Positions 1 through 64,000 of a DNA stretch of 64,000 bases are shown piece after piece (the stretch's first letter is position 1; each line of letters opens with the position of its first letter). Position numbers and translations under genes: made by a program. A model generated the notes under the pieces. It saw nothing but the letters and a program-made list of their open reading frames with translations, made no database searches and was not told the origin of the DNA. The DNA comes from a bacterium (GTDB lineage: Bacteria > Sysuimicrobiota > Sysuimicrobiia > Sysuimicrobiales > Segetimicrobiaceae). The stretch spans positions 64,418 through 128,417 of the forward strand of contig DATGFS010000003.1 of NCBI GenBank assembly GCA_035308905.1, given 5' to 3'.

Positions 1-1
1 C

Positions 2-523
2 TTCGGGCTGCTGCTCGCCTACTCGACGGTCGCGCTCCTTGGGCGGGTGCGAATCGAACTGCCGGGCGACGTGCCGTTCGACCCGCTGGCCGGCCGGCTG
101 CGGTTTCACGGCGATTACCACGATCAGGTCCTCGGGCGCCGCGTCGCCTACACGGCGACGTCCGTCGTCCCGGGCAGTCTTATGATGTACGCGGCGGGCC
201 TGATGTCGGGGCTGCTCGGCATCGGCAGCGGCCTCTTCAAGGTGCTCGCCCTCGACGTCATCATGCGCCTGCCGATGAAGGTCTCTACGGCGACGAGCAA
301 CTTCATGATCGGCGTCACCGCCGCGGCCAGCGCGGGCGTGTACTTCTCACGCGGCGACATTCACCCGCTCGTCGCGGCGCCGGTGGCCCTCGGCGTGCTG
401 GCGGGGGCGTGGAGCGGCACCCACGTGATGCAGCGCCTGCGGAACACGACGCTGCGGAAGCTCTTCGTCCCGGTGCTGGCGGTGATTTCAGTGGAGATGA
501 TTCTGCGTGGACTCGGAGTCTAG
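2..523 (+). CDS. TauE/SafE-family membrane exporter, 5' end cut off
   Basis: This is the C-terminal part (about 173 residues) of a TauE/SafE-type integral membrane protein, a family that moves sulfite, sulfoacetate or other small anions across the inner membrane. The frame is open to the window edge, so the true start lies upstream and roughly the first third of a 250-280 residue protein is missing. The family-typical stretch GIGSGLFKV and the following STATSNFMIG segment, with alternating hydrophobic helices, support the call. It overlaps the DUF1634 gene by 17 bases, a common pairing for this family. The substrate is not readable. Confidence 0.85.
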   Translation, partial: FGLLLAYSTVALLGRVRIELPGDVPFDPLAGRLRFHGDYHDQVLGRRVAYTATSVVPGSLMMYAAGLMSGLLGIGSGLFKVLALDVIMRLPMKVSTATSNFMIGVTAAASAGVYFSRGDIHPLVAAPVALGVLAGAWSGTHVMQRLRNTTLRKLFVPVLAVISVEMILRGLGV

Positions 524-941
524 GGCGGGAAGCGCCCCCGCCTCGCCCGAGGCGGGTCACGAACCCGATGCGACCGCGCGGGTGCTCGGCGCCATTCTCC
601 GGGCGGGCGTGCTGATCTCGGCGGCGATCATCGTCTTCGGCGTGGCCCTGTTCGTGCACCGGCGCGGCGCCGCCGCGGTGCTGTTCGGGGCGCGCGGCCT
701 TCCCGCCGGCTCCGGCGAGGACCCGAGTACCCTCGGCGAGCTGCTCGACGCGCTCCGGAACGACGTCCACGTCCCGGCGGCGGTGACGGACATCGGCCTG
801 TTGACGCTCATGATCACGCCGGTCATCAGCGTCGTCGTCTCGCTGATCGCCTTCGCGCGGGAGCGCGACTGGAACTATGTCCTCCTCGCCGCAATCGTCC
901 TCGGCATGCTGGCGCTCGGCTCCGCCCTCGGCCACATCTGA
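507..941 (+). CDS. DUF1634 membrane protein
   Basis: A 144-residue protein with a polar N-terminus and three predicted membrane helices, near residues 28-50, 93-113 and 122-142. The layout and its overlap with the preceding TauE/SafE gene match the DUF1634 family, which often sits next to such exporters and is thought to work with them. The GTG start lies inside the upstream gene, suggesting translational coupling. No catalytic motif is visible and the molecular role is unknown. Confidence 0.75.
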   Translation: MDSESRAGSAPASPEAGHEPDATARVLGAILRAGVLISAAIIVFGVALFVHRRGAAAVLFGARGLPAGSGEDPSTLGELLDALRNDVHVPAAVTDIGLLTLMITPVISVVVSLIAFARERDWNYVLLAAIVLGMLALGSALGHI

Positions 942-954
942 GGCCGCGCGCCGC

Positions 955-1734
955 CTACCGGCCCGTCCAGCGCGGCGCGCGCCGTTCGTTGAACGCGGCG
1001 ATCCCCTCCCGGCAGTCGTCGCTGGCGTAGAGCATCCGCTGCAGCTCGCCCTCGAGCCTCAACCCGTCCTCGAACGGATGCGTGAGCCCGTACCGGATCG
1101 CCTGCCGCGCGGCACGGACGGCGAGCGGCGCATTGGCCGCGATCGCCCGCGCCGTGTCCGCGGCGGCCGCGGCGAGATCGGCGGCCGGCACGACCGCGTC
1201 GACCAAGCCGAGCCGATGCGCCTCCGCGGCGCTCACGCGCCGGCCGGTGAGCACGAGGCTCATCGCCCGCGCCGGACCGAGCAGCCGCTCGAGACGCTGC
1301 GTCCCGCCGGCGGCCGGGATGATCCCGCGGGTGACCTCGGGGCAGCCCAACTCCGCGGTGTCGGCCGCCCACCGCAGGTCGCAGCCGAGCGCGATCTCAC
1401 AGCCCCCGCCGACCGCGAGCCCGTTGATGGCCGCGATCGACGGAATCGGCAGCGCCTCGATCGCGCGCGGCACTTGAACGATCGCCCGGTTGTGCCGCCA
1501 GATCGTCTCCTCGGCCGCCCCGGCCCGCTCCTTGAGATCGGCGCCCGCACAGAACGCGCGCCCCTCGCCGGTGAGGATCAGCACGCGCGCCGCGGGCTCC
1601 CGGCCCACGGCCTCGAGCGCGGCCGTCAGTTCCCGGCAGACCGCCGTGCTGAGCGCGTTCAGCGCATCCGGCCGGCGGATCGTCAGCGTGACGATGCCGT
1701 CGTGCGAATCGAGCGTCACCAGTGGCGCAGCCAT
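955..1734 (-). CDS. enoyl-CoA hydratase/isomerase family protein
   Basis: A full-length (259 residue) crotonase-fold enzyme. The CoA-binding/oxyanion segment FCAGADL lies at residues 61-67 and GGGCEIALGCD at 109-119. Both glutamates used by true hydratases are kept: E113 in GGGCE and E133 in CPEV. This favours hydration of a 2-enoyl-CoA over a degenerate family member. It follows the class III aminotransferase on the same strand after 13 bases, so the two are probably co-transcribed. The acyl substrate cannot be assigned. Confidence 0.88.
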   Translation of the reverse strand: MAAPLVTLDSHDGIVTLTIRRPDALNALSTAVCRELTAALEAVGREPAARVLILTGEGRAFCAGADLKERAGAAEETIWRHNRAIVQVPRAIEALPIPSIAAINGLAVGGGCEIALGCDLRWAADTAELGCPEVTRGIIPAAGGTQRLERLLGPARAMSLVLTGRRVSAAEAHRLGLVDAVVPAADLAAAAADTARAIAANAPLAVRAARQAIRYGLTHPFEDGLRLEGELQRMLYASDDCREGIAAFNERRAPRWTGR

Positions 1735-1747
1735 TCCCCGTCCCTCC

Positions 1748-3097
1748 TCATGGTCGTGTGCGGCGCCGCGCCGTGGCGAGCGCCGTGACGGCGCTCGCCA
1801 CGGCGTCCGCGAGCTCCCCCGCGTCCTGATCCGTGATCGTGAGCGGCGGCGCCACGATCACCGGGTTGTCGGTGAAGCACAGCACGCCGCGGTGGCGCAT
1901 CTCCCGCTCCAGCCGGTCGATTCCCCGCGTCCCGAGCGCAAGCGGGTGGCGCGTCGCGCGGTCCGAGACCAGCTCGACGGCGGCCATGAGGCCGAGCCCC
2001 CGCACCTCCCCCGCGATCGGGCAATCACGAAGCCGCGCCGCGAGCCCGTCCGCGAGGCGGCGGCCGAGCGACGCGGCCCGGTCGACGAGCCCCTCCTCTT
2101 CGATGATCCGCAGGCAGGCGAGCGCCGCCGCGCAGGCCGCGGGATGGCCGCTGTAGGTGAAGCCGTGCGGCACCAGCCGGCGCGCCAGCCGCTCGGCGAC
2201 GTGACGCCGCAGCGCGATCGCGGCCAGCGCTTGATAGCCGCCGGTCATCCCCTTCCCGAGGATCATGATGTCCGGCGTGACCTGCCAGTGGTCGCACGCG
2301 AACCACCGGCCGGTCCGGCCGAATCCCGTCACCACCTCGTCGGCCACCAGCAGCACGCCGTGGCGGTCGCAGATCGCGCGCAGCCGCGGCCAGTACTCGG
2401 CCGGCGGGACCAGCACGCCGCCCGGCCCGGGCACCGGCTCGGCGAAGACGGCCGCGACGCGGCCGGGGCCCGCGTCGACAATCACCCGCTCGACTTCGTC
2501 GGCGCAGGCAAGCGTGCAGGCGTCGAGCACGGCGCAGTGCGGGCAGCGGTACCGGTACGGCGCGTGGACGAACCGGATCCCGGCGAGCGGCGTGCCCATC
2601 CCGCGCAGGAGGCCGCGGTCCGGGTCGCTGAGTGAGGAGCCGGCGTAGGTGCTGCCGTGCGCGGAGTACTCCCGGCTGATGACGATCCGGCGCCGGCCCT
2701 CCCCCGCGGCGCTGTGAAACCGCCGGGCGAACTTGAGCGCCGTGTCCACCGCCTCCGACCCCGTCGGCACCGGGACGATGCTCACGAGATCGCCGGGCAG
2801 CACGGCGCGGAGCCGTTCGGCCAGCGTCTCTACAAGCGGCGAGGCGGCGTCCGTCAGCGGCGCGAACGACAGCGTCCGCAATTGGCCCGCGATCGCGTCG
2901 ATGATCTCGGTCCGGCCGTAGCCGACGAGCGCCGCCCACAGCCCGGACCGCGCGTCGAGGTAGCGGCGCCCGTCCGCGTCCCAAACGTGCGGCCCCTCGC
3001 CCCGCACGAGCCGTAGGGGTCCGCCGCGGCGCGCGAGCGTGGCCTGGACTTGCCCCTGGTACCACACGGAGGGCGGGGACGGCAGCGGCCCGGACAT
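1748..3097 (-). CDS. class III PLP-dependent aminotransferase
   Basis: A fold-type I, class III aminotransferase of about 449 residues. The PLP-site signature VADEVVTGFGRTGRW is followed by the Schiff-base lysine in ILGKGMTGGY. The start is placed at the ATG at 3097 because AGAAGG lies about 8 bases upstream; a longer reading from 3187 adds 30 residues that do not look like family sequence. It carries a small extra cysteine cluster (CPHCAVLDACTLAC) seen in some omega-amino-acid aminotransferases. With the divergent succinate-semialdehyde dehydrogenase it suggests omega-amino acid or GABA-type catabolism, which is inference. Confidence 0.85.
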   Translation of the reverse strand: MSGPLPSPPSVWYQGQVQATLARRGGPLRLVRGEGPHVWDADGRRYLDARSGLWAALVGYGRTEIIDAIAGQLRTLSFAPLTDAASPLVETLAERLRAVLPGDLVSIVPVPTGSEAVDTALKFARRFHSAAGEGRRRIVISREYSAHGSTYAGSSLSDPDRGLLRGMGTPLAGIRFVHAPYRYRCPHCAVLDACTLACADEVERVIVDAGPGRVAAVFAEPVPGPGGVLVPPAEYWPRLRAICDRHGVLLVADEVVTGFGRTGRWFACDHWQVTPDIMILGKGMTGGYQALAAIALRRHVAERLARRLVPHGFTYSGHPAACAAALACLRIIEEEGLVDRAASLGRRLADGLAARLRDCPIAGEVRGLGLMAAVELVSDRATRHPLALGTRGIDRLEREMRHRGVLCFTDNPVIVAPPLTITDQDAGELADAVASAVTALATARRRTRP

Positions 3098-3283
3098 CGC
3101 CGACACCTTCTCGGCAGGAAGCGCCGGGACCCGCAGGAAATGCTCCGGCACCCTCCGGCACGGGCGCAGGTCCGGCTTTGATTTCATGGTTGCGGGCGCG
3201 CTTTGGCCCTGGGCCTACGGCGTGAGCCAAAGATGCCCGCAGGCCCAGGATCGGCCCGCGCGGGCGGTTGAGGAGGCATGGCG

Positions 3284-4738
3284 ATGGCCGTAAAGCAGTA
3301 TCCGCTGTTCATCGACGGGCGGTGGGTGAACGGCAACGGGCGCGGCGCGTTCGACGTGCTCAACCCCGCGACGTCCGAGCCGATCGCGGCCGTCCCCGAC
3401 GGCAGCGTCGAGGAAGCCCGCGCCGCGGTGGACGCGGCCGCGCGCGCGTTCCCCGGCTGGGCCGAGCGGACCGCGCTCGAGCGGGGCGCGATTCTCCTCC
3501 GGGCGCGCGACATCCTGACCGGGCGGCTCGATGCGCTGGCGCGCCTCGTCACCGAGGAGAACGGCAAGCCGGTCGCGGAAGCGCGCGGCGAAGTGGCGTT
3601 TGCGATCCAGTATCTGCCGTGGTTCGCGGAGGAGGCGCGCCGCGTCTACGGCGAGATCGTGCCCCCGCCGGTGCCGCACAAGCGCCTGTGGGTCATCCGG
3701 CAGCCGCTCGGGGTCGTCGGCGCGATCACCCCCTGGAACTTCCCGGCCACGATGGTGCTGCGCAAGATCGCCCCGGCGCTCGCGGCCGGGTGCACCGTCG
3801 TGCTGAAGCCGGCGAAGGAGACGCCGCTCACGGCGATCGAGATCGCGCGCGCCTTCGAGGAGGCGGGCCTCCCGCCGGGCGTGTTCAACGTCGTCGTCGG
3901 CCGGCGCGCGGCACCGATCGCCGACGTGTTCCTCACGGATCCGCGCGTGCGCAAGATCGCGTTCACCGGCTCCACGGAGGTCGGCAAGACGCTGATGCGC
4001 GGCGCCGCCGATCAGCTCAAACGGCTCACGTTCGAGCTCGGCGGCAACGCCCCGTTCATCGTCTTCGAGGACGCCGACCTCGACCGCGCCGTGCAGAACG
4101 CCGTCGCGATCAAGTACTTCCGGGTCGGCGGCCAGTCGTGCATCTGCGCGAATCGCCTCTACGTGCAGCGCGCCATCGCGGACCGCTTCCTCGCGAAATT
4201 CGTCGAGGCGGTGAAGGCGATCAAGGTCGGCCCGGGCACCGAGCCCGGCGTCCAGGTCGGGCCGCTCATCAACGCCGAGACGCTCGAGAAGGTCGAGACG
4301 ATGGTCGCGGAGGCGGTGGGCCAGGGCGCGCGGCCGCTCGCCGGCGCCCGGCGGCTGACCGACGGCGCGTTCGCCCGCGGGTACTTCTACGCGCCTACGG
4401 TCCTCACCGACGTGCGCGAGGAGATGCGCGTCGCGAAGGACGAGACGTTCGGCCCGGTCGCGCCGATCCTGCCCTTCGACACCGAGGCCGAGGTCATCGA
4501 GCGGGCCAACAACACGACCTTCGGCCTCGCCGCCTACCTCTCGTCCCGGGACCTCGCGCGGGTCGTGCGGGTCGGCGAGGCGCTCGAGTACGGCCTCGTC
4601 TGCGTGAACGACGCGACCGGGTACACGCACGAGATCCCGTTCGGCGGCGTCAAGGAGAGCGGGCTCGGCCGCGAGGGCGGGCGGCACGGCATGCACGAGT
4701 ACACGGAGGTCAAGTCGATCTCCATTAACATCTCGTAG
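3284..4738 (+). CDS. gabD: NAD(P)-dependent aldehyde dehydrogenase, succinate-semialdehyde type
   Basis: A complete aldehyde dehydrogenase of about 484 residues. The coenzyme-site segment GAITPWNFP, the general-base glutamate in FELGGNAP (near 251) and the nucleophilic cysteine in GGQSCICANR (near 286) are present. The C-terminal PFGGVKESGLGREGG is typical of the succinate-semialdehyde branch. Two ATGs compete: the one at 3284 is 7 bases behind AGGAGG, while 3278 is only 1 base from it, so 3284 is preferred. The gene is divergent from an aminotransferase that could supply its aldehyde. Confidence 0.87.
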   Translation: MAVKQYPLFIDGRWVNGNGRGAFDVLNPATSEPIAAVPDGSVEEARAAVDAAARAFPGWAERTALERGAILLRARDILTGRLDALARLVTEENGKPVAEARGEVAFAIQYLPWFAEEARRVYGEIVPPPVPHKRLWVIRQPLGVVGAITPWNFPATMVLRKIAPALAAGCTVVLKPAKETPLTAIEIARAFEEAGLPPGVFNVVVGRRAAPIADVFLTDPRVRKIAFTGSTEVGKTLMRGAADQLKRLTFELGGNAPFIVFEDADLDRAVQNAVAIKYFRVGGQSCICANRLYVQRAIADRFLAKFVEAVKAIKVGPGTEPGVQVGPLINAETLEKVETMVAEAVGQGARPLAGARRLTDGAFARGYFYAPTVLTDVREEMRVAKDETFGPVAPILPFDTEAEVIERANNTTFGLAAYLSSRDLARVVRVGEALEYGLVCVNDATGYTHEIPFGGVKESGLGREGGRHGMHEYTEVKSISINIS

Positions 4739-4755
4739 CCGCGCCGCGGCGGCGG

Positions 4756-6696
4756 ATGCAGCCCTCCACCCAGATTACGGAGATCGCCTGTGACGTGCTC
4801 GTCTGCGGCGCCGGCCTCGGCGGCGTTGCCGCGGCCCTGCGCGCCGCCCGGCTCGGCCTGCGCGTCTGCCTGACCGAAGAAGCGGCGTGGCCCGGCGGGC
4901 AGGTCACCACCCAGGGCGTCTCCGCCCTCGACGAGCACCAGTACATCGAGACGTTCGGCGGCACCGCGGCGTACTACGAGCTGCGCAACGGGATCCGCGC
5001 CTACTACCGCAGCGCCTACCGTCTGTCCGCGGCCGCGGACAGCGCGGGACCGCTCAACCCCGGCAACGCCTGGGTGAGCCCGCTCTCGTTCGAGCCGCGG
5101 GCCGCGGCGACGGTGCTCGAAGCAATGATGGCCCGGTCGCACGACTCCGGCGCGCTGCAGGTCTTCTACCACACCCGGGCGATCGCGGCGGAGGTCTTCA
5201 GCGGCGAGGTCCGGTCGGTGCTGACGCGCCAGACCGAGAGCGGCGCGCTCATCCGCTTCCATGCGCGGTTCGTGCTCGACGCGACGGATCTCGGCGATCT
5301 CCTGCCGCTCACCGCGACGCCGTACGCGGTGGGCGCGGAGTCGCAGGCTGAGACGGGCGAGCCGTCCGCGCCGGCGGCGGCCGACCCGACATGCTTCCAG
5401 TTCCTGACCTTCCCGTTCGCCGTGGAGTGGCGCCCCGGCGAGAACAACACGATCCAGAAGCCGGACGGCTACGAGAACAATCGCACCGCGCAACCGTACT
5501 CGTTCGCGTACAAGACGGCCGACCCCGTGGCGCCGGTGTACCAGATGTTCGGGACAGCGCCGGGAACCCACGGATCGTTCTGGACCTACCGGCGGGCGCT
5601 CGACGCGGCGAATTTCGACGACGCGCGCATTCCGAACGACGTCAGCATCATCAACTGGACGAGCAACGACTACCGCGGCCCGGCGCCGATCGACCGGACG
5701 GCGCTCGAGCTCGCGGCGCTCTACCGCGACGCGCGCCTGCTGAGCCTCGGGTTTCTCTACTGGCTGCAGACCGAAGCCCCGCGCGACGACGGCGGCGCCG
5801 GCTACCCTGAGCTGCGGCCCCGGCCGGATGTAATGGGCACGGTCGACGGCGTGTCGCAGATGCCGTACGTCCGCGAAGGGCGCCGTCTCAAAGCGCTGGT
5901 CACGATCCGCGAGCAGGACATCGCGGCATCGGCGCAGCGCGGCGCGCGCGCCGCGCCGCAGGCCGCGTCGGTCGGGGTGGGCCTGTATCCGATCGATCTC
6001 CACGGCTGCGGCGTCAACACCGTAAGCCTGTCGACCCGGCCGTTTCAGATCCCGCTCGGCGCGCTGGTGCCGCAACGCACGACCAACCTGCTCGCCGCCG
6101 CCAAGAACATCGGCACGACCCACCTGACCAACGGCGCGTACCGCGTGCATCCGGTGGAGTGGGCGGTCGGCGAGGCCGCGGCGCTGCTTGCGGCGTTCTG
6201 CCTGCATGCCGGCCGCCCCCCGCACGAGGTGCACGACAACCCACGGCTCGTCCTGCGGCTGCAGCTCCTGGCGCTCGATCAGGGTGTCCCGCTCTACTGG
6301 TATGACGACGTGCCGATCGGCCATCCGGCGTTCGTCGCGACGCAGCTGCTCGCGGTCGCCGGCGTCTGGCCGGGCAACGACGACACGCTGTCGTTTCGGC
6401 CCGACGAGCCGGTCAGCCAGTTCGACGCGAAGCGGACGATCGTCGCCACGGCGCAGATGGTGCAGGCAGCGGGCGGCCGGGCCGTCCCCGTGAGCGCCTC
6501 GCTGCAAATCACCATGGGCGACGCGCTCACCCCGATGTCCCGCGAGGCCGCGATCCAGGCGCTCGCGGACGCGCTGCCCGACGCGGGCGGCGCGCAAAGC
6601 CCGGCGCTCGCGGACCCGCCGACCCGGGCGGACCTCGCCCGCCTCCTGGCGGTTGTGGTCCGGCACGTCATCGACACCGACCGGTTCGGCGGCTAG
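4756..6696 (+). CDS. FAD-dependent oxidoreductase with SLH-like C-terminal region
   Basis: A 646-residue flavoprotein. The N-terminal dinucleotide fold has GAGLGG (18-23) followed by WPGGQVTTQG, as in the FAD-dependent oxidoreductase family related to fumarate reductase-type flavoproteins. From about residue 516 the protein changes character: DVPIGHPAFVATQLLAVAG, then a GNDDTLSFRPDEPVSQ-like turn, resembles an S-layer-homology repeat. Two weaker repeats start near 590 and 620 (LTPMSREAA, PTRADLARLL). No signal peptide is visible, so a cell-wall role for the tail is doubtful. It runs 3 bases ahead of the MFS gene. The substrate is unknown. Confidence 0.8.
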   Translation: MQPSTQITEIACDVLVCGAGLGGVAAALRAARLGLRVCLTEEAAWPGGQVTTQGVSALDEHQYIETFGGTAAYYELRNGIRAYYRSAYRLSAAADSAGPLNPGNAWVSPLSFEPRAAATVLEAMMARSHDSGALQVFYHTRAIAAEVFSGEVRSVLTRQTESGALIRFHARFVLDATDLGDLLPLTATPYAVGAESQAETGEPSAPAAADPTCFQFLTFPFAVEWRPGENNTIQKPDGYENNRTAQPYSFAYKTADPVAPVYQMFGTAPGTHGSFWTYRRALDAANFDDARIPNDVSIINWTSNDYRGPAPIDRTALELAALYRDARLLSLGFLYWLQTEAPRDDGGAGYPELRPRPDVMGTVDGVSQMPYVREGRRLKALVTIREQDIAASAQRGARAAPQAASVGVGLYPIDLHGCGVNTVSLSTRPFQIPLGALVPQRTTNLLAAAKNIGTTHLTNGAYRVHPVEWAVGEAAALLAAFCLHAGRPPHEVHDNPRLVLRLQLLALDQGVPLYWYDDVPIGHPAFVATQLLAVAGVWPGNDDTLSFRPDEPVSQFDAKRTIVATAQMVQAAGGRAVPVSASLQITMGDALTPMSREAAIQALADALPDAGGAQSPALADPPTRADLARLLAVVVRHVIDTDRFGG

Positions 6697-6699
6697 GGC

Positions 6700-8121
6700 G
6701 TGGCCCAGTCGACGCCCCGCGGGCTGCCGTGGCCCGTGATCGCAACGGTGTGTCTGGGCACGTTCATGGGCGCGCTCGACAGCAGCATCGTCACCGTGGC
6801 CTATCCCACCTTCACCGCGACCTTCCGCGTCCCGGTCTCCCTCGTCCAGTGGGTCGGCGTCGCGTATCTGCTTACCTCGTCCAGCCTCGTCGCGATCTTC
6901 GGCCGGATCTCGGACATGGTGGGCCACAAGCGCATCTACGTCGCGGGATTTACCGTCTTTCTCGCCGGCTCGGTCCTGTGCGGCGCGGCGACCGGGATCG
7001 GCGCCCTCATCGCGTTTCGGGCGCTGCAGGCCGTCGGGTCGGCGATGCTCGTCGCGAACAGCGTGGCGATCCTGTCGTACACGGTCGGCGGCGCGCGGAT
7101 GGGGACGGCACTCGGGCTGCTCGAGACCGCGGTGTCGGTCGCGCTCGTCGTGGGTCCCGTCGTAGGCGGCCTGCTGATCCAGGTGTCCACCTGGCGCATG
7201 ATCTTCTACATCAACGTGCCGGTCGCGATCGGCGCCACGCTGCTGGCCCGGCGCACGCTGCCGCCGCTCGAGGGCCTGGGCGGGCGCGGACGCTTTGACG
7301 TCGCCGGCGCGCTGACCTTCGGCGCCGGTCTCGGCGCGCTGCTCCTCGGCGCGAGCCTCGGCCCGGTCATCGGATGGGCGGCCGCCACGGTTGACGTGCT
7401 CCTCGGAGCCGGAACCGTACTGCTGATCGCCTTCGTCGCAATCGAGCGGCGGGTGCCGTCGCCGATGCTCGACTTGTCGCTCTTCTACAACCGCCGGTTC
7501 GCGGGCGCCAACGCCGCGAAGGTCTGCGCCTACGCGGCATCGTTCACGGTCGTGTTCGTGATCCCGTTCTACCTGCAGCAGGTACTGCGCTACGCGCCCG
7601 GAGCGGTCGGCATCGCCATGACGCCGATGCCGGCGGCGCTCGCCGCGGGGTCGCTCCTCGGCGGACCACTCTCGGACCGCGCCGGCTCGCACGTGCTCGC
7701 GCCGCTCGGCATGGCGATCGCCACCGTGGGCGGCGCGTTGTTCATGCTGGTGTCCCCGGCCCGCGGGTACTGGTCGCTTGCCGCCGCGATGGTCGTGATG
7801 GACTTTGGGATGGGCCTCTTTATCGCGCCGAACGATGCCGTCATCATGAACAGCGCGCCGCGCGACAAGCAGGGCGTGGCGGGCGGCGTGCTCGCGATGA
7901 TGCGGGCCATCGGCATGATCACCGGCCTGACCGTGGCCGCGACCATCATGCAATCACGCTTGGGCCCTATAGCGGTGGCCGAGGGCACGCCCGGTGGAAG
8001 TGGGGGCGGCATCCCTCCGCAGGCGCTGACGCAGGGCATTCAGAACGTCTACGCGGCGACGATCCTGCTCTGTCTCCTCTCAACCGCGCTCTCGCTGCTT
8101 CGCGGCCGGCCCCGGGCGTGA
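6700..8121 (+). CDS. MFS transporter, DHA2-like drug/H+ antiporter
   Basis: A 473-residue major facilitator with about 14 hydrophobic helices. The family-start pattern GTFMGALDSSIVTVA in helix 1 and the loop motif FGRISDMVGHKR between helices 2 and 3 are typical of the 14-helix DHA2 branch. The motif C-like helix reads ALVVGPVVGGLL. These proteins export drugs or metabolites in exchange for protons at the inner membrane. The GTG start comes 3 bases after the flavoprotein stop, so the two are likely translated from one message. Confidence 0.88.
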   Translation: MAQSTPRGLPWPVIATVCLGTFMGALDSSIVTVAYPTFTATFRVPVSLVQWVGVAYLLTSSSLVAIFGRISDMVGHKRIYVAGFTVFLAGSVLCGAATGIGALIAFRALQAVGSAMLVANSVAILSYTVGGARMGTALGLLETAVSVALVVGPVVGGLLIQVSTWRMIFYINVPVAIGATLLARRTLPPLEGLGGRGRFDVAGALTFGAGLGALLLGASLGPVIGWAAATVDVLLGAGTVLLIAFVAIERRVPSPMLDLSLFYNRRFAGANAAKVCAYAASFTVVFVIPFYLQQVLRYAPGAVGIAMTPMPAALAAGSLLGGPLSDRAGSHVLAPLGMAIATVGGALFMLVSPARGYWSLAAAMVVMDFGMGLFIAPNDAVIMNSAPRDKQGVAGGVLAMMRAIGMITGLTVAATIMQSRLGPIAVAEGTPGGSGGGIPPQALTQGIQNVYAATILLCLLSTALSLLRGRPRA

Positions 8122-8146
8122 GATGGCTCCCGCCGGTAAAGGCCCC

Positions 8147-8482
8147 TTACGGCCGCAGGTAATCTTCCCGCAGCGGGTGGAACACGTCCAAGACGATCGC
8201 GCGGCCGCCGACCGGCCGGCCGCCGTGCGGCACGCCGCCTGCGATCATGTACATGTCGCCCGGCTGCATCACTTTGCGCTCGTCGCCGATCCACATCTCG
8301 AACTGTCCCTCGACGACCATCCCGCCTTGCTCGTGCGGGTGGCTGTGGGTCGGCACTTCGCTTCCGGCCGCGAGTTCCACGTAGCTCAGCATCACGTTCT
8401 TGCCGGGCAGCGGCTTCATCGTCACGCCTTTCGCGATCTCTTTGCCGCGCAGTTCCTTTGCGGACGTGAAATGACTCGCCAT
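8147..8482 (-). CDS. small cupin-domain protein
   Basis: A single-domain cupin of 111 residues. The metal-binding motif 1 reads HSHPHEQGGMVVEG (two or three histidines and a glutamate), and motif 2 reads PGDMYMIAGGVPHGG with its histidine. Such small cupins bind a divalent metal and act as isomerases, dioxygenases or sensors; the sequence does not tell which. TTGGAGGT lies about 6 bases before the ATG. It is convergent with the MFS gene. Confidence 0.85.
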   Translation of the reverse strand: MASHFTSAKELRGKEIAKGVTMKPLPGKNVMLSYVELAAGSEVPTHSHPHEQGGMVVEGQFEMWIGDERKVMQPGDMYMIAGGVPHGGRPVGGRAIVLDVFHPLREDYLRP

Positions 8483-8613
8483 CGCGGGACCTCCAAGAAA
8501 GCGCCCTAAGCAGCCGGACCGTTTTGTGATTCGCCTGCGCCGGGATACCTCCTCGGTGGACGCCCTCGGGAGATAGAACGGGAGATCCTCGGAGGCGCTG
8601 CGAATCCCGACCC

Positions 8614-9348
8614 ATGTTTACGAAGTCGGTCGCCTGGTACGATGCCGTCTACAGCTGGAAGAACTATGAGCGCGAGGCGCACAGACTCCGGCTGCTCATG
8701 GACCAGCACGCACGACGCCCGATCACAACGCTGCTGGACGTGGCCTGCGGCACCGGTCAGCACATCACGCACCTGAAGCCGCACTACACCGTGGAGGGAC
8801 TGGACCTGGACCTCGCGATGCTGAACCTCGCCCGGCGGCGACACCCGGACGTGACGTTTCACCAGGGCGACATGCGGGCGTTCGACCTCGGACGCCGCTT
8901 CGACGCGGTAACCTGTCTGTTCGCCTCTGTTGCGTACTGCCGCTCCACCGTCGAGCTCGCGCAGACCGTCGGATGCATGGCCAAGCATGTGAATCCGGGC
9001 GGGCTGGTGATCGTGGAACCGTTCCTCGGACCTGAACAATTCAAGCCGGGATACCTCGGGGCGATCTTCGTGGATCGTCCGGATCTCAAGATCGCCCGCA
9101 TCCACACCTCGTCCGTCTCCGGACAGGCCGCCGCGATACTGTTCCACTACCTCGTCGGCACCCCGGACGGCGTGGAGCACTTCACGGAACGCCACGAAAT
9201 GACGATGTTTACCCGTGACGAGTACCTCGTCGCACTCGAGGCCGCGGGCCTTCGCGCGGCACGCGACGACGAAGGATTGATGGGCCGCGGTCTTTACATC
9301 GGGGTGCGGCCGTCGCCGGACGCCGCCGGCGGCCGTCCCGTCGATTGA
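8614..9348 (+). CDS. class I SAM-dependent methyltransferase
   Basis: A 244-residue Rossmann-fold methyltransferase. Motif I is LLDVACGTGQH, followed by an acidic residue in VEGLDLD and the QGDMRAF motif. The layout resembles sugar-N-methyltransferases of the DesVI type and other small class I enzymes. The C-terminal FTRDEYLVALEAAGL segment is common in that group. The methyl acceptor is unknown and the neighbours give no clue. Confidence 0.85.
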   Translation: MFTKSVAWYDAVYSWKNYEREAHRLRLLMDQHARRPITTLLDVACGTGQHITHLKPHYTVEGLDLDLAMLNLARRRHPDVTFHQGDMRAFDLGRRFDAVTCLFASVAYCRSTVELAQTVGCMAKHVNPGGLVIVEPFLGPEQFKPGYLGAIFVDRPDLKIARIHTSSVSGQAAAILFHYLVGTPDGVEHFTERHEMTMFTRDEYLVALEAAGLRAARDDEGLMGRGLYIGVRPSPDAAGGRPVD

Positions 9349-9379
9349 GGCGGCAGGTTGCACGGATTCGAGAAGACGG

Positions 9380-9919
9380 TCATTTGACCCGCGCGTAGCA
9401 AAGGCAATCTCTCGGCGCGGCACTAACGTTGGGGTGCATCGTCCAACGACGCAGGACACCCTCCCGCTGGAAGCGGGCCTTCTCCAAGACCCTCGTGCTC
9501 GGTTGATTCTCAACATCACAAACGGCCCAGACGCGGAAGACTCCGGGCTGGTCGAGTAACCACGCCGCGACCGCTTCGACCGCCTCGGTCATGTACCCAT
9601 GGTTCCAATATGCCTTGCCGAGTACATAGCCAAGCTCGACGCCATGAGCACCCGGCCGAGCCTCCAGCATGCCAATGGGGGAATCCTCACCCGCTAGCGT
9701 GAGCACCCATGCCGCGCGCTCTCCTGATTCACGCATCGCCTGGCCACGGCGGAGGAACTCATACACCTCTTCCACCGTCTGGTCCGCACGCCAGGTGAGG
9801 TACCGAACGACCTCCGGATCGTGTGCCCACCGCTCGAAGATCGCCGGCGCATCGTCCAGCGTGGGCGTGCGGAGTAGAAGCCGCGCGGTCTGGATGCGGT
9901 GAGGAAAAGACAAGATCAT
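9380..9919 (-). CDS. GNAT family N-acetyltransferase, RimJ/RimL type
   Basis: A 179-residue GNAT protein with the RimJ/RimL-like opening IQTARLLLRTPTLDDAPAIF and the acetyl-CoA-binding region around VELGYVLGKAYWNHGYMTEA. The C-terminal ENQPSTRVLEKARFQREG is the conserved asparagine/lysine part of the fold. These enzymes acetylate protein N-termini, antibiotics or small amines. The coding strand opposes its neighbours and codon use is slightly less GC-biased than theirs. Confidence 0.85.
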   Translation of the reverse strand: MILSFPHRIQTARLLLRTPTLDDAPAIFERWAHDPEVVRYLTWRADQTVEEVYEFLRRGQAMRESGERAAWVLTLAGEDSPIGMLEARPGAHGVELGYVLGKAYWNHGYMTEAVEAVAAWLLDQPGVFRVWAVCDVENQPSTRVLEKARFQREGVLRRWTMHPNVSAAPRDCLCYARVK

Positions 9920-10187
9920 CGACTGACGTCCCTGAACGACTGTTCAGTCACACGGTGGGTGTTCGTCGCGAATCTGCTTCGGCCTGTGGAATCCGGCGCC
10001 CGCCGTGGAGCGGGAGAACGCCTCCAGGTGGGGTGACCGCCCGTTGGGGGGCCGCCTGGGACGGTCGACCGGAGGGAATCCGGGGGAAAAGGGTTGGGAA
10101 AGGAACCTGTTCTATCATTTCGGCGTTTCCCTCACCGTGACGGAGCGCGCGGTGCGCTGCGCACGGCGTTCGGAGGTGACCAGTATC

Positions 10188-10985
10188 GTGCGACATGGCA
10201 GGCTCCAGTTTCTGGTAACAACGGCCGCGCTGATCGCGCTGGCCGTGAGCGGTCCGGCCGTGTTTCCGGCCGCGGGCCAGCAGCCCACCGGCATCCAGGT
10301 CGGCAGCGTGGTACTCGCCCACGGCGTCAAACAGACGAGCGCCTTCGGCCAGGGCGACGTCACCCCGCTTGATCCCGGTACTTCGTTCGTGACGACGGAC
10401 GTGCCGTACGCGATCGTCAAGGTGACGTCGGCGCCCGCGGACACGCCGGTGACCCTGCGCCTCGTCGATCCGACCGGGATCGCCTATTCGGTCGACGCCA
10501 GAACGCCCAAGCGGCGCGACACCAAGCCGTGGCAGTCGTTCCAGTTTGCGGCTCCACTCTACATTTTGGGGACGGACCTCGAGTCGCGCACCGGCACGTG
10601 GCATTTCCAGGTTCTGATGAACAATCAGGTCCAGAACGACACGGCCTTTCAGTGGCAACCGGCCAGCGCGCTGACCTTGGGAAACATCAGGCAGGCCGTG
10701 GACGCGTCCCCGACGCAGGCCGACCTGCACTGGCGGTACGGCGCGGCGCTGGCGCTCTTCAATCACGACGCCGACGCGGTGGGGCAGCTGAAGAATGCGA
10801 TCCAGCTTGATCCTAAATATGCGCTCTACCACATCTCGCTCGGGCGCGTCTATGAACATGACGGCCGCAAGTCCGATGCGATGAACGAGTTTCAAACGGC
10901 GCTCGGCATCCACGGCAGCTTCTACGACGCGGTCTTCCAGGGCTGGGCGCAGGAGCACCTGAACCGGCTGAAGGCAGGCCGGTAG
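10188..10985 (+). CDS. secreted or membrane-anchored TPR-repeat protein
   Basis: A 265-residue exported protein. The start is the GTG at 10188, with GGAGGTGA ending 8 bases before it. A signal sequence follows at once: RHGRLQ, a hydrophobic run to about residue 30, then AAGQQ. The middle (about 40-165) is a beta-rich domain of unknown function, and the C-terminus holds TPR-like helices (LHWRYGAALALFNHDADAVG, ALYHISLGRVYEHDGRKSDA). It is the first gene of a likely five-gene run. The molecular role is unknown. Confidence 0.75.
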   Translation: MRHGRLQFLVTTAALIALAVSGPAVFPAAGQQPTGIQVGSVVLAHGVKQTSAFGQGDVTPLDPGTSFVTTDVPYAIVKVTSAPADTPVTLRLVDPTGIAYSVDARTPKRRDTKPWQSFQFAAPLYILGTDLESRTGTWHFQVLMNNQVQNDTAFQWQPASALTLGNIRQAVDASPTQADLHWRYGAALALFNHDADAVGQLKNAIQLDPKYALYHISLGRVYEHDGRKSDAMNEFQTALGIHGSFYDAVFQGWAQEHLNRLKAGR

Positions 10986-10992
10986 CGGCGGG

Positions 10993-11475
10993 GTGGGTCC
11001 GCGGGTCGACGTCCGCACGCTGTGCTTCGTGCGGGACGGCGACCGGATCTTGCTGCAGCGCCGCCGGCGGCCGCCGAACGAGGGCCTCTACAACGTCCCC
11101 GGCGGCAAAGTCGAACACCACGAGGATCCGTACGAGGCCTGTCTCCGCGAGGTCCGCGAGGAGACAGGCCTCAGCCTCTCCCACGCGCGCCTGCGCGCGG
11201 TGCTGACCGTGATCGCCCGCGACACCGGCACGCAGTGGCTCTTGTTTACGTTCGTGGCCGAGCGTCCGGCCGGCGACGCGGGCCCCGTCACCGACGATGA
11301 GGGCGACCTGCGCTGGGTCCCGCTCGACGAGGTCGCCGCCCTGCCGGTCGTCTCCGACATCCCGCTGATCCTGCCGCACCTCTGGTCCCCGGAGCCCGGC
11401 GTCCTCATGGCGAAGATCGACTGCGCCACCGACGACGCCGACAGCGTGATCGGCAGCCGGCTGCGGATGAGCTGA
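10993..11475 (+). CDS. NUDIX hydrolase
   Basis: A 160-residue Nudix enzyme with an intact Nudix box, GGKVEHHEDPYEACL followed by REVREETGL, at about residues 37-60. The three glutamates that bind the metal are kept. Nudix enzymes cleave nucleoside diphosphate derivatives (X-NDP), often oxidised nucleotides or NDP-sugars. GTG start, 7 bases after the TPR gene. The nearby Ogg-type glycosylase makes a role in oxidised nucleotide clean-up plausible but unproven. Confidence 0.88.
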   Translation: MGPRVDVRTLCFVRDGDRILLQRRRRPPNEGLYNVPGGKVEHHEDPYEACLREVREETGLSLSHARLRAVLTVIARDTGTQWLLFTFVAERPAGDAGPVTDDEGDLRWVPLDEVAALPVVSDIPLILPHLWSPEPGVLMAKIDCATDDADSVIGSRLRMS

Positions 11476-11534
11476 TCGAATCGCCGGACGGTGCACGGAA
11501 GGGGTCGCCCGCCCCGAAGCCAAACCACTGTGCT

Positions 11535-12197
11535 GTGCCCGAACAGGTCCTCGTGGTTCCCCGCGCCCGGCTTTTTCCCGACGGAGGCTTCTACGGCTTC
11601 AAGCGGGAGGGGCTGGCGGGCTACCTCGCCGCGATCGCGGGGCACGCGTTCTTCGCGCGGCGCGACCAGGTCGAAGAGGACCCCTCCCTGAAGCAGATCA
11701 TCCCCTACACCGTGGTCCGGCACGACGCGCGCATCTTTCTCGTCGGCCGGACGCGCCGGGGCTCGGAGACCCGCCTCCGGGAGAAGCTCTCGATCGGGCT
11801 CGGCGGACATATCAATCCCGTCGACAACCAACCCGACCTGTTCCCGGGCCGGGCGGCCGAGACGGCGATCGACGCCGGTCCGCGCGCAAACGAGGGCGAA
11901 TCCGCCGGGACCCTCGTCGACGCGGCGATGGCCCGCGAGCTTACCGAAGAGGTCGCCCTGCCCGCCGGCTGGCGGGCGCGCCCGGTCGGCGTGCTGAACG
12001 ACGACGTCGAGCCGGTCGGCCGCGTGCACTTCGGCCTCGTCTACGTCGCGGACGTCCCGATCCCGGACGTCAGCGTCCGCGAGACCGCCAAACTGACGGG
12101 CGCGTTCGCGACGATGGCCGAGGTTCGCGACGCCTACCCGCGTCTCGAGTCCTGGTCCCAGTTCATCCTCGACGGAGTGGACCTGCAGGAGGCCTGA
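11535..12197 (+). CDS. Nudix-fold phosphoesterase-like protein with split Nudix box
   Basis: A 220-residue protein that looks like a divergent Nudix hydrolase. The first half of the box (GLGGHINPVD) and the second half (ARELTEEVAL) are both present, but about 40 residues lie between them where the classical box has only about 12. Proteins of this layout are often labelled 'phosphoesterase' in Gram-positive genomes, without known substrate. The start is a GTG at 11535, 59 bases after the preceding Nudix gene. It ends 2 bases before the glycosylase start. Confidence 0.65.
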   Translation: MPEQVLVVPRARLFPDGGFYGFKREGLAGYLAAIAGHAFFARRDQVEEDPSLKQIIPYTVVRHDARIFLVGRTRRGSETRLREKLSIGLGGHINPVDNQPDLFPGRAAETAIDAGPRANEGESAGTLVDAAMARELTEEVALPAGWRARPVGVLNDDVEPVGRVHFGLVYVADVPIPDVSVRETAKLTGAFATMAEVRDAYPRLESWSQFILDGVDLQEA

Positions 12198-12199
12198 CC

Positions 12200-13054
12200 C
12201 TGGCCACCCTCCTGCCTGACACCGCGGGCATCGATCTCGCCCGCACGCTGGATTCGGGACAGGCCTTCCGGTGGCGCTGGGACAACGGCACGCGGCAGGT
12301 CGCGACCGGCGTCGTCGGCCGACGCATGGTCCGGCTCGCCCAGGATGCCCGCGGCATCCGGCTGCTTTCGCCCGATGCGCCGGACGCCCGCGATGCGATG
12401 CGCCGCTATCTCGGGGCGATCCCCCGCCGCGCCCATCCCCGGCGCGTCGAAGCGACGCTCGCCGCGGATCCTGTGCTGGCCCGGCTGCTCCCGCACACCG
12501 CCGGCCTCTCGCTGCTCTCGCAGGATCCGTGGGAAGTCCTGATCTCCTTCATCATCTCGCAGAACAACAACATCCCCAAAATCATGCGGTCGATCGACGG
12601 ACTCGCGCGCGCACTCGGAGAGCCCCTCGACGACGGCGTGGCGGCATTTCCGACGCCCGAACGTCTCGCGGCCGCGCCCGCGCGCACGCTCGCGGCCTGC
12701 TCGCTCGGGTATCGCGTCCCGTACGTGCGGTCCGCCGCGCGCCTTGTCGCGGACGGACGGCTCGATCTCGCGGCGCTGTCGCGGATGGAACACGCCCCGG
12801 CGCGCGCGGCCCTGCTCGACGTGCCCGGCGTCGGCGAAAAGGTCGGCGACTGCGTGCTGCTGTTTGGCCTCGGCCACCGCGCGGCGTTTCCGATCGACGT
12901 TTGGGTGCGCCGCGCCGTCGAACGGCTGTACTTTCGAGGACGGCCCCGGCGGCTGCGCGAGATCCAGGCCTTCGCCCGTGAGCGATTCGGCCCGCTCGCC
13001 GGACACGCGCAGCAGCACCTCTTTGCGTACGCGCGCGCCCGGTTCCGCGCATGA
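12200..13054 (+). CDS. 8-oxoguanine DNA glycosylase/AP lyase, apparent CTG start
   Basis: A bifunctional base-excision repair glycosylase of the Ogg family, about 284 residues. The N-terminal ARTLDSGQAFRW is typical of Ogg enzymes and lies upstream of the first in-frame ATG (12326), so that ATG would remove real family sequence. No ATG, GTG or TTG is available, but CTG at 12200 has AGGAGG exactly 7 bases upstream. The helix-hairpin-helix VPGVGEKVGDCVLLF carries the Schiff-base lysine, and the catalytic aspartate is in PIDVWVRR. It removes 8-oxoguanine opposite cytosine from DNA. It overlaps the next gene by 4 bases. Confidence 0.85.
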   Translation: MATLLPDTAGIDLARTLDSGQAFRWRWDNGTRQVATGVVGRRMVRLAQDARGIRLLSPDAPDARDAMRRYLGAIPRRAHPRRVEATLAADPVLARLLPHTAGLSLLSQDPWEVLISFIISQNNNIPKIMRSIDGLARALGEPLDDGVAAFPTPERLAAAPARTLAACSLGYRVPYVRSAARLVADGRLDLAALSRMEHAPARAALLDVPGVGEKVGDCVLLFGLGHRAAFPIDVWVRRAVERLYFRGRPRRLREIQAFARERFGPLAGHAQQHLFAYARARFRA

Positions 13055-13707
13055 GCGCGATCCTCCGCCCGGCGCTCATGCTCGCGGGCGTTACGGCGTA
13101 TCTCGGGCTGAGCGTGCTCGCGTGGGGCGGCCCGGGGCCTTTCTTTTCCCACCGGGCGCTCGTCGCGCTGACGGTCGTCACGTTGGCACTGACCGTCGCC
13201 ACGCTGCGGGCCGGCGGCAATCTCAGTTCGGGCGAGCGCGAGGACCGCGGCAACCGGTGGGTCATCGCCGCGTTCGCGACCATCGGACTGCTCGAGGGCT
13301 ACCTGCCGGCCTACACCGACCGGATGCGGATGTGGGTCATCGACGGCGACGCGGTGCGGTGGCTCGGCGTCGTGCTCTTCGCGGGCGGAGGCGCGCTGCG
13401 GATCTGGCCGGTCTTCGTGCTAGGCCGCCGGTTCAGCGGCCTCGTGGCGATCCAGCCGGGGCACGCGCTCGTCACCACCGGAGTTTACGGGACGATCCGC
13501 AATCCGAGTTACCTGGGCCTTCTGATCAGCTCGCTGGGGTGGGGACTCGCCTTTCGCTCGGGCGCGGGCGTGCTGCTCGCCGCGCTCCTGATCCCGCCGC
13601 TCGTGGCACGGATGGACGCGGAGGAGCGCCTGCTGCAAAGCCAGTTCGGTGCGGACTACGACGCGTATCGCGCCCGGACGTTCCGGCTGATTCCCGGGGT
13701 CTACTGA
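13051..13707 (+). CDS. isoprenylcysteine carboxyl methyltransferase-like membrane protein
   Basis: A 218-residue integral membrane protein with about five hydrophobic helices. The conserved C-terminal block GVYGTIRNPSYLG, followed by a helix and an EERLLQSQFGADYDAY segment, is the SAM-binding region of the ICMT/PEMT family. Bacterial members methylate small molecules or lipids; the acceptor is unknown. Its ATG overlaps the glycosylase stop, so the two are translationally coupled. Confidence 0.82.
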   Translation: MSAILRPALMLAGVTAYLGLSVLAWGGPGPFFSHRALVALTVVTLALTVATLRAGGNLSSGEREDRGNRWVIAAFATIGLLEGYLPAYTDRMRMWVIDGDAVRWLGVVLFAGGGALRIWPVFVLGRRFSGLVAIQPGHALVTTGVYGTIRNPSYLGLLISSLGWGLAFRSGAGVLLAALLIPPLVARMDAEERLLQSQFGADYDAYRARTFRLIPGVY

Positions 13708-13869
13708 GCCCGCCGTGTACATCGCGACGCGCGCCGACCCACGGAAGGGTCCGCCCCCGGCCCCTGGCCGTTGAGACAGGGATTCCCTGGCCGCTTCTCC
13801 GGTGGACGGCGGCGCGTGGACGCGTATCCTTGAGATGCGGTGCGGTGCTGTTGCCGAAAGGAGGACGCG

Positions 13870-14226
13870 ATGTCTGTCCGTGGTGCGGGTGAAACCATCA
13901 AGAATACCGTGTCGGTCTGGGACGGCGTGACCGCGCACGCGCACCGGTTCGGCGGGACCGAGTTTCGGCTCGGAAGCCGGGAGATCGGCCACGTGCACGG
14001 CGACGGGCTCGTCGACATCCCGTTTCCGACCAAGGTCCGCAACGAGATCGTCTCCGCGGGCGAGGCGTCGCCCCACCATGTCCTGCCGGAGAGCGGCTGG
14101 GTGAGCTTCTACATCCAAAAACCGGAAGACGTGAAACGGGCCATCGGCCTGCTGCGCCGGTCGTATGAGATCGCGGTCGCGCAGCGAACGCGGGCCGACG
14201 CGGCGAAGCACTCGCGGCCCGCGTGA
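13870..14226 (+). CDS. luciferase-like DUF5519 family small protein
   Basis: A 118-residue soluble protein. The core FGGTEFRLGSREIGHVHGDGLVDIPFP and the later SGWVSFYIQKPEDVKRAIGL match the short 'luciferase family' proteins (DUF5519), which despite the name have no shown light-producing activity. AAAGGAGG lies 5 bases before the ATG at 13870, fixing the start. It precedes a NIPSNAP gene by 34 bases, possibly one message. Function unknown. Confidence 0.7.
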   Translation: MSVRGAGETIKNTVSVWDGVTAHAHRFGGTEFRLGSREIGHVHGDGLVDIPFPTKVRNEIVSAGEASPHHVLPESGWVSFYIQKPEDVKRAIGLLRRSYEIAVAQRTRADAAKHSRPA

Positions 14227-14260
14227 ACGCGGCGCTCGTCCACCGGCGGGGAGGTCAACG

Positions 14261-14596
14261 GTGATCCATCAACTGCGGATCTACGAGATTTTCGAGCACA
14301 ACAAAGCCGCCTTCCACGCGCGCTTCCGCGACCACGCGGCGCGCATCATGCGGAAACACGGGTTCGACATCGTCGCGATGTGGGAGACCAAGACGCCCCG
14401 CCGGACCGAGTTCGTCTATCTGCTGGCGTGGCCCGATGAGGCGGCGAAATCGGCGGCGTGGGCGAAATTCTTCGCGGACGAGGAATGGAAAGAAGCGAAG
14501 CGCGCGACGGCCGCGCACGGGGATATGGTCGGGGAGATCGAGGACCGCATGCTCGCGCCGGTCGACTACTCTCCGTCGTTGCTCGCGAGGCGCTGA
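14261..14596 (+). CDS. NIPSNAP family protein
   Basis: A 111-residue alpha-beta barrel (ferredoxin-like) protein. IHQLRIYEIFEHNKAAFHAR at the N-terminus and FVYLLAWPDEAAKSAAWAKF in the second half are diagnostic of the NIPSNAP family. The GTG at 14261 is chosen because GGGGAGG lies about 7 bases upstream. Bacterial NIPSNAP proteins are small dimeric proteins of unclear function that often accompany catabolic genes. A second family member lies at 49170-49493. Confidence 0.82.
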   Translation: MIHQLRIYEIFEHNKAAFHARFRDHAARIMRKHGFDIVAMWETKTPRRTEFVYLLAWPDEAAKSAAWAKFFADEEWKEAKRATAAHGDMVGEIEDRMLAPVDYSPSLLARR

Positions 14597-14612
14597 TCGA
14601 CCACCCCGCTCC

Positions 14613-15662
14613 TCACGCGACGACGGTAATCGCGCCGCCTCCGGGCCCGGTGATCTCGCCGATCACGGCCGCCACGGGGAGCCCGCCCACGCGCAGCGCC
14701 CGGACCAGCGCGTCGCACCGCGCTTCCGGCACGGCGATGAGCAGGCCGCCGGAGGTCTGCGCGTCGGCCAGCAGAATTTGCGCGTCCTCGCCGACGCCGT
14801 CCCACGACACGACGCCCTGGAGAGATTCGCGGTTGCGCTGAGTCCCGCCCGGGATCGCGCGGGCCCGCACCAGCGGCCACGCGGCTGCGAGGATGGGCAC
14901 GTCGCGCAGCCGGACGCGCGCGGCAACTCCGGACCCTCGCGTCATCTCGGCGAGATGCCCCAGCAGGCCGAACCCCGTGATGTCGGTCGCGGCGGACACG
15001 CCGATGGCGATCATCGCTTCGGCGGCCGGCCGGTTGAGCGCGGCCATGATGCGAATCGCTTCGTCGACCGCGGCCTGCTCCGCCTTGCCCTGCTTGAGGG
15101 CCGTGGTCACGATGCCCATCCCGAGCGGCTTCGTCAGCACGAGGCGGTCCCCCGCCCGGGCCGCGGCGTTGGTGATGACGCGCTCGGGATGCACGAACCC
15201 GGTCACCGCTAACCCGTATTTGGGCTCGGGGTCGTCGATCGTGTGGCCGCCGATGATGGTCACGCCCGCCTCGGCGCACTTGTCCGCGCCGCCGCGCAGA
15301 ATCTCGCCGAGCACGTCGAGCGGGAGCTTCGCGCGGGGGAACCCCGCGAAGTTGAGGGCGAGCCGGGGCGTCCCGCCCATCGCGTACACGTCGCTCAGCG
15401 CGTTGGCCGCCGCGATCGCCCCAAACCAGTACGGATCGTCCACGATGGGCGTGAAGATATCGATCGTCTGGACCAGGGCCAGATCGGGCCCAAGACGGTA
15501 AACACCGGCGTCGTCGGCGGTGCTGGTACCCACCAGGACGTTCGGGTCGGTGATCGGTGGCAGGTGGCGCAGAACCTGCGCCAGGTCCGTCGGACTCAGC
15601 TTGGATGCTCAGCCCGCGCAGGCCACCATGCTGGTGAGCCGGATGCGGTCGCGGTCGTTCAT
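14613..15662 (-). CDS. selD: selenide, water dikinase SelD containing selenocysteine (in-frame TGA)
   Basis: SelD makes selenophosphate from selenide and ATP, the selenium donor for selenocysteine-tRNA and selenouridine. The frame from the ATG at 15662 reads RLTSMVACAG, then TGA at 15611-15609, then ASKLSPTDL; this aligns with the conserved AG(C/U)xxK(L/I)SP active site, with TGA exactly at the catalytic Cys/Sec position 18. Including the Sec, the protein has 349 residues, the usual length. ATP-binding segments (STADDAGVY, QTIDIFTPIVDDPYWFG) follow. A gene caller stopping at TGA would annotate only the part from 15533. A SECIS-like hairpin follows the TGA. A GGAGGGGG Shine-Dalgarno precedes the ATG. 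Confidence 0.93.
15580..15600 (-). promoter_or_regulatory. SECIS-like hairpin downstream of the selD UGA
   Basis: Eight bases after the selD UGA the message can fold a nine-position stem, GCUGAGUCC against GGACCUGGC, with one A-C mismatch and two G-U pairs, closed by the loop GAC. The loop begins 17 bases after the UGA and starts with G. Both features fit the bacterial SECIS consensus, which needs a hairpin within about 16-37 bases and a G in the first loop positions, to be bound by SelB. Folding was done by eye. Confidence 0.65.
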
Positions 15663-15700
15663 GCCCCCTCCGGGCGCGGCGCGTGGCTCGTGCCGCGTCA

Positions 15701-15720
15701 ATTGTAGCATCTGTTATAGT
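15701..15720. promoter_or_regulatory. back-to-back selD/LysR promoter region
   Basis: The 74-base gap between selD and the LysR gene is AT-richer than its surroundings. On the plus strand TGTTATAGT (15712-15720) is an extended -10 element for the LysR gene. On the minus strand TACAAT (15706-15701) is a good -10 for selD. The short inverted repeat GTTATAGTAAC spans the plus-strand element. LysR regulators usually bind such divergent gaps, so this is a likely operator. No clear -35 element was seen for either. Confidence 0.45.
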
Positions 15721-15736
15721 AACGTCTGAGGCTCCC

Positions 15737-16645
15737 ATGGCGGTCAACGTTCACCTGCTGAAAATCTTTCACGCGGTCGCGCGGTCGGGCAGCTTCTCGC
15801 GCGCGGCGTCGGAACTAGCGATCAGCCAGCCGTCGGTCAGCATCCAGGTGGGGGAGCTGGAGCGGCAGTTCGGGGTGGAGCTGTTCGAGCCGGCCGGCAA
15901 GTCCGTCCGGCTCACCGAGGCCGGGCGGATCTGCTTCGACTACGCGGGGAGGATCCTCGCGCTCATGGAAGAGGCCCAGCGTGCGATGGACGAAGTCAAA
16001 GGCCTCGGGCGCGGCCGCCTCCTCGTCGGCGCGACACAGACGCCGGGAACGTACATCCTGCCGGCGATGCTCGGCCGCCTGAAGGCCAAATACCCGCGGC
16101 TCGAGATCGCCCTGCGTATCGACGATCCCCGCAGAATCCAGGAAATGGTGCTGCGCCAGGAACTCGACCTCGCGGTAACGGGATGGCGCGTCAGCCTCCC
16201 GGATCTCGAGGCCGTCCCGATGGCCGACGACGAGATGGTCCTCGTCGTCGCGCCGTCGCACCCGTTCGCGGACCTGCCGGAAGTGGCGCTTACCGACCTC
16301 GCGCGCGAGCCGTTCATCATGCGGGAACGGGGATCTGGCGCCCGGGAATTGCTCGACGACGCGCTGCACCGCGCCGGGGTTTACATCACGCCGACGCTGG
16401 AACTCGAGGGCGTCGACGCGGTGAAGCAGGCGGTCGCCGCGAACCTCGGCGTCTCGATGCTGTCGCGCTGCGCGATCGACCTCGAGGTCTCGACCGGCCG
16501 GCTGCGCGTCGTGCCGGTGCGGGATTTCAAGGTCGAGCGGACGATCTGGCTCGTGCGCCACCGCGACCGGCAGCTCCCGCGCGCCGCGCAGGCGTTTATC
16601 GCCCTCGCCACCGTCTCGCCGGGTGTGGAGCCGGTGCAGACGTAG
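15737..16645 (+). CDS. LysR-family transcriptional regulator, probably selenium-linked
   Basis: A 302-residue LysR regulator: N-terminal winged helix-turn-helix (LLKIFHAVARSGSFSRAASE, then ISQPSVSIQVGELERQFG) and a C-terminal periplasmic-binding-like effector domain from about residue 90. The ATG at 15737 is used because the family begins there; an upstream GTG at 15683 would add 18 unrelated residues and run through the promoter. It is divergent from selD with overlapping promoters, a placement seen for LysR regulators tied to selenium metabolism. The effector is unknown. Confidence 0.85.
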   Translation: MAVNVHLLKIFHAVARSGSFSRAASELAISQPSVSIQVGELERQFGVELFEPAGKSVRLTEAGRICFDYAGRILALMEEAQRAMDEVKGLGRGRLLVGATQTPGTYILPAMLGRLKAKYPRLEIALRIDDPRRIQEMVLRQELDLAVTGWRVSLPDLEAVPMADDEMVLVVAPSHPFADLPEVALTDLAREPFIMRERGSGARELLDDALHRAGVYITPTLELEGVDAVKQAVAANLGVSMLSRCAIDLEVSTGRLRVVPVRDFKVERTIWLVRHRDRQLPRAAQAFIALATVSPGVEPVQT

Positions 16646-16731
16646 ATTTTGCCGACCGGCGACAACCAGCGCGATGAGAGGCATGCTGACCGAGCAGTAA
16701 CCCCAGGGGCCGCCGCCAAGCGCGCACAGTG

Positions 16732-16760
16732 TTGACCCATTGAACGGCAGTTGCTAAGAT
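16732..16760 (+). promoter_or_regulatory. sigma-70-type promoter of the serine T-box operon
   Basis: TTGACC at 16732-16737 and TAAGAT at 16755-16760 are separated by exactly 17 bases, a near-consensus housekeeping promoter. Transcription would begin about 16767, just upstream of the T-box leader. Confidence 0.75.
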
Positions 16761-16769
16761 GCAGAAAAC

Positions 16770-17037
16770 TCAATACGGGCGATGACAGAGAGCGCGGACC
16801 GCGCGACTGCCCCGAGAGAGCCGGCGATACGGTGGAAGCCGGCGCAGCCGCGGACCCGAGTCCACTCCTGAGCCCTCGGCCGATGCGGTCCGGCGATGCC
16901 GGATCGAAGGCCGGCGGGTCCGCCCGTTATCGCTGTCGAGCGCCGGACGCCCGCCCGATCGAACGGCGGGACGGCCGGCAAAGGAGTGGCACCGCGAGCG
17001 CTCTCGCCTCCTACGGCGGGAGCGCTGTCGTTTGTCA
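16770..17037 (+). promoter_or_regulatory. T-box riboswitch leader, serine specifier UCC
   Basis: The 310-base leader between the promoter and the aminotransferase gene has T-box landmarks in order. The distal stem I blocks are AGAGAGCCGG and GGTGGAAGCCGG (16816-16842). The specifier side is GAGTCCACTCCTGAGC, with codon TCC (Ser) at 16861-16863. The T-box sequence TGGCACCGCG is at 16987-16996. The base after TGG is C, which pairs with the G73 discriminator found in serine tRNAs. A terminator overlaps the antiterminator. Uncharged tRNA-Ser would favour the antiterminator and switch on the serine-synthesis and seryl-tRNA synthetase genes downstream. Confidence 0.9.
16997..17037 (+). terminator. 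T-box-controlled intrinsic terminator
   Basis: Arms at 16997-17008 and 17015-17026 pair over 12 positions with a single G-U pair and a six-base loop, followed by the T-rich GTCGTTTGTC. The left arm begins directly after the T-box sequence ACCGCG, so terminator and antiterminator are mutually exclusive, as T-box control requires. Confidence 0.8.
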
Positions 17038-17079
17038 TCGACGCACCGAACAGCACATAACACAACCAGGAGGTCTGCG

Positions 17080-18252
17080 ATGCGCGATCTGCCGGACGCG
17101 AACCTGTTGATCCCGGGACCGACCCCGCTCCCGCCCGAGGTTCTGGAGGCCATGAACCGGCAGATGACCAACCACCGCGGGCCCGTATTCGGCGAGATCA
17201 TGCGCGAGGTGCTCGACGGGCTGCACGAGGTGTTTCAGACGCGGAACGACATTCTGACCTTCGTCGCCTCCGGCACCGGCGGCCTCGAAGCCTCGGTGGT
17301 GAACGTCTTCTCGCCGGGCGACCGCGTGCTGTCGGTCACCAACGGCTCGTTCTGCGAGCGGTGGGCCGAGATGGCGGAACTGTACGGCGCCCGGGTGGAC
17401 CGGATCTCCGCGCCGTGGGGCCGGCGCGTCCCGGTCGCGGAAGTCGCCGCGCGCCTCGAGGCCGACACGGGCGGCGAGTACCGCGCCGTGCTCGTGACGC
17501 AGAGCGAGACGAGCACGGGCGTCCACAACGACGTGCGGGCGATCCGGGAGGCGATGGGCCGGCACCCCGCGCTCCTCATGGTCGATGCGATCAGCGCGCT
17601 CGGGGCGATCCCGCTCGAGACCGACGCCTGGGGCGTCGACGTCGTCGTGACCGCCTCGCAGAAGGCGCTGATGAGCCCGCCGGGGCTCGCGTTTCTCAGC
17701 GTGAGCGACCGCGCGTGGGCCGCCGCGCAGCGGAGCACGACCCCACGCTTCTACCTCGACTTCGTCCGGGCGCGGAACGCGGCGCGCTTCGCCAATCCGT
17801 CCACGCCGTTCACGACCGCCGTCTCGGTGGCGTACGCGGTCCAGGCGGCCGTGCGGCTGATCCGCAAGGAAGGCCTCCAAAACGTGTTCGCGCGGCACCG
17901 CCGCATGGCGCAGCTCGTGCGCGCCGGCGTCCGCGGCATGGGCCTCGAGCCGTTCGTAGACGACGCCTCGGCGGTCGACACCGTGACGACCGTGCGGATG
18001 CCGCAGGGCGTCGACAGCCAGAAGGTGGTCGCGCACGCCCGCGACCGCTATCAGGTGCTCATCGGAAACGGCATCGGCAAGCTCGAGCACGACATCGTCC
18101 GCATCGGCCATCTCGGCTACACCAGGCCGGAGTGGCTGCTTGGCGGGCTCGAGGCGCTCGGGAAGACGCTCGGCGACCTCGGGCGCCCGGTCCGCACCGA
18201 GAGCGGCGTGCGCGCCGCAAACGGCGCGCTCAAGGCAGGCACCCTGGGCTAG
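17080..18252 (+). CDS. class V aminotransferase, serine-forming (serine-pyruvate/phosphoserine type)
   Basis: A 390-residue PLP enzyme of the alanine-glyoxylate/serine-pyruvate aminotransferase family. Visible are LLIPGPTPLP at the N-terminus, the cofactor aspartate in LMVDAISALGAIPL and the Schiff-base lysine in VVTASQKALMSPPGLAF. The ATG at 17080 has AGGAGGT 6 bases upstream. It stands first behind the serine T-box and 2 bases before serA, so it most likely supplies the transamination step of serine synthesis in place of a classical SerC; glycine/glyoxylate use cannot be excluded. Confidence 0.85.
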   Translation: MRDLPDANLLIPGPTPLPPEVLEAMNRQMTNHRGPVFGEIMREVLDGLHEVFQTRNDILTFVASGTGGLEASVVNVFSPGDRVLSVTNGSFCERWAEMAELYGARVDRISAPWGRRVPVAEVAARLEADTGGEYRAVLVTQSETSTGVHNDVRAIREAMGRHPALLMVDAISALGAIPLETDAWGVDVVVTASQKALMSPPGLAFLSVSDRAWAAAQRSTTPRFYLDFVRARNAARFANPSTPFTTAVSVAYAVQAAVRLIRKEGLQNVFARHRRMAQLVRAGVRGMGLEPFVDDASAVDTVTTVRMPQGVDSQKVVAHARDRYQVLIGNGIGKLEHDIVRIGHLGYTRPEWLLGGLEALGKTLGDLGRPVRTESGVRAANGALKAGTLG

Positions 18253-18254
18253 CC

Positions 18255-19874
18255 ATGCGCGTGCTCGTCGCCGACGGTCTCGCGGACGAGGGCCTCCGCC
18301 GCCTCTCCGCCGCCGGCGAAGTCGTGGTGCGCGCGGGCGTGCCGGACGACGAGCTGCGTTCGCTCCTCAGCGGGTTCGACGCGGTGATCGTACGGAGCCG
18401 CACCCGCGTGCCGGCCGGCAGCCTTGACGACGCCGGCCACCTCCGCGTGATCGCACGCGCCGGCGTCGGCGTGGACAATATCGACGTCGAGGCGGCGACC
18501 CGCCGCGGCATTCTCGTCCTGAACACCCCGGAGAGCAGCACGATCGCGGCGGCCGAGCACACCTTCGCGATGATGCTCGCGCTCGCGCGCCACGTCCCGA
18601 GCGCCGCCCAGGCGGTCGCCCGCGGCGAGTGGGCGCGGGAGCGGTTCCTCGGCACGGAGCTCACCGGCAAGACCCTCGGCGTGGTCGGCCTCGGCAAGAT
18701 CGGCAGCGAAGTCGCCCGGCGCGCCCTCGCCTTCGGCATGCGCGTGGTGGCGTCGGACCCCTACGTGTCCGAGGAACGCGCGCGGCGCCTCGGGGTCGAG
18801 CTCGCCCCGTGGCCCGACATCCTGGATCTGGCCGACGTCGTCACGCTGCACGTGCCGCTGGGACGCGATACGCGGGCGCTCGTCGGCCCGGATGAGCTGG
18901 CGCGGATGAAGCCCGGCGCGTTCCTCATCAACTGCGCCCGCGGCGGGCTCGTCCACGAACCGGCGCTCCTCGCCGCGCTGGAGCGAGGCCAGCTCGGCGG
19001 CGCGGCCCTCGACGTGTTCGCGAAGGAGCCGCCCGGCGACAATCCCCTGCTGCGGCACCCGCGCGTCGTCGCCACCCCGCACCTCGGCGGCTCCACGGTC
19101 GAGGCCCAGCGCTCGATCGCCATCGAGGTCGCCGACCAGGTGCTCGCCGCGCTCCGCGGCGAGCCCGTCCGCGGCGCCGTGAACGCGCCCGCGCTCGGCG
19201 AGGACGTCTGGCAGCGGCTCGACCCGTTCCTGCACCTCGCCCGCTCCCTCGGCGGGCTCGCCGGCCAGCTCGCCGACGGCCAGATCCGCGCCGTGGCCCT
19301 CGTCTACGAGGGCGAGGTGGCCCGGCTCGACACGCAGCCCCTTACGGCGTCGGTGCTGGTCGGCCTGCTGCGCCACGCCTCCGACCAGCCGGTCAACCTC
19401 GTCAACGCGGTGCTGCTGGCCAAGGAGCGCGGGCTGCGCGTGAGCGAGTCCCACGCCGACCTGTGCGAAGATTTCGCGAGCCAGCTCGTCGCCGAGATCG
19501 AGACGTCGCGCGGGACGCTCCGGCTCGGTGGCACGCTGTGGGGCCACCGCGCGCCGCGCATCACCCGCCTCAACGCCTGGCGGCTCGACCTCGCGCCGGC
19601 GCCGCACATGCTGTTCGTGTGGAACGCGGACCGGCCCGGGATGATCGGCCACGTCGGCACGATCCTCGGCCGGCGCGGCGTCAACATCGCGAACATGCAC
19701 GTCGGGCGGCTTGAATTACCTGATGGCCGGCCGCTTGTCGGCCGGCACGACGCCGGCGGGACCGCGGTGATGGTCCTGACGCTCGACGCCGCGCCGCCGG
19801 TCGACGTGACGCGCGAGATCGCGCAGGCCGACGGCATCACCGCGGTGCGGGCGACTCAGCTGCCCTCGGCGTAG
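18255..19874 (+). CDS. serA: D-3-phosphoglycerate dehydrogenase
   Basis: A long-form SerA of 539 residues that oxidises 3-phosphoglycerate with NAD, the first step of serine synthesis. The NAD-binding motif is LGVVGLGKIGSEVARRA. The catalytic Arg, Glu and His lie in INCARGGLVHEPAL, KEPPGDNPL and ATPHLGGSTVEA. An intervening domain and a C-terminal ACT domain follow (MLFVWNADRPGMIGHVGTIL to the end), so serine feedback is likely. The ACT domain has about ten extra residues (near ELPDGRPLVGRH) encoded by an inverted repeat. Second gene of the T-box operon. Confidence 0.93.
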   Translation: MRVLVADGLADEGLRRLSAAGEVVVRAGVPDDELRSLLSGFDAVIVRSRTRVPAGSLDDAGHLRVIARAGVGVDNIDVEAATRRGILVLNTPESSTIAAAEHTFAMMLALARHVPSAAQAVARGEWARERFLGTELTGKTLGVVGLGKIGSEVARRALAFGMRVVASDPYVSEERARRLGVELAPWPDILDLADVVTLHVPLGRDTRALVGPDELARMKPGAFLINCARGGLVHEPALLAALERGQLGGAALDVFAKEPPGDNPLLRHPRVVATPHLGGSTVEAQRSIAIEVADQVLAALRGEPVRGAVNAPALGEDVWQRLDPFLHLARSLGGLAGQLADGQIRAVALVYEGEVARLDTQPLTASVLVGLLRHASDQPVNLVNAVLLAKERGLRVSESHADLCEDFASQLVAEIETSRGTLRLGGTLWGHRAPRITRLNAWRLDLAPAPHMLFVWNADRPGMIGHVGTILGRRGVNIANMHVGRLELPDGRPLVGRHDAGGTAVMVLTLDAAPPVDVTREIAQADGITAVRATQLPSA

Positions 19875-19905
19875 GGCGCCGGCGGGCCGAAGGAGACGTG
19901 AGACG

Positions 19906-21195
19906 GTGCTGGACCTGCGCCTGATTCGCGAGCAGCCGGACCAGATCAAGGCCGCGATCCGGCGCAAAGGCGCCGACCCGGGCCTCGTCGACGCGGTGCT
20001 CGAAGCCGACCGCCGGCGGCGCGACGCGCTGCAGCGTGTCGAATCGCTGCGCGCGGAGCAGAATCGCGCCTCCACGGAGATTCCGCGGCTCACCGGCTCC
20101 GCCCGGGAGGCGCGCATCGCGGAGATGAAGCGGATCGCCACTGAGCTTCGCGGGACCGAGCCGGATCTCGCCGCGGCCGACGCGGCGCTCGAGGCCGCCC
20201 TGCGGCGCATTCCCAATCCCCCGCACCCGGAAGTCCCGGACGGCGGGCCCGAGGCGAGCGTCACCCTCCGCACGTACGGCGAGCCGCCGCACCCCCCGTT
20301 CGAAATGCTCGACCACGTCGAGTTGGGGACGCGGCTCGACATGCTCGACATCGAGCGGGCGGCCAAGATCTCCGGGTCCCGCTTCGTGCTGCTGCGCCGC
20401 GACGGCGCGCTCTTGGAGATGGCGCTCTTCCGCTACGCCGTCGACCGCCTCACGGCCGACGGCTTCATTCCCGTCATCCCGCCCGTGCTGGTGAAGCGGG
20501 AGGCCGTGCTCGGCACCATGGGCGGCGGCGGCCTCGACGAGCAGATGGTCTACCGGATCGACGGCGAGGACCTCGCGCTCGTCGGCACCTCGGAAGTGGC
20601 GCTCGGCTCGATGCTGGGCGGCGAAGTCCTCGACGAGGACGCGCTGCCGATGCGGTTCGTCGGCATCTCGTCCTGTTTTCGGCGGGAGGCCGGCGCGCAC
20701 GGCAAAGACACGCGCGGCATCTTCCGCCTGCACCAGTTCGACAAGGTCGAAATGTTCTCGTTCTGCCACCCCGACCGCTCCTGGGACGAGCACGCGTACC
20801 TGCTCGGCCGGCAGGAAGCGCTCTGGCAGGGCCTCGGCCTGCCGTACCGCGTGGTCGACATCGCCGCCGGGGACCTCGGCGATCCCGCCGCGCGCAAGTA
20901 TGACATCGAGACCTGGATGCCGGGCCGCGGCGGCTACGCCGAGACGCAGTCATGCAGCAACTGCACCGACTTCCAGGCGCGGCGCCTCAACGTGCGTTTC
21001 CGGTTGCGCGGCCGGCGCGGTCTCGAGTACGTGCACACCTTGAACGGCACCGCGGTCGCGGCCACCCGCACGATCATCGCCGTCATGGAGAACTTCCAGC
21101 AGGCCGGCGGCAGCATCCGGATCCCGGCGGTGCTGCAGCCCTACATGGGAGGCCGTACAGAGATCGTGCCGCCCGCGGCGCCGGCGCGGCACTAG
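19906..21195 (+). CDS. serS: seryl-tRNA synthetase
   Basis: A 429-residue class II synthetase that charges tRNA-Ser. The N-terminal helical coiled-coil arm (about residues 30-105) binds the long variable arm of tRNA-Ser. Motif 2 is SSCFRREAGAHGKDTRGIFR, the serine-site region is FDKVEMF, and motif 3 is NGTAVAATRTIIAVMENFQ. The GTG at 19906 is preceded by AAGGAG at good distance. It is third in the operon, matching the serine specificity read in the T-box. Confidence 0.96.
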   Translation: MLDLRLIREQPDQIKAAIRRKGADPGLVDAVLEADRRRRDALQRVESLRAEQNRASTEIPRLTGSAREARIAEMKRIATELRGTEPDLAAADAALEAALRRIPNPPHPEVPDGGPEASVTLRTYGEPPHPPFEMLDHVELGTRLDMLDIERAAKISGSRFVLLRRDGALLEMALFRYAVDRLTADGFIPVIPPVLVKREAVLGTMGGGGLDEQMVYRIDGEDLALVGTSEVALGSMLGGEVLDEDALPMRFVGISSCFRREAGAHGKDTRGIFRLHQFDKVEMFSFCHPDRSWDEHAYLLGRQEALWQGLGLPYRVVDIAAGDLGDPAARKYDIETWMPGRGGYAETQSCSNCTDFQARRLNVRFRLRGRRGLEYVHTLNGTAVAATRTIIAVMENFQQAGGSIRIPAVLQPYMGGRTEIVPPAAPARH

Positions 21196-21216
21196 CCACA
21201 CAGTCGGGGGGACCGA

Positions 21217-22350
21217 ATGCGGCGCTACGATGTCATCGTGATCGGCGTCGGCGGGATGGGCAGCGCCGCCGTCTACCATCTGGCCCGGCGGGGGAAGGCC
21301 GTCCTCGGACTGGAGCAGTTCGACATCCCCCACGATCGCGGCTCGTCCCACGGCACCAACCGCATCATCCGCCTCGCCTACTGGGAGCACCCGTCATACG
21401 TGCCGCTCCTGCGGCGCGCGTATGAGCTGTGGCGCGAATTGGAGCACCGCGCCGAAGAGCGCCTCCTCATCATTACGGGCGGCATCGACGCGGGCCCGGA
21501 AGGCTGCCCCACCGTGGCCGGCTCGCTCCTCTCATGCGATATTCATCACCTGCCGCATGAGACGCTCAGCGCCGCCGAATTGCACCGCCGTTTCCCGGGG
21601 TACCGCCTCGCGGGCGACATGGTCGCGGTGTACCAGCCGGACGGCGGCTTCCTGCTGTCGGAGCGCGCGATTGTCGCGCACGTGACCGCGGCGCAGGCGC
21701 TCGGCGCCGAGGTGCGCGCCCGCGAGCCGGTGCTCGATTGGGAGCCCGAGCGCGGCGGCGTGCGTGTGCGCACGGAGCAGGGAACGTACGCCGCCGAGCG
21801 GCTGGTCATCACCGCCGGGCCGTGGGCGGCACGGCTCGTGCCGGCGCTGGCCCGGGCGGCGGTGCCGGAGCGGCAGGTGCTGCTGTGGGCGCAGCCGCTC
21901 AAGCCCGAGCACTTCCGGCTCGCCACGTTCCCGGTGTTCAACATGGAGAGCCCGGAGGGCCGGTTCTACGGATTCCCGATCTATGGGGTCCCGGGCTTCA
22001 AGATCGGGAAGTACCACCACCGGCTGGAGCGCACCGACGCCGACGCGGTCGACCGGGAGATCCACCCGGAGGACGAGGCGGTGCTGCGGGAGGGCATCCG
22101 CCGCTACTTCCCGGACGCCGACGGCCCGACGATGGCGATGAAGACGTGCCTCTTCACGAACAGCCCTGACGAGCACTTCATCCTCGACCGGCACCCCGAC
22201 CACACGAACGTCGCCATCGCCGCCGGGTTCTCCGGCCACGGCTACAAGTTCTGCAGCGTGGTCGGCGAGATCATGGCCGACCTGGCGCTCGAGGGACGGA
22301 GCCGGTTCGACCTCAGCTTGTTCGGAATCGGGCGGCTTGCGAAGAGCTAA
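21217..22350 (+). CDS. monomeric sarcosine oxidase/N-methyltryptophan oxidase-like flavoenzyme
   Basis: A 377-residue FAD amine oxidase. The dinucleotide fold is VIVIGVGGMGSAAVYHLARR. The C-terminal MKTCLFTNSPDEHFILDRHP contains the cysteine that carries covalent FAD in monomeric sarcosine oxidase, and GFSGHGYKF follows as in that family. It would oxidise an N-methyl amino acid such as sarcosine to glycine or its parent amino acid plus formaldehyde. It starts 21 bases after serS and may be read through from the T-box operon, which would link sarcosine, glycine and serine. Confidence 0.85.
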   Translation: MRRYDVIVIGVGGMGSAAVYHLARRGKAVLGLEQFDIPHDRGSSHGTNRIIRLAYWEHPSYVPLLRRAYELWRELEHRAEERLLIITGGIDAGPEGCPTVAGSLLSCDIHHLPHETLSAAELHRRFPGYRLAGDMVAVYQPDGGFLLSERAIVAHVTAAQALGAEVRAREPVLDWEPERGGVRVRTEQGTYAAERLVITAGPWAARLVPALARAAVPERQVLLWAQPLKPEHFRLATFPVFNMESPEGRFYGFPIYGVPGFKIGKYHHRLERTDADAVDREIHPEDEAVLREGIRRYFPDADGPTMAMKTCLFTNSPDEHFILDRHPDHTNVAIAAGFSGHGYKFCSVVGEIMADLALEGRSRFDLSLFGIGRLAKS

Positions 22351-22364
22351 AGAGCAGGTGGGCG

Positions 22365-22391
22365 CTTTGAAGCAACGTTGAAACTTCAAAG
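22365..22391. repeat. 8-bp inverted repeat after the sarcosine-oxidase-like gene
   Basis: CTTTGAAG at 22365-22372 and CTTCAAAG at 22384-22391 form a perfect 8-bp stem with an 11-base loop, starting 15 bases past the stop at 22350. No T-run follows, so it may be a weak terminator or a message-end hairpin. The rest of the gap to 22584 shows no gene. Confidence 0.4.
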
Positions 22392-22583
22392 TACGACCAA
22401 ACCGTTGAAGCCCCGTGCCGGTTGAGCGTGACGCGCCGCGGGGGGCCTGAAGCCTAACATATCCTTGACTCCGCGGACCGGTCTTGTCGATAGAAGTCGG
22501 AATCTCAGCGATAGAACGTGCGAGGATTGAACCTCGAGGACCTATTCCGTGTCAAGGACACGCTCACTCGGCATCCGTTGCTC

Positions 22584-22973
22584 TCAGACCGGCTGCAGAT
22601 CTTTCCCGACGTGGCGGCGACACCGACCCTTTGCGGTGCCGACTTTCGTCATCGTAATCGTGCCGGAGACCGTCTGCGCCACCCGGGGAAACATCACGAC
22701 AAGAACGCCGTTGTCGTAGGTCGCGTTGGCTCTAGTCGCGTCGACGGACTCGGGCAGTTCGACCTCGCGACGGTAGGGGCCGACCATCCACTCGTGTTGA
22801 AGGTACCCCGACCTTTGCTCCTGGCCAACGCCTCTCAGCATGCCCTGAATCGAGAACCGGACTCCCTTCACCTCGAGACGAATATTCTGCGGCTCGAGAC
22901 CGGGAAGCCGCGTGGCCACCATGAGCCGCCGAAGCCCTCGATAAATGTTTACAGGAACGGTGATATCTGTCAT
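22584..22973 (-). CDS. Hsp20/alpha-crystallin small heat-shock protein
   Basis: A 129-residue small heat-shock protein. The alpha-crystallin domain spans about residues 15-110, with VATRLPGLEPQNIRLEV near its start, the exposed strand YRREVELPESVDATRANATY and the closing DNGVLVVMFPR. These proteins are ATP-independent holdases that oligomerise and keep unfolded proteins soluble. The usual C-terminal I-x-I anchor is not evident. An AGGGAGG site precedes the ATG. It lies next to a metal-pump gene, as in stress patches of other genomes. Confidence 0.85.
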   Translation of the reverse strand: MTDITVPVNIYRGLRRLMVATRLPGLEPQNIRLEVKGVRFSIQGMLRGVGQEQRSGYLQHEWMVGPYRREVELPESVDATRANATYDNGVLVVMFPRVAQTVSGTITMTKVGTAKGRCRRHVGKDLQPV

Positions 22974-23051
22974 ATCCGGCCTCCCTGCTCAAGTATCGCG
23001 GCTCTCATTTCTTTCATCTTGAGTTCCTTGTTCGGACAGACGTGTATCGAT

Positions 23052-25283
23052 TCACAACTCTCTCATGGACCGCTCGGCGGTCTTGAGCAGCACCGCGTTG
23101 GTCGCCACGATGATCGAGGACGCCGACATGAGGAGCGCCGACCACTCGGGCCGAAGCATGATGCCAAAGCGTGGATAGAGCACCCCGGCGGCGACGGGGA
23201 TGGCAAGCACGTTGTAGAAGGAGGCCCAGAAAAGGTTCTGACGCATCTTCCCGACGGTCGCCTTGGAGAGGTAGATGGCCCGCAGGACGTCCGCGGGGTC
23301 GGACCGCATCAGCACGACCTCGGCGGTCTCGATGGCCACGTCTGTCCCGGCCCCGATGGCGATGCCGATGTCCGCCTGGGCCAGCGCCGGCGCGTCGTTC
23401 ACTCCGTCCCCGACCATCGCGATGAACTTCCCTTCCTGTTGCAGTTGCTTCACGTAGTCGGCCTTCTGCTCCGGTAACACATCCGCGAAGACCCGCTGGA
23501 TGCCCAGTTGTCCTGCCACGGCCTCGGCCGTCTGCCGGTTGTCGCCGGTGATCATCGCGACCTCGATTCCGAGACCCCGGAGCCCTTCCACCGCACGGCG
23601 CGACGTCGCCCGGATGGGGTCGGCGGCCGCGGCCACCCCGGCCATCTTGCCGTCCACGGCCACGAGCATGATCGTCTTCCCGCCGGCAAGCAAGCGGTCC
23701 AGGTACGTCTGCCCCGGCGCCAGGTCGATGCCGCGGTCCCGCATCAGCTTGGCGGTCCCCACCACGACGTTTCGCCCGGACACCGTCGCCTCAACGCCGT
23801 GCCCCGCGAGGTTTTCGAATCTCGTGACTTCGCTGTCGACGGAGATCCGTCGCCGTTCGGCCTCCTCGAGTACCGCCTTGCTGAGCGGGTGACCCGAGCG
23901 CGCTTCCGCAACCGCGGCGAAGCGAAGCACCTCGTCCGGTTGGAACCCGTTGACTCCCTCGACGTCGGTGAGGCGCGGGTGCCCCTCGGTGAGTGTGCCG
24001 GTCTTGTCCATGACGATGGCGGTGATGCGTGACACCCGTTCGAGCGTCGCCGCGTTCTTGATCAGGATGTTGTGGCGGGCGCCGATCCCGGTCCCCACCG
24101 CCACGGCGGTCGGCGTCGCAAGACCAAGCGCATCCGGACAGGCAATCACAATCGCGGAAATCGCGAACGTCAACGCGACGAGCAGGGACGCGTGCATGAG
24201 CCCGGCCCAGACCCCGAACGTCACAATGCCGGCACCCACCGCGAGGATCACGAGGTATTGCGCCCACCGATCGGCGATCCGCTGACCGGGGGCCTTGGAC
24301 GACTGGGCCTCCTCGACGAGATTCACGATCTGCGCGAGCGCGGTCTCGTCCCCCACTTTGGTGGCCTTGAACCGGACCGATCCCGACTGGTTGATGCTGC
24401 CCCCGACAACCGGATCGCCCGGCCGCTTCGGAACTGGAATGGACTCCCCGGTCACCAGGGACTCGTCGATCGCGGTCTCGCCGTCCGCGACCACCCCGTC
24501 CACGGGAACGCGATCCCCGGGACGCAGTTCCACGAGGTCGTCTTTCTGAATCTCGCTCGTCGGGATCTCCACCACCTGGGCGTTGCGCACTACCCGGGCC
24601 TTCGGCGGCACTAAGCTCAAGAGGGCCTGGAGCGCGTCCGAGGTGCCGCGTCGGGACCGCATCTCCATCCAGTGGCCGAAGAGGACGAACGTGACGAGCA
24701 TCGCGGCCGCCTCGTAGAACGTCTCGCCGGCGTTCAGCACGGTAATGATGACGCTGAAGAGATAGGCCGCTAGTACGCCGACGCTGATCAGCACCGACAT
24801 GTTGAGCGCGCGGTTACGCAGCGAGCTGTAGGCGCCCGTGAGGAAGATCGAGCCGGTCCAGAACACCACCGGGGTGGTCAGCAGGAACAAGATCCTGTTG
24901 ACGGGGATCGGTTCCGGCAACTGCAGGCGGAGCAGCGTTTGGCCCAACGGTGAGTACAGGATCGCCGGAATCGTCAGCACCAGCGACCACAGGAACCGAT
25001 GCCGCATGTCCGCTTCCATGAACGCGGCCATGCGAGGATCCGCCATCATCGCCTCGTGGTCGTGCGCCTCCCCCATGCCGTGCCCCGCGGCATGATGATC
25101 ATGAGCCTGGGTCTTGCCGGCGATCCCGTACTCGAACTGCTTGGCCTCGAATTCGCAGCCACAGGTCGCGGCGAGGAGCGCGGCCTGACAGGAGAGACAT
25201 GCCTGTCCGCAGGAACAGGAGACTGAACCAGTGTGGTGCGGCACGTCCACGTCCGCTTCGTGGCCTTGTGCCAACGGCCTCAT
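23052..25283 (-). CDS. P1B-type heavy-metal (copper-like) translocating ATPase with CPD motif
   Basis: A complete 743-residue P1B ATPase. The N-terminus has a cysteine cluster (CSCGQACLSC, CGCEF) and a His/Met-rich tract (HDHHAAGHGMGEAHDHE) instead of a classical heavy-metal domain. Eight membrane helices, TGES, DKTGTLTEGHP, the SGHPLSKAV histidine-proline motif and GDGVNDAPALAQAD are intact. The intramembrane metal site reads ACPDALGLATP, that is CPD in place of CPC or CPH. It probably exports copper, silver or another metal across the inner membrane. The altered third residue makes the ion uncertain. Confidence 0.9.
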   Translation of the reverse strand: MRPLAQGHEADVDVPHHTGSVSCSCGQACLSCQAALLAATCGCEFEAKQFEYGIAGKTQAHDHHAAGHGMGEAHDHEAMMADPRMAAFMEADMRHRFLWSLVLTIPAILYSPLGQTLLRLQLPEPIPVNRILFLLTTPVVFWTGSIFLTGAYSSLRNRALNMSVLISVGVLAAYLFSVIITVLNAGETFYEAAAMLVTFVLFGHWMEMRSRRGTSDALQALLSLVPPKARVVRNAQVVEIPTSEIQKDDLVELRPGDRVPVDGVVADGETAIDESLVTGESIPVPKRPGDPVVGGSINQSGSVRFKATKVGDETALAQIVNLVEEAQSSKAPGQRIADRWAQYLVILAVGAGIVTFGVWAGLMHASLLVALTFAISAIVIACPDALGLATPTAVAVGTGIGARHNILIKNAATLERVSRITAIVMDKTGTLTEGHPRLTDVEGVNGFQPDEVLRFAAVAEARSGHPLSKAVLEEAERRRISVDSEVTRFENLAGHGVEATVSGRNVVVGTAKLMRDRGIDLAPGQTYLDRLLAGGKTIMLVAVDGKMAGVAAAADPIRATSRRAVEGLRGLGIEVAMITGDNRQTAEAVAGQLGIQRVFADVLPEQKADYVKQLQQEGKFIAMVGDGVNDAPALAQADIGIAIGAGTDVAIETAEVVLMRSDPADVLRAIYLSKATVGKMRQNLFWASFYNVLAIPVAAGVLYPRFGIMLRPEWSALLMSASSIIVATNAVLLKTAERSMREL

Positions 25284-25293
25284 TCGCGTGTCC

Positions 25294-25359
25294 TCACTCT
25301 TGCCTGATGCCTATCTGTCCGCAGTCCACCGTTTGCTCAGCCAGTTTGACGTTTAGCAT
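25294..25359 (-). CDS. possible 21-residue leader ORF before the metal ATPase
   Basis: A 21-residue reading frame (ATG at 25359) with a strong purine-rich site GGAAGGGGAG a few bases upstream; its stop lies 10 bases before the ATPase start. It encodes one cysteine and no recognisable domain. The spacing would suit translational coupling or a regulatory leader, but a chance ORF cannot be excluded. The remaining stretch 25360-25756 is AT-richer and shows no gene that I can support. Confidence 0.3.
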   Translation of the reverse strand: MLNVKLAEQTVDCGQIGIRQE

Positions 25360-25756
25360 TGCTCTCCCCTTCCAGTTAATGTCGCTTGTCGTCATCAAAT
25401 GCACTCCCGCGACGGCCCCAAAGTGGTTAACCAACGATTGAGACAGGGACAAAGGTTTTGCCGAGGCTACTCCGCCTGAATCGAGCGAACGCAAGTTCGC
25501 GCCGCGGGGGGAACCCCGGTCAAATGGATCGGGACCAATATTTTTCGCGCATCCCATTCCTCGCTCGCTCTCGCTCGATATGAATGGTAACTGAGGGCGG
25601 GACCAGAGTGGTTAATGAAATGTTAAGTCTCTCCGGGAAGCTCGGAGCGCTGCCAGCCGAGAACGAGCGCGCCCGACCGAGCGGCTGGGGCGCACTTCGT
25701 CAGACCGGCTGCCCCGGCCGTACCCGTCCACGTCGTCGACTCGCAAGGGTAGCTGA

Positions 25757-25933
25757 ATCGGCAAACACGCAGGCGATCTTCCAGGCGCTCCAAGAACCGG
25801 CGACGACCTGAAAATGACCTCGATTACGATCCACCGTGTCACCGACGGCCAACTGGTCGAGAAATGGTCGGAAAAGCACGTGATGATCTTGCGGCAGATC
25901 GGCGTGATGCCGCCGATGTCAAAGCATCCCTGA
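25757..25933 (+). pseudogene. C-terminal remnant of a SnoaL-like/ester-cyclase protein
   Basis: The frame running to the stop at 25933 ends in ITIHRVTDGQLVEKW followed by LRQIGVMPP. This is the typical tail of the SnoaL-like ester-cyclase family (H-R-x-x-D-G-x-x-V-E-x-W, then LLQQLGVxP). The first 100 or so residues of the family are absent upstream, where an in-frame stop lies at 25754. It is therefore read as a decayed gene end. It overlaps the convergent DUF2182 gene by 15 bases. Confidence 0.45.
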
Positions 25934-26737
25934 TACGGGCACAAGCAGGTAGAGCGCCCAGGCAATGAGGGCGGCGCCGGCCGCATGGCTCGGCCACGGG
26001 CCGCGCGCCACGGTCTTTTCAACGAGGACAAAGATGGCGAGTACCGCGATCCACAGCAGGTTCATGATGCCGACCACGAACAACAAGGCCATCAACGCCC
26101 AGCAGCAACCCACGCAGTAGGCGCCGTAGCGCAGCCCCATCACGAGGACGCCCCAGTTGCCGCTTCGCCACCCGGTCAAGAGAAAGCCGAGCGGCGACTG
26201 GCAGCGCGAGAGACACCGGTACTTCAGCGGTGTGAACTGATAGACGCCCGCCACGATGAGGATCGTCGCGGCGAGCGGCGTCCGCACGATGGCCATGTGC
26301 GGGGTGAGTGCGACCGCGGCCTGAAGCGTCCACTGGAGCCCCGCCGCGAGCCAGCTCCACACGGCCCAGCAGAGAAGAAACCCGGCCGCGAAGAGCCAGA
26401 CGGCCAATCCGATCGTGCGCTTCCCGCTGCGCGAGCGCCGGGTCGCCGCGAAAAACAGCAGCATCGGCATCGCAGACGGCAGCATCATCGCGACCATCAT
26501 CGTCGTCCACATGATGCCAGCCGCAAACAGGTCCGGGAGGTACCACGGCATCGAGCGCGGCACGTGCATGGCCATATTCATGCCGCTCATCCCTTGGGCA
26601 CCGCCTGATGTCGTCGTCATGTCCTGCGCCATCGCGGCCGCCCGTCGCCAAACGTCGAGCCACGCGAGCGTGGTCAGGGCAACGATGCCCGCGAGGGCGA
26701 CCGGAAGCTCGCGTGAGCGGAGCACGTCCCGAACCAC
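25919..26737 (-). CDS. DUF2182 metal-binding integral membrane protein
   Basis: A 272-residue membrane protein with about seven hydrophobic helices. A Met-rich region (GMSGMNMAMH) is followed by MWTTMMVAMMLPSAMPM. YQFTPLKYRCLSRCQSPL contains the conserved C-L-x-x-C that defines DUF2182, and YGAYCVGCCWALM follows. Family members are predicted metal-handling membrane proteins that regularly accompany DUF1326 proteins, as here. The GTG start directly abuts the stop of the upstream gene, with GGGAGG at good distance. Function is unproven. Confidence 0.82.
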   Translation of the reverse strand: MVRDVLRSRELPVALAGIVALTTLAWLDVWRRAAAMAQDMTTTSGGAQGMSGMNMAMHVPRSMPWYLPDLFAAGIMWTTMMVAMMLPSAMPMLLFFAATRRSRSGKRTIGLAVWLFAAGFLLCWAVWSWLAAGLQWTLQAAVALTPHMAIVRTPLAATILIVAGVYQFTPLKYRCLSRCQSPLGFLLTGWRSGNWGVLVMGLRYGAYCVGCCWALMALLFVVGIMNLLWIAVLAIFVLVEKTVARGPWPSHAAGAALIAWALYLLVPVSGML

Positions 26738-27190
26738 CTACGCGCCTCCCTGCCACCGGATCTTCGCGAGTTCCCCGCACCGGCCGGGGTGGGCGTACTG
26801 GATTTCCGGACCGGCCTGGACCCAGAACTCCTTCAGCGTGTACTGATCCGGTTCGTTGGTGAGCAAGCCCTGTGCCAGCACCACCTTCGACGGCGCCCCG
26901 GCCTTGCTCACCGGATTGCGGATCGGCAGAAACGCGATCCGGATTTGATCGCCCACCCGGATTTCCGTGTCCTTGCCCGCAAGCTTCGCGTCGAATTTCA
27001 CGAACTGGGGCCCCAACACGTGGCTCCAGGTGAAGGCGAAGATGGCGAGCGGCGGGCCGGCTTGGCCCGTGACGAGTTTCGACATCGCCTCGCGCTGCGG
27101 CCCCGACGCCCGCTCGTCGACAAACAGCGCCGCCACCCCGTTGCCCTCGTGGATCGCGCCGGGCCATTTCGCCGGCGCTTTCGTTGCCAT
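26738..27190 (-). CDS. DUF1326-like protein lacking the N-terminal cysteine motif
   Basis: A 150-residue protein whose opening WPGAIHEGNGVAALFVDERA and QREAMSKLVTGQAGPPLAIF resemble the internal part of DUF1326 proteins. The CNCxxxCPC motif of that family is missing. The ATG at 27190 is preferred over 27196 because GGAGGTC then lies at normal distance. It sits between the full DUF1326 gene (32 bases upstream) and DUF2182, so all three form one unit. It may be a family half-protein or a paralogue with a changed role. Confidence 0.6.
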   Translation of the reverse strand: MATKAPAKWPGAIHEGNGVAALFVDERASGPQREAMSKLVTGQAGPPLAIFAFTWSHVLGPQFVKFDAKLAGKDTEIRVGDQIRIAFLPIRNPVSKAGAPSKVVLAQGLLTNEPDQYTLKEFWVQAGPEIQYAHPGRCGELAKIRWQGGA

Positions 27191-27222
27191 CGGCATGACC
27201 TCCGAGAGCGAGCGCGTCCCGT

Positions 27223-27831
27223 TCAGGCGGCCCAGGAGAATGGCGCCGAATGCCCGTTCTTGCCCGGGTTCGAGAACTTTAGGCCGAACGCATTCACCGT
27301 GGATCGAGTCGCCTTCGCGATCGTCAACGTCGAATTGGCGGGGTGGAACACGCCGGTGATTTTGGAGACTTCACCGGTGGTGCTCTGGGGCGTGGCGAGA
27401 TCTTCGATCTCGATGTCGACGGCGTTTCCGATCTTGACCGAGTGTCGGCGCCCATTGTCCTTGTATTCAATCGGCACCGTCTCCATGCCCAGCATCTCGC
27501 CGATCAGCGGCGCTAGTCCGGCCATCGGCCCGCCCATTTGGCCGGAGAACACGGCGCCGAGTTTCTCGGCTTGCTGCTGCGAGGCCTTTTTGTCCATGAA
27601 CACGCCGACCCGCCAGTTGCCGTCGTGCATTTGGGCCGGCGTGTCGGCAACGACCGCGACGCTCAGATTGCTCACATCGACACCGTCGATCGCGCCCGTA
27701 TCGACGTGAAACGCGAGCACCACCCGGCACCGGTCGTTGTCGGCCGGAAGCGTCAGGCTCGAAGCGCTGCACGGGCAGACCACGTCGCAGTTGCAGTTCT
27801 CGAAGTACGTGCCCTTGAGCTGCCATGCCAT
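27223..27831 (-). CDS. DUF1326 protein with N-terminal CNCDVVCPC motif
   Basis: A full-length 202-residue DUF1326 protein: WQLKGTYFENCNCDVVCPCS at the start, a conserved middle (GAVFSGQMGGPMAGLAPLIG) and the ending KFSNPGKNGHSAPFSW. The clustered cysteines look like a metal site, and the family usually travels with DUF2182. AAAGGAGG lies 8 bases before the ATG. First gene of a three-gene unit beside a metal-exporting ATPase, so metal handling is a fair guess. Confidence 0.82.
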   Translation of the reverse strand: MAWQLKGTYFENCNCDVVCPCSASSLTLPADNDRCRVVLAFHVDTGAIDGVDVSNLSVAVVADTPAQMHDGNWRVGVFMDKKASQQQAEKLGAVFSGQMGGPMAGLAPLIGEMLGMETVPIEYKDNGRRHSVKIGNAVDIEIEDLATPQSTTGEVSKITGVFHPANSTLTIAKATRSTVNAFGLKFSNPGKNGHSAPFSWAA

Positions 27832-28033
27832 GGCGTGCCTCCTTTGTTACGAGCTGCGCAGCCGGGGATCCCGGGTGCCCCGCAGCGCGCTTGCGGGGGT
27901 TCCGTCGCCTGGGATCGATTTTCCTTCCACGCGGGCAACCCGGCGGCCCGCCCGCCACGAAAGGATCATGGCGGCGCCGGCGGGTAGATGCTACGGCACG
28001 ACTCGCATGCGGCTCTACGGGAGGTGGCGCGGA

Positions 28034-28327
28034 ATGGTGACCTACGTCGTGCTCGGGAATTACACGGAACAGGGCATCCGCAACATCAAGAAACTCCCGG
28101 AGCTCCGGCAGTCCGCGGAGCGGTGGGTGACGAGCAAGGGTGGACGCATCGTCGCAAACTACACGACGATGGGCGCCTACGACTTTGTGATCATCTTCGA
28201 GTTTCCGTCGGAGGAAGTGGCGTTGGAGGGCGCGTTCCTGTTCGGCAGCATGGGGGACATCCGGTCGACCTCCTTGCGGGCGTTCACAACGCAGGAGGCG
28301 GAGAAGATCGCGCAGCGCCTGCCGTAG
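28034..28327 (+). CDS. GYD-domain protein
   Basis: A 97-residue protein matching the GYD family: YVVLGNYTEQGIRNIKKLPE at the N-terminus, then GGRIVANYTTMGAYDFVIIF, containing the G-x-YD core, and a C-terminal strand RSTSLRAFTTQEAEKI. The fold is a ferredoxin-like dimer of unknown function. GAGGTGG precedes the ATG at 28034 at normal spacing. No evident operon partner. Confidence 0.8.
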   Translation: MVTYVVLGNYTEQGIRNIKKLPELRQSAERWVTSKGGRIVANYTTMGAYDFVIIFEFPSEEVALEGAFLFGSMGDIRSTSLRAFTTQEAEKIAQRLP

Positions 28328-28359
28328 CCGCCAGCGCGGGCCGTCCCTCAGCGAGCGGG

Positions 28360-28510
28360 TTACTCGGCCAGCGCCCCGGTCTCGATCATCCGGGCGAGGC
28401 GCTCAATGCGCTCGGCAAACATCTTCTCCTCGAGCTGCGCCGTGGAGCCGCGCGCGTCGCCGAGGATGCCAGTCGGGCTCATCGTGTCCATCGGCGGCGG
28501 CACCTTGCCG
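28360..28510 (-). pseudogene. C-terminal remnant of a creatininase-family gene
   Basis: The frame ending at 28360 reads MSPTGILGDARGSTAQLEEK and continues MFAERIERLARMIETGALAE. This matches the end of the complete creatininase-family protein at 30781-31554 (MSPNGIIGDARAATPEIG). The upstream 200 residues of the family, with all metal ligands, are missing, and the sequence before about 28510 is unrelated. It is a decayed copy, 2.3 kb from an intact one. Confidence 0.6.
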
Positions 28511-28715
28511 AAGCCAAGAAGCATTTTGACCCGAACAACGCGCTGACGCCTGGACCCGGAATGTCCGGATAACTGTCCGTGGCCCAAAAATTGCGAAAGT
28601 CCCCATCAAAGGAGTCGAGCAAAAACGGGATCAAGTCAACGCAGCGATTTTAGCGAAGGAAAAATCCAGTACATTCGAAATGGTAGGTCGCCGTGGCGAA
28701 TCGAACAAATGTTCG

Positions 28716-28741
28716 TGGTGCCGGGAGCGGGATTTGAACCC
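28716..28741 (-). other. isolated tRNA 3' end (possible integration footprint)
   Basis: Read on the minus strand, this segment is a T-arm and acceptor end: GGGTTCAAATCCCGC, then TCCCGGC, A and CCA. The T-stem 5' strand is disrupted (AGGGG where GCGGG is needed). No matching 5' acceptor strand GCCGGGA lies within the next 100 bases. So it is a 3' tRNA fragment, not a gene. Such copies are left where elements integrate into tRNA genes. No integrase is visible in the window. Confidence 0.6.
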
Positions 28742-28762
28742 CTGACGGCGCCCGATCGTCGT

Positions 28763-29176
28763 TCAGGCGAGGCCGAGTGCCTTCGCCGCTCGCTTTACAT
28801 CCCGAGGTTTGACCCACAAGATAGCCCCGAAGCGTCCGGCCCCAGCTACGATAGCGCTCGTCGCCGTCACGTTGATCTTTGCGTCCTTCATCTTCGCGAA
28901 GAAATCCGTCAGCGCGCCAACGCGGTCGTCGCCTTCGATGACGAACGCCTTCTTCGGCCCGGTAACCTTCCACTTCGCCATCTTGGCCGCGGCCTTGAAC
29001 GCCCCCGCATCTGACGGAACGAAGTCGACCTGGGTACGCCGGCCTGCCGGAAACGCGTGCACCGCATTGAGATGGACGCCCGCCCCCCTCAGCACATCGA
29101 GCGCGCCGGCGCCCTGTCCGGGCCGATCGCTCACCTCGATATAGAAGTAATCAACTAGCCGGATCGTGTCCGCCAT
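28763..29176 (-). CDS. ACT-domain protein
   Basis: A 137-residue protein made of two ACT-like halves: YFYIEVSDRPGQGAGALDVL at the N-terminus, and KAFVIEGDDRVGALTDFFAK in the second half. Free-standing ACT proteins bind amino acids and tune enzymes or regulators. No enzyme partner is adjacent: the next gene on this strand is the SQR-like flavoprotein, transcribed toward it. The amino acid bound is unknown. Confidence 0.75.
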   Translation of the reverse strand: MADTIRLVDYFYIEVSDRPGQGAGALDVLRGAGVHLNAVHAFPAGRRTQVDFVPSDAGAFKAAAKMAKWKVTGPKKAFVIEGDDRVGALTDFFAKMKDAKINVTATSAIVAGAGRFGAILWVKPRDVKRAAKALGLA

Positions 29177-29241
29177 GTGCCTCGCCCCCTAATCCCCTGA
29201 AGATCTGCCGCCATCACGGCCGTCCCTTGCGAGACGCTTGT

Positions 29242-30486
29242 TCACGCCACGGCCCGGAGACCCAGGGACCGGGCGCCGAGCACCATGGCTACCCGCAGGG
29301 CATTGCGCCGTGCCCCCGGCGGGGCGAGCCACCACTGCTCGAAGAGCACCTTCCCCCAGTGCCACACCTGCCCCGGTCGCCCCAGCCGAACCTCAGGGCT
29401 GGGCTCGCCGAAGAAGTTCCCGAAGGCCATTCCGGCGATGCCCCCGCCGGCCTCGAGCATACAGTATCCGTACCCGTCGAAGTTCGCCGGGCGGGCGCCG
29501 GTGAGCTCCGCGGCGATCTGGCGGGCCGCAACTTCGCCCTGAGCGTGGGCGAAGACCCCGGCTTTCGGCAACAGCATCGGGACGTCCGGTTTCCAACGTC
29601 CGGGGATGGAGATCGCCGTCACGTCGCCGACCGCGTAGACGTGCTCATATCTTGTTCTGAGCGTCGTCCGATCGACCGGCACCCAACCGGCGTCATTGGT
29701 CAGGCCAGCCTCCCGTACGACCCGCGGACTGCGGTGCGGCGGCACCGTCACCAGCAGATCGAACCCCGCGGGCTCGCGACCCTCAAACTGCAGCCGCTGT
29801 GCGGCGCCGTCTACCGCCGTGACCTTGTGCAGCGGATGAAAGGCGACACCCCGAGCCCCGAGCATCTCTTGGACGGCCCCGCCCAGCGCCGGGCCGGCCA
29901 CCGGCATTGGCTGCGGCTCGGGGGTGTACAGATGCACCTCGATGCGCCCGCCAAGACCCCGATGGCGAAAATAATCGGCGATCAGCATCGCCCCTTCGTA
30001 CGGTGCCGCCGGGCACTTGTAGGGCATTCCACACACGGCGACCGCTACTCGGCCCCCTTTTTCGGGAAACGCCCGGAGGGCTTGCTGCAGCGTCGCAGCG
30101 CCGCTTAAGGTGTAGTAGGTGTGTGCCGTCGAGTCCAGCCCCGGGACGGAGTCCGGCGCGTACTCTGCGCCCAGCGCCAGAATTAGGTAATCGTAGCCGA
30201 TGGATTGGCCGGTCGTTTCCACACGCCGGTTGGCCAGATCGATGTTCGAGACCTCGGCCCTGATGAGCTCAACCCCTGGGACCATGAGGCTGCGCAGATC
30301 GCGGACGATCTGATCCTCGCGGCGCGCTCCGACCATCAGCCACAGGAAGGATGGTGCGAACGCGTGACGGTGATCCTTCTCGACGAGCAGGACGCGGTGG
30401 TCCCGCGGGAGCAGGCGCCGCAGGGTGTTCGCGGCCATCAACCCTCCCACTCCGCCACCTAGCACCGCGATCGTCTTACCAGCCAT
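29242..30486 (-). CDS. SQR-like NAD(P)/FAD-dependent oxidoreductase
   Basis: A 414-residue flavoprotein of the sulfide:quinone oxidoreductase/flavocytochrome c dehydrogenase group. The FAD fold is IAVLGGGVGGLMAANTLRRL, and GMPYKCPAAPYEGAML holds the conserved cysteine with the PYE motif. VYAVGDVTAISIPG is the second FAD-binding segment. Other redox cysteines of true SQRs are not obvious, so the substrate may differ. The ATG at 30486 follows AAGGCGGTGA better than the TTG two codons upstream. The 294-base gap to the next gene holds no supportable gene. Confidence 0.82.
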   Translation of the reverse strand: MAGKTIAVLGGGVGGLMAANTLRRLLPRDHRVLLVEKDHRHAFAPSFLWLMVGARREDQIVRDLRSLMVPGVELIRAEVSNIDLANRRVETTGQSIGYDYLILALGAEYAPDSVPGLDSTAHTYYTLSGAATLQQALRAFPEKGGRVAVAVCGMPYKCPAAPYEGAMLIADYFRHRGLGGRIEVHLYTPEPQPMPVAGPALGGAVQEMLGARGVAFHPLHKVTAVDGAAQRLQFEGREPAGFDLLVTVPPHRSPRVVREAGLTNDAGWVPVDRTTLRTRYEHVYAVGDVTAISIPGRWKPDVPMLLPKAGVFAHAQGEVAARQIAAELTGARPANFDGYGYCMLEAGGGIAGMAFGNFFGEPSPEVRLGRPGQVWHWGKVLFEQWWLAPPGARRNALRVAMVLGARSLGLRAVA

Positions 30487-30780
30487 GCCCAATCACCGCC
30501 TTCAGCCGGTTCGGCTAGGCACCGCGACCGCGTGTTCCGAGAACTTGCGCGACTGGGTGAAGGATCCGGCCACGGACATGCTGCGGGCGGCCGGCGCTAA
30601 ACGCACGGGAAAACAAAATGAAACCGGCACGACCGTAGCCATGCCGCACCCCTGACAGATCGTTTCGGGACTCGTCTTCAGTATGTCGCCTAAGACTAGC
30701 AAGCCCAGCCCGCGGCTGTCATCGGGCCAACGTCGTATTTGAAACTGAATAGACATTCACGCGTGTGGTGCCCCGGCTGG

Positions 30781-31554
30781 CTATCCATCTCCACTAAGCT
30801 CACGGCGGGCGAACGCGACCAGATGATCCGACAGCCGCTCGAGCACCGCGGCGCCGATCTCGGGCGTCGCGGCTCGGGCGTCCCCGATGATGCCGTTCGG
30901 CGACATCGCCCGAAGACCTCGCCGGAACATCTCGTCCGCGTCGATCCGGCCCATCCGGCCCTGTTCCAGGCGATCTCTCGCCACGAGCGCCGGATGCCTG
31001 GCCATCATGACCGACGTCTCCGTCAGCTCGGCGTGGAGCGCGTCGACGTCCTGACGGGCGCCCAGGGACTCCGCCGCACCGTTCATGACCCGCATCATCT
31101 CGAGCAGCGCGGCCCGGCCGGCGTAGGCCGCGATCCTGACCTTCTTCGGTGTGAACTCGTCCCGCAGGCGGCGCGCCGCGTCTTCGAGCGCGTCGAAATT
31201 GCCGCCGTGGGACGAGAAGAGCACGAAGTTCTGAAACCCGGACGGCGCGAGCGACCGGACGTAGGCGAGCACGGTCTCGATCAGCGTCTCGCGCGGGATG
31301 GACAGGCTGCCCGGGAACGCCAGGTGGTGGTCCGAGCAGCCCGGGCGGATCACCGGCGCGAGCAGCGCCCGGCCCAACTTGCGCGCGACGCGCTCCCCGA
31401 CCGCGTAGCCGATCGCGGTGTCGGTCATCGTCGGCAGGTGCGGCCCGTGCTGCTCGATCGAGGCGACGACGATCACCACGGTGCGGACGCCGGCGTTCAA
31501 CGCCTCCTGAACCTCCGGCCACGACAGTTCCTCGAGAAGCACGGTGTCCTTCAT
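30781..31554 (-). CDS. creatininase-family amidohydrolase
   Basis: A 257-residue creatininase-fold protein that would hydrolyse a cyclic or linear amide with a two-metal centre. Ligands are visible in SIEQHGPHLP followed by MTDT, in the SSHGGN motif, and in the ELTETS segment. The ending MSPNGIIGDARAATPEIG is typical of the family. It closes a minus-strand run of ykuK, leuC, leuD and a PPOX-like gene, 25 bases after the last. Substrate unknown; creatinine itself is only one of many family substrates. Confidence 0.82.
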   Translation of the reverse strand: MKDTVLLEELSWPEVQEALNAGVRTVVIVVASIEQHGPHLPTMTDTAIGYAVGERVARKLGRALLAPVIRPGCSDHHLAFPGSLSIPRETLIETVLAYVRSLAPSGFQNFVLFSSHGGNFDALEDAARRLRDEFTPKKVRIAAYAGRAALLEMMRVMNGAAESLGARQDVDALHAELTETSVMMARHPALVARDRLEQGRMGRIDADEMFRRGLRAMSPNGIIGDARAATPEIGAAVLERLSDHLVAFARRELSGDG

Positions 31555-31579
31555 CGCTCGTCTCCCCCCGGTGATGCGG

Positions 31580-32074
31580 CTACTCCAGCGTGCCGTCGAA
31601 CGAGAAGACCCGCTCGGGCCGCAGTTCCAGCATCGCGGCGGCCCACGTCGGGTCGCTCCCGAAGCGCATCCGCCAGTTCTCGCCGAACGCCGGGTCCGCC
31701 TCTCCGATCGCGGCGCCCTCGTGGATGATCACGGTCCCCTCGGCGATCACCGCCCGATGCTGAGGGCGCACGTCGCCTTCCATAACAACGATGGACGCGT
31801 ACGGGCGCGACCGTACGTTCCGAAGCCGGGCCCCGCGAACCGTGGCGATCCAGAACGCGCCCCGCCAGACGCTGAAGGCGATCGGCGCGGCATGGGGCCG
31901 CCCGTCCGGACGGCCCGTGGCCAGCACGGCGTAACGCCGACGGTCCAAAAACGCGGCCATCCGCGGCAGGTCCATCGCGACGGCTCGCGGGAACGACTCG
32001 CGCAGACCCGGGGCGGCTCGATCGTAACTACGATCCTGAATCTCGATCAACGGGCGGACGTCGTCGGTCATCAC
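31580..32074 (-). CDS. pyridoxamine 5'-phosphate oxidase-like (PPOX) FMN protein
   Basis: A 164-residue split-barrel protein: MAAFLDRRRYAVLATGRPDG at residues around 39-58, then PHAAPIAFSVWRGAFWIATV and RNVRSRPYASIVV. This pattern is typical of PPOX-class FMN- or F420-binding proteins. The closing WAAAMLELRPERVFSFDG is also usual. It could be an oxidoreductase or a cofactor-binding protein. It follows leuD by 90 bases. Confidence 0.78.
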   Translation of the reverse strand: MMTDDVRPLIEIQDRSYDRAAPGLRESFPRAVAMDLPRMAAFLDRRRYAVLATGRPDGRPHAAPIAFSVWRGAFWIATVRGARLRNVRSRPYASIVVMEGDVRPQHRAVIAEGTVIIHEGAAIGEADPAFGENWRMRFGSDPTWAAAMLELRPERVFSFDGTLE

Positions 32075-32164
32075 TCGCCTCCCGGGAGAACCTGGACGCG
32101 CTGAACCCCGAGGTCGCGAAGCCCCTCGGGGTCAGAGACGGCGGAAGCGCGGACGGGAGAGCGC

Positions 32165-32785
32165 CTAAGCCTGTCCCGCTTCCACCTTCGGCAGCCAGTC
32201 CGCCCGCGCGGCCTCGTAGGACGCGATCTCGTCCTCGTGCTGGAGGGTGAGGCCGATCGGGTCGAGGCCGTTCACGAGACAGTGCTTCTTGAAGGGATCG
32301 ATGTCGAACCGGTCGGTGCGGCCGAACGCGTCCGTGACCGTCTGCCGTGCGAGATCGACGGTGACCTGGTAGCCTTCGCGGGATTCCGCGACCTCCAGCA
32401 TCTCGCGCACCCGCGCCTCCGGCAGGACGATGGTCAGCAGGCCGATCTGCGCGCAGTTGCCGGCGAAGATGTCCGCGAACGACGGCGCGATGACCGCCTT
32501 GAAGCCGTAATCTTGGAGGGCCCACGGCGCGTGCTCGCGGGATGAGCCGCAGCCGAAGTTCTTCCCGGCGATAAGGATCGTGCCGTCCCGGTATTCGGGC
32601 TTGTTCAGGACGAAGTCCGGATTCGGCGATCCGTCCTCGCGGTAGCGCAGGCTGTAGAAGAGCACGTCCCCGTAGCCGGTGCGCTCGATCCGCTTCAGGT
32701 AGCGCGCCGGGGTAATGAGGTCCGTGTTGCAGTCCGGGATCCCCAGCGGAACGACGATCCCGTTGTGGGTGTGAAACGGCTCCAT
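32165..32785 (-). CDS. leuD: 3-isopropylmalate dehydratase small subunit
   Basis: The 206-residue swivelling-domain subunit that pairs with LeuC to isomerise 2- to 3-isopropylmalate in leucine synthesis. Conserved segments include DLITPARYLKRI, AGKNFGCGSSREHAPWAL and AVIAPSFADIFAGNCAQIG. Length is normal. It begins one base after the leuC stop. leuA and leuB are not in the window. Confidence 0.93.
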   Translation of the reverse strand: MEPFHTHNGIVVPLGIPDCNTDLITPARYLKRIERTGYGDVLFYSLRYREDGSPNPDFVLNKPEYRDGTILIAGKNFGCGSSREHAPWALQDYGFKAVIAPSFADIFAGNCAQIGLLTIVLPEARVREMLEVAESREGYQVTVDLARQTVTDAFGRTDRFDIDPFKKHCLVNGLDPIGLTLQHEDEIASYEAARADWLPKVEAGQA

Positions 32786-32786
32786 C

Positions 32787-34193
32787 CTAGGCCCTCCACT
32801 CGCGGACGTCGACGAAGTGCCCCGCGATCGCCGCGGCGGCCGCCATGGTCGGACTCACGAGATGCGTGCGGCCGCCGGGCCCCTGCCGGCCCTCGAAGTT
32901 CCGGTTGGAGGTCGACGCGCACCGCTCGCCGGGGCCGAGGATGTCGGGGTTCATGCCGAGGCACATCGAGCAGCCGGCTTCCCGCCACTCGAACCCCGCC
33001 TCCGTGAAGATGCGGTCGAGTCCCTCCCGTTCCGCCGCGGCTTTGACCAGCTGGGAGCCGGGCACTACCATCGCCCGAACCTTGGGGTTCACGCGGTGGC
33101 CGACGACGACCTGCGAGGCCGCGCGAAGGTCTTCCAGCCGCGCGTTCGTGCACGAGCCGATGAACACGCGGTCGATCGCGATCTCCTGGATCGGCGTCCC
33201 GGGGCGCAGCGCCATGTATTCGAGCGCGCGCGCCACCGCGGTGCGCGCCTGTGGGTCGGTTTGGGTGTCCGGGTCCGGCACGCGGCCCGTCACCGGCTCT
33301 GCCTGCGCGGGGTTCGTGCCCCACGTCACGAAGGGTTCGATCGTCGACGCGTCGACCGGCACCGTCGTATCGTACCGGGCGTCCGGATCGGTCGGCAGGG
33401 CCCGCCACGTGGCGAGGGCCGCGTCCCAGGCCGCGCCCTTCGGCGCGTACGGCCGCCCCTCGGCGTACTTGAACGTCGTGTCGTCGGGCGCGATCAGTCC
33501 GGCCCGGGCGCCGCCCTCGATCGTCATGTTGCAGACGGTCATCCGTCCTTCCATAGAAAGGGCCCGGATCGCGGCGCCGGTGTACTCGACGATGTGCCCG
33601 GTCCCGCCGCCGACGCCGTTCTGGCGGATGATCCCGAGGATCAGATCCTTGGGCGTGGTGCCGCGCGGCAGGTCGCCGTCCACCCGTATCTCCATCATCT
33701 TGGGCCGCCGCTGCGGCAGCGTCTGCGTCGCGAGTACGTGCTCGACTTCACTCGTCCCGATGCCGAACGCGAGCGCCCCGAACGCGCCGTGCGTCGCGGT
33801 ATGGCTGTCACCGCAGACAATCACCATCCCCGGCAGCGTGAGCCCGAGCTCCGGGCCGATGATGTGGACGATGCCCTGCCGCGGGCTCAACATGCCCTCG
33901 AGACGGACGCCGAACTCCTCGGCGTTGCGCTCGAGCGCCTCGACCTGCACCTTGCTCGTCGGGTCGGTGATCGGCTCCGTGCGCGGCGTCGTCGGCACGT
34001 TGTGGTCGAGCGTCGCGTACGTGAGGTCGGGCCGGCGCACCTTCCGCCCGGCCAGCCGCAGGCCCTCGAACGCCTGCGGCGACGTCACCTCGTGGACGAG
34101 GTGCATGTCGACGAAGAGCAGGTCCGGCTCACGGTCGCCGCCGGCGACCACGTGCGCGTCCCAGATTTTGGCGGCCAGTGTCTTTCCGGTCAT
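32787..34193 (-). CDS. leuC: 3-isopropylmalate dehydratase large subunit
   Basis: A 468-residue aconitase-fold subunit with its [4Fe-4S] cluster cysteines: one in [16 protein letters not shown] and two in [31 protein letters not shown] is the family's substrate-site block. It works with LeuD in the second step of leucine synthesis. It overlaps the ykuK-like gene by 4 bases, so translation is coupled to an unrelated RNase-H-like protein, an unusual order. Confidence 0.95.
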
Positions 34194-34783
34194 GATTCCC
34201 CCTCGGTCTGCGGCGCGGGCGCCCGGTTCGGCACAGGACCTCCGGCCGAGTCGCCCTGCCCCGCCCCCGCGGTCCGTTTGGGCCGCGGCAGCGGCCGCGG
34301 CCGCACGCCCATCTTTCCGGTCTCGCGGTCCGCGACTTTGCTCGCTCCGTAGCTGTCCGGCTTCGTCACCGCGGCGTAGCCGCTGCCCTGGACCATCCCG
34401 ACGACCTCGCGAATGATCCGCTTCGTCTCCCCGCGGTCCCCGACGTCCAGGTGAATCTCGAGCGGGAGCTCGCTGTAGCCGTTCTTCGCGAGCTCGGCGC
34501 TGATCTGGCTGGCGGTCTCCAGGCTGAGCGAGGTCTCGAACAGGATCCGCTGCCGCAGGCTCTCGATCTTCCGGTTGCGGAACCGGTGGTAGAAGTACCG
34601 TCCGCCGTGTCCGACCCGGTGGATCACGACCGCGGTCACAAAGCAGGTGTCGTCGCCGAGCAGCGAGTCCGTCCCGATGATCAGGTTGTACTGTTGGTCG
34701 CGCTGCTCTTCCATATAATGGACGATCTGCGCGAACATCCGCTCGAAGCTCAGTTTGCCGTGCGTTGGTGAGATAAACTCCAT
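34190..34783 (-). CDS. YkuK-family RNase H-like protein
   Basis: A 197-residue protein. The N-terminal 150 residues match the YkuK (DUF458) family with an RNase H-like fold: [20 protein letters not shown] has the conserved aspartate, and [20 protein letters not shown] and [18 protein letters not shown] follow. The last 40 residues are Pro/Arg-rich and probably disordered. Family function is unknown. It heads the leuC-leuD unit and has an extended -10 promoter just upstream. Confidence 0.8.
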
Positions 34784-34801
34784 CTGCGTCCCCTGCGCCT
34801 C

Positions 34802-34810
34802 AGTATATCA
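34802..34810 (-). promoter_or_regulatory. extended -10 promoter for ykuK-leuCD
   Basis: Read on the minus strand, TGATATACT is an extended -10 element (TG-n-TATACT) that ends 19 bases before the ykuK-like ATG. No good -35 is visible at 17 bases, consistent with an extended -10 promoter. No leucine-type attenuator or T-box was seen. Confidence 0.5.
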
Positions 34811-34898
34811 GAAACGATCATGGCGGACCGGAGGTTCGCCGGCGGCGGCGGCGCGGAGAGCCGCCTCTACTTGGCGGGGGCGGCAGTAGGCTAGTCGA

Positions 34899-35516
34899 TC
34901 AGAGGTCCCGGCGGCCTTCGAGTGCGCGGGCGAGCGTCACCTCGTCGGCGTACTCGAGGTCGCCGCCGACCGGCAGACCATGGGCGATGCGGGTCACCCG
35001 CACGCCGAGCGGCTTCAAGACGTGCGCGAGATAGAGGGCGGTGGCCTCGCCCTCCACGCGCGGATTCGTCGCGACGATCACTTCCTGCACGGCCCCCTGG
35101 GTCTGTCCCGGCGCCGGCGCGACGCGCCGCAGCAGCTCCGCGATGCGGAGGTCGTCCGGCCCGACGCCGTCGAGCGGGGAGATCGCCCCCTGCAGCACAT
35201 GATAGACGCCTGAGAACTCGCGCGTCCGCTCCATCGCCGCGATGTCGCGGGGGTCCTCGACGACGCAGATCACGGCGTGGTTACGCCGTCCGCTCGTGCA
35301 GATGGCGCAGGGATCGACATCCGTGATGTTGCCGCAAATCGAGCAGTGGCGGATCAGGCGCTTGGCCTCGAGGATCGCCTCGGCGAGCGCCTGCGCGTCC
35401 GCCGGACTCATCGACAGCATGTAGAATGCGAGCCGCTGCGCGGTCTTGGGCCCGATCGTGGGAAGCTTGCCGAGCTCGTCGATGAGGCGCTGCAGCGGCG
35501 CCGCGTAGACCGACAC
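34899..35516 (-). CDS. recR: recombination protein RecR
   Basis: A 205-residue RecR, part of the RecFOR machinery that loads RecA on gapped DNA. In order: helix-hairpin-helix ([20 protein letters not shown]), the four-cysteine zinc finger ([16 protein letters not shown]), the Toprim domain ([20 protein letters not shown]) and a Walker-like C-terminus. It ends the dnaX-ybaB-recR string, 8 bases after ybaB. Confidence 0.95.
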
Positions 35517-35524
35517 CGGAACGA

Positions 35525-35848
35525 CTAGGAGCCCACGCCGGGCAGGCCCGGCAGCTGCAGGCCGCCGGTGATGGCCTTCATCCGCTCCGCGGCCAGCTCC
35601 CGCGCCTTTCGAAGCGCCTCGCCGACCGCGGCGAGCACCAGATCCTCCAGCAGCGAGACGTCGCCCGGATCGACGGCGGCCGGATCGATCTTAACCTCGA
35701 GCAGATCGCCGTGGCCGTTCGCGACGGCCCGCACCACGCCGCCGCCCGCGGTCGCCTCGACCCGCTCCTGGGCCAGGGCCTCCTGGACGCGGGCCATGTC
35801 CTCCTGCATTTTCTGCACTTGCTTCATCATCTTCTGCATGTTGAACAC
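35525..35848 (-). CDS. YbaB/EbfC nucleoid-associated protein
   Basis: A 107-residue DNA-binding protein that forms dimers and coats DNA. The N-terminal helix [20 protein letters not shown] and the central [20 protein letters not shown] are family marks. The GTG at 35848 is chosen because GGAG lies 8 bases upstream and the family begins with (M/V)FNM. It sits between dnaX (5 bases) and recR, the classical order. Confidence 0.92.
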
Positions 35849-35853
35849 GGGCG

Positions 35854-37575
35854 TCACTCCAGACGGCGGACTTCTTGGACCGGGTTGCCGAAGCGCCGGA
35901 CCGCTTCGTCGACGAGCGCCCCCTCCCCCGGGGCGGACGTCTCCGCGGCGAGCGCGACCGTTTCCGCCGTCTCGTCGAGCATGAACCGCGGGCGAACCGC
36001 CGCCCCGAGCACGCGCGTGAGCGCGTCGGCGACGACGACGCGATTCTTGGGCTCTTCGAGCCGCTCCAGGTGGAACGGATGGCGGACGCCGAGCACGACC
36101 TCGTCGCCGGCGACCCCGCGCGGCGCGCTCTCGAGCAGGTAGGCGTGCACCGCGCGCGTGCGCTGCTTGACGTCGTCCATCACGGCCGGCCACCGCGCGC
36201 GCAGGCCGTCGATCGTCAGCGGCGCGCCGGGCGGCACAGACGAACCGACCGCGGGCGCCGGCGCGGACACGGCGGCCGGCGCCGGCGAGGATGCCGCGGC
36301 CCCGGGGGAGGCGGGCGAGGCCGGCGCCGCGGATCGCGGCGGGGCCTTTCGGCCCGGCTTGGCCGCGGGTTTCTCCGCGGGCCGGTCCGGCGCCGGCGGC
36401 GGCGTGCCGGCCGCGTGCGGCGGGGTCACACCCGCGCCCTGCTCCAGCGCGGCAACGCGCGCGGCGAGCGTTTCCAACGACGGGTCGAGTTCGGGCCGCG
36501 CCGCCCGCAGCAGCGCCATCTCGAGGACGACGCGGGGCTGCGTCGCGGCCCGGGCTTCCGCTTCCGCCGCGGCAAAGACGCGGATGTACTGGGCGATGGC
36601 GCCGGGCGCGAGGCGCGCCGCCTGCGCGCGAAGCGCCTCGAGCCGCTGCTCGGTCGTCTCGACGAGATCCTCGGCATGCCGCATCACCGCGACCACGAGC
36701 AGGTCCCGAAACTGGTCGACGAGGGTCCGGAGGACTTGCCGGACGTCCCGCCCCTCGTCGATGAGCCGGCCGGCGAGGACGAGGCACGCACCGGCATCCC
36801 CGTCGATGATCGCCTGCGCCAGGTTGTGCGCGACCTCCTCGTCGACGACGCCGAGCACCGCGAGCACGTCCGGCTTGGTGATCTTGCCCCGGCAGAACGC
36901 GTTGAGCTGGTCGAGCAGCCCCTCCGCATCGCGCAGCGCGCCGTCGGCGGCGCGCGCGATGAGATGGAGCGCGTCGTCGTCGACCTCGAGCGACTCGGCC
37001 GCGGCGATCGTGCGCAGCCGCTCGACGATCGCGGCCTGCGGGATGCGCTTGAAGTCGAAGCGCTGGGTCCGCGAGGTGATCGTCGTCGGCAGCCGGTGCG
37101 GCTCGGTCGTCACGAGCACCAGCACCGCGTGCGGCGGCGGCTCCTCGAGCGTCTTCAGCAGCGCGTTGGCCGCCTCGGTCGTGAGCATGTGCGCTTCGTC
37201 GATGATGTAGACCTTGTAGCGGCCCGCGACCGGGACGAGGCGCACCTTCTCGCGCAGGTCGCGGATCTCGTCGATGCCCCGGTTGCTCGCGGCGTCGATC
37301 TCGATGACGTCGAGCGAGGAGCCGTTGCCGATCGCGACGCAGGACGGACAGACGTTGTCCGGCGTCGGCGTCGGGCCGCGCACGCAGTTGAGGCACTTGG
37401 CGAGAATGCGCGCGGTCGTCGTCTTGCCGCTGCCGCGATGGCCGCAGAACAGATACGCGTGCACGATCCGGCCGGCGGCGATGGCGTTCTGCAGCGTGCG
37501 GGTCACGCGCTCCTGGCCGACGACGTCCTCGAACGTCTGCGGGCGCCACTTGCGGTAGAAGGACACGTGGGACAA
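35854..37575 (-). CDS. dnaX: DNA polymerase III subunit gamma/tau
   Basis: A 573-residue clamp-loader subunit. AAA+ domain: Walker [15 protein letters not shown], a zinc site with four cysteines (CLNC, then VCPSC), Walker B with DEAH, and sensor segment [13 protein letters not shown] Pro/Ala-rich linker around residues 380-450 leads to a tau-type C-terminal domain. The TTG at 37575 is preferred because GAGGTGA lies 7 bases upstream; a GTG three codons later is possible. It loads the sliding clamp and organises the replisome. Confidence 0.94.
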
Positions 37576-37644
37576 GCGAACGTCACCTCGCGCAGGTCTC
37601 GCCCCGTATTCGCCGAACGTTTCCCGCACTCCTGGAGGTGGCCC

Positions 37645-38535
37645 ATCGCACCGCGATTTCTCGCGCTGGTCTCGCTCGCCGCCGCCCTGCTGGTCTTCGC
37701 CGATGCCCGCCGCAAGATGCGCCGCCTGCCCGCGGCGCTGTGGGCGATCGCGGCCGTGGCGATGGTCGGCGCGGCGGTGCCACTCTACCTCATCGTCCGG
37801 CCGTCGGGACGCGCCACCTGGGGCCTCGTGGAGGTCGCCGGGGTGACGCTCTTTTTCGCGGGGACGCTGCCGCTCGCGGGCCTGCTGCTGCCCCGCGCCG
37901 CCGGCGGGCTCCCGCCGTTCTGGCTCGTCATCGTGCTCGCCGTCGCGCAGAACGCGTTCTTCGTCGCGGCGGGCGTGTACCTCGCCGTCGTGAAGTACCG
38001 GCAGCCCCTCGCCGCGCTCGGCCTGCGGGCCGGCGACGCGCGGCGCCGCGTGCTCCAGGGCCTCGGTGCGTCGGTCGCGGCCGTGGTCGGCAACGGCCTC
38101 GGGCAAAACCTGACGGTGTTCGTGCTGGCGCTCGGCATGGGCCAGGCCGCGGCAACGAAATACGTGAGCAGCGAACAGCAGCACAGCCCGATCTATCGAA
38201 TGATGCCGCAGCTGCACGCCGGCGTCGAGATCACGCTGCTCGCGCTCATCGTCGGCGTCGTCGTGCCGGTCGGCGAGGAGATCTTCTTCCGCGGCCTCGT
38301 GCTCGGCGCCCTGCGGCGCGCGCTCCACAGGCACACCGCGGTGGTGGTGAGCGCCCTGTTCTTCGCCGCGGCGCACCTGCAGGCCGTGGAGTTGCTGCCG
38401 ATCCTGATCCTCGGCCTCGTCCTCGGGTATCTGTACGAGATCACCGGCTCGCTGGTCCCCGGCATGATCGCGCACGGCCTGAACAATCTCGCCGCGCTCT
38501 TCCTGTTCTACCAGGGCCCGTCGATCGGCGGCTGA
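37645..38535 (+). CDS. CPBP-family intramembrane metalloprotease, probable ATC start
   Basis: About 296 residues with seven or eight membrane helices. The CPBP/Rce1 motifs are intact: GEEIFFRGLVLG (EExxxR), AAHLQAVE and the C-terminal HGLNNLAALF. Such proteins cleave or bind peptides in the membrane. There is no ATG, GTG or TTG in frame between the dnaX start region and the ATG at 37717, which would cut the first helix (APRFLALVSLAAALLVFA). ATC at 37645 lies 6 bases behind GGAGG and is the likely start. The gene is divergent from dnaX and ends 1 base before the M20 gene. Confidence 0.78.
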   Translation: MAPRFLALVSLAAALLVFADARRKMRRLPAALWAIAAVAMVGAAVPLYLIVRPSGRATWGLVEVAGVTLFFAGTLPLAGLLLPRAAGGLPPFWLVIVLAVAQNAFFVAAGVYLAVVKYRQPLAALGLRAGDARRRVLQGLGASVAAVVGNGLGQNLTVFVLALGMGQAAATKYVSSEQQHSPIYRMMPQLHAGVEITLLALIVGVVVPVGEEIFFRGLVLGALRRALHRHTAVVVSALFFAAAHLQAVELLPILILGLVLGYLYEITGSLVPGMIAHGLNNLAALFLFYQGPSIGG

Positions 38536-38536
38536 T

Positions 38537-39850
38537 TCAGGGCCGGCGCGCGACGCCGCAATAGTCCGCGACGAAGACGGCGACCCACGTCATCGCCCGG
38601 CGCAGGTCGTCGACCGGCAGCATCTCTTCGGGGCTGTGACAGCGGTGAATCTCGCCCGGTCCGAAGTTGATCGTCGGGATCCCGCCCGTATTGACGAGGT
38701 AGCGGGCGTCCGTGATCGCCGAGAATCCCTGGACCGCCGGGGTTTCGCCGAGCGCGCGGCCCGCGGCGGCGAAGGCCGTCACCGCCGGATGGTCCGGATC
38801 CGTGACCGCCGGATCCATCGGACGGTCCAGCCACCGCAGCCGCGGCGGATGGTCGACCGTCCACGGATCGGCCGCGGTCACGCGGGCGATCGCGTCCTCG
38901 ATCGTGCGCCGCATGTCGGGGACGCGCTCGCCGCCGATCATGCCGGCGTTGTAGTGGAGTTCGCACGCCTCGGGGACGGCCGGGCCGGCCGGGCCCGAGT
39001 TCAGCGCCAGCAGATTCCACACGTGGCCGGCGGGAAGCGGCCGCCACAACGGATGCATCGCCGTGCGATCCAGTTCCGCGCGGAGCGCCTCGAGCGCCTC
39101 CACGTAGCGCCACGCCTGCCGGACGGCGTTGACGCCGCGCCAGCCCTCGCCCGGGTGGGCCCGGCGTCCGGCGATGCGCATCACGAGGGTCGCCGAGCCG
39201 CGGGAGCCGGGACAAACGGCGAGCCCGGTCGGCTCGCCTACCACCGCCGCGCCCGCCGTGTATCCGCGGCGGATACAGTCGAGCGTCCCGGCGCCGCCGG
39301 CTTCCTCGTCCACGACGGATTGGAACGCGACCGGCCTCCGCGGGATGAGGCCCGCCGTGCGGAGGATCGTCAGCGCGCCGAGAAACGTGAAAAGCGCGCC
39401 CTTCGCGTCGGCCGCGCCGAGCCCGATCAGGTGTCCGCCGGTGATCGCGGCCGCAAACGGCGGCGACGGCCACGCCGCCGGATCACCCGCGCCCACGGTG
39501 TCCGCGTGGCTGTTCAGGATGAGGTGGGCGGAGCGGCCCACGGGCCGGTCCGCCGAGGGCGCCCAGGCGACGACGTTCGGCCGGCCGTGGAATCCCTGCG
39601 CCGGCAGCACAGGCCGGATGAACGGATACTGCTCGGCCAGCGCCTGCGCGTCGGGCTCCCAGGTCTCCACGCGGCAGCCGAGCCGTTCGAGCTCGCCGGC
39701 GAACATCGTCTGAAACGGCCCCTCGCCGTGCGCTCCCCCGTGCGCGGGGTTCACGCTGTCGATCCGGACTCCCGCCTGCAGGCGCGCCGCGACGTCCGGG
39801 GCGATCTCCTCCCCGGCGCGGCGGATCGTGGCGGTCAGGTCGGCGTCCAT
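38537..39850 (-). CDS. M20-family deacylase/peptidase (ArgE/DapE type)
   Basis: A 437-residue zinc hydrolase. The metal ligands are visible: LILNSHADTV, GAADAKG, VDEEAGGAG (general-base Glu plus ligand), GEPTGLAVCPG and the C-terminal INFGPGEIHRCHSPEE. The inserted dimerisation domain spans about residues 210-330. It would remove an N-acyl group or split a dipeptide. It is the last gene of a minus-strand run that begins near 48 kb with uptake and amidase genes. Confidence 0.87.
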   Translation of the reverse strand: MDADLTATIRRAGEEIAPDVAARLQAGVRIDSVNPAHGGAHGEGPFQTMFAGELERLGCRVETWEPDAQALAEQYPFIRPVLPAQGFHGRPNVVAWAPSADRPVGRSAHLILNSHADTVGAGDPAAWPSPPFAAAITGGHLIGLGAADAKGALFTFLGALTILRTAGLIPRRPVAFQSVVDEEAGGAGTLDCIRRGYTAGAAVVGEPTGLAVCPGSRGSATLVMRIAGRRAHPGEGWRGVNAVRQAWRYVEALEALRAELDRTAMHPLWRPLPAGHVWNLLALNSGPAGPAVPEACELHYNAGMIGGERVPDMRRTIEDAIARVTAADPWTVDHPPRLRWLDRPMDPAVTDPDHPAVTAFAAAGRALGETPAVQGFSAITDARYLVNTGGIPTINFGPGEIHRCHSPEEMLPVDDLRRAMTWVAVFVADYCGVARRP

Positions 39851-39880
39851 CTCAGCGGCGCACGGCGGGCCGCGGGACGA

Positions 39881-40384
39881 TCATCGCGCGCGCCGCCGCG
39901 CGGCGCGCGGCGCCTTCGCGAGTTGGACGAAGCTCGTGATGCCGAGGTGGTTCAAGAGCGGCCAGTTGGCGATGAACAGCAGGCGCGCCGGCCGCCGCGA
40001 ATCGTCGTTGACGTGCTGGTGCACGACCATCGGCGGAATGTACAGGCCGTCGCCGGCCTGCCAGCGCACGACCTTGCCGTCGTGGACGTCGTGGCCGCGG
40101 CCCTCGAGCACGTACGCGACGGCCTCGAAGTTGTGGTGATGCGAGCCCGTGGCGGCGCCCGGCGGAATCTCCCGGATGAACATCGCCAGGTTCTTGGAAT
40201 CGAAGCCCGTCACCGAGTCGACGATGTACGCGCTGCGGCCGTGCAGGTTGTCCTCCCAGCGAAGCGCCTCCGAGCGGATCGCGCGCTTCCTCGCGCGCCG
40301 GCGGCTGTCCACCGCCGCCCGCACGTAGTGAATGCGCTCCACGAACTTCCGCATTGTCCGCTGTGTCTTGCCCCGGGTCGCCAT
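39881..40384 (-). CDS. cupin-domain protein
   Basis: A 167-residue protein with one cupin domain: motif 1 SHHHNFEAVAYVLEGRGHDV and motif 2 WQAGDGLYIPPMVVHQHVN. The Arg/Lys-rich N-terminus (about 40 residues) precedes it. Enough histidines remain to bind a metal. AAAGGGGGG lies before the ATG at 40384. It stands between the permease gene and the M20 gene in the same run, which hints at a role in that catabolic pathway. Confidence 0.8.
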   Translation of the reverse strand: MATRGKTQRTMRKFVERIHYVRAAVDSRRRARKRAIRSEALRWEDNLHGRSAYIVDSVTGFDSKNLAMFIREIPPGAATGSHHHNFEAVAYVLEGRGHDVHDGKVVRWQAGDGLYIPPMVVHQHVNDDSRRPARLLFIANWPLLNHLGITSFVQLAKAPRAARRRAR

Positions 40385-40404
40385 GTGTCCGTCCCCCCCT
40401 TTGT

Positions 40405-41310
40405 TCAGCCGCGCCGCCGCTGCCGCGGGTCGAGCCGCTCGGCCAGCGATTCGCCGAGCACGTTGAAGGCAATCACGGTCAGCGACAGCGCGGTCGCCGG
40501 CACGATCACGAGATACGGGTGACTCTGCAGAAACTGGAACGCCTCGTTGATCATGAGGCCCCAACTCGGCCGCGGCGGCTGCACGCCGATCCCGATGAAG
40601 CTCAGCGTGGCCTCGGTCAGCACGAGCGCGCTCACGTCGAGGGTGGCGCGCGCCGCCAGCAGGTGCACCGCGTTCGGCACGACGTGGCGGAGCAGCAGCC
40701 GTCCCGGGCGGGCGCCGAGCGCCCGCGCCGCCTCGACGTAGTCCCGCTCCCGCAGCGCGACCACCTCGCTGCGGATGGTACGCGCCATCGCCGGCCATGC
40801 CGTCATGGTGAGCGCGAGCACGATGTTCACGAGGCTGGGCCCGAAAATGCCGGTGACCAGCACGGCGAGCAGCAGCGATGGGAAGGCGATCAGCAGGTCC
40901 ACGACGCGCATCAGCGCCGCGTCGACCGCGCCGCCGTAGTAGCCGGCGACGGTGCCCCACGCCACGCCGAGCACCGACTCCGCGGCCACCGCGGAGAAGC
41001 CGACGGTGAGCGAGATGCGCGCCCCGTGGAGCAGCCGGCTCAGCAGATCGCGGCCGTACTGGTCGGTGCCGAGCCAGTGCTGCGGCCCGGGCCCCTGCAG
41101 CGCGCGGTCGAGGTCCTGGCGGTCGTATCCGTACGGCGCGATCCACGGCGCGCCGAGCGCCAGCACGATCAGGACCGCGAGGAACCCCGCCGCCGCCGCG
41201 GCCGGCCAGTCGCGCCGCACCCAGCGCAGGAACACCGGCGGGCGCGGCGCGGTCCCCGCGCGAGGCCCGGCGGCCGCGTCAGTAGCGGATACGGGGATTG
41301 AGGGCGGCAT
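40405..41310 (-). CDS. ABC transporter permease, DppC/OppC type
   Basis: A 301-residue inner-membrane permease. The N-terminal cytoplasmic stretch and first helix are followed by HWLGTDQYGRDLLSRLLHGA, and the EAA loop EAARALGARPGRLLLRHVVP contacts the ATPase. Six helices in all, as for DppC. It overlaps the DppB-type gene by 32 bases. It would form the membrane channel with that partner. ATPase genes for the pair are not in the window. Confidence 0.9.
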   Translation of the reverse strand: MPPSIPVSATDAAAGPRAGTAPRPPVFLRWVRRDWPAAAAAGFLAVLIVLALGAPWIAPYGYDRQDLDRALQGPGPQHWLGTDQYGRDLLSRLLHGARISLTVGFSAVAAESVLGVAWGTVAGYYGGAVDAALMRVVDLLIAFPSLLLAVLVTGIFGPSLVNIVLALTMTAWPAMARTIRSEVVALRERDYVEAARALGARPGRLLLRHVVPNAVHLLAARATLDVSALVLTEATLSFIGIGVQPPRPSWGLMINEAFQFLQSHPYLVIVPATALSLTVIAFNVLGESLAERLDPRQRRRG

Positions 41311-42199
41311 AGGAGAGGTCGACGGCCAGGTTCACGAGGGTGCAGATCGCCGTGTACACGAGCACCGCGGTCTGAATCACCGAATAGTCCCGCTGCAAGA
41401 TCGCGTCGACCGCGACGCGGGCCATGCCCGGGATGTTGAAGATGACCTCGACGACAAACGCGCCGGTGATGGCATAGCCGAAGGCCAGCCCGATCGTCGT
41501 CACAATCGGCAGCGCGGCGTTGCGCATCACGTGCCGCGCGAGAATGCCGCCGGCGGGCAGCCCCTTGCTGCGGGCCGTACGGACGTAGTCCTCGGTCAAG
41601 ACCTGCCGGACGCTTGCCCGGCTGATTCGCGTGATATAGGCGACCGGCGCGGCGGCCAGGGCGGCCACGGGCAGCGCGTAATCGGCGGGATGACCCCATC
41701 CCGCGACCGGCAGGAGGCGCCAGCGCAGCGCAAACAGCAGCACCAGCCCGGCGGCGACGACGAAACTGGGGACCGACAGCCCGGCGAGGACGCCGAGCTG
41801 GATCAGGCGGTCGGCGAGCGAGCGGCGGAACACCGCGGCGCACACGCCGAGTGCGATCCCGCAGACGGCGGCCGCGGCGACGGCCAGCGCGGCGAGCCGG
41901 AGGCTGATCGGCAGGGTCTGCCGCACGATGTCGGCGACCCGCCGGTCCGGATTGATGTACGAGACCCCAAAGTCGAAGCGCGCGGCGTGCGCGACGTAGG
42001 CGGCGAACTGCGCCGCGAGCGGCCGGTCGAGCCCCAGCTCGTGACGCAGATGGGCGGCCGCCGAGGGCGTGTAGTGGTCGGCCAGGAGGACCTGGACGGG
42101 ATCGCCGGGCGCGTAATGCCCGGCCAGAAAGATGAGGAGGGCCGTCCCCAGGAGCAGCGGCACCATGAGCGCGACACGGTACGCGAGATACCGAAGCAC
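41279..42199 (-). CDS. ABC transporter permease, DppB/OppB type
   Basis: A 306-residue permease with the DppB pattern: MLRYLAYRVALMVPLLLGTA, AGHYAPGDPV, the EAA loop DYVRTARSKGLPAGGILARH and the ending YAALNPRIRY. Six helices. It begins 22 bases after the solute-binding protein gene and overlaps the DppC-type gene, giving the standard A-B-C order of peptide or nickel uptake systems. Confidence 0.9.
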   Translation of the reverse strand: MLRYLAYRVALMVPLLLGTALLIFLAGHYAPGDPVQVLLADHYTPSAAAHLRHELGLDRPLAAQFAAYVAHAARFDFGVSYINPDRRVADIVRQTLPISLRLAALAVAAAAVCGIALGVCAAVFRRSLADRLIQLGVLAGLSVPSFVVAAGLVLLFALRWRLLPVAGWGHPADYALPVAALAAAPVAYITRISRASVRQVLTEDYVRTARSKGLPAGGILARHVMRNAALPIVTTIGLAFGYAITGAFVVEVIFNIPGMARVAVDAILQRDYSVIQTAVLVYTAICTLVNLAVDLSYAALNPRIRY

Positions 42200-42221
42200 C
42201 CGGGGACGGCCGAGGACCCTG

Positions 42222-43826
42222 TTACTTCTGGATGCTCACCGTGTTGAACTTCAAGTATCCGGACAGCGCCCCCGTGGTCTGCAGCCCCTGCACGTAGGGC
42301 TTCTTCAACAGCGCGAACTGCGTGAACACCATCGGAATCATCGCTCCCTCCTCGACGGCGAGCGCCTCCGCCTTGTGGTACAGCGCCGTGCGCGCCGCGT
42401 CGGTCGCGGCCGCGTTGGCCTGATCGACCAGCCGGTCGAACTCCGGGTTCGCGTAGCTCACCCGGTCGAGCGGCGACTTGCTGTACAGCAGCAGGTCGAG
42501 GTAGTCGCTGTAGTCCAGGTAGTCCGCCGCCCACCCGGTCATGAACGACGCGAATACGGTGCGCCGGTTCATCCCCTGCTGGAAGCTCGCGAACTCCGCC
42601 CGCTGCAGCCGCACGTCGACGCCGAGATTCTCCTTCAGCATCGCCGCGGTCGCCTCGGCGGCCATCTGATAGTCCCCCGCGATCGGGTTGATCGCCATCG
42701 TGAGCGGGGGCAGCTTGCCGGTCATCCCCGCCTCGTCCAGCAGCTTCTTGGCCTGCGCGGGATTGTAGGGCAGGCCCTTATACCCGCTGTAGAATCCCGG
42801 GATGCCCGGCGGCACAATGGACGCCGCCGGCTGGTAGAAGCCGAAGAAGACCGTGCGCGCGATCTTCGCCTTGTCGATCGCGAGGGCAAACGCGCGGCGC
42901 ACCCGCGCGTCCTTGAACGGCTCGTAGACGCGGGGGTTGGGGCCGAGCCAGATGATCTGGGCCCGCGGGAACACCAGCAGCTCCTTGCCCATCACCGCAT
43001 CCGACTTGATCCGCTGAAAGTCGGCGAGCGGCACCGCCACGAGGTCCAGCTGGCCGGCCTGGTACTCCGACAGACGCGTCTGGGCCTGCGTCACGACCGG
43101 CATCTCGACGCCCGAGATCTTCGGCGCGCCGAGGAAGTACCGCGGGTCGCGCGCCATCGAGACGTGGTCGTTGTGCGCCCATTCGCGCATCGTGAAGGGT
43201 CCCGATCCGGCGTCGTGCGCCGCGAACCACGACTTGCCGCCGCGCTCGACGACGTCGCGGTCCAGCACGACCGCCGCGTAGTACGCGAGGCGGTTCAAGA
43301 AGCCGCCGCGCGAGTTGGGGTTGAGGACGATTTGCAGCGTCAGCGGATCGACCACCTTGATGCCGGCGAGCCCGCCGCCGCCGCTCTGCTGGGCGTCGTA
43401 TCCGGCGACGCCGCCGACCACGACGTCGCCGACCTCGGTCTTGACCGCCGGATCGCCCATGCGCTCGAAGGACCACTTCCAGTCGGCGGCCGTCACCTTT
43501 CGGCCGCTGTGGAAGTACACGTTGTCGCGGAGGTGGAACGTATAGACGAGGCCGTTCGGCGACACGTCCCAGCTCTTCGCGGCCTCGGGCACGAGCCGGC
43601 CGGCGCCGTCGAATCCGACGAGCGTGTTGTACATCAGAAGCGTGAGATCGCCGGACGAAAAGTCCGTCGCGAAATACGGGTCGATCGTGGGCGGCTCGCC
43701 GCCGAGCGGCGTGCGGAACACGCCGGCGGCCTGCCCCGCCGCGGGCGACGGGCCCCATCCACCGGCCAGCGCGCCGAGCAGCGCCGCGGCAACCATCAGA
43801 GCGGTGAACCCTCGATACACGGACAT
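42222..43826 (-). CDS. family-5 ABC solute-binding protein
   Basis: A 534-residue exported binding protein. A signal peptide (SVYRGFTALMVAAALLGALA, cleavage near AAGQA) leads into FRTPLGGEPPTIDPYFATD and NGLVYTFHLRDNVYFHSGR, as in DppA/OppA. A WAADYLDYSDYLDLLLY block near the C-terminus is shared with the two other binding proteins in the window. No lipobox cysteine is seen. The ATG at 43826 is chosen over an upstream in-frame ATG because GGGGGAGGGG directly precedes it. The ligand is probably a peptide-like or amino-acid-derived compound. Confidence 0.9.
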   Translation of the reverse strand: MSVYRGFTALMVAAALLGALAGGWGPSPAAGQAAGVFRTPLGGEPPTIDPYFATDFSSGDLTLLMYNTLVGFDGAGRLVPEAAKSWDVSPNGLVYTFHLRDNVYFHSGRKVTAADWKWSFERMGDPAVKTEVGDVVVGGVAGYDAQQSGGGGLAGIKVVDPLTLQIVLNPNSRGGFLNRLAYYAAVVLDRDVVERGGKSWFAAHDAGSGPFTMREWAHNDHVSMARDPRYFLGAPKISGVEMPVVTQAQTRLSEYQAGQLDLVAVPLADFQRIKSDAVMGKELLVFPRAQIIWLGPNPRVYEPFKDARVRRAFALAIDKAKIARTVFFGFYQPAASIVPPGIPGFYSGYKGLPYNPAQAKKLLDEAGMTGKLPPLTMAINPIAGDYQMAAEATAAMLKENLGVDVRLQRAEFASFQQGMNRRTVFASFMTGWAADYLDYSDYLDLLLYSKSPLDRVSYANPEFDRLVDQANAAATDAARTALYHKAEALAVEEGAMIPMVFTQFALLKKPYVQGLQTTGALSGYLKFNTVSIQK

Positions 43827-43843
43827 CCCCTCCCCCTTCTGGA

Positions 43844-44533
43844 TCATGACGAACGGGTGCCGGCGAGCACCTGCTCGCCGTGTTTTACGGTCCGGAGATA
43901 GTCGAGCACTTCCGCCGCCGGCACGACGTCGGCGTACTTCATGTGCAGATCGAACAGCGTGACCTTATGCGAAGTGATGCCGCGGTCGCACACGGCCTCC
44001 TGCGGCACGATGACCCGGAAGCTGTAGTTGAAGGCGTCCAGCGCCGTGTCGCGGACGCAGCCGCTCGTCACGGTGCCGGTGACGATGACCGTGTCGACGG
44101 TGTGGAAGATGAGATAGCTCACGAGGTCCGTGCCGAAGAACGCGCTCGGCGCCGCCTTCACGACCACCGGCTCGGTCGGCAGCGGCGCGAGCTCCGGCAC
44201 GATCTCGTAGGCCGCGGGGTCCGCCATGATCGGGCGCACGTTGGCCGCGGTCGTCTTCCAGCGGCCGCGTTCGGCGGGGATCGAGCGCCGCGCGCCCTTC
44301 GAGAAGAACACCGGGCACTCCGCGGCGCGCGCGGCCGCGAGCAGCGTTTGAATGGCGCGGACGGTCGCGGGGGCCGAGGGACTGCTGTACGGATACGCCG
44401 GATCGACGAAGGCGCGGTACATGTCCACGACCAGCAGCGCCGGCCGGCGGCCGTACCCGACCGACCCGCCCCACCCGCCGCGCTCGTACAGCGCCTGCTC
44501 CTCTTTCGGCACCACGTCGTCCCAGATCGCCAT
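43844..44533 (-). CDS. isochorismatase-family cysteine hydrolase (amidase type)
   Basis: A 229-residue enzyme with the Asp-Lys-Cys triad: LLVVDMYRAFVDP (Asp), VVVKAAPSAFFGTDL (Lys) and VTGTVTSGCVRDTALDAF (Cys). This branch includes N-carbamoylsarcosine amidase and nicotinamidase, so it probably hydrolyses a small amide or ureido compound. GAGGTGG precedes the ATG at 44533. A close paralogue lies at 63119-63805, sharing even the N-terminal MAIWDD opening. Confidence 0.87.
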   Translation of the reverse strand: MAIWDDVVPKEEQALYERGGWGGSVGYGRRPALLVVDMYRAFVDPAYPYSSPSAPATVRAIQTLLAAARAAECPVFFSKGARRSIPAERGRWKTTAANVRPIMADPAAYEIVPELAPLPTEPVVVKAAPSAFFGTDLVSYLIFHTVDTVIVTGTVTSGCVRDTALDAFNYSFRVIVPQEAVCDRGITSHKVTLFDLHMKYADVVPAAEVLDYLRTVKHGEQVLAGTRSS

Positions 44534-44547
44534 GATCCACCTCGTCT

Positions 44548-45600
44548 TTATGCCGTCGTGCGCCAGGTCTCGAGCAGCGGATGCGTCACGCCCGCGCCGG
44601 CGGCGAGTGATGCGATCTCCGCCCACATCTCCGACGACACCATCAGGCCGCGTGCGGCGCTGCGGCGCTTGCGCGCCGCGCTGCCCTCGCCGGGCAGGTG
44701 AATCGCGTCGACGCCGGGGCGCCGCGGGCCGGACGTGATCTCCTCGGCGAGGCCGGCGAGGCTTTGCTCGTACGTCTCCATCGGCAGGAACGCCTCGACG
44801 TCGATCGCGCCGACGAAATTCGCCGACGATTCGGGCGGCCAGATCCCGGCGAGCACGCCGCACAAAATCTCCAGGGCCACGGCCAGCGCGTACCCCTTGT
44901 GCCCGCCCAGCGGGGCGAGCGTGCCGTGAGGCGGCAGCGCCTGGCGGGGGTCCCGGGTCGGAGCGCCGCCCGCGTCGAACGCCCAGCCCTCCGGCAGCAG
45001 CGCCCCGACTTTCTGGGCGAGCAAGACGTTGCCGCGGGCGCCCTGCGTCGTCGAGATGTCCACGACCACGGGCGGGCCGTCACCGCGCGGGAACCCGATC
45101 GCGAGCGGGTTGGTGCCGAAGATCGGCCTCGTCCCGCCCCACGGGGCGACCCAGGAGGATTTCGGGTTGCCGGCGCACGCGATGAGCCCGATCGTGCCCG
45201 CGGCCGCCGCGGCTTCAACGTACGCGCCCAGCCGTCCGATGTGGTTCGTGTTGCGGACGACGGCCACGCACACGCCCGAACGCTTCGCGCGCTCGACGCA
45301 GCGGGCCATCGCGTCCGCGGCCGCGACGTGGCCCCAGCCGTTGTGCGCGTCGAGCACAAGGACGGCGCCGCCGTCGCGCTCGACCGTCACCGAGGTGGGC
45401 GAGGTGATCTCGCCCCGCCGCGCCCACGTCACGTAGGCCGGGATGCGCACCAATCCCTGCGACCGGTTCTCGCGCTCCTCGGCGTCGACGACGTGCGCCG
45501 CGACGACGCCCGCCTCGTCCTCCGCCACACCCGCCGCGGCCAGCACCGCCCGCAGCAGCGCCGTGAGGTCGCCGGACGCGATCGGACCGATCTCAGCCAC
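44548..45600 (-). CDS. Ldh/YlbC-family NAD(P)-dependent dehydrogenase
   Basis: A 350-residue member of the malate/L-lactate/ureidoglycolate dehydrogenase family. VLDAHNGWGHVAAADAM, RNTNHIGRLGAYVEAAA (catalytic His) and GTNPLAIGFPRGDGPPVVVD, followed by GHKGYALAVALEILCGVL, are its signatures. Relatives reduce imines or 2-oxo acids or oxidise ureidoglycolate. It starts 6 bases after the M24 gene and precedes the amidase by 14 bases. Confidence 0.88.
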   Translation of the reverse strand: MAEIGPIASGDLTALLRAVLAAAGVAEDEAGVVAAHVVDAEERENRSQGLVRIPAYVTWARRGEITSPTSVTVERDGGAVLVLDAHNGWGHVAAADAMARCVERAKRSGVCVAVVRNTNHIGRLGAYVEAAAAAGTIGLIACAGNPKSSWVAPWGGTRPIFGTNPLAIGFPRGDGPPVVVDISTTQGARGNVLLAQKVGALLPEGWAFDAGGAPTRDPRQALPPHGTLAPLGGHKGYALAVALEILCGVLAGIWPPESSANFVGAIDVEAFLPMETYEQSLAGLAEEITSGPRRPGVDAIHLPGEGSAARKRRSAARGLMVSSEMWAEIASLAAGAGVTHPLLETWRTTA

Positions 45601-45606
45601 CGCCGG

Positions 45607-46842
45607 CTACCACCACCGGACCGGACACTGGTTCAGGCGCTCGACGCCGGATGCCGTGACGACCCAGTCGTCCTCCCAGCACGCGGTGCCGAAGCCCTCG
45701 CGCACGAGCATCGGCTCGAACGCGAAGACCATATTTTGCTCGAGGCGCGCGGGGTTGCCCGGCGCAAACGCCGGCAGGTCCTGCACCGCCGCGCCGACCC
45801 CGTGGCCGCGGAAGTAGAGGTAGTCGGCGTAGCCGGCCTCCTCGGCGCGGGCGATCGCGATCTTCGCCAGGTCGGCGATGACCGCCCCGGGACGCGCGGC
45901 CGCCATGACCTCCTCGACAATGCCGATCTGCGTCTCCATGAAGCGCCGCTGCTCCACGGTCGGCTCGCCGCAGACGCGCTGGCGCGACGCGTCGCTGTAA
46001 TAGCCCATGTAGCGCGCGCCGGCGTCCATGTAGACCATGTCGCCGGGACGCACCTGATAGCCCGTCGGCGCCATGTGCTTGAATCCCGACCGCGCTCCCG
46101 CGCACACGGAGATCGCGAACGCCGGATGCTCGGCGCCGCCGCTGAACATCGCCCGGTTCGCCTCGCCGGCTAGCTCGAACTCCGTGATCCCCGCCCGCAC
46201 CGCGTCCATCGCCGCGGCCAGGCCGGCGTCGGCCAGCCGGCACGCGCGGCGGATCACCTCGATCTCGCGGTCGCTCTTGAGCGCCCGCATCTCGCGCAGC
46301 ATCGGGCCGGCCTCGACGACGCGCGCCTTCGGAAACGTCTCCGTGAGAAACCGCGCGAGGGGGCCGCTCGAGTCGCCGACGATCCCGATCGTTCCGCGCG
46401 CGCACCCGCGCTCGGTGATGAAGTCCTCCACGTGGTCGAGGACCGTGGCCGGGCTCGCCGCGCCCGTGACCGTCCGGGGCGCCGCCGCGCAGCGCACGTC
46501 TTCGATCCAGCAGTCCTGAATGCCGGAGTGCATCGGCTCGCCGTGCATCACCGCGTTGGTGGTGAATCCCGGCGGACCGTCGCGCGGCACGACCAGCATG
46601 CTGTCGCCGCCGTAGAAGTCCTCGAAGTTCGTGAGATAGCGGATGTTCGTCCCGTCCGAGCGGTTGCCGAGAACGACAAGACAGTCGAGATCCTGCCCGC
46701 CCATCCGCTCGGCGAGCCGCCGCAGCCGCTCCCGGTATTCCCCGACGGGAAACGGCAGGTTCATCCACGGCGCGCGGTCCGCGAATGAGTACGGCACGCG
46801 CCCCCACCCGTACGGCATCGCGGGCCGGCCTTTAGCGCTCAT
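45607..46842 (-). CDS. M24 metallo-hydrolase (Xaa-Pro peptidase/ectoine hydrolase-like), copy 1
   Basis: A 411-residue pita-bread enzyme with a creatinase-like N-terminal domain. All five dinuclear metal ligands are present: Asp in VYMDAGARY, Asp in YYSDASR, His in RGHGVGAA, Glu in AFEPMLV and Glu in WEDDWVV. It is therefore a metal enzyme, unlike creatinase. NAVMHGEPMHSGI in the N-terminal domain recurs in the three other M24 proteins of the window. GGAGG lies at good distance from the ATG. It overlaps the threonine-synthase-like gene by 11 bases. Confidence 0.88.
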   Translation of the reverse strand: MSAKGRPAMPYGWGRVPYSFADRAPWMNLPFPVGEYRERLRRLAERMGGQDLDCLVVLGNRSDGTNIRYLTNFEDFYGGDSMLVVPRDGPPGFTTNAVMHGEPMHSGIQDCWIEDVRCAAAPRTVTGAASPATVLDHVEDFITERGCARGTIGIVGDSSGPLARFLTETFPKARVVEAGPMLREMRALKSDREIEVIRRACRLADAGLAAAMDAVRAGITEFELAGEANRAMFSGGAEHPAFAISVCAGARSGFKHMAPTGYQVRPGDMVYMDAGARYMGYYSDASRQRVCGEPTVEQRRFMETQIGIVEEVMAAARPGAVIADLAKIAIARAEEAGYADYLYFRGHGVGAAVQDLPAFAPGNPARLEQNMVFAFEPMLVREGFGTACWEDDWVVTASGVERLNQCPVRWW

Positions 46843-48031
46843 CGCCGCCTCCGGGCGCCGCGTCGTCCGGGCCCGCGTCGGGCGGCGTGGCGACGCCCTT
46901 CAATCCGGTGCCGGTCAGCGCGACCACCGTCGTCGCTCCGGCGGAGAGCACACCCTCCGCCAGCAGGCGGTCCGCGGCGGCGGCCGCCACGGCCGCGGTG
47001 GGCTCGACAAAGAGGCCCCGGCCGGCGAGATGGAACCAGCCGGCGTAGATCTCCGCCTCGCTCACGGTCACGATGTCGCCGCCGCTCTCGCGCACGGCGG
47101 CGAGGATCTGGCGGTCGCGGGGCGGCCGCTGAATCCGGATGCCCTCGGCCATGCTGTCCTTCAGCGGGAAATCGACGTCCTCGGTGCTCTCCCGGCCCCC
47201 GCGCAGCGCGTAGTGCAGCGGCGCGCAGTTCGCGCCCTGCACGCCGAAGATCCGCGGGAGACGCTCGATCTGGCCGGCCGCCCGCAGCGCGCGGAACCCG
47301 AGTGCCGCGCCGAGCAGCAGGGTACCGGCGCCCACCGGGACGACGACGGAGTCGGGAGCGCGCCCGCCGAGCTGCTCCCAGATCTCGAACCCGAACGTCT
47401 GCGTGCCGGCGAGAAAATACGGCGACCACAGATGGCTCGCGTAGAACGCGCCGTCGGAGGCGGCCTCCGCGGCGCGCGAGACGTCCGCCCGGGTCCCTTC
47501 GATCAGCACGAGCCGGGCGCCGTGACTGCGGATCTGCCGCGTCTTTGCCGGCGAGGTCGTCGCCGGAATGTAGAGGTCGCACGTAATCCCGGCGGCCGAG
47601 AAGTACGCGGCCATCGACGCGCCGGCGTTTCCGGACGAGTCTTCCACCGCGCGCTGCACGCCGAGCGCCGCGAGACAGCTGACCAGCACCGTCGAGCCCC
47701 GGTCCTTGAACGATCCCGTAGGGGACAAAAACTCGAGTTTGTACTTGAGACCGGTGCCGCGCCGGGCGTCGATGAGCGGCGTGCCGCCCTCGCCGAGCGT
47801 GACGATGGCCTCGTCGGGCAGCGAGGGCAGCGCCTCGCGGTACCGCCACACGCCGGGCGCGCGGCCGGCGAATGCCTCGGGACGGAAGCCGGCGGCGCCG
47901 GCGAGGTCGAGGGGACCGCCGCACTCGCACCGCCACGTGTCGCGCGATGCTGGGTAGGTACGGCCGCACCGGCTGCAGCGCAGGTCGGGTAGTCGTACGG
48001 CGGTTGATGCCCGCGGCTGGACCTTCGCCAT
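46832..48031 (-). CDS. threonine synthase-like PLP enzyme
   Basis: A 399-residue fold-type II PLP enzyme. An N-terminal zinc-ribbon with four cysteines (CSRCGRTYP, CECGG) precedes the catalytic domain, with the PLP lysine in TGSFKDRGSTVLVS and VEDSSGNAGASMA, and a phosphate-binding PVGAGTLLLG. It resembles threonine synthase, which makes threonine from phosphohomoserine. In this catabolic run a beta-elimination or replacement on another substrate is as likely. The start is uncertain: the ATG at 48031 is used; a TTG at 48091 has no Shine-Dalgarno. Confidence 0.82.
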   Translation of the reverse strand: MAKVQPRASTAVRLPDLRCSRCGRTYPASRDTWRCECGGPLDLAGAAGFRPEAFAGRAPGVWRYREALPSLPDEAIVTLGEGGTPLIDARRGTGLKYKLEFLSPTGSFKDRGSTVLVSCLAALGVQRAVEDSSGNAGASMAAYFSAAGITCDLYIPATTSPAKTRQIRSHGARLVLIEGTRADVSRAAEAASDGAFYASHLWSPYFLAGTQTFGFEIWEQLGGRAPDSVVVPVGAGTLLLGAALGFRALRAAGQIERLPRIFGVQGANCAPLHYALRGGRESTEDVDFPLKDSMAEGIRIQRPPRDRQILAAVRESGGDIVTVSEAEIYAGWFHLAGRGLFVEPTAAVAAAAADRLLAEGVLSAGATTVVALTGTGLKGVATPPDAGPDDAAPGGGDER

Positions 48032-48199
48032 CCCGGCTGGTTCACGCTCCTCACGCGGCGTCGGATATCCGGCGCGGATGTCCGTTACCAAATTGCGAAG
48101 AAATTCTCAATCCGGGAACACGGACAGAACGTATGATACGACGAGCCCACAGGGGAATCCTCGTCCGACGGCCTCCCGAACGGCTGCGGGGGTGGACGG

Positions 48200-49165
48200 C
48201 TAGTGCGGGCGGCGCAGCGGCCGGGCCGAACGCCGGCGCAGCTTCCGGTACAAGGTGGACAGGCTGATGCCGAGCGCCCGAGCGGCGCGGCGCTTTCCCG
48301 CCCCCGAGGTCCCGTAGCGCGCGAGCGCGTCGTTGATCAGCTGGCGTTCGGCATCGCCAAGCGTGGGCGGCGAAGGACGGATGGAGGACCGTCCGGCGCC
48401 GGCCTCGCGGAGCACGATGAGGATTCCGGCGGCCCGCCCTCCCCTCCGCAGCGGACTGCTCGTCTCGAGAAACCGGAACCGCTGCCCGTGACGCTCGAAG
48501 GCCACGTCGCGGGTCTGAGGGCCGGATAGGTCCGCGAGCGTTTCGGCGGGCGCGTACCAGTGCCCAAGCACCTGGCCGGTCAGGTCCATCTCCGCGCGCA
48601 ACATCGCGAGCGCCGTGTGGTTGCAGTACAGGACGACGCCCCGCGCGTCCACGGCCAGCAGGCCGTCCGGCAGAGACTCGAGCACCGCGGCTTCCACGCG
48701 CTCGGTCCGGCCCGCGGACGGCGCCATCGCGCGCCATCCTGCCGCCCCGCGCAGCGGCTCGGACACCGCCGCGACGAGATCGGTGATCTCTCGGGGGCGG
48801 GCCCGCAGGGATTCCGCCTGCCCCGCCAGGACCGGCAGAAGCCCGATCGCTCCAACGACATCGCCCGCCGCGACGATCGGACACGCGACGATGGGACCCG
48901 GGCGGCCGGACGCGGCGGCGCCGGCCCACGCCGGCAGCCTTGTCCGCATGCAGGCGACGTAGAGCGCCGGCTCCGGCGGCGTGCTCGACCGCTCCGGCGC
49001 CGTTCCGGAGGAGGCCAGCCGTACGAGATCGCGGTCGACCACCTCGACGCCCGCATGGAGCACGGCGGCAAGCATGTCGGCCATCCGCTGCGCCGACTCC
49101 CGCGCATCGATCGGGATCGCCTCCGCGCGCGCGCCGTCGCCGCGGCGCGATCCGGTCACCGGCAC
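48200..49165 (-). CDS. PAS-domain regulator with Fis-type HTH, no AAA+ domain
   Basis: A 321-residue regulator. The N-terminal half (about 25-140) resembles a small-ligand sensor domain, a PAS domain follows (LESLPDGLLAVDARGVVLYC, around 160-260) and a C-terminal Fis-type helix-turn-helix ends it (RAARALGISLSTLYRKLRRR). The central sigma-54 AAA+ module is missing, so it probably acts directly on promoters. It lies upstream of the minus-strand catabolic run and is the best candidate for its regulator. The inducer is unknown. Confidence 0.78.
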   Translation of the reverse strand: MPVTGSRRGDGARAEAIPIDARESAQRMADMLAAVLHAGVEVVDRDLVRLASSGTAPERSSTPPEPALYVACMRTRLPAWAGAAASGRPGPIVACPIVAAGDVVGAIGLLPVLAGQAESLRARPREITDLVAAVSEPLRGAAGWRAMAPSAGRTERVEAAVLESLPDGLLAVDARGVVLYCNHTALAMLRAEMDLTGQVLGHWYAPAETLADLSGPQTRDVAFERHGQRFRFLETSSPLRRGGRAAGILIVLREAGAGRSSIRPSPPTLGDAERQLINDALARYGTSGAGKRRAARALGISLSTLYRKLRRRSARPLRRPH

Positions 49166-49169
49166 GGCC

Positions 49170-49493
49170 TCAGGACCACTCGACGAGGCGGTAGTGCTCG
49201 CGGGTCCAGCGCGTCAGCTGGGTCCCCTGCCTGGCGCGAACGGCGGCGAACGTCGCGTCGCCCTCCTGCAAGGCACGGATCCGCTCGCGTTCGCGGAGAT
49301 CCGCGTAGGTACATTCCCAGATCACGTCGGCGGCGCCGGCCGGATCGATCCCCGCTTCCCCGGTCACCGGCACCCAGATCTGTCCCGGGGGTACCCCCAG
49401 TTCCGCCAGACGCCGGGACGCCTCGATCCGCGTGTCGAGCACGCGCTCGCGCAGACCGGGCTTCGCCGCATAGCGCTGATGGACCAGGATCAT
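49170..49493 (-). CDS. NIPSNAP family protein
   Basis: A 107-residue NIPSNAP-type protein: ILVHQRYAAKPGLRERVLDT at the N-terminus, and DVIWECTYADLRERERIRAL in the second half. It is a second copy of the family in the window, distantly similar to 14261-14596. It sits 4 bases ahead of the PAS-Fis regulator on the same strand. Function unknown. Confidence 0.78.
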   Translation of the reverse strand: MILVHQRYAAKPGLRERVLDTRIEASRRLAELGVPPGQIWVPVTGEAGIDPAGAADVIWECTYADLRERERIRALQEGDATFAAVRARQGTQLTRWTREHYRLVEWS

Positions 49494-49614
49494 TCGTCGC
49501 CTCCGTCGTGTCGGGTCGCGGCCACAGCCCGCGGCCGAGCGATTGCGCCGCGGGCGTCCCGTCTGCGCGGGACGAGCGGCCGCTCGGGGGGTTCCGATCC
49601 CGATCCCTCGGAGT

Positions 49615-49635
49615 CCTGCCCTGCGGCAGGGCAGG
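49615..49635. repeat. 9-bp perfect hairpin upstream of M24 copy 2
   Basis: CCTGCCCTG and CAGGGCAGG form a perfect 9-bp stem with loop CGG, in the 193-base gap between the divergent NIPSNAP and M24 genes and 51 bases before the M24 ATG. It could be an operator or a leader hairpin. No T-run follows it. Confidence 0.45.
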
Positions 49636-49686
49636 GAGACACGTGGGGCTCGGCCAAATGCCAGACGCCTGGAGGTGCAGCCGCCG

Positions 49687-50868
49687 ATGCCGCGCGTCCC
49701 CTACGACCTGGAATCCCGCCGCCCGTATCTCGCGCAGGCGTTCAGCGACGCCGAGTACGACCGGCGCGTCACAACTCTTCGACACGCGATGGAGCGCGAG
49801 GGACTCGACGCGCTGTGCGTCTTCGCGAGCGCGGCGTCGCCGTCCGCGATCGCGTACCTCACGAACTACACCCCGGCGTTCGGCAGCGCGTTCTGCGTGC
49901 TCCGCGCGGACGGGACCATGACCGTGATCACGGACGCCGTGCTCCACGGCGAACCGATGCACTCGATGATCTGGATGTGCCGCGTGGCGGACGTCCGGGT
50001 CGCCCTCGGCCCGGTCTACGGCGGCGCGGCCGATGAGATCGCGTCACTCGCGGCGGACGCCGTGGGGGCCGCGCAGCGTGTGGGCCTTGCCGGCGCCTCC
50101 TCCCTGCCGTACGGGCTGCACGCGGCGCTCGCCTCGCGCCTTCCGCACCTCTACCCGGCGGACCATGTGTTCGCCCGCATCCGGCTGGAGAAGAGCGACG
50201 AGGAGATCGCCGTGATGCGCCACGCGGGCGTCATCTCCGACGATGCGATGGGCGCCGTCTTCTCGGCCCTCGAGGCGGGCGTCGAAGAGACCGTCGTCGC
50301 CGCGGCCGCGGTGCAGCGGATCATCGCGCACGGCGCCCGCGAGGCGTTCGCGACCTGCGTCGTCGGGGGAGAACAGGCCGGGTTGAAGCACGGGATGCCG
50401 CGCCTGCGGCCGATGCGCGACGGCGAGAGCGTGTTCATCGACCTCGGCGCCGCCTACCACGGCTACGCCGCCGATACGAGCCGGTGCACCGCGGTGGGGC
50501 GCGCGACCGGGCGCGTGCGCGAGCTCCTCACGGTGGGCGCCGACCTGTACCACGCGGGCCTCGGCGCGATCCGGCCCGGGTGTACGATCGACGACGTCTC
50601 AAACGCGCTGCTCGCCGTCGTGCGGGGCACCCGCTACGAGCCCTATTACTGCGCCGGCGGGTTTGGCCACGGCATCGGCATGTCGGTGATCGAAGTCCCC
50701 GGCCTGTTCGCGGGCAACACGACGGAACTGCGGCCGCGCATGACCGTGGCGTACGAACCGATGGTCGTGGTGGAAGGCCTCGGCACCGGCGTGGTCGAGG
50801 ACACGCTGCTGATTACGGAGACCGGATACGAGCGCCTGACCAACTATCCGGTCATGACCTGGTCGTAG
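49687..50868 (+). CDS. M24 metallo-hydrolase, copy 2
   Basis: A 393-residue M24 enzyme. Metal ligands are complete: FIDLGAAYHGYAADTSR (two Asp), GFGHGIGM (His), YEPMVVVEG (Glu) and VEDTLLITE (Glu). The N-terminal domain has DAVLHGEPMHSMIWMCRVAD. It is most like copy 4 (61899-63083), sharing the MPRVPYD opening. The ATG at 49687 follows GGAGGTG at normal spacing. It is co-directional with a creatininase gene 13 bases downstream, a peptidase/amidohydrolase pair. Confidence 0.88.
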   Translation: MPRVPYDLESRRPYLAQAFSDAEYDRRVTTLRHAMEREGLDALCVFASAASPSAIAYLTNYTPAFGSAFCVLRADGTMTVITDAVLHGEPMHSMIWMCRVADVRVALGPVYGGAADEIASLAADAVGAAQRVGLAGASSLPYGLHAALASRLPHLYPADHVFARIRLEKSDEEIAVMRHAGVISDDAMGAVFSALEAGVEETVVAAAAVQRIIAHGAREAFATCVVGGEQAGLKHGMPRLRPMRDGESVFIDLGAAYHGYAADTSRCTAVGRATGRVRELLTVGADLYHAGLGAIRPGCTIDDVSNALLAVVRGTRYEPYYCAGGFGHGIGMSVIEVPGLFAGNTTELRPRMTVAYEPMVVVEGLGTGVVEDTLLITETGYERLTNYPVMTWS

Positions 50869-50881
50869 CGGCCGGCGCCGG

Positions 50882-51697
50882 ATGTCGCCAGGCGAGGAAA
50901 AGCCCTCCGCCGGCCCCGGCGTCTATTTGGAGCGGCTCACGTGGCCCGAGGCGGCCGCGCTGTTCGGCCGCGACCCGCTGATCGTACTGCCGATCGGCGC
51001 GGCGGCCAAGGAACACGGCCCGCACCTCCCGCTGGGCACCGATCGCCTCCTCGCCGACCATCTCGCGGCGCGGATCGCCGAGCGCGTCCCCGCGATCGTC
51101 GCCCCGACCGTCACCTACGGCTACTACCCGTCGTTCGTGGGGTTTCCGGGCAGCACGCACCTGGAAGCGTCCACCTTCGGTGCCATGATCGGCGAGATCA
51201 TCATCTCGCTCCACCGGCACGGACCGCGGCGGTTCCTCGTCCTCAACACCGGAATCTCGACCTTCCCGGTGCTCGAAGTCACGGCGCGCGACCTACGGCT
51301 CCGCTACTCCGTGCTCGTCGGCGTCACCCGAATCGAAGACCTCGGCGGCCGGGCGCTCGACGGGCTGCTCGAGCAGCCGGCGGGCAGCCACGCCGATGAA
51401 TACGAAACGTCCGTGCTCCTTGCGATCGCGCCGGAGGCGGTCCGGACCGACCGCGCCGTGCGGGAGATCCCCGACCGCCCGCGGCCACGCGGCCTCTTCG
51501 TCCCGGCGCCGCTCCCGGCGCCCGGCGTCGGGAGGCCGGAGGCGACGGGGGTCTACGGCGACGCGACCCTCGCGACCCGCGAAAAAGGCGGGCGCATTCT
51601 GGCCGCGATCGTCCCGGCCCTGGTTGCCGCGGCCGAGTACGTCCGGACCGCGCCGATCGACTGGAACGCTACGTCGTCGCGGCCTGCCAGGCCTTGA
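50882..51697 (+). CDS. creatininase-family protein with altered metal motif
   Basis: A 271-residue creatininase-fold protein. The first ligand block KEHGPHLPLGTD and the acidic HADEYETS are present. Where most members have NGHGGN it reads LNTGISTFP, losing that histidine. It may use another ligand, as a branch of the family does, or may be a different amidohydrolase. It follows M24 copy 2 by 13 bases and overlaps the convergent creatininase gene by 29 bases. Confidence 0.78.
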   Translation: MSPGEEKPSAGPGVYLERLTWPEAAALFGRDPLIVLPIGAAAKEHGPHLPLGTDRLLADHLAARIAERVPAIVAPTVTYGYYPSFVGFPGSTHLEASTFGAMIGEIIISLHRHGPRRFLVLNTGISTFPVLEVTARDLRLRYSVLVGVTRIEDLGGRALDGLLEQPAGSHADEYETSVLLAIAPEAVRTDRAVREIPDRPRPRGLFVPAPLPAPGVGRPEATGVYGDATLATREKGGRILAAIVPALVAAAEYVRTAPIDWNATSSRPARP

Positions 51698-52472
51698 TGA
51701 ACGCGACCGTCGCCTCGACGTAGGCGTCGAACAATTCTTTCCCCCGCTCCACCGTGCCGGCGGCCGGGTCGCCGTAGGTGATGCAGCCGTTCGACGAGAT
51801 CTCGTGCACCGGCGGCAGCTTGAGGGTGACGTAGCGCAGCAGCGACGGGTCGCTCCGCACCTGCGCGAGCAGGCGTTCGCGCCAGGGGTCAAGCGTCATG
51901 CGCGGCCGCGCCACCTTGTCTCTGCGCACCAGTTCCGGCTGCTGGTAGAGCATGCTCGACGTCTCGCCGATGCCGGCGTGGATGTCGAGTTTGTCGATGT
52001 TGGCCGTCAGGTAGATCTTCCGCAGCTCGGCGATGCCGAAGACCATCGCCGACGCCGGCGTCTCGCGGGTGATGCGGTAGGCGAGGTACGTGAGGGTCGC
52101 CTCGTTGCCGCCGTGGCCGTTGGCCAGCAGGATCCGGCGAAACCCGTGCGCCGCGAGCGACTCCGCCGCCTCCATCACGACACGGCTGAACGTCTCCTCG
52201 GAGAGCGTGATCGTGCCGGGAAAGTGCATGTGGTGCGCGGACAGGGCCGGAAAGAGGATCGGCGCGCACAGCGCCTTGGCCCGGCGCGCCGCCGCGCGCG
52301 ACACGGCGATCACCCCGAGCGTATCGGTCCCCATCGGAAGCGCGGGGCCGTGCTGCTCGATCGCCCCGAACGGCAGGATGACCGTATCGGTCGTCTTCAA
52401 CAGCTCGCCGACCTCCGGCGACGTGAGATGTGGCAGGTAGTACGGGTCCTTGGTCTCGTGGAGATCACACAT
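51669..52472 (-). CDS. creatininase-family amidohydrolase
   Basis: A 267-residue creatininase-fold enzyme with the full set of motifs: FGAIEQHGPALPMGTDTLG, LLANGHGGNEATLTYL and GIGETSSMLYQQP. It would hydrolyse a cyclic or linear amide with a binuclear metal site. Last gene of the minus-strand transporter unit B, 55 bases after the DppC-type permease. It has SNGCITYGDP near the C-terminus, where other members have a GDA motif. Confidence 0.86.
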   Translation of the reverse strand: MCDLHETKDPYYLPHLTSPEVGELLKTTDTVILPFGAIEQHGPALPMGTDTLGVIAVSRAAARRAKALCAPILFPALSAHHMHFPGTITLSEETFSRVVMEAAESLAAHGFRRILLANGHGGNEATLTYLAYRITRETPASAMVFGIAELRKIYLTANIDKLDIHAGIGETSSMLYQQPELVRRDKVARPRMTLDPWRERLLAQVRSDPSLLRYVTLKLPPVHEISSNGCITYGDPAAGTVERGKELFDAYVEATVAFIKAWQAATT

Positions 52473-52527
52473 GCGACCGTCCCCCCTTTTTCGAATGCGG
52501 ACGCCCCGCGGGCCGGACCGGCCGGCG

Positions 52528-53382
52528 TCAGTGGCGGCCGGCGTAGCGCGGATCCAGGACGCGCGACAGGAACTCGCCGACGACGTTGAACGCGATGACC
52601 GTGATCGACAGCGCCGCGGCGGGAAAGACGAGCAGCAGCGGATGGCCGTCGAGGTACTGGAAGCTCTCGTAGATCATCTGGCCCCAGCTCGGATGCGGCG
52701 GCTGGACACCGATGCCGATGAAGCTCAGCGTGGCTTCCGCGAGCACGAGGGTGCTGACGTCGAGCGTCGCGCGAACGATCAAGAGGTGCACGACGTTCGG
52801 CACGAGATGGCGGGCGAGGATGCGGGGCGTCGTCGCGCCGAGCGCGCGGGCGCCGTCCACGTAGTCCCGCTCGCGGATCGCGACCACTTCGCTGCGGATC
52901 GTACGGGCGGTCCCCGGCCACGCCGTCAGCACCAGCGCGATCACGATGTTCGTGAGGCTCGGGCCGAAGATGCCGGTGACCAGGATCGCGAGGAGAATGG
53001 TCGGAAAGCCGATCAGGAGATCCACGACGCGCATGAGCGCGTTGTCCCAGGCGCCGCCGTAGTATCCGGCGACGGTGCCCCAGGTCATACCGAGCAGCGA
53101 CTCGCACGCCACCGCCGCGAAGCCGACCGACAGCGAGACGCGCGCCCCGTACACGATGCGGGTGAACGAATCGCGGCCGAACTGGTCCGTGCCGAACCAG
53201 TGCGCGGCGCCGGGCCCGCGGAACAGCGCGTCGAGGTCCTGCGCGTCGTAGGCGTAGCGGATGGCAAACGGCCCCGCCACCGCCAGCACGACCACCGCGA
53301 GCAGGAAGCCGGCGCTCGCGGCGACGAGGCGGTCCCCGCCGAGCGCCTGCCGGATCGCCTTCCGGCGCTCAGTACCGAACAC
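52528..53382 (-). CDS. ABC transporter permease, DppC type (unit B)
   Basis: A 284-residue permease with AHWFGTDQFGRDSFTRIVYG, the EAA loop DGARALGATTPRILARHLVP and six helices. It is clearly paralogous to the permease at 40405-41310 (shared TLSFIGIGVQPP and TVIAFNV...LDPR ending). It overlaps the DppB-type gene by 14 bases. No ATP-binding subunit is encoded nearby. Confidence 0.9.
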   Translation of the reverse strand: MFGTERRKAIRQALGGDRLVAASAGFLLAVVVLAVAGPFAIRYAYDAQDLDALFRGPGAAHWFGTDQFGRDSFTRIVYGARVSLSVGFAAVACESLLGMTWGTVAGYYGGAWDNALMRVVDLLIGFPTILLAILVTGIFGPSLTNIVIALVLTAWPGTARTIRSEVVAIRERDYVDGARALGATTPRILARHLVPNVVHLLIVRATLDVSTLVLAEATLSFIGIGVQPPHPSWGQMIYESFQYLDGHPLLLVFPAAALSITVIAFNVVGEFLSRVLDPRYAGRH

Positions 53383-54289
53383 GGGGATTGAGATACGCGT
53401 AGGAGACGTCCACCGCGAGGTTCACGAAGGAGAACAGGGCGGTGTAGACGAGCACGGTGGCCTGCAGCACCGTATAGTCCCGCTGGAAGATTGCGTTGAC
53501 GGCGACCCGGGCGATGCCCGGCACGTTGAAGACGACCTCGACGACGAACGCGCCGACGATCGCCGTCCCGAACGCCATCCCGATGGTCGTGACCACCGGC
53601 AGCGCCGCGTTCCGCAGCACGTGGCGGAAGAGCACGCGCGGGGTGCGCAGGCCCTTGCTGCGGGCGGTGCGGACGTAGTCCTCCAGCAGCACCTGGCCGA
53701 CGCTCGACCGCGCGATGCGGGTGATGAAGGCGAGCGGCGCGATCGAGAGGACTATGACCGGCAGCACGTAGTCGCTCGGGTGGCCCCACCCGGCGACGGG
53801 CAAGAGGCGAAAATGCAGCGCGAACAGATACACGAGCGCCGCGGCGGTGACGAAACTCGGCACCGAGAGGCCCAGCACCACGCCGAACTGGATCAGCCGG
53901 TCGAGCGGCCGGCCCGGCACCGTCGCCGCGACGACGCCGAGCACCGTCCCGACGACGGCGGCCGCGGCGACGGCCAGCGTCGCCAGCCGGAGGCTGATCG
54001 GCAGCGCGGTTCGCAGCAGATCGCCGACCCGCAGCCCCGGGTTCACGTACGACGTGCCGAAGCGGAACGTGGCGAGCTGCCCGAGATAGTCGACGAACTG
54101 CGCCGCAAACGGGCGATCGAGGCCGAGCTGGTGGCGCAGCACCGCGGCGGTGGCCGGCGTGTAGCGGTCGCCGAGCAGGGACTGCACCGGATCGCCCGGC
54201 GCGAGGTGTCCCGCCACAAAGATCAGCAGCGCCGCGCCGAGGAACAGCGGCACGGCCATCGCGAGGCGGTAGAGGACGTAGCGGACCAC
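53369..54289 (-). CDS. ABC transporter permease, DppB type (unit B)
   Basis: A 306-residue permease: MVRYVLYRLAMAVPLFLGAA, AGHLAPGDPVQ, the EAA loop DYVRTARSKGLRTPRVLFRH, ending in YAYLNPRVRY. It has the same length as its paralogue at 41279-42199 and is similar throughout, so the two units come from one duplication. It is separated from its binding protein gene by 66 bases holding a strong hairpin. Confidence 0.9.
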   Translation of the reverse strand: MVRYVLYRLAMAVPLFLGAALLIFVAGHLAPGDPVQSLLGDRYTPATAAVLRHQLGLDRPFAAQFVDYLGQLATFRFGTSYVNPGLRVGDLLRTALPISLRLATLAVAAAAVVGTVLGVVAATVPGRPLDRLIQFGVVLGLSVPSFVTAAALVYLFALHFRLLPVAGWGHPSDYVLPVIVLSIAPLAFITRIARSSVGQVLLEDYVRTARSKGLRTPRVLFRHVLRNAALPVVTTIGMAFGTAIVGAFVVEVVFNVPGIARVAVNAIFQRDYTVLQATVLVYTALFSFVNLAVDVSYAYLNPRVRY

Positions 54290-54319
54290 GGACCGCGGCG
54301 GGACTAGCGGGTGTGGCGG

Positions 54320-54350
54320 CCGGGGCCGCGGCCTCGCGCCGCGGCCCCGG
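54320..54350. repeat. 13-bp perfect hairpin between binding protein and permease genes
   Basis: CCGGGGCCGCGGC and GCCGCGGCCCCGG pair perfectly over 13 positions around the loop CTCGC. The hairpin sits between the solute-binding protein stop (54356) and the DppB-type start (54289), with no T-run. In transport operons such hairpins often protect or partly end the message so that more binding protein than permease is made. That role is inferred. Confidence 0.6.
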
Positions 54351-54355
54351 AGCCG

Positions 54356-55945
54356 CTACTTCTCGATCGAGACGGTGTCAAACGGCAGCCAGCCGTTCAC
54401 CGCGGGCGACGTACGGAGCCCCTTCACGTAGGGCTTCTTCAAGTACGCAAACTGCGTGAACATGAGCGGTACGGCCCCGACGTCCTCGATCATCAGCGCC
54501 TCCGCCTTGTGATACAGCGCGATGCGGTCGGTTTCGTTGGGCGCCGCGTTGGCCTGGTCGACCAGTTTGTCGAAGTCCGGATTGTTGTAGTTCAGCCGGT
54601 TGAGCGGCGAGGTGCTGTACAGCAAGATATCCAGGTAGTCGCTGTAGTCGAGGTAGTCCGCGGACCAGCCGCTCAGGAACGACTGGTACACGGTCCGCTT
54701 GTTCAAGTTGGTGATGAACGTCGCAAACTCCGTCCGCTCGAGCGTGGCGTCGACCCCGAGATTCTGCTTCAGCATGGCGACGGCCGGCTCGCCCTCCATT
54801 TGGGCGACGGGGCCGAACGGGTTCATCGCGATGCGGAACGGCGGCAGTTTGCCGGCCACGCCCGCCTCCTCGAGCAGCTTACGCGCGCCCGCGGGGTCGT
54901 ACGGCAGGCCCTTGTAGCCGGCGTAGAACCCCGGAATCCCCGGCGGGGTGAACACGCTCGCCGGCGTGTAGAATCCGAAGAACACCGTCCGGGCGATCCG
55001 CGCCTTGTCGATCGCCATCGCGAACGCGCGGCGGACGCGGCGATCCCTGAAGGGCGCGTAGACGCGCGGATTGAGCCCCAGATAGAGGATCTGCGCGCGG
55101 GGGTACACGAGTAGTTCCTGCTTGAGCTTGGCGTCGGTACTGATGCGCTGGTAGTCGCCGAGCGGCACCAGGATAAAGTCGAGTTGCCCGGCGAGATACT
55201 CGGACAGCTGCGTGCGCGCCTCGGTCACGATCGGAATGCTGATCGCGGCGACCTTGGGGGCCCCGGCGTAGTAGCGCGGGCTGGCCGCGAGCGTGAAATG
55301 GTCGTTGTGGGCCCACTCCTTCAATATAAAGGGCCCCGTGCCGGCGTCCTGCGTCGTGTACCAGCCCTGACCCCGGGCCACCACGTCCTTGTCCATCACC
55401 ACCGCGGCGTAGTAGGCGAGCCGGTTAAGGAAGCCGCCGCGGTGGGCCGGATTCAGGACGAACCGCAGCGTGGTCGGGTTGACCGCGGTGATGCCGGCGA
55501 TGCCGTCGGCGCCGCTCTGGAACGCGTCGTAGCCCTGGATGCCCGAGACGACGACCGAGCCCACCGGCGACTTGAGCGCCGGGCTGCCCATCCGCTCGAA
55601 CGACCACTTCCAGTCGGCGGCGGTCGCCTTGCGGCCGCTGTGGAAGTACATGTTGTCCCGCAGGTGGAAGGTGTAGACGAGGCCGTTCGGCGAGATGTCC
55701 CAGCTGCTCGCCGCCTGGGGCAGCAGCCTGCCGTTCGCGTCGAGCCCCACGAGCGTGTTGTACATCAAGAACACGACGGGCGCGGACGCCGAGTCCACCG
55801 CGTAATACGGATCCAATGTCGGCGCCTCGCCGCTGAGCGGCGTCCGGAACACCTGCGGCATCTGCGCCCTCGCCGCCGGCCACGGCCCCGCGGCCGCCAC
55901 GGCAAGCAGCACCATCACACCTATTGTCATCACACGACGGATCAC
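54356..55945 (-). CDS. family-5 ABC solute-binding protein (unit B)
   Basis: A 529-residue exported binding protein. The GTG at 55945 follows AAGGGGGG and begins a signal peptide (IRRVMTIGVMVLLAVAAAG, cleavage near ARAQ). FRTPLSGEAPTLDPYYAVD, FHLRDNMYFHSGRKATAADW and WSADYLDYSDYLDILLYSTS are shared with the binding proteins at 42222 and 60288. The ligand is probably a peptide-like compound. It is downstream of M24 copy 3 and a hydrolase. Confidence 0.9.
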   Translation of the reverse strand: MIRRVMTIGVMVLLAVAAAGPWPAARAQMPQVFRTPLSGEAPTLDPYYAVDSASAPVVFLMYNTLVGLDANGRLLPQAASSWDISPNGLVYTFHLRDNMYFHSGRKATAADWKWSFERMGSPALKSPVGSVVVSGIQGYDAFQSGADGIAGITAVNPTTLRFVLNPAHRGGFLNRLAYYAAVVMDKDVVARGQGWYTTQDAGTGPFILKEWAHNDHFTLAASPRYYAGAPKVAAISIPIVTEARTQLSEYLAGQLDFILVPLGDYQRISTDAKLKQELLVYPRAQILYLGLNPRVYAPFRDRRVRRAFAMAIDKARIARTVFFGFYTPASVFTPPGIPGFYAGYKGLPYDPAGARKLLEEAGVAGKLPPFRIAMNPFGPVAQMEGEPAVAMLKQNLGVDATLERTEFATFITNLNKRTVYQSFLSGWSADYLDYSDYLDILLYSTSPLNRLNYNNPDFDKLVDQANAAPNETDRIALYHKAEALMIEDVGAVPLMFTQFAYLKKPYVKGLRTSPAVNGWLPFDTVSIEK

Positions 55946-55982
55946 GCCGATCCCCCCTTCGACCGAGTTCAACCGCGCGACG

Positions 55983-56747
55983 TTACACGTATCGTGCAAG
56001 AAACGGCAGCACTACGGGCACCCACAACTGCGGCGCGTGCACCCAAATTTGATGCGCCTCCATCGGCGAGGCCCCGAACGGCGGAAAGAGATGCCGCTCG
56101 CAGACCCCGTCCGCCGCCCGCCGGCGGGCGGCGAGTGCTGCGGACGGCGTGACGTCGAAGTCGTTCTCCGCCTGCAGCAGCAGCAGCGGGCACCGAATGG
56201 CATCGGCGTGGGTCAGCAGAAACGGCCGCAGTCCCGGCACCGGACCCCAACTCATCGCCGCCGCGGCGAATGAGACGCAGGCCCTCACCCGCTCGTCGCG
56301 CGCCGCCGCGAGCAGCGAGTTGATGCCGCCGTACGAGGAGCCCATCACGCCGACGCGGTCGGGATCCGCCCCGGGCATCGCGCGCACGAAGCGCAGCGCC
56401 GCGAGCACGTCGTCGCTCTCAGCCAGAAGGCGGGCGCAGACCTGCTCGTCGTGCCCGGGCGCGCCGGCGGGCGCCGGCACCTCCTCGAGCCGCGAGGGGC
56501 CGGGCGACCCGGCATACCCGCGCCGGAACGGGACGAACACCGCGTAGCCGGCGTCGGTCAGCACGCGTGCCACGCCCGGCTTACTGTCCTGCTCGAGGCC
56601 GCTGCCGTGGTTCAGAACGACCGCGGGCACGGGACCGCCGCGGCCCCCGCCGCCGGCCCCCGGCGCCGGGAGGTAGCGGTACGCGATGAGATCGCGGCCG
56701 GCGCTCGGAAACAGGAGGCGCTCGCCGGGATGGCTTCCGGTTACCAC
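55983..56747 (-). CDS. alpha/beta hydrolase, dienelactone hydrolase/prolyl-oligopeptidase like
   Basis: A 254-residue serine hydrolase. The nucleophile elbow is VGVMGSSYGGINSL, the acid is in LQAENDFDVTPSAA and the histidine in MEAHQIWVHAP; the oxyanion region is VVLNHGSGLEQD. Similar proteins act as carboxylesterases or acyl-peptide hydrolases. The GTG at 56747 overlaps the M24 stop by 7 bases, so it is coupled to that gene. No signal peptide. Confidence 0.8.
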   Translation of the reverse strand: MVTGSHPGERLLFPSAGRDLIAYRYLPAPGAGGGGRGGPVPAVVLNHGSGLEQDSKPGVARVLTDAGYAVFVPFRRGYAGSPGPSRLEEVPAPAGAPGHDEQVCARLLAESDDVLAALRFVRAMPGADPDRVGVMGSSYGGINSLLAAARDERVRACVSFAAAAMSWGPVPGLRPFLLTHADAIRCPLLLLQAENDFDVTPSAALAARRRAADGVCERHLFPPFGASPMEAHQIWVHAPQLWVPVVLPFLARYV

Positions 56748-57955
56748 ACGCGCAACGGGCAGCCCGACAGCGCCTCGGCCCCGGTCGGCGTGATCAGGAC
56801 CGTCTCCTCGATGCAGGCCGTGCCGAAGTTCATCCGGATCAGCATCGGCTCGAGCGCGAAGATGTTCCCCGGCCGGAGGACATCCGTCGTCGCCGGACGC
56901 AGGGACGGCCGCTCGAAGAGCGAGCAGCCGAGGCCGTGACCAAAGCCCTTGGGCATGTAGTCCGCTTCGTAGCCGGTCCGCACCGCGATCGTCCGCGCGG
57001 CCGCGATCATGTCCTGCACCGGCACGCCGGGACCGGCCTTCGCGAGCGCCGCCTCGAACATCTCGAGTCCGGTATCCAGGAACCGCCGCTGCTCGGCGCT
57101 CGGTGTGCCGACGACCGTCGAGCGCGACACGTCGGCGCAGTACCCGTGGTAGGTCGCGGCCATGTCGAGGAACACCATGTCGCCCGGCTCCATCACGCGA
57201 TCCGACGGGGCGCAGTGCTTGAGGCCGGCGCGAGAGCCGGTGGCGACCGCGCTCTCGAAGGCGAGGGCGTCCGCGCCCTCGGCGAACGCGACCGCGTGCG
57301 CCCGGGACGCGACGTCGAACTCGCGCGCGCCCGGCGCGAGCGCCCGCAGCGCCTCCTCGTGCATCCGGCCCGAGATGCGCGCCGCGCGCCGCATCGCTTC
57401 GATCTCGAGCGGCGACTTGACCGCGCGGACCTCCATCAGCAGGTCGTCCGCCGGAATCCAGGTGGCGCGGGGCAGACGCTCCTCGAGCGCGACCATCACG
57501 TGGTGCGGCACGATCGGTCCGCCCGCGACCCCGATCCGGTCGGCCGCGGCCCCGGCCTCTTGAATCCGGTCGGCCGCATGGCCGGCGACGCTCGTCTCGG
57601 GGCTCCGGACGAACCCGGGGCGCTCGGCGCCGCGGACGTCGTCGAGCCACGCCGTCCAGATCATGGTATGCATCGGCTCCCCGTGCATCAGCCAGTTCGT
57701 GGTCAGCATCGGCGGCCCCGAGGCGGGAATGACGACGACGGTGTCGCCCGCGCTGGTCTCGAAATTCACGAGATACCGCCCGTTGCCGGGATCGGCGCCG
57801 TTGGAGTAGGCGACGAGCGCGGCGAGCCCTTCCGCCTTGAGGCGCGCCTGCACGGCCGTGATGCGGCGCTCGTACTCCGACTGCGGAAACGGCATCGTCC
57901 GCCACGGACGGCGCGCGTCGGGATCGTAGGGAACCTTCGCCTGGTAGACCGGCAG
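56741..57955 (-). CDS. M24 metallo-hydrolase, copy 3
   Basis: An M24 enzyme of about 400 residues. Ligands: FLDMAATYHGYCADVSR (two Asp), GFGHGLGCSLF (His), ALEPMLIRM (Glu) and IEETVLIT (Glu). The N-terminal domain has NWLMHGEPMHTMIW. The start is uncertain: conserved family sequence begins at KVPYDPDARRPW (about 57937). The CTG at 57955 has GGGGTGG close upstream; an ATG at 58045 would add 30 residues of non-family sequence. It heads the minus-strand unit B. Confidence 0.85.
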   Translation of the reverse strand: MPVYQAKVPYDPDARRPWRTMPFPQSEYERRITAVQARLKAEGLAALVAYSNGADPGNGRYLVNFETSAGDTVVVIPASGPPMLTTNWLMHGEPMHTMIWTAWLDDVRGAERPGFVRSPETSVAGHAADRIQEAGAAADRIGVAGGPIVPHHVMVALEERLPRATWIPADDLLMEVRAVKSPLEIEAMRRAARISGRMHEEALRALAPGAREFDVASRAHAVAFAEGADALAFESAVATGSRAGLKHCAPSDRVMEPGDMVFLDMAATYHGYCADVSRSTVVGTPSAEQRRFLDTGLEMFEAALAKAGPGVPVQDMIAAARTIAVRTGYEADYMPKGFGHGLGCSLFERPSLRPATTDVLRPGNIFALEPMLIRMNFGTACIEETVLITPTGAEALSGCPLRVW

Positions 57956-58062
57956 AACGCCACCCCGCTCGCTCCCGCGTATATCGAGTGAGCGCGCGGG
58001 TGCGCCGCTTCCTCTTCCGATCCCGCCGCAACGAGTCCTGCCCATGAAGGACTTGTCCGGAG

Positions 58063-58083
58063 GGCGCCGGAAGCACCGGCGCC
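58063..58083 (+). promoter_or_regulatory. hairpin abutting the LLM-gene start codon
   Basis: GGCGCCGG (58063-58070) and CCGGCGCC (58076-58083) form a perfect 8-bp stem with loop AAGCA, ending directly at the ATG at 58084. The only Shine-Dalgarno (GGAGGG, 58059-58064) runs into the stem. The structure would hide the ribosome site, suggesting translational control or dependence on a helper. Confidence 0.5.
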
Positions 58084-59148
58084 ATGAGCGCGGCGCTCGA
58101 GTTCGGTATTCAATTTCACCTCGCCTCGACGGTCGACCGCTACGCAACCCCAGATCTCGCAGCGCTCGGCGAGGCCGCGGAGCGCGGGGGGTTCAGCCAA
58201 GTCTGGGTCACCGACAATCTCGGCGCGCGGAACCCGTTTGTCGTCCTCGCGGCCCTGGCGCCGCGCGTGCGGATCAAGCTGGGCGCCGCCGTCGTCGTGC
58301 AGTACTTTCGCAATCCGGTCGACGTCGCGGATGCGATCGCGACGTTGACCGAGCTGACCGGCGGGCGCGAGCTCGGCGTCGGGCTCGCGCGCGGCAGCCT
58401 CTCGAAGACCCCCCAATACGTCCGGCCGTCCGATCCGATCGCCATCCTGGAAGAAACGGCCGGCATGCTGCGGCATCTACTGGCCGGCGACGGCGTGCAA
58501 TTTGCCCGATACCCCGCGCTGACATCCTATTTCAACCTCTCGCCCAAGGGCGAAGGACGCTTGGGCATGCGTCCGGCCGGTCCGGTCCGCCTGTACGGCG
58601 GGGGCAACGGGCCTCGGGCGCTCGAGGTCGCGGGCCGGGCGATGGACGGCGTGATCTACGGCGGATCGTTCCTCGCAGCGGCGCGCGCCGAGACGATCGG
58701 CCGCTCGGTCGAGATCGCGGACCGCGCCGCCGGGCGGAGCGCTCCCGGGAAGACACTGCGAAAGGTCGCGGAGGTAAACGTGTCGCTGTCCGCCGATCGA
58801 GCCGCCGCCAGGCGCTATGCCAGGCCGTTCGCAGCCACGGTGATCGGTCACCTGCATGCGACGGGCTGGGCCGCGGATGATTTCCGCCGAGCGGGCGTGG
58901 AGCCGGAGGACGTCGGGCGCCTCGTCGCCGCCCGGCGCGCAGGGGCGCCGGAGGACGCCGCGGCCGCGATGGTGACCGACGGCATGATCGACGCGACGAT
59001 CATCGCGGGCGATCCTCGAGCGTGCGCACCCCGGCTCGACGCGGCCTGCGCCGCGGCGGCCCGGCTGGAGTTTCACCAAGTGATGTTCTCCAAGCTCGGG
59101 CCCGACTACGGCGAGGCCATCGGCCTGCTCGCGGACTGGCTGCCGTAA
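58084..59148 (+). CDS. LLM-class flavin-dependent monooxygenase-like protein
   Basis: A 354-residue TIM-barrel protein of the luciferase-like monooxygenase/F420 reductase family: AERGGFSQVWVTDNLGARNP near the N-terminus, then GGRELGVGLARGSLSK and RLYGGGNGPRALEVAGR. The C-terminal YGEAIGLLADWLP is typical. It would use FMNH2 or F420 on a small organic substrate. It is divergent from M24 copy 3 and heads a three-gene plus-strand run with a DSD1-type enzyme and a binding protein. Confidence 0.82.
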   Translation: MSAALEFGIQFHLASTVDRYATPDLAALGEAAERGGFSQVWVTDNLGARNPFVVLAALAPRVRIKLGAAVVVQYFRNPVDVADAIATLTELTGGRELGVGLARGSLSKTPQYVRPSDPIAILEETAGMLRHLLAGDGVQFARYPALTSYFNLSPKGEGRLGMRPAGPVRLYGGGNGPRALEVAGRAMDGVIYGGSFLAAARAETIGRSVEIADRAAGRSAPGKTLRKVAEVNVSLSADRAAARRYARPFAATVIGHLHATGWAADDFRRAGVEPEDVGRLVAARRAGAPEDAAAAMVTDGMIDATIIAGDPRACAPRLDAACAAAARLEFHQVMFSKLGPDYGEAIGLLADWLP

Positions 59149-59196
59149 CCGCGGCGCCAAAGGAGAGCCCGTCTCCCGCAGGTAAGCAAAGAGGCG

Positions 59197-60267
59197 ATGA
59201 CCCTCGACGACGTCCAGACGCCCGCGCTGATCCTGAATGTCGATGCGTTGGAGCGCAATCTCGCGCGCATGGCGTCGGAGTGCGCCGCCGCCGGGATCGC
59301 GCTGCGGCCGCACACGAAAACACACAAGAGCCCGTGGGTCTCCGCCAAACAGATACGCCTGGGGGCGGCCGGCGTCTGCACCGCCAAGCTGGGCGAGGCG
59401 GAGGTCATGGTCAAAGCCGGCATTCCCAACGTTCACCTCACCACGGAATTGACGCCGTCCAACATGGACCGGGCGCTGGACATCGCGGCGCTGGCCGAGG
59501 TCAGCGTCGTCGCGGATGCCTTCGAGATGGTCGACCTCCTGTCGGCGAAGGCCCGGGACCGCGGGCTCACGCTGACGGTGCTGGCCGACGTGAACGTGGG
59601 CCAGAACCGGACCGGCGTCGAACCGGGTGAACCGGTGCTGCAGCTGGCGCGGCGCATTCTCGACGCGCCGGCGCTGCGCTTCGGCGGACTGCAGGGATAC
59701 GAAGGGCACTGCCAGCACATCCGGGACCGCGCGGAGCGCCGCGGCCGCGCGTTCGAGGCATACGCGCGTCTGGCCGAGACCAAAGCGCTGCTGACCGACC
59801 ACGAGATCCCGGTGCCGGTCGTGACGACCGCCGGCACCGGCACGTACGCGGCCGCCATCGAGCACGGGACGGCCACCGAGGTCCAACCGGGCTCCTACAC
59901 GGTCGTGGACAGCGACTACGCCGCGGTGCAAGGCCTGCCCTTCGAACACGCGCTGTTCGTGCTGACGACCGTGGTCAGCAATCAGCGCGCGGGGCTCGTG
60001 ATCATCGACGCCGGCCACAAGACGGTCAGCACCGACGCCGGTGCGCCCGCGGTCAAAGACTTTCCGGAAGCCAAGTATCAGGCGGCCGGCGACGAGCACG
60101 GCAAGATCGCGGGCCTGCCCGCGCGGCGCACGCCCGGCGACCGGATCTGGCTGATCCCGAGCCACTGCGACACGACGATCAATCTCTACAACCGGTACGT
60201 CCTCGTACGGGACGACGGGCGCTGCCTGGGCACACTCACGATCGACGCCCGGGGACAGAGCGCCTGA
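59197..60267 (+). CDS. DSD1-type PLP enzyme (D-serine dehydratase/D-threonine aldolase-like)
   Basis: A 356-residue alanine-racemase-fold protein. The PLP lysine lies in ALRPHTKTHKSPWVS, the phosphate-binding region in VVTTAGTGTYAAAIEHG, and the C-terminal metal motif is SHCDTTINLYNRY (His and Cys). This pattern fits D-serine dehydratase/D-threonine aldolase relatives that act on 3-hydroxy D-amino acids with a bound metal. It starts 48 bases after the LLM gene and ends 20 bases before the binding protein gene. Confidence 0.85.
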   Translation: MTLDDVQTPALILNVDALERNLARMASECAAAGIALRPHTKTHKSPWVSAKQIRLGAAGVCTAKLGEAEVMVKAGIPNVHLTTELTPSNMDRALDIAALAEVSVVADAFEMVDLLSAKARDRGLTLTVLADVNVGQNRTGVEPGEPVLQLARRILDAPALRFGGLQGYEGHCQHIRDRAERRGRAFEAYARLAETKALLTDHEIPVPVVTTAGTGTYAAAIEHGTATEVQPGSYTVVDSDYAAVQGLPFEHALFVLTTVVSNQRAGLVIIDAGHKTVSTDAGAPAVKDFPEAKYQAAGDEHGKIAGLPARRTPGDRIWLIPSHCDTTINLYNRYVLVRDDGRCLGTLTIDARGQSA

Positions 60268-60287
60268 CACTCCAAGGGGGGAAACGC

Positions 60288-61883
60288 GTGTCTCGATTCA
60301 AGGCAGGGCTATTGCTCTTTGCCGCGTTGATCGCGGCGGCGGTCGCCGCGCAGCCGTTCTCCGGCGCGACCGCGCAGCAGGCCGGCGTCCTGCGGACGCC
60401 CCTCGACGGCCAGCCGTCGAGCCTCGACCCGTACTTCGCGGTGGACGTGCCGGGGGCGTCGGTCGTCATGATGATGTACAACACCCTGGTGACGTTTGAC
60501 GCCGGGGGGAGGCTGGTGCCGGCCGCCGCGCGGAACTGGGATATCTCCCCCAACGGGCTCGTCTACACGTTTCATCTGCGGCCGATGCGGTTTCACGGCG
60601 GCCGCGCCGTCACGGCGGACGACTGGAAGTGGTCGTTCGACCGGATGAGCGATCCGGCGCTGCGCGCGCCGGTCGCCGACTTCGCGCTGTCCAGCGTGCA
60701 GGGCTATCCGGAGCGGCGGGCCGGCGCGGCCACCGTCGCCGGCATCCGCGTCTTGGATCCGATGACGCTGCAGTTCGTCGTCAACCCGGCCCGCCGCGGC
60801 GGGTTTCTGCACCGCCTCGCCTACTACGCGGCGGTGGTCCTCGACCGCGACGTCGTGCAGAACGGCGGCCAGGGCTGGTTCGCGCAGAAGGACGCCGGCA
60901 CGGGCCCCTTTACGATGCGCGAGTGGGTGACGAACGACCACATCACCCTGGCCGCGAACCCCGTCTACTTCCTCGGCGCGCCGAAGATCAGCCGCCTGGA
61001 AATGCCGATCGTGACCGAGTCGACGACGCAGTTCCGCGAGTATCAGACCGGGCAGCTCGACCTCATCCAGGTGCCGCTCGCGCAGTTCCCGCGGATCAAA
61101 GCGGACCCCGCGCTCGGCAAGGAGCTGCTGGTCTTCCCGCGGGTGCAGATCGTGTATCTCGGGCTCAACGAGCGCGTGTACGCGCCGTTCAAGGACCCCC
61201 GGGTCCGCCGCGCCTTCGCGATGTCGGTCGATAAAGACAAGATCGTGCAGAACGTCTTCTTCGGCCTGTTTACGGCCGCCCGCACGATCGCGCCGCCCGG
61301 CATCCCCGGCTTCTATGGAGAGTACAAGGGCCTCCCGTACGATCCCGCGCAGGCGCGCGCGCTGCTCGCGCAGGCCGGCGTATCGGGCAAGCTCCCGCCG
61401 CTCACCGTCGCCGTGAACCCGGGCGGCTCGCTGTACCAGATGACGGCCGAGCCGGCGGCGGCGATGCTGAAGCAAAATCTGGGGGTCGACGTCGGGCTGC
61501 AGAAGACCGAGTACGCGACGTTCATCCGCGCGCTGATCGCGAAGAACGTCTACCAGGCGTTTCTCACCGGCTGGACGGCGGACTATCTCGACTACAGCGA
61601 TTACATGGACGTCCTGCTCTACAGCACGTCGCCGTTCGACCGGGTCAATTACAACAATCCGGACGTGGACCGGCTGATCGACCAGGCGAATGCGGCGCCG
61701 ACGGACGCGGAGCGGATCGCGGCCTACCACAAGGCGGAGGCCATCGCCGTCAACGACGCGGCGCTGGTGCCGATTTTCTACAGCCGCAGCGCGATGCTCA
61801 AGAAGCCCTACGTCGTCGGACTGCAGACGGCGCCCTGGGCGCCGGGCTATCTCCCGCCGGCCGGCGTCGTCATTCAGAAGTAG
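60288..61883 (+). CDS. family-5 ABC solute-binding protein (third copy, no permeases)
   Basis: A 531-residue exported binding protein with a signal peptide (SRFKAGLLLFAALIAAAVAA) and the shared blocks LRTPLDGQPSSLDPYFAVD, VTADDWKWSFDRM and WTADYLDYSDYMDVLLYSTS. The GTG at 60288 follows AAGGGGGG. It has no permease genes of its own on this strand and may feed one of the two permease pairs in the region. Confidence 0.9.
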   Translation: MSRFKAGLLLFAALIAAAVAAQPFSGATAQQAGVLRTPLDGQPSSLDPYFAVDVPGASVVMMMYNTLVTFDAGGRLVPAAARNWDISPNGLVYTFHLRPMRFHGGRAVTADDWKWSFDRMSDPALRAPVADFALSSVQGYPERRAGAATVAGIRVLDPMTLQFVVNPARRGGFLHRLAYYAAVVLDRDVVQNGGQGWFAQKDAGTGPFTMREWVTNDHITLAANPVYFLGAPKISRLEMPIVTESTTQFREYQTGQLDLIQVPLAQFPRIKADPALGKELLVFPRVQIVYLGLNERVYAPFKDPRVRRAFAMSVDKDKIVQNVFFGLFTAARTIAPPGIPGFYGEYKGLPYDPAQARALLAQAGVSGKLPPLTVAVNPGGSLYQMTAEPAAAMLKQNLGVDVGLQKTEYATFIRALIAKNVYQAFLTGWTADYLDYSDYMDVLLYSTSPFDRVNYNNPDVDRLIDQANAAPTDAERIAAYHKAEAIAVNDAALVPIFYSRSAMLKKPYVVGLQTAPWAPGYLPPAGVVIQK

Positions 61884-61898
61884 CGGCGCCGCGCGGCC

Positions 61899-63083
61899 TC
61901 AGTCCCAGGTCACGGTCGGATACCGCGTCAGCATGTCCACGCCTGTCGGCGTGATCAGAATCGTATCCTCGACCACGCCGGTGCCGACGTTCTCCATCAC
62001 GACCATCGGCTCGTAGGCCATCGTCATCCGGGGGCGCAGCTCCGCCGGGTTCCCGGCGAAGAGGCCCGGCGCTTCGAACAGCGAGACGCCGAGACAGTGC
62101 CCGTACTGCCCGGGGCAGAAGTACGGCTCGTAGGGCGTCCCGCGCACGACCGCCGCCAGCACCTGCGCGACCTCGTCCACGGTCACGCCGGGCCGGATGG
62201 CCGCGAGGCCCGCGTCGTGGAGCTTGAGCCCGGTCGTCAGCAGCTCGCGTCCCACGCCCGCGGCGCCGCCCACCATCGTGCAGCGGCTGAGATCGGACTT
62301 GTATCCGTCGAAAGACGCGCCGAGATCGATGAACACCATGTCGCCCTTCTCGAGGCGGCGCCGGCGCGGGTGGCTGTGCTTCAGCCCCGCGCGCGGCCCC
62401 GACACGATGCTCGTCGCGAACGCCTCGGTGCCGCCGAGGCTGTGCATGCGGTTCACCGCGGCGCCGGCCAATTCGGTCTCCTCGACCCCTTCGCGCAGTA
62501 TGCCGAACACCGCGGCCATCGCCTCGTCGGCGATCCGCCCGGCCTCGCGCAGCTTGGCGATTTCTTCGTCGCTCTTGTAGCGGCGGATCTCGGCCAAAAT
62601 CGTGTCGGCCGGCTGGAGCTGCGGGAGCCGGGCCATCAGCGCGCTGTGCACCGGATGCGGCAGCCCGGCGGAGCCGATGATGCCGACCTGCTTGACATCG
62701 CCCAGGGCGTCGGCGGCCAGCTGGGCGATGCCGTCGACCGGACCGCCGTAGACCGGACGGCGTAGAATTACCCGGACGTCCGGCACCCGGCACATCCAGA
62801 TCATCGAGTGCATCGGCTCGCCGTGCATCACGGCGTCCGTCGTCAGGGCCATGCGGCCGTCGAGGTGCACGATGGCAAACGCGCTGCCGACGACCGGCGC
62901 GAAGTTGGTCAGATACTCGACGTTCTCCGGGGCTTCGCGGGTGCCGTAGACGCAGACCGCGTCGAGCCCTGCCTTCTCCATCCCGGCGCGCAGCGCCGAG
63001 ATCCGCCGGTCGTATTCGGCGTCGCTGACGAGATTGACGCGATACGTCTTGCGCGACTCCATGTCATACGGAACACGCGGCAT
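61899..63083 (-). CDS. M24 metallo-hydrolase, copy 4
   Basis: A 394-residue M24 enzyme. Ligands: FIDLGASFDGYKSDLSR (two Asp), YGHCLGVSLF (His), YEPMVVMEN (Glu) and VEDTILIT (Glu). The N-terminal domain has DAVMHGEPMHSMIWMCRVPD, nearly identical to copy 2. GGAGG lies before the ATG at 63083. It is co-directional with the amidase gene upstream (35 bases), repeating the amidase/M24 pairing seen at 44-46 kb. Confidence 0.88.
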   Translation of the reverse strand: MPRVPYDMESRKTYRVNLVSDAEYDRRISALRAGMEKAGLDAVCVYGTREAPENVEYLTNFAPVVGSAFAIVHLDGRMALTTDAVMHGEPMHSMIWMCRVPDVRVILRRPVYGGPVDGIAQLAADALGDVKQVGIIGSAGLPHPVHSALMARLPQLQPADTILAEIRRYKSDEEIAKLREAGRIADEAMAAVFGILREGVEETELAGAAVNRMHSLGGTEAFATSIVSGPRAGLKHSHPRRRRLEKGDMVFIDLGASFDGYKSDLSRCTMVGGAAGVGRELLTTGLKLHDAGLAAIRPGVTVDEVAQVLAAVVRGTPYEPYFCPGQYGHCLGVSLFEAPGLFAGNPAELRPRMTMAYEPMVVMENVGTGVVEDTILITPTGVDMLTRYPTVTWD

Positions 63084-63118
63084 GCCTACGCCTCCGGGGA
63101 AGTGGTCTGCGGACGAGC

Positions 63119-63805
63119 TTAGGACGTCGCGGCCGGCGCCGCCTGCCGCTCTCCGTCCCGCACCGACTCGAGGTATACGAGCACCTCTGAGGCGGGCGTC
63201 ACGTCGCCGTACTTCATGTCGATGTCGAACAGACTGACCTTGTGCGCGACGGTACTGCGGTCGCAGACGCATTCGACGGGGACGATCACGCGGAAATGGT
63301 AGCTGAACGCGTCCAGCACGGTGGCCCGCACGCAGCTGCTCGTGACGGTGCCGGTGACGATCAGCGTGTCCACGCCGCCGTGGATCAGGTACGACGCCAG
63401 ATCCGTGCCGAAGAACGCGCTCGGCGCGGACTTCACGATCACCGATTCGGTCGGGAGCGGCGCGAGCTCAGGCACGATCTCGTACGCGCCGTCGCCCGCC
63501 ATGATCGGGTCCCGGACGGCCGTGGCCTTCGAGCGGCCTCGCTCCGCAGGGATGGTGCGGCGGCGCGCCTTTGAAAAGAACACGGGACAGCCGGCCGCGC
63601 GCGCCCGATCGAGCAGCGCGCGGATGGCGCGCACGGCCGCGGGCGCGCCCTGGGTGCTGAACGGGTAGGCCGGATCGACGAAGGCGCGATACATGTCCAC
63701 GATCAGCAGCGCGGGACGGCGTCCGTATCCGATCCGGCCGCCCCAGCCGCCCTGTGTGTAGAGGTCCCGTTCGGCCTGCGGGATGACGTCATCCCAAATC
63801 GCCAC
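63119..63805 (-). CDS. isochorismatase-family cysteine hydrolase (amidase type), second copy
   Basis: A 228-residue enzyme closely similar to the one at 43844-44533: MAIWDDVIPQAERDLYTQGG at the start, triad residues in LLIVDMYRAFVDP (Asp), VIVKSAPSAFFGTDL (Lys) and VTGTVTSSCVRATVLDAF (Cys). It probably hydrolyses a small amide or ureido group. GTG start. Upstream of it lies only the SRP RNA gene. Confidence 0.87.
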   Translation of the reverse strand: MAIWDDVIPQAERDLYTQGGWGGRIGYGRRPALLIVDMYRAFVDPAYPFSTQGAPAAVRAIRALLDRARAAGCPVFFSKARRRTIPAERGRSKATAVRDPIMAGDGAYEIVPELAPLPTESVIVKSAPSAFFGTDLASYLIHGGVDTLIVTGTVTSSCVRATVLDAFSYHFRVIVPVECVCDRSTVAHKVSLFDIDMKYGDVTPASEVLVYLESVRDGERQAAPAATS

Positions 63806-63914
63806 GGCGTTCCCCCGCCCTCTGCGCAGCTCGCGGATGGATGGTATTACCGGTCCCAGCCGATCGGTGAAATTGGCCGTGCACCCACCGTCGACAACAC
63901 CGTCCAGGCGGTCC

Positions 63915-64000
63915 CCGCGTCGCCGGCTCCGACCAGGTGTCCCCGCGGCACACGAGACGCCTTACGTACCGTTGCTTCCTTCCGGACCTGGCGGGGTTGG
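63915..64000 (-). ncRNA. ffs: signal recognition particle RNA (small bacterial type), 5' end beyond window
   Basis: Read on the minus strand, the edge of the window holds the universally conserved SRP helix-8 core: CCCCGCCAGGTCCGGAAGG, then AAGCA (GGAAGGAAGC at 63983-63974). The closing strand GTGTGCCGCGGGGACACCTGG follows about 45 bases later, pairing CCAGGT with CACCTGG. The 5' arm is outside the window and the 3' end is estimated. SRP RNA with Ffh targets membrane proteins. The 109-base gap to the amidase gene shows nothing else. Confidence 0.88.

Follow-up and report, generated by a model that had tools for sequence, protein, structure and literature searches.

The leader in front of a serine operon in the analysed stretch of DNA (64,000 nucleotides, hereafter the window) is very probably, by homology, a T-box riboswitch of class I (transcriptional) with specificity for tRNA-Ser(GGA). 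The support in hand consists of the T-box landmarks, a match to the structure model, a matching tRNA, two mutually exclusive helices, the operon downstream and conservation among relatives. An earlier note on this DNA had proposed a serine T-box at this place, and the observation was confirmed at the level of the sequence.

Match of the leader to the T-box model

As suggested in the earlier note, the leader was searched with the covariance model of the Rfam T-box family. A full-length match to RF00230 (model positions 1–219) was obtained at 16773–17014 on the forward strand, with a score of 40.2 bits and E=1.4e-7 in a 481-base region at a relaxed threshold. The same match had E=2.8e-7 in a genome-wide search. 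The score falls below the RF00230 gathering score of 93 bits, which is a curation threshold and not a biological feature, and a default Rfam scan of the whole 64-kb window is therefore blind to the leader (zero matches). The low score accompanies a very GC-rich sequence (0.73 GC) and a large composition correction (bias of 25.4 bits). An orthologous leader at the equivalent operon position (L246 in genome G015) reached 101.9 bits, above the gathering score.

Folding of stem I had also been suggested as a check on the specifier loop. The thermodynamic minimum-energy fold of the isolated stem I or of the GC-rich leader did not yield the canonical T-box stem I, so that the covariance model and conservation carry the assignment.

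Architecture and conservation of the leader

The leader is preceded by a promoter-like site (16732–16760, forward strand as for all elements below), composed of TTGACC, a spacer of 17 nt and TAAGAT with a TG before the second hexamer (one found versus 0.0 expected in shuffles). The start given in the earlier note, 16732, is the first base of this site, and several orthologous leaders are preceded by similar TTGAC...TATCAT sites.

Stem I (16777–16875) is closed by the basal helix GGGC/GCCC and contains the kink-turn GAUGA (16781–16785) opposite UGAG (16869–16872). The specifier loop is bounded by the helix 16787–16790/16865–16868 and by a helix closing at 16796/16856. Its 3' strand carries the specifier UCC (Ser; 16861–16863) in the +0 frame, followed by A16864. 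An A-C pair adjoins the loop here where most relatives have G-C, which counts against the assignment. The distal module (16815–16834) consists of the AGAGAG bulge (16815–16820) and the terminal-loop GGUG (16831–16834). Stem I therefore presents the kink-turn, specifier loop and distal AG-bulge/terminal-loop module that characterize class I T-boxes. Two hairpins of the T-box model lie between stem I and the linker (16876–16926), followed by stem III (16943–16978).

The T-box sequence GGAGUGGCACCGCG (16983–16996) includes UGGC at 16987–16990, complementary to the 3' end GCCA of tRNA-Ser. It belongs to the predicted antiterminator (16983–17011; −8.4 kcal/mol), formed by the helices 16983–16986/17008–17011 and 16994–16998/17003–17007. 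The 12-bp terminator that had been described after the T-box was found at 16997–17026 (−27.5 kcal/mol, z of −3.9 versus shuffles), where it overlaps the antiterminator and is followed by a weak U tract, GUCGUUUGUC. Since positions 17003–17008 are common to both, antiterminator and intrinsic terminator are mutually exclusive, as in class I T-boxes. A Shine-Dalgarno sequence, AGGAGG, is located at 17068–17073. All the landmarks, i.e. the kink-turn, specifier loop, AGAGAG bulge, GGUG loop, T-box and terminator, are thus present in the leader.

Nine orthologues from two families, in which the leader precedes the orthologous gene, were aligned at 69% mean column identity. On this alignment 78.7% of cells pair under the T-box structure versus 38–51% with the partners slid, and 15 both-side pair changes were counted versus 8.4 in shuffles. 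Pairing amounts to 94–96% of cells in the antiterminator helices, 92.6% in the terminator and 83.9% in stem III, where four of seven pairs show both-side changes. The weakest parts are the longer hairpin (16876–16914) and the helix above the specifier loop, with about 51% of cells paired each; their register is uncertain across relatives because of this weak pairing. The AGAGAG bulge is invariant in all nine aligned sequences. The comparison was extended to 20 intact orthologues across four of the phylum's families (eight from f1, six from f4, one from f5 and five from f6): each of them contains AG[A/C]GAG...GGTG, UCC and UGGC. Their terminators differ in sequence and several have long U tracts. 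The five loci of family f2, and also G020, lack the leader before the aminotransferase gene.

At three loci of relatives, L136 (G002, same genus), L142 (G008) and L144 (G010, like G008 from genus g2), the terminator has been retained but the leader is largely missing. G008 and G010 have a common deletion junction; that of G002 differs and is independent. If these are not assembly errors, the three operons would have attenuation but no sensor.

Serine specificity and the matching tRNA

According to the TBDB rule, the second to fourth base from the end of the specifier loop take priority (PMC7778990), which makes UCC the specifier and leaves CCA (Pro) and GUC (Val) as the shifted frames. UCC is complementary to the anticodon of a tRNA-Ser(GGA) of the same genome (G000:C3:152409), detected by pattern search and confirmed by ARAGORN. 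This tRNA was missed by the tRNA-model scan of the genome and also by similarity to tRNA-Ser(UGA), which returned tRNA-Ser(CGA) and 3' fragments. All four tRNA-Ser of the genome (GCU, UGA, CGA and GGA) end in GCCA; tRNA-Pro and tRNA-Val end in ACCA. UGGC is fully complementary to the former end and not to the latter, and the C at the variable position of UGGN pairs with the discriminator base G73, in agreement with the earlier note. Serine specificity is supported on the sequence side by three independent tests, namely the frame of the specifier, the G73 of the genome's own tRNA-Ser, and the presence of UCC and UGGC in all 20 intact orthologues.

Fragments of the 3' end of tRNA-Ser(UGA) were also observed at L206 (G006), L218 (G005) and L213 (G004), those of G005 and G006 lying a few kb from the tRNA. 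They resemble what an integrating element might leave behind at its attachment site.

The serine operon and its aminotransferase

The first gene downstream of the leader (17080–18252, +) codes for a class V aminotransferase of the serine/alanine-glyoxylate type, here proposed as a stand-in for phosphoserine aminotransferase. It is followed on the same strand by serA, encoding a D-3-phosphoglycerate dehydrogenase with an ACT domain (18261–19874), and by serS, encoding seryl-tRNA synthetase (19906–21195). The serA and serS calls are NCBIfam equivalogs above cut-off (TIGR01327, 611 bits with a cut-off of 454; TIGR00414, 445 bits with a cut-off of 301.65), and both genes are linked to the amino acid of the specifier, as for class I T-boxes. 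No terminator or promoter-like site was found between the three genes, which are separated by gaps of 8 and 31 bases. A gene resembling N-methyl-L-tryptophan oxidase or monomeric sarcosine oxidase (21217–22350, +) starts 21 bases after serS with no terminator found in between, and it adjoins serS also at L136 of G002; it is possibly the last gene of the operon. Most of the family members examined have the genes in the order aminotransferase-serA-serS. G002 has no serA between the aminotransferase gene and serS, and the contig piece of G010 ends inside serA. Within the short flanks available for other families, aminotransferase-serA or aminotransferase-serS neighbourhoods were seen.

The operon had been described as combining serine synthesis and seryl-tRNA synthetase. 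This holds for serA and serS, but the first gene differs from a standard serC. Its product fails the SerC equivalogs (35.9 of 401.65 bits for serC_3, 18.1 of 443.6 for serC_1). The best model is BhcA, at 365.9 of 650 bits, and the closest PDB entry is a serine--glyoxylate aminotransferase (6pk1). The SerC model had no match in this genome, and none over cut-off across the family. Weaker fragments aside, the remaining larger class V proteins encoded in the genome are SufS, NifS/IscS, a kynureninase/SufS-like, a BhcA-like and a PhnW-like protein. No match over cut-off was obtained for SerB, an enzyme often replaced by other phosphatases. In Methanocaldococcus the phosphoserine step is done by a class V aminotransferase (MJ0959), which gives a precedent for such an enzyme in place of SerC. 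These data hint that the aminotransferase may replace the missing SerC. Alternatively, it could feed serine through glyoxylate-to-glycine transamination.

Upstream of the leader, the selD gene for selenide, water dikinase (14613–15710, −) carries UGA, in frame, in place of the codon for the catalytic cysteine (ACAGUASK), and SelD is itself probably a selenoprotein, as judged from this codon. The adjoining LysR gene (15683–16645) has its best match with a selenium-associated LysR model, just under the cut-off (240 of 250 bits).

Alternative readings of the leader

A T-box that acts on translation by sequestering the ribosome-binding site would suit the weak U tract after this terminator, and class II T-boxes of Actinomycetota do act in this manner. 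We regard it as unlikely here, given the strong stem-loop that overlaps the antiterminator in all nine aligned orthologues, the long U tracts in several of them, and the position of the Shine-Dalgarno sequence, which lies outside the terminator stem and about 40 bases past it. Even less probable is a decaying relic without regulatory function, comparable to the leaders that have lost their sensor in G002, G008 and G010. The low model score and the loss of the sensor in three family members would fit such decay, but every landmark and both exclusive helices are intact here, and where pairs vary they are compensated among orthologues that have diverged to 69% mean column identity.

Another amino acid could be read only if the specifier frame were shifted to CCA or GUC, which the overlapping triplets in the specifier loop would permit. 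This is hardly credible, since UGGU would be required for the tRNAs for Pro and Val in this genome, with their A73, whereas UGGC fits the G73 of tRNA-Ser, and the downstream genes are serine genes. Furthermore, the bases flanking UCC vary among the orthologues, so that UCC alone is invariant. The transcriptional T-box specific for serine is the reading retained below.

Proposed mechanism and comparison with known systems

Transcription would start just before the leader. In the nascent RNA, the specifier UCC of stem I is expected to read the anticodon GGA, and the distal AG-bulge/terminal-loop module to dock the tRNA elbow. With uncharged tRNA, the free GCCA end would pair with UGGC of the T-box and stabilise the antiterminator, allowing the polymerase to read through into aminotransferase-serA-serS. 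With serine-charged tRNA, the more stable 12-bp terminator would form and transcription would stop. We infer tRNA binding, transcription start, termination and readthrough from these features. Readthrough on uncharged tRNA-Ser would raise serine supply and serine charging together; the single RNA switch that the earlier note had envisaged is in this way supported by sequence, operon and conservation, as a prediction.

Mechanism and targets are already known from Bacillota. In Paenibacillus polymyxa WLY78, a serine T-box with a transcription terminator likewise precedes serA, and its response to serine starvation was shown by mutation (PMC8002221). The specifier is AGC and the T-box UGGU in that strain, as opposed to UCC and UGGC here, and serA stands alone, with serC elsewhere and serS outside the operon, in contrast to the aminotransferase-serA-serS arrangement. 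At least 29 of 34 Firmicutes have conserved T-box control of serS (PMC2494555); the serS gene described here is likewise under a T-box, but in third position behind the aminotransferase gene and serA, and in another phylum by the GTDB-based grouping. Another known T-box has the same specifier and serine synthesis genes, with a canonical SerC instead of the class V aminotransferase. With respect to RF00230 and the class I T-boxes of TBDB (PMC7778990), the leader agrees in its full-length match, specifier position and discriminator rule, and differs by its score below the gathering score and its GC content.

T-boxes in the genome and in the phylum

Seven further T-boxes were found in the 4.0-Mb draft genome (G000), on contigs C30, C13, C79, C50 (two), C56 and C22 (loci L001, L002 and L004–L008), none of them over the gathering score. 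Their specifiers and first genes were read by eye from the sequence and not from model scans: GUC before a valS-like gene, AUC before ileS, CCC before proC, AUG before metG, CUC before an acetolactate synthase gene, and UGG before a DAHP-synthase/prephenate-dehydrogenase pair. The last one, a UGGA T-box that is probably Thr(ACC), is cut by a contig end. The seven precede genes for the supply or charging of Val, Thr (probable), Trp, Pro, Ile, Leu and Met, with mostly matching codons, which supports the T-box reading, and UGGC is confined to the serine T-box among the T-boxes of this genome.

In the GTDB-based collection, the phylum of this genome comprises 43 genomes in one order and seven families. 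T-box matches were found in all 43, over the gathering score in 15. The phylum probably corresponds to Sysuimicrobiota/CSP1-3, described as a single-class, single-order phylum abundant in soils in a publication where T-boxes are unmentioned (PMC11604079) and listed by NCBI as a phylum within Bacillati. The earlier placement of the T-box outside Bacillota holds under the GTDB-based grouping, with its small single-order phylum, but NCBI calls two MAGs of the same family Bacillota. Spo0A, looked for as a Bacillota marker, is absent from the genome; this does not decide the phylum, as many Bacillota also are without Spo0A. T-boxes outside Bacillota and Actinomycetota have already been reported from Chloroflexi, Deinococcus and two Proteobacteria (PMC2494555). 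No report on T-boxes of the present phylum was found in a literature search that left subscription papers mostly uncovered and is thus weak evidence of absence.

What is new here is the phylum, the blind spot created by the threshold, and the hint of an aminotransferase for the missing SerC. The balance tips slightly towards a joint proposal: that T-boxes serve an entire uncultured phylum (probably Sysuimicrobiota/CSP1-3) as a permanent system of amino-acid control, which the Rfam gathering score conceals in most of the genomes, and that the class V aminotransferase is singled out by the serine T-box as the phosphoserine aminotransferase of this phylum, replacing SerC. A serine-controlled aminotransferase in a genome without a recognised SerC makes a testable enzyme assignment, and the sensor-less leaders of the three relatives may serve as natural deletion mutants for comparison. 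Default Rfam scans overlook T-boxes in GC-rich genomes, with none over the cut-off in this one. With this finding, a regulatory system of Gram-positive bacteria would reach into a small phylum that has no cultured members.
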